Positions 1 to 5,276 of a stretch of 5,276 nt of DNA are shown piece by piece (positions within the stretch are counted from its first letter, which is position 1; each line of letters starts with the position of its first letter). This stretch comes from Magnetococcales bacterium (GTDB lineage Bacteria; Pseudomonadota; Magnetococcia; Magnetococcales; JADFWU01): assembly GCA_015234045.1 (NCBI GenBank), contig JADFWU010000099.1:1-5276 (forward strand), in the 5' to 3' direction. Both the position numbers and the translations under genes were made by a program. A model generated the notes under the pieces. The model searched no databases, had not been told where the DNA came from, and worked only from the letters and a program-made list of their open reading frames with translations.

Positions 1-48
1 AAAGCGGCGCAAAAACATCACCAGGGCTTCCACTCAGGTTGTGATTCA

Positions 49-79
49 TTGTCTAATTTCGGATCGAAATCACTATACA
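49..79 (+). promoter_or_regulatory. Weak candidate promoter of the yicC-gmk unit
   Basis: TTGTCT at 49-54 and TATACA at 74-79 each match the sigma70 hexamers at four positions. The 19-base spacer is longer than ideal. The placement about 40 bases before the yicC start fits, but the match is weak. Bases 1-48 hold no feature I can support. Confidence 0.3.
56..70. repeat. Perfect 6-bp dyad upstream of yicC
   Basis: ATTTCG-GAT-CGAAAT is a perfect inverted repeat with a 3-base centre. It lies between the candidate -35 and -10 boxes, where an operator would act. GTGATT at 41-46 can alternatively pair with AATCAC at 68-73, so two structures compete. No known regulator is recognised. Confidence 0.35.
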
Positions 80-119
80 AAAAGAAACGCATTCCTAAAC
101 AGTTTCTAAGGCGAATAAC

Positions 120-1016
120 ATGATCCAAAGCATGACAGGCTATGCCCAGCGCACAGGATCGGTGGGTGATTTTGAGATTGAATGGCGGTTAAAATCAGTT
201 AATCATCGTTTTTTGGATATGGCTATGCGCCTGCCGGATGGCTTTGCTCCGCTTGAAGTGGATATCCGAAACCGGTTGAAAAAATATTTTGCTCGTGGTC
301 GGCTTGAGTGTTCAGTTCGTGTTCGTATGGAGACAGAACCCGCCGAGCGCTATGAGCTGGACAAAGACCTGCTGTTTGCGATTTTGGCGACTGAAAAAAG
401 TGTCATTGCAATAGATCACCATCCTGATCGCGGTCACATTACTATCGAACAGCTGATGCGCTGGCCGGGTATGGTGCGTGAAAAGGCATTGCCTGACATG
501 GCTGCATCGTCTGGTTCTGAATTTTCAGATTTTGTGCTGTCTTTGTTGGATGAGACAGCGCAAGGGCTGACAGAGGCGCGAACACAGGAAGGGCAGGGGC
601 TGATTGCTGTTTTTCAAGAATTAATCAACGCATTGACGGGCATGGCTGATTCAGTAGAAAGCCGTTTGCCTGAAGTACGTAAAGCGCTGGAAACCCGTTT
701 TCAGCTGCGTTTGGCAGAGATGGCTTCTGATGTTTCGATTGATTCAGACCGTTTGGCGCAGGAAGTCGCGTTTGTACTCAATAAGATGGATATCTCAGAA
801 GAGTTGGAGCGTTTGCGTATTCACCTTGATCAGATGACACTTTTATTGTCCGGTAAAGAGCCAGTTGGGCGTCAATTGGACTTTTTATGTCAGGAGCTGA
901 ACCGTGAGGCAAACACGCTTTGTTCCAAGTCTCAAGATCCTGAATTATCGCAGTTGGGTGTTGATATGAAGGTTAATATTGAAAAAATGCGGGAACAAGC
1001 GCAGAATTTAGAGTAA
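120..1016 (+). CDS. yicC: YicC/YloC-family protein, probable endoribonuclease
   Basis: The 298-residue product is close to the usual family length (about 290). It carries the family signatures at both ends. The N-terminal YicC-like domain has MIQSMTGYA at residues 1-9, SVNHRFLD at 26-33 and a GRLE segment near 60-63. The C-terminal DUF1732 region has MDISEELERLRIHL at 223-236, then GRQLDFLCQELNREANTL from 250, SKSQD at 269-273, and the closing IEKMREQAQNLE. E. coli YicC and B. subtilis YloC have been reported as endoribonucleases acting on RNA, so a cytoplasmic role in RNA turnover is likely. The substrate here cannot be read from sequence. The ATG at 120 is supported by TAAGGCG at 107-113, about 8 bases upstream, and by the family starting exactly at this Met. 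The stop is 28 bases before the preferred gmk start, which implies co-transcription. The yicC-gmk neighbourhood is conserved in many bacteria. Family identity is very secure; biochemical function is less so. Confidence 0.95.
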   Translation: MIQSMTGYAQRTGSVGDFEIEWRLKSVNHRFLDMAMRLPDGFAPLEVDIRNRLKKYFARGRLECSVRVRMETEPAERYELDKDLLFAILATEKSVIAIDHHPDRGHITIEQLMRWPGMVREKALPDMAASSGSEFSDFVLSLLDETAQGLTEARTQEGQGLIAVFQELINALTGMADSVESRLPEVRKALETRFQLRLAEMASDVSIDSDRLAQEVAFVLNKMDISEELERLRIHLDQMTLLLSGKEPVGRQLDFLCQELNREANTLCSKSQDPELSQLGVDMKVNIEKMREQAQNLE

Positions 1017-1031
1017 GATGGTCGTTTTGTC

Positions 1032-1040
1032 AGAGAGGGG
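1032..1040 (+). promoter_or_regulatory. Ribosome binding site choosing the gmk start
   Basis: The purine run AGAGAGGGG ends 4 bases before the ATG at 1045, with its AGAGG core about 6 bases away. The competing in-frame ATG at 1018 lies 1 base after the yicC stop and has no comparable site. This, together with normal Gmk length, decides for 1045. Coupled initiation at 1018 as a minor start is not excluded. Confidence 0.65.
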
Positions 1041-1044
1041 TACT

Positions 1045-1671
1045 ATGTCAGCACGTCGGGGATTTATCATTATTTTGTCAGCACCTTCTGGTGCAGGGAA
1101 AACGACCCTTGCGCGTTATATGACCGCTCATTTGTCTGATATTCACACCTCTGTTTCAACAACAACCCGTGCCCCACGTCCGGGTGAGGTGGATGGTGTT
1201 GATTACTATTTTACCGATGTTAAGACCTTCCGGGCCGATGTCCAAAGAGCGGCTTTCATGGAGTGGGCGGAGGTGTTTGGTAACTATTATGGCACTGGTC
1301 GTTCTGAGGTGGAAAGTAAACTGAATGCCGGTCAGGATGTGTTATTGGACATTGATTGGCAAGGTGCTCAACAGGTTCGAAAAAGTATGGATTCGGCGGA
1401 TGTGATCAGTATTTCCATCGTTCCGCCCTCTTATGATGCGTTGTATACGCGTCTCAAAGGTCGGGGTACTGATGATGATTCAATTATCCAAAAGCGGATG
1501 AATCAAGCCACACGAGAAATGTCTCATTGGGACGAATATGATTATATCGTTGTCAATGATCAGATTGAACCGGCTCAAGTGGAGCTGACAGCCATTGTTC
1601 AGGCTGAACGGCTGAAACGTTCACGAATTGGTGGGCGTATTGAGCAGATTCTGGCAACGTTTCCCAAATGA
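1045..1671 (+). CDS. gmk: Guanylate kinase
   Basis: This is guanylate kinase, which phosphorylates GMP (and dGMP) to the diphosphate with ATP in the cytoplasm, an essential step to GTP. From the ATG at 1045 the product is 208 residues, the usual length. The P-loop APSGAGKT lies at residues 13-20; Ala in the first position also occurs in E. coli Gmk. The GMP-binding segment follows: STTTRAPRPGEVDGVDYYF from residue 38, FMEWAEVFGNYYGT at 71-84, and LDIDWQGAQQVR at 101-112. The lid region has RLKGRGTDDD near 136-145, and YDYIVVND at 165-172 is typical. An in-frame ATG at 1018 would add nine residues that match nothing in the family and has no clear ribosome site, whereas 1045 follows a purine-rich AGAGAGGGG. 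Gmk feeds the GTP pool used by the downstream Rel synthetase. In some bacterial groups Gmk is itself inhibited by (p)ppGpp; whether this one is cannot be judged here. Confidence 0.97.
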   Translation: MSARRGFIIILSAPSGAGKTTLARYMTAHLSDIHTSVSTTTRAPRPGEVDGVDYYFTDVKTFRADVQRAAFMEWAEVFGNYYGTGRSEVESKLNAGQDVLLDIDWQGAQQVRKSMDSADVISISIVPPSYDALYTRLKGRGTDDDSIIQKRMNQATREMSHWDEYDYIVVNDQIEPAQVELTAIVQAERLKRSRIGGRIEQILATFPK

Positions 1672-1691
1672 TTTTTTTGAGTATTCGAAAG

Positions 1692-1711
1692 CTAGGTGTT
1701 TCCTAACCTAG
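1692..1711 (+). repeat. Short hairpin between gmk and rpoZ
   Basis: CTAGGT at 1692-1697 pairs perfectly with ACCTAG at 1706-1711 around an 8-base loop. It is not followed by a T-run, so it is not a standard terminator. It could be an RNA processing or stabilising structure in a gmk-rpoZ transcript, or a chance dyad. Confidence 0.35.
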
Positions 1712-1799
1712 TGTCTAAAGCAAGCAACTTGAACGGGTGGACTGTATTGTATCAGTCAGTACACCAATCCCAACGAAGCATCTGCGGAGAGCGTGAATC

Positions 1800-2261
1800 A
1801 TGGCGCGAGTCACCATTGAAGATTGTCTGGTAAAGGTTCCCAATCGTTTTGAGCTAGTAATTTTGGCTGCTAAACGGACCCGTCAGCTATTTAAAGGTTC
1901 GGAAGCAACGGTTCCACTGGACAATGATAAAAATACCGTAATTGCGCTTCGTGAAATTGCTGATGAAAGCGTTGATATTAATGTGTTGCGATTGGCTGAA
2001 GAGATAAAAGCGCCTCCGCCTGTTGAAGAGAGTGTTGAAGAGGCCACACCTGCCAATGATGACACTGCTGCTGAAAAAGCCGACAAGAAAGCGGCAAAAT
2101 CTGCTGATAAAAAAGCCAAGGCAAAGGTGAAATCCGATTCTGAAGATGCCGAAGCCAAAGAGCCTGCTGAAGCAAAGATCGAAACACCTGTCGAGGCAAA
2201 AGCTGTAGAGCCTGCTGATGCTAAGGATGAAGAGACATCTGAGGCTGCTAAAGAGTCCTGA
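1800..2261 (+). CDS. rpoZ: RNA polymerase omega subunit with long charged C-terminal tail
   Basis: Omega is the small RNA polymerase subunit that clamps the beta' C-terminus and aids assembly. The first 70 or so residues are a clear omega core: [10 protein letters not shown] at the N-terminus, [16 protein letters not shown] at 15-30, then [15 protein letters not shown] at 45-59. The MARVT start matters because omega residues 2-5 form part of ppGpp binding site 1 in E. coli RNA polymerase. The ATG at 1800 has CGGAGA at 1785-1790, about 9 bases upstream. The protein is 153 residues, whereas omega is commonly about 70-90. The excess is a low-complexity tail (about 71-153) made mostly of Ala, Lys, Glu, Asp and Pro, with no Trp, Tyr, Phe or Cys, ending in a 16-residue imperfect duplication. 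The tail is probably disordered and its function is unknown. The gene lies between gmk and rel, the same order as E. coli gmk-rpoZ-spoT. Confidence 0.95.
2160..2255 (+). repeat. Two 48-base in-frame units in the rpoZ tail
   Basis: The 12-mer AGAGCCTGCTGA occurs exactly at 2159-2170 and again at 2207-2218, an offset of 48 bases or 16 codons. The encoded units start at residues 121 and 137: [16 protein letters not shown] and [16 protein letters not shown], identical at 8 of 16 positions. This looks like an old tandem duplication that lengthened the omega tail, now diverged in its second half. Low-complexity composition alone could produce part of the protein similarity, but not easily the exact 12-mer in register. 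Confidence 0.55.
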
Positions 2262-2286
2262 GTTTGTTATGGATTTCAAATAGGTA

Positions 2287-2303
2287 TGTCACATACTGTC
2301 ACA
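2287..2303. repeat. Direct repeat TGTCACA with 10-base period
   Basis: TGTCACA-TAC-TGTCACA places two identical heptamers one helical turn apart, 26 bases after the rpoZ stop. This is the geometry of a protein site contacting one face of DNA. The first copy overlaps a small dyad, GTATG-TCA-CATAC at 2284-2296. The half-site resembles one arm of a CRP-type TGTGA-N6-TCACA site, but the arms are direct rather than inverted. No regulator can be named. Confidence 0.3.
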
Positions 2304-2344
2304 AGCGGTGTCCTCAACCCGACAGGTTTGCTTTTCGCTCTGTA

Positions 2345-2372
2345 TTGCTACTGTGAAAGTTGTGAGTAAATT
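2345..2372 (+). promoter_or_regulatory. Candidate promoter of rel
   Basis: TTGCTA at 2345-2350 and TAAATT at 2367-2372, 16 bases apart, each match the sigma70 consensus at four positions. Initiation near 2379 would put both leader hairpins (2391-2406 and 2412-2436) in the 5' untranslated region of rel. The match is modest, and read-through from rpoZ is also possible. Confidence 0.3.
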
Positions 2373-2390
2373 TCATGGTTAGAACAGGGT

Positions 2391-2406
2391 ATTCCTCTTC
2401 AGGAAT
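2391..2406 (+). repeat. First leader hairpin upstream of rel
   Basis: ATTCCT at 2391-2396 pairs with AGGAAT at 2401-2406 around the 4-base loop CTTC. It ends 5 bases before a second, stronger hairpin. No T-run follows. It probably lies in the rel leader RNA. Confidence 0.45.
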
Positions 2407-2411
2407 TGCGT

Positions 2412-2436
2412 ATCTGTTTCAATGGATGAAACAGAT
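2412..2436 (+). promoter_or_regulatory. Perfect 10-bp hairpin just upstream of the rel ribosome site
   Basis: ATCTGTTTCA at 2412-2421 pairs base for base with TGAAACAGAT at 2427-2436 around the loop ATGGA. It ends 21 bases before the AGGAG of rel. The following bases are purine-rich (GGAAGAGGGAG), so it is not an intrinsic terminator on the + strand, and the minus strand shows no T-run either. It may be a translation-control or stability element, or a DNA operator. Confidence 0.55.
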
Positions 2437-2457
2437 GGAAGAGGGAGTAAACATTCT

Positions 2458-2462
2458 AGGAG
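2458..2462 (+). promoter_or_regulatory. Ribosome binding site for the GTG-started rel gene
   Basis: AGGAG lies 8 bases before the GTG at 2471. A second GTG at 2464 is in another frame and too close to the site. The product from 2471 begins MTRWNEVIDR, a plausible RSH N-terminus, so GTG 2471 is chosen. The site lies 21 bases after the end of the second leader hairpin. Confidence 0.75.
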
Positions 2463-2470
2463 CGTGAATA

Positions 2471-4591
2471 GTGACACGCTGGAATGAAGTTATTGATCGA
2501 ATTCTTTCGTATCATGCCGATGCGGATGTCGATTTATTGGAGCGTTTGCAGGTATTTGTAGACAAACTGCCTAAAGGAAAAGGGCGTGCTTGTCTAAATG
2601 TGCCACTTCATCCGCTATCTGTTGTTTCTATTCTGGTTGATCTGCGTTTGGATACGTCATCCATAGCGTCGGGTCTTCTTGTGGATAGTCTTGCGTCCAA
2701 AGTAGTTTCCCTGGAACAGATCCGACAGGAGTTTGGTGATGATATTGCCAATCTTGCTGAGGGTATTGTTCGGATATTTGGCCTGCCCAAACCAAGTAGT
2801 TCTGAGATTCAGGCTGAGGAGTTTCGCAAGATGCTTCTTGCCATGGCTCAGGATGTTCGGGTGGTGTTGGTTCGTCTTGCGCTTTGTCTTCAGCAGGTGC
2901 GAGAAGCCTCTTCCTATTCAGAGCAGGATTCCCGTGCTCTGGCCAAAGAAATTCTAGATATTTATGCACCCATTGCCCACCGTCTGGGTATTCACTGGAT
3001 CAAAAATGAGTTGGAAGAGCGTTGTTTTCAGCTCAGTGAGCCGGAAGTGTACAGCAATTTGCGAAGTCGTCTGTTGGCGCGTCGTAAAGGTGGAAAAGAT
3101 GTTGTGCAAAAGGTTATTGATTTCCTTGTTGAAAATCTAAAATTACACGGCGTTATCGGTCGTGTCTATGGCCGTGAAAAAAATCTCTACTCAATACATG
3201 GCAAGCTGAAGCGGCGTCAGACTGAAGATATGGATACGCTTTATGATTTGATCGCCTATCGGATTATCGTTGAGGAAAAGGCCGACTGTTATCGGGCTTT
3301 GGGTATGGTGCATAGCGAATTGCGCCCCATTCCAGGCTGTTTTAAGGATTATATTGCTCTGCCTAAAGGCAACGGATATCAGTCTCTTCATACCGTTGTT
3401 TGGGGTCCATTTGGCAATCGTATTGAGATTCAGATTCGTACAGAACGGATGCATGAGGTAGCAGAGAGCGGTGTTGCGGCTCACTGGGTTTATAAAGACA
3501 AAGGATTGTCGTCTCGAAAAAAGAACGATACATCGGGTTATGCGTGGCTTCAGCAGTTATTGGCGTTGCATCAGTCGGCGGATGATCCGACTAAATTTAT
3601 AGAGAATGCCAAGATTGATCTTTTTCCTGATGAGATTTATGTCTTCACGCCACAGGGTAAGATTATTACTCTGCCACGGAATGCCACGCCGGTGGATTTT
3701 GCTTATGCGGTGCATTCCGCTGTGGGTGATAGCTGTCGAGGAGCGCGAATCAATGAACGGATGGTGCCACTGAAAACACCGCTCAATACCGGTGATACGG
3801 TTGAGATTCTTCGCGGAAAACAGCGCAGTCCCAATCCCAACTGGCAACGATTTGTTGTGACCAGTAAGGCTAAACAGCGTATTGCGCGTTGGGTGAAGCA
3901 GCAACAGCGCGATCAGATGATTGATCTCGGTCGTGAGTTGCTTGATCGGGAGTCTGTCAAGTCCGGCAGTCGTTACGCGGTGACTGAAGATCAGCTGCAT
4001 ACTCTGGCACGGGAAATGGGTTTGGCTGATCAGTATGAGGTGTGGTTTCAGATTGGGGTGTCTGAGCTGTCAGCGATTCATGTTTTAAACAAGATTTATC
4101 CCGATTTGTTGACGCGTAATACCAGTAAAGGTAAGCGCATACGGCAGCATGGAGGGCGGCGTTCACGTTCTTTTGCCGAGATGGCCATGCGGACGGCTAA
4201 GTGTTGCAGTCCTGTTCCTGGTGATGTGGCGGTAGGTGTGATCTCTACTGGGCGAGGTATTACCTTACACCGTTCTTCCTGCACCAATTTAGTCGGTTTG
4301 GATAGAAAGCGTTGGATTGAGGATATTCCATGGCCGGATGGAGAAGGCATTGTCTATCCGGTTCGGATTCAGGCGATGGTTTATGAGCAGAAGCGTGTAC
4401 TGACCGAAATAACGCAAGCGTTTCATGATGCTCAATCGGACCTTATTTCTCATCGACGCCAGGATAAGGAGCGCGATCCCTGTGTATTTATGTTGGAAGC
4501 AGAGGTGAAGGATCTTGCCCATCTCCAAGTGGTGTTGAATCGTTTACGTCAAGTTCCAGGTGTTGTAGGTGTGGGGCGTAGTCGTGGTTAA
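2471..4591 (+). CDS. relA: RelA/SpoT-family (p)ppGpp synthetase with degenerate hydrolase domain
   Basis: This long RSH protein transfers pyrophosphate from ATP to GTP or GDP to make (p)ppGpp; its 706 residues are normal family length. The N-terminal HD hydrolase fold (about 40-150) is recognisable from HP at 47-48 and EEFRKMLLAMAQDVRVVLVRLA. Its catalytic motifs are gone: the usual LLHDTVEDT reads LLVDSLASK at 69-77, and the Asp of KLADRLHN is Leu138. The synthetase (about 225-345) looks intact: GREKNLYSI at 234-242, DLIAYRIIV at 259-267, YIALPKGNGYQSLHT at 294-308, IEIQIRT with Glu319, and VAAHWVYK. TGS follows (about 382-445, AYAVH with His415), then a helical region, a zinc-finger/RIS module (Cys578, Cys579, His600, Cys604) and a C-terminal ACT domain (about 625-706), all implying ribosome-linked control. 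The start is GTG with AGGAG 8 bases upstream. A synthetase-only role is inferred, so another protein should hydrolyse ppGpp. The symbol relA reflects activity type, not proven orthology. Confidence 0.95.
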   Translation: MTRWNEVIDRILSYHADADVDLLERLQVFVDKLPKGKGRACLNVPLHPLSVVSILVDLRLDTSSIASGLLVDSLASKVVSLEQIRQEFGDDIANLAEGIVRIFGLPKPSSSEIQAEEFRKMLLAMAQDVRVVLVRLALCLQQVREASSYSEQDSRALAKEILDIYAPIAHRLGIHWIKNELEERCFQLSEPEVYSNLRSRLLARRKGGKDVVQKVIDFLVENLKLHGVIGRVYGREKNLYSIHGKLKRRQTEDMDTLYDLIAYRIIVEEKADCYRALGMVHSELRPIPGCFKDYIALPKGNGYQSLHTVVWGPFGNRIEIQIRTERMHEVAESGVAAHWVYKDKGLSSRKKNDTSGYAWLQQLLALHQSADDPTKFIENAKIDLFPDEIYVFTPQGKIITLPRNATPVDFAYAVHSAVGDSCRGARINERMVPLKTPLNTGDTVEILRGKQRSPNPNWQRFVVTSKAKQRIARWVKQQQRDQMIDLGRELLDRESVKSGSRYAVTEDQLHTLAREMGLADQYEVWFQIGVSELSAIHVLNKIYPDLLTRNTSKGKRIRQHGGRRSRSFAEMAMRTAKCCSPVPGDVAVGVISTGRGITLHRSSCTNLVGLDRKRWIEDIPWPDGEGIVYPVRIQAMVYEQKRVLTEITQAFHDAQSDLISHRRQDKERDPCVFMLEAEVKDLAHLQVVLNRLRQVPGVVGVGRSRG

Positions 4592-4600
4592 TATGTCGCT

Positions 4601-4628
4601 TTGACTGTGATGTTTGTGACTGTATATC
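4601..4628 (+). promoter_or_regulatory. Candidate promoter of the lipoprotein-TraR unit
   Basis: TTGACT at 4601-4606 (five of six to consensus) is followed after 16 bases by TATATC at 4623-4628 (four of six), directly preceded by TG. A near-consensus TACAAT at 4629-4634 lies just downstream but lacks a well-spaced -35. The AT-rich dyad ATTAA-GAG-TTAAT at 4635-4647 sits at the expected start of transcription. GACTGT occurs at 4603-4608 and 4618-4623. This is the best promoter-like sequence in the window. Confidence 0.4.
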
Positions 4629-4681
4629 TACAATATTAAGAGTTAATGATGACATCTGTATCTTATTGAGGCATCCTGAAG

Positions 4682-4707
4682 TTCAGAGATTGGGTAACAT
4701 CTCTGAA
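4682..4707 (+). promoter_or_regulatory. Perfect 9-bp hairpin in the lipoprotein leader
   Basis: TTCAGAGAT at 4682-4690 pairs with ATCTCTGAA at 4699-4707 around the 8-base loop TGGGTAAC. It ends 18 bases before the AAGGGG ribosome site. CTGAAGT occurs at 4676-4682 and again at 4703-4709. No T-run follows directly, so it is not a clear terminator of rel. It may control mRNA stability or translation, or be an operator. Confidence 0.5.
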
Positions 4708-4737
4708 GTAACTATTTATTAAATCAAGGGGAAAATA

Positions 4738-5001
4738 ATGCGTAACAAATTAGGTGCAGTGCTTTTAGCGGGTATGCTTACACTGGGTGTTGTTGGGTGC
4801 TCAGAAGATGAGACCGCTGATATTACCAAGAAAATTGAAGAGGGTAGTGCTTCTTTGGAGAATTTGACCGGTGATGCACGCAAGGCTGCTGAAGATTCTC
4901 TCAGCGAGATGCGTAAAAAGGCCGAAGATATGAAAAATCAGGCACTGGATACCTCTTTCATTGACGATATCATTCAATCAGTCAAAGATCTCTTTTCCTG
5001 A
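4738..5001 (+). CDS. Small helical lipoprotein of unknown function
   Basis: I do not recognise a named family. The 87-residue product has a lipoprotein signal peptide: positively charged MRNK, a hydrophobic segment at about 5-19, and a lipobox V18-V19-G20-C21. Lipidation and cleavage before Cys21 are predicted, leaving a mature chain of about 67 residues. Residue +2 is Ser, which in enteric bacteria would favour the outer membrane; the rule may not hold here. The mature part is acidic and Lys-rich, strongly helix-forming, with a likely amphipathic or coiled-coil stretch at about 28-70 (heptad-like ITKKIEEG, LENLTGDARKAAEDSLSEM) and a hydrophobic end, IDDIIQSVKDLF. The ATG has AAGGGG at 4726-4731, six bases upstream. 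Its own promoter-like sequence and leader hairpin precede it. The TraR/DksA-like gene starts 2 bases after its stop, so the two are probably co-transcribed. Confidence 0.85.
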   Translation: MRNKLGAVLLAGMLTLGVVGCSEDETADITKKIEEGSASLENLTGDARKAAEDSLSEMRKKAEDMKNQALDTSFIDDIIQSVKDLFS

Positions 5002-5003
5002 TA

Positions 5004-5276
5004 ATGGATGATCTGGATATTGATGTGGCGCAACTCCGTCAAGTGCTTGAATCGCGTTTGGTGGAGTTGCGTGCTATCAACGATGTGGCGCGTGATTCAT
5101 GTAAGCCGGTCGAGTTGGATCAGACCTGTGTTGGCCGTCTTTCCAGGATGGATGCCATGCAGATGCAGGCCATGTCCAAGGAGACAGATCGGCGGCGTAA
5201 AATTGAGATTCAAAGAATTAAATCCGCTCTGAATCGTATTGATAGTGGTGATTTTGGCTACTGTGTTACCTGTGAT
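5004..5276 (+). CDS. Short TraR/DksA-family zinc-finger protein, 3' end outside window
   Basis: The 91 codons present read open to the right edge, so the gene is partial. The N-terminal half is a charged helical hairpin, followed by the start of the zinc-binding motif, FGYCVTCD at residues 84-91, giving the first Cys-x-x-Cys pair of the C4 zinc finger. VELDQTCVGRLSRMDAMQMQAM at about 36-57 and IKSALNRIDSGDFGYC are typical of the short (about 110-residue) TraR/DksA-like proteins found in many Proteobacteria. Such proteins bind the secondary channel of RNA polymerase and alter initiation, in DksA together with ppGpp. The ATG at 5004 is 2 bases after the lipoprotein stop with no good Shine-Dalgarno, which suggests translational coupling. 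An ATG at 5008 is in a different frame, giving a Trp/Arg-rich unrecognisable product, and is rejected. Family identity is strong; whether it works with ppGpp is unknown. Confidence 0.9.
   Translation, partial: MDDLDIDVAQLRQVLESRLVELRAINDVARDSCKPVELDQTCVGRLSRMDAMQMQAMSKETDRRRKIEIQRIKSALNRIDSGDFGYCVTCD

Follow-up and report, generated by a model that had tools for sequence, protein, structure and literature searches.

A predicted division of (p)ppGpp synthesis and hydrolysis between two long RSH proteins in the Magnetococcia

The rpoZ locus and its long RSH protein

The window, by which we mean the whole stretch of DNA analysed, is contig C116 (5,276 bp) of genome G000, an assembly of 3.65 Mb in 117 contigs that is 93% complete. 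A sequence-only reading of this DNA had guessed at a Desulfuromonadales lineage, and this guess was wrong. The genome belongs to the Magnetococcia, which were sister to the Alphaproteobacteria in our tree; among named genomes, the best match was to a Magnetococcales MAG. On the forward strand the window carries yicC (positions 120–1016), the guanylate kinase gene gmk (1018–1671), rpoZ for the RNA polymerase omega subunit (1800–2261), and a long RSH gene with a GTG start (2471–4591), whose 706-aa product is here called MagREL and whose gene was matched in all 48 genomes of the class. The remaining content is a small lipoprotein-like ORF and a DksA/TraR-like gene, the latter represented by its start. 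The order yicC-gmk-rpoZ-rel, which begins with yicC, is common to the window, G031 and G037, with synteny of yicC, gmk and rpoZ in all three. G037 is a class member in a single contig of 4,719,581 bp, which we take to be Magnetococcus marinus MC-1. The DksA/TraR-like ORF (5004–5276), the second gene downstream of the long RSH gene, is cut by the contig end; its match to TIGR02420 (26.9 bits) is below cut-off. A scan of the window for promoters and terminators gave signal at chance level.

MagREL contains an HD_4 domain (Pfam PF13328, residues 46–174, positions 2606–2992, 124.6 bits), a RelA_SpoT synthetase domain (PF04607, 3170–3502, 129.7 bits), a TGS domain (PF02824, 3635–3811), an AH/RIS region (PF19296, 3851–4195), a zinc-finger region of the form CC...H...C (residues 578–604, 4202–4282) and an ACT domain (PF13291, 4355–4579), all on the forward strand. 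The presence of HD, SYNTH, TGS, AH/RIS and ACT in one protein places it in the long RSH superfamily, and it scored 588 bits against TIGR00691 (cut-off 499). The zinc-finger residues C578, C579, H600 and C604 were invariant in alignment A1.

The hydrolase site of MagREL has lost its catalytic residues. Residues 69–77 (2675–2701) read LLVDSLASK in place of LLHDxxEDx, which removes the His and the Glu-Asp pair, and residues 135–145 (2873–2905) read RLALCLQQVRE in place of KLADRLHNMRT, which removes the Asp and the Asn. The HDxxED and KLADR motifs of bifunctional Rel[HS] are thus missing. Expressed in what we take to be the canonical Rel_Seq numbering, the losses are H77, E81, D82, D144 and N148; the window copy does retain the D of the "HD" pair. 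HP is found at residues 47–48 and GIVRI at 98–102 (2762–2776). All four motifs reported from sequence only are present, at the stated residues where these were given, and the reported loss of the His, of the Glu-Asp pair and of the second metal-binding Asp was confirmed. The region given for them, 2600–2900, does hold the motifs, except that its end clips two residues of RLALCLQQVRE.

On the synthetase side D259, FKD at 291–293, NGYQSLHT at 301–308 and E319 are kept. The earlier claim of a synthetase-only protein is borne out at this level, and MagREL is predicted from its motifs to be a monofunctional (p)ppGpp synthetase. Its CFKD motif (3338–3349) is of the RXKD type found in bifunctional Rel and not the EXDD type of RelA. 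All other rows of the Magnetococcia alignment (42 of 43) have the R of RXKD, so the change from R to C is unique to the window; it might weaken synthesis in this species. In a structure model of modest quality (mean pLDDT 65.7, 4 sequences), which we used only to judge how the N-terminal half folds, residues 10–198 aligned with solved small alarmone hydrolases (Z 12.6–14.9). Decay of the HD site in a retained fold fits a regulatory pseudo-hydrolase, a role that has been shown for E. coli RelA (PMC8012599), and the HD domain of MagREL, predicted to be inactive, is probably such a regulatory module.

Distribution and phylogeny of the synthetase

Loss of the hydrolase residues was found in all 44 Magnetococcia genomes with a readable copy of the gene. 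Forty-three well-covered rows, representing 42 genomes and one duplicate assembly, were aligned and compared with sequences of Rel, RelA and SpoT. In none of these rows did a position equivalent to H77, D82, D144 or N148 hold the catalytic residue. The synthetase D, Y, S, H and E were kept in every one, as were K and D in RXKD; two partly sequenced class copies showed the same pattern. Because the losses recur in all 43 rows, we dismissed chance and assembly error as explanations. Mean pairwise identity among the Magnetococcia synthetases was 50% in the HD domain versus 72% in SYNTH, which resembles RelA (51% and 69%) and reverses the relation in alphaproteobacterial Rel (66% and 59%). The synthetase gene was present in 27/27 high-quality class genomes. 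The single decayed copy implied by the first reading is instead one instance of an old class-wide trait, accompanied by the reciprocal loss in a second protein. Unlike in RelA, the α6-α7 loop is mostly not lengthened. Two of 45 Magnetococcia synthetase rows had α6-α7 stretches of 53 and 59 residues, compared with 22–28 in RelA. The HD match is gapped in G037 and G038, which suggests that these two long stretches belong to the MC-1-genus copies.

The position of the Magnetococcia synthetases was determined from a maximum-likelihood tree of 77 rows and 528 columns, from which the HD domain was excluded to avoid joining two decayed domains. The synthetases were monophyletic (100/100) and their sister group was the bifunctional alphaproteobacterial Rel (95/87), whereas RelA formed a separate clade (100/99). 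A constraint uniting the Magnetococcia synthetases with RelA cost 77 log-likelihood units and was rejected (p-AU 0.0028). The third position of the synthetase motif was K in 43/43 Magnetococcia and D in 9/9 RelA sequences. Taken together, the sister relationship, the rejected RelA clade and the RXKD rather than EXDD motif show that the hydrolase loss is independent of that in RelA, as the sequence-only reading had considered possible. One further long RSH, the third in genome G019 (L087, contig C185 of 4 kb), is bifunctional-looking with all motifs intact. It grouped with Firmicutes/Actinobacteria Rel and is a probable contamination or transfer.

The second long RSH and other ppGpp-related proteins

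One other HD_4 protein was found in the window's genome, a long RSH of 624 aa on contig C111. It retains HDxxED as well as the D and N further downstream, and the second hydrolase that had been predicted for this genome thus exists, as judged by sequence. Its synthetase site carries P for D and NGFRALTT for NGYQSLHT, and has lost the E of E-QIRT. Proteins of this type were aligned from 40 class genomes: H53, H77, D78, E81, D82, D144 and N148 were invariant (40/40), the synthetase D was always P, the S always A, and the H and E always replaced. All 40 accordingly combine a kept HD set with loss of the synthetase D, H and E, the pattern of SpoT[Hs]. The gene was present in 27/27 high-quality class genomes; the copy of G019 is a fragment of 252 residues with which a contig begins. 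Among 199 genomes drawn from the phylum, no relative at 50% identity or more was found outside the class.

The C111-type proteins are compact. Their α6-α7 stretch has 14 residues, as in Acinetobacter SpoT, compared with mostly 16 in bifunctional proteins and 22–28 in RelA, and their core has 32 residues versus about 45. The spacing from TGS to the zinc finger was about 63 residues versus 126–156, a value taken from the 17 members whose motif could be recognised, the rest being visibly alike; it implies the loss of most of the helical domain. No AH/RIS domain was detected by Pfam in the C111 protein. A structural study of the hydrolase-only Acinetobacter SpoT associates specialisation in hydrolysis with a shortening of flexible regions (PMC9974481), a trend that the C111 type follows. 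The C111-type copy stood on a very long branch both in a quick tree of the full catalytic half and in a tree of HD plus TGS, and in view of this branch its substrate could have changed. It may stem from a duplication within the Magnetococcia or from transfer. In the six loci examined, exonuclease III adjoined the gene in four, and no link to the stringent response was seen in any of the neighbourhoods. One contig of G010 (L089) held extra diverged hydrolase-type copies (C290, 17787–19076 and 4426–5520), one of which keeps HDxxED and one of which has an in-frame TAG.

A small HD protein of about 149 aa, probably the pbcSpo listed for MC-1, was present in about 41 of 48 class genomes, with HDxxED intact in those read. 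In class genomes that carry it, the long hydrolase is not necessarily the only one at work. In the window's genome this gene has been cut to its 37 N-terminal residues, in frame, and the rest is deleted. The remnant (L210, 1100–1210; G000 contig C29, 166599–166712) lies mid-contig on a contig of 325 kb, is followed by the gene that also lies downstream in G040, and is flanked by an HD-domain-like ORF and an ORF that we presume to be nadA-like. The small hydrolase was also not found in the near-complete genomes G001 and G030. An HD_4 search of G000, G001 and G030 matched the two long RSH proteins and no others, which suggests that the long hydrolase suffices there, provided that the synthetase is active.

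Two further proteins of the window's genome could add synthesis. The first (L004, 1306–2463; contig C95) is a 385-aa RelA_SpoT-domain protein in which the synthetase D and E are kept and the H of GYRSxH reads Y; relatives occur in 40/48 class genomes, some in multiple copies. The second (L005, 1369–3279; contig C69) has 636 aa; its RelA_SpoT domain is divergent (41 bits), and its long C-terminal extension matched nothing in Pfam.

Division of labour and comparison with known systems

We hypothesize that a synthetase-only MagREL and a hydrolase-only C111 protein together replace a single bifunctional Rel, a reading that we consider very probable, with the activities of both inferred from their residues. 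MagREL would be the (p)ppGpp synthetase of the pair, its folded but dead hydrolase domain probably serving in regulation. Its C-terminal half retains the elements by which uncharged tRNA is sensed on the ribosome, and synthesis would then be under ribosome control. Removal of (p)ppGpp would fall to the C111 protein, with its intact hydrolase site, dead synthetase site, and loops and linkers that appear shortened as in hydrolase-only Acinetobacter SpoT. The pair would take the place of the alphaproteobacterial bifunctional Rel, and the two proteins would balance one another in the cell. As part of the same explanation, and with the same high confidence, we propose that the division was fixed before the Magnetococcia radiated. 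A fuller version is likely, if less firmly held: that the reciprocal split is complete and independent of RelA/SpoT, with a reversed locus and a compact second-copy hydrolase, which in the window's genome is the sole off-switch after deletion of the small hydrolase.

Several other explanations were weighed against this one. MagREL might belong to the gammaproteobacterial RelA family, by inheritance or transfer, and its hydrolase loss would then be the known ancestral one. It does share the domain order and decay pattern of RelA and matches TIGR00691, but the tree and the AU test reject a single clade, the motif is RXKD where RelA has EXDD, the RelA model NF008124 gave 433 bits against a cut-off of 728, and the gene occupies the gmk-rpoZ-rel position, that of spoT in E. 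coli; we therefore hold this origin to be highly improbable. Hydrolysis by MagREL through non-canonical residues, which would make it bifunctional, draws on the retained fold, with its similarity to solved alarmone hydrolases, and on the D that its HD pair still has. Across the class, however, there is free variation at the metal-binding and Glu-Asp positions, unlike what a repositioned active site would show, and there is very little to recommend this possibility. That the gene is a decaying pseudogene, or has no enzymatic function, is more improbable still. The decayed HD domain and the R to C change would agree with it, but the 706-aa frame is intact and the synthetase residues are conserved class-wide at about 50% identity.

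The remaining alternative concerns the partner. The C111 protein may not be a working (p)ppGpp hydrolase but hydrolyse or bind something else, with the protein of about 149 aa as the actual hydrolase; the wide distribution and intact HDxxED of the latter are consistent with this, as is the strong divergence of the C111 proteins. The window's genome, however, retains only the 37-residue remnant, the gene was not found in G001 and G030, whose HD_4 matches are confined to the long proteins, and 40 long hydrolases share the catalytic set without variation. We consider this alternative unlikely, although less so than those above, and retain the division of labour between MagREL and C111 as the best explanation.

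In the literature read, a split of long RSHs into a making and a breaking protein was described only for the RelA/SpoT line, with completion in Moraxellaceae; a 2011 survey likewise described complete division only in Moraxellaceae (PMC3153485). No report of a synthetase/hydrolase split in Magnetococcus was found in the open-access literature on ppGpp/RSH. A second, class-wide split is an independent replicate, by which changes that are required can be told from accidents of gammaproteobacterial history: loss of metal ligands, the shortened core, loop length, and RXKD versus EXDD can all be tested in this way. The charge reversal to EXDD and the longer α6-α7 loop already seem unnecessary for a synthetase-only long RSH, as they are absent from most Magnetococcia synthetases.

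Among known systems, RelA[hS] of Beta- and Gammaproteobacteria resembles MagREL in combining an intact synthetase with a dead hydrolase domain and in having a complete ribosome-reading C-terminal half. It differs in its separate origin, in EXDD versus RXKD, in the long α6-α7 loop that most Magnetococcia synthetases lack, and in locus, since MagREL occupies the gmk-rpoZ locus that holds spoT in E. coli. Alphaproteobacterial Rel[HS] are the nearest tree relatives of MagREL and share the rpoZ-rel neighbourhood, but their bifunctional motifs were complete in 17/17 compared. Gene order is rpoZ-rel in Azospirillum (Alphaproteobacteria) and gmk-rpoZ-spoT in E. coli, and the locus thus appears reversed: the protein at the ancestral locus kept hydrolysis in E. 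coli and lost it in the Magnetococcia.

The 2011 survey lists Rel[HS], rshD[HS], divRel[HS] and pbcSpo[H] for MC-1 (PMC3153485). Two long RSHs are therefore already on record, both labelled [HS], whereas G037 and its relatives show [hS] and [Hs] residues. With the same losses in G037 as in the rest of the class, both labels look wrong, which calls into question the assignment of two bifunctional long RSHs to Magnetococcus. We infer that the rshD of the survey is the C111-type protein. The closest counterpart of the latter is the Moraxellaceae SpoT[Hs] (Acinetobacter baumannii, PDB 7QPR; PMC9974481), which has the same intact HD site, dead synthetase, 14-residue α6-α7 stretch and shortened core. 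The C111 type differs in being class-wide in the Magnetococcia on a long branch of its own, in having lost the greater part of the helical domain that lies between TGS and zinc finger, and in lying away from the rpoZ locus. The type of arrangement is thus known from Moraxellaceae; what appears to be new is that it arose independently, became fixed in the whole class and has the locus reversed.
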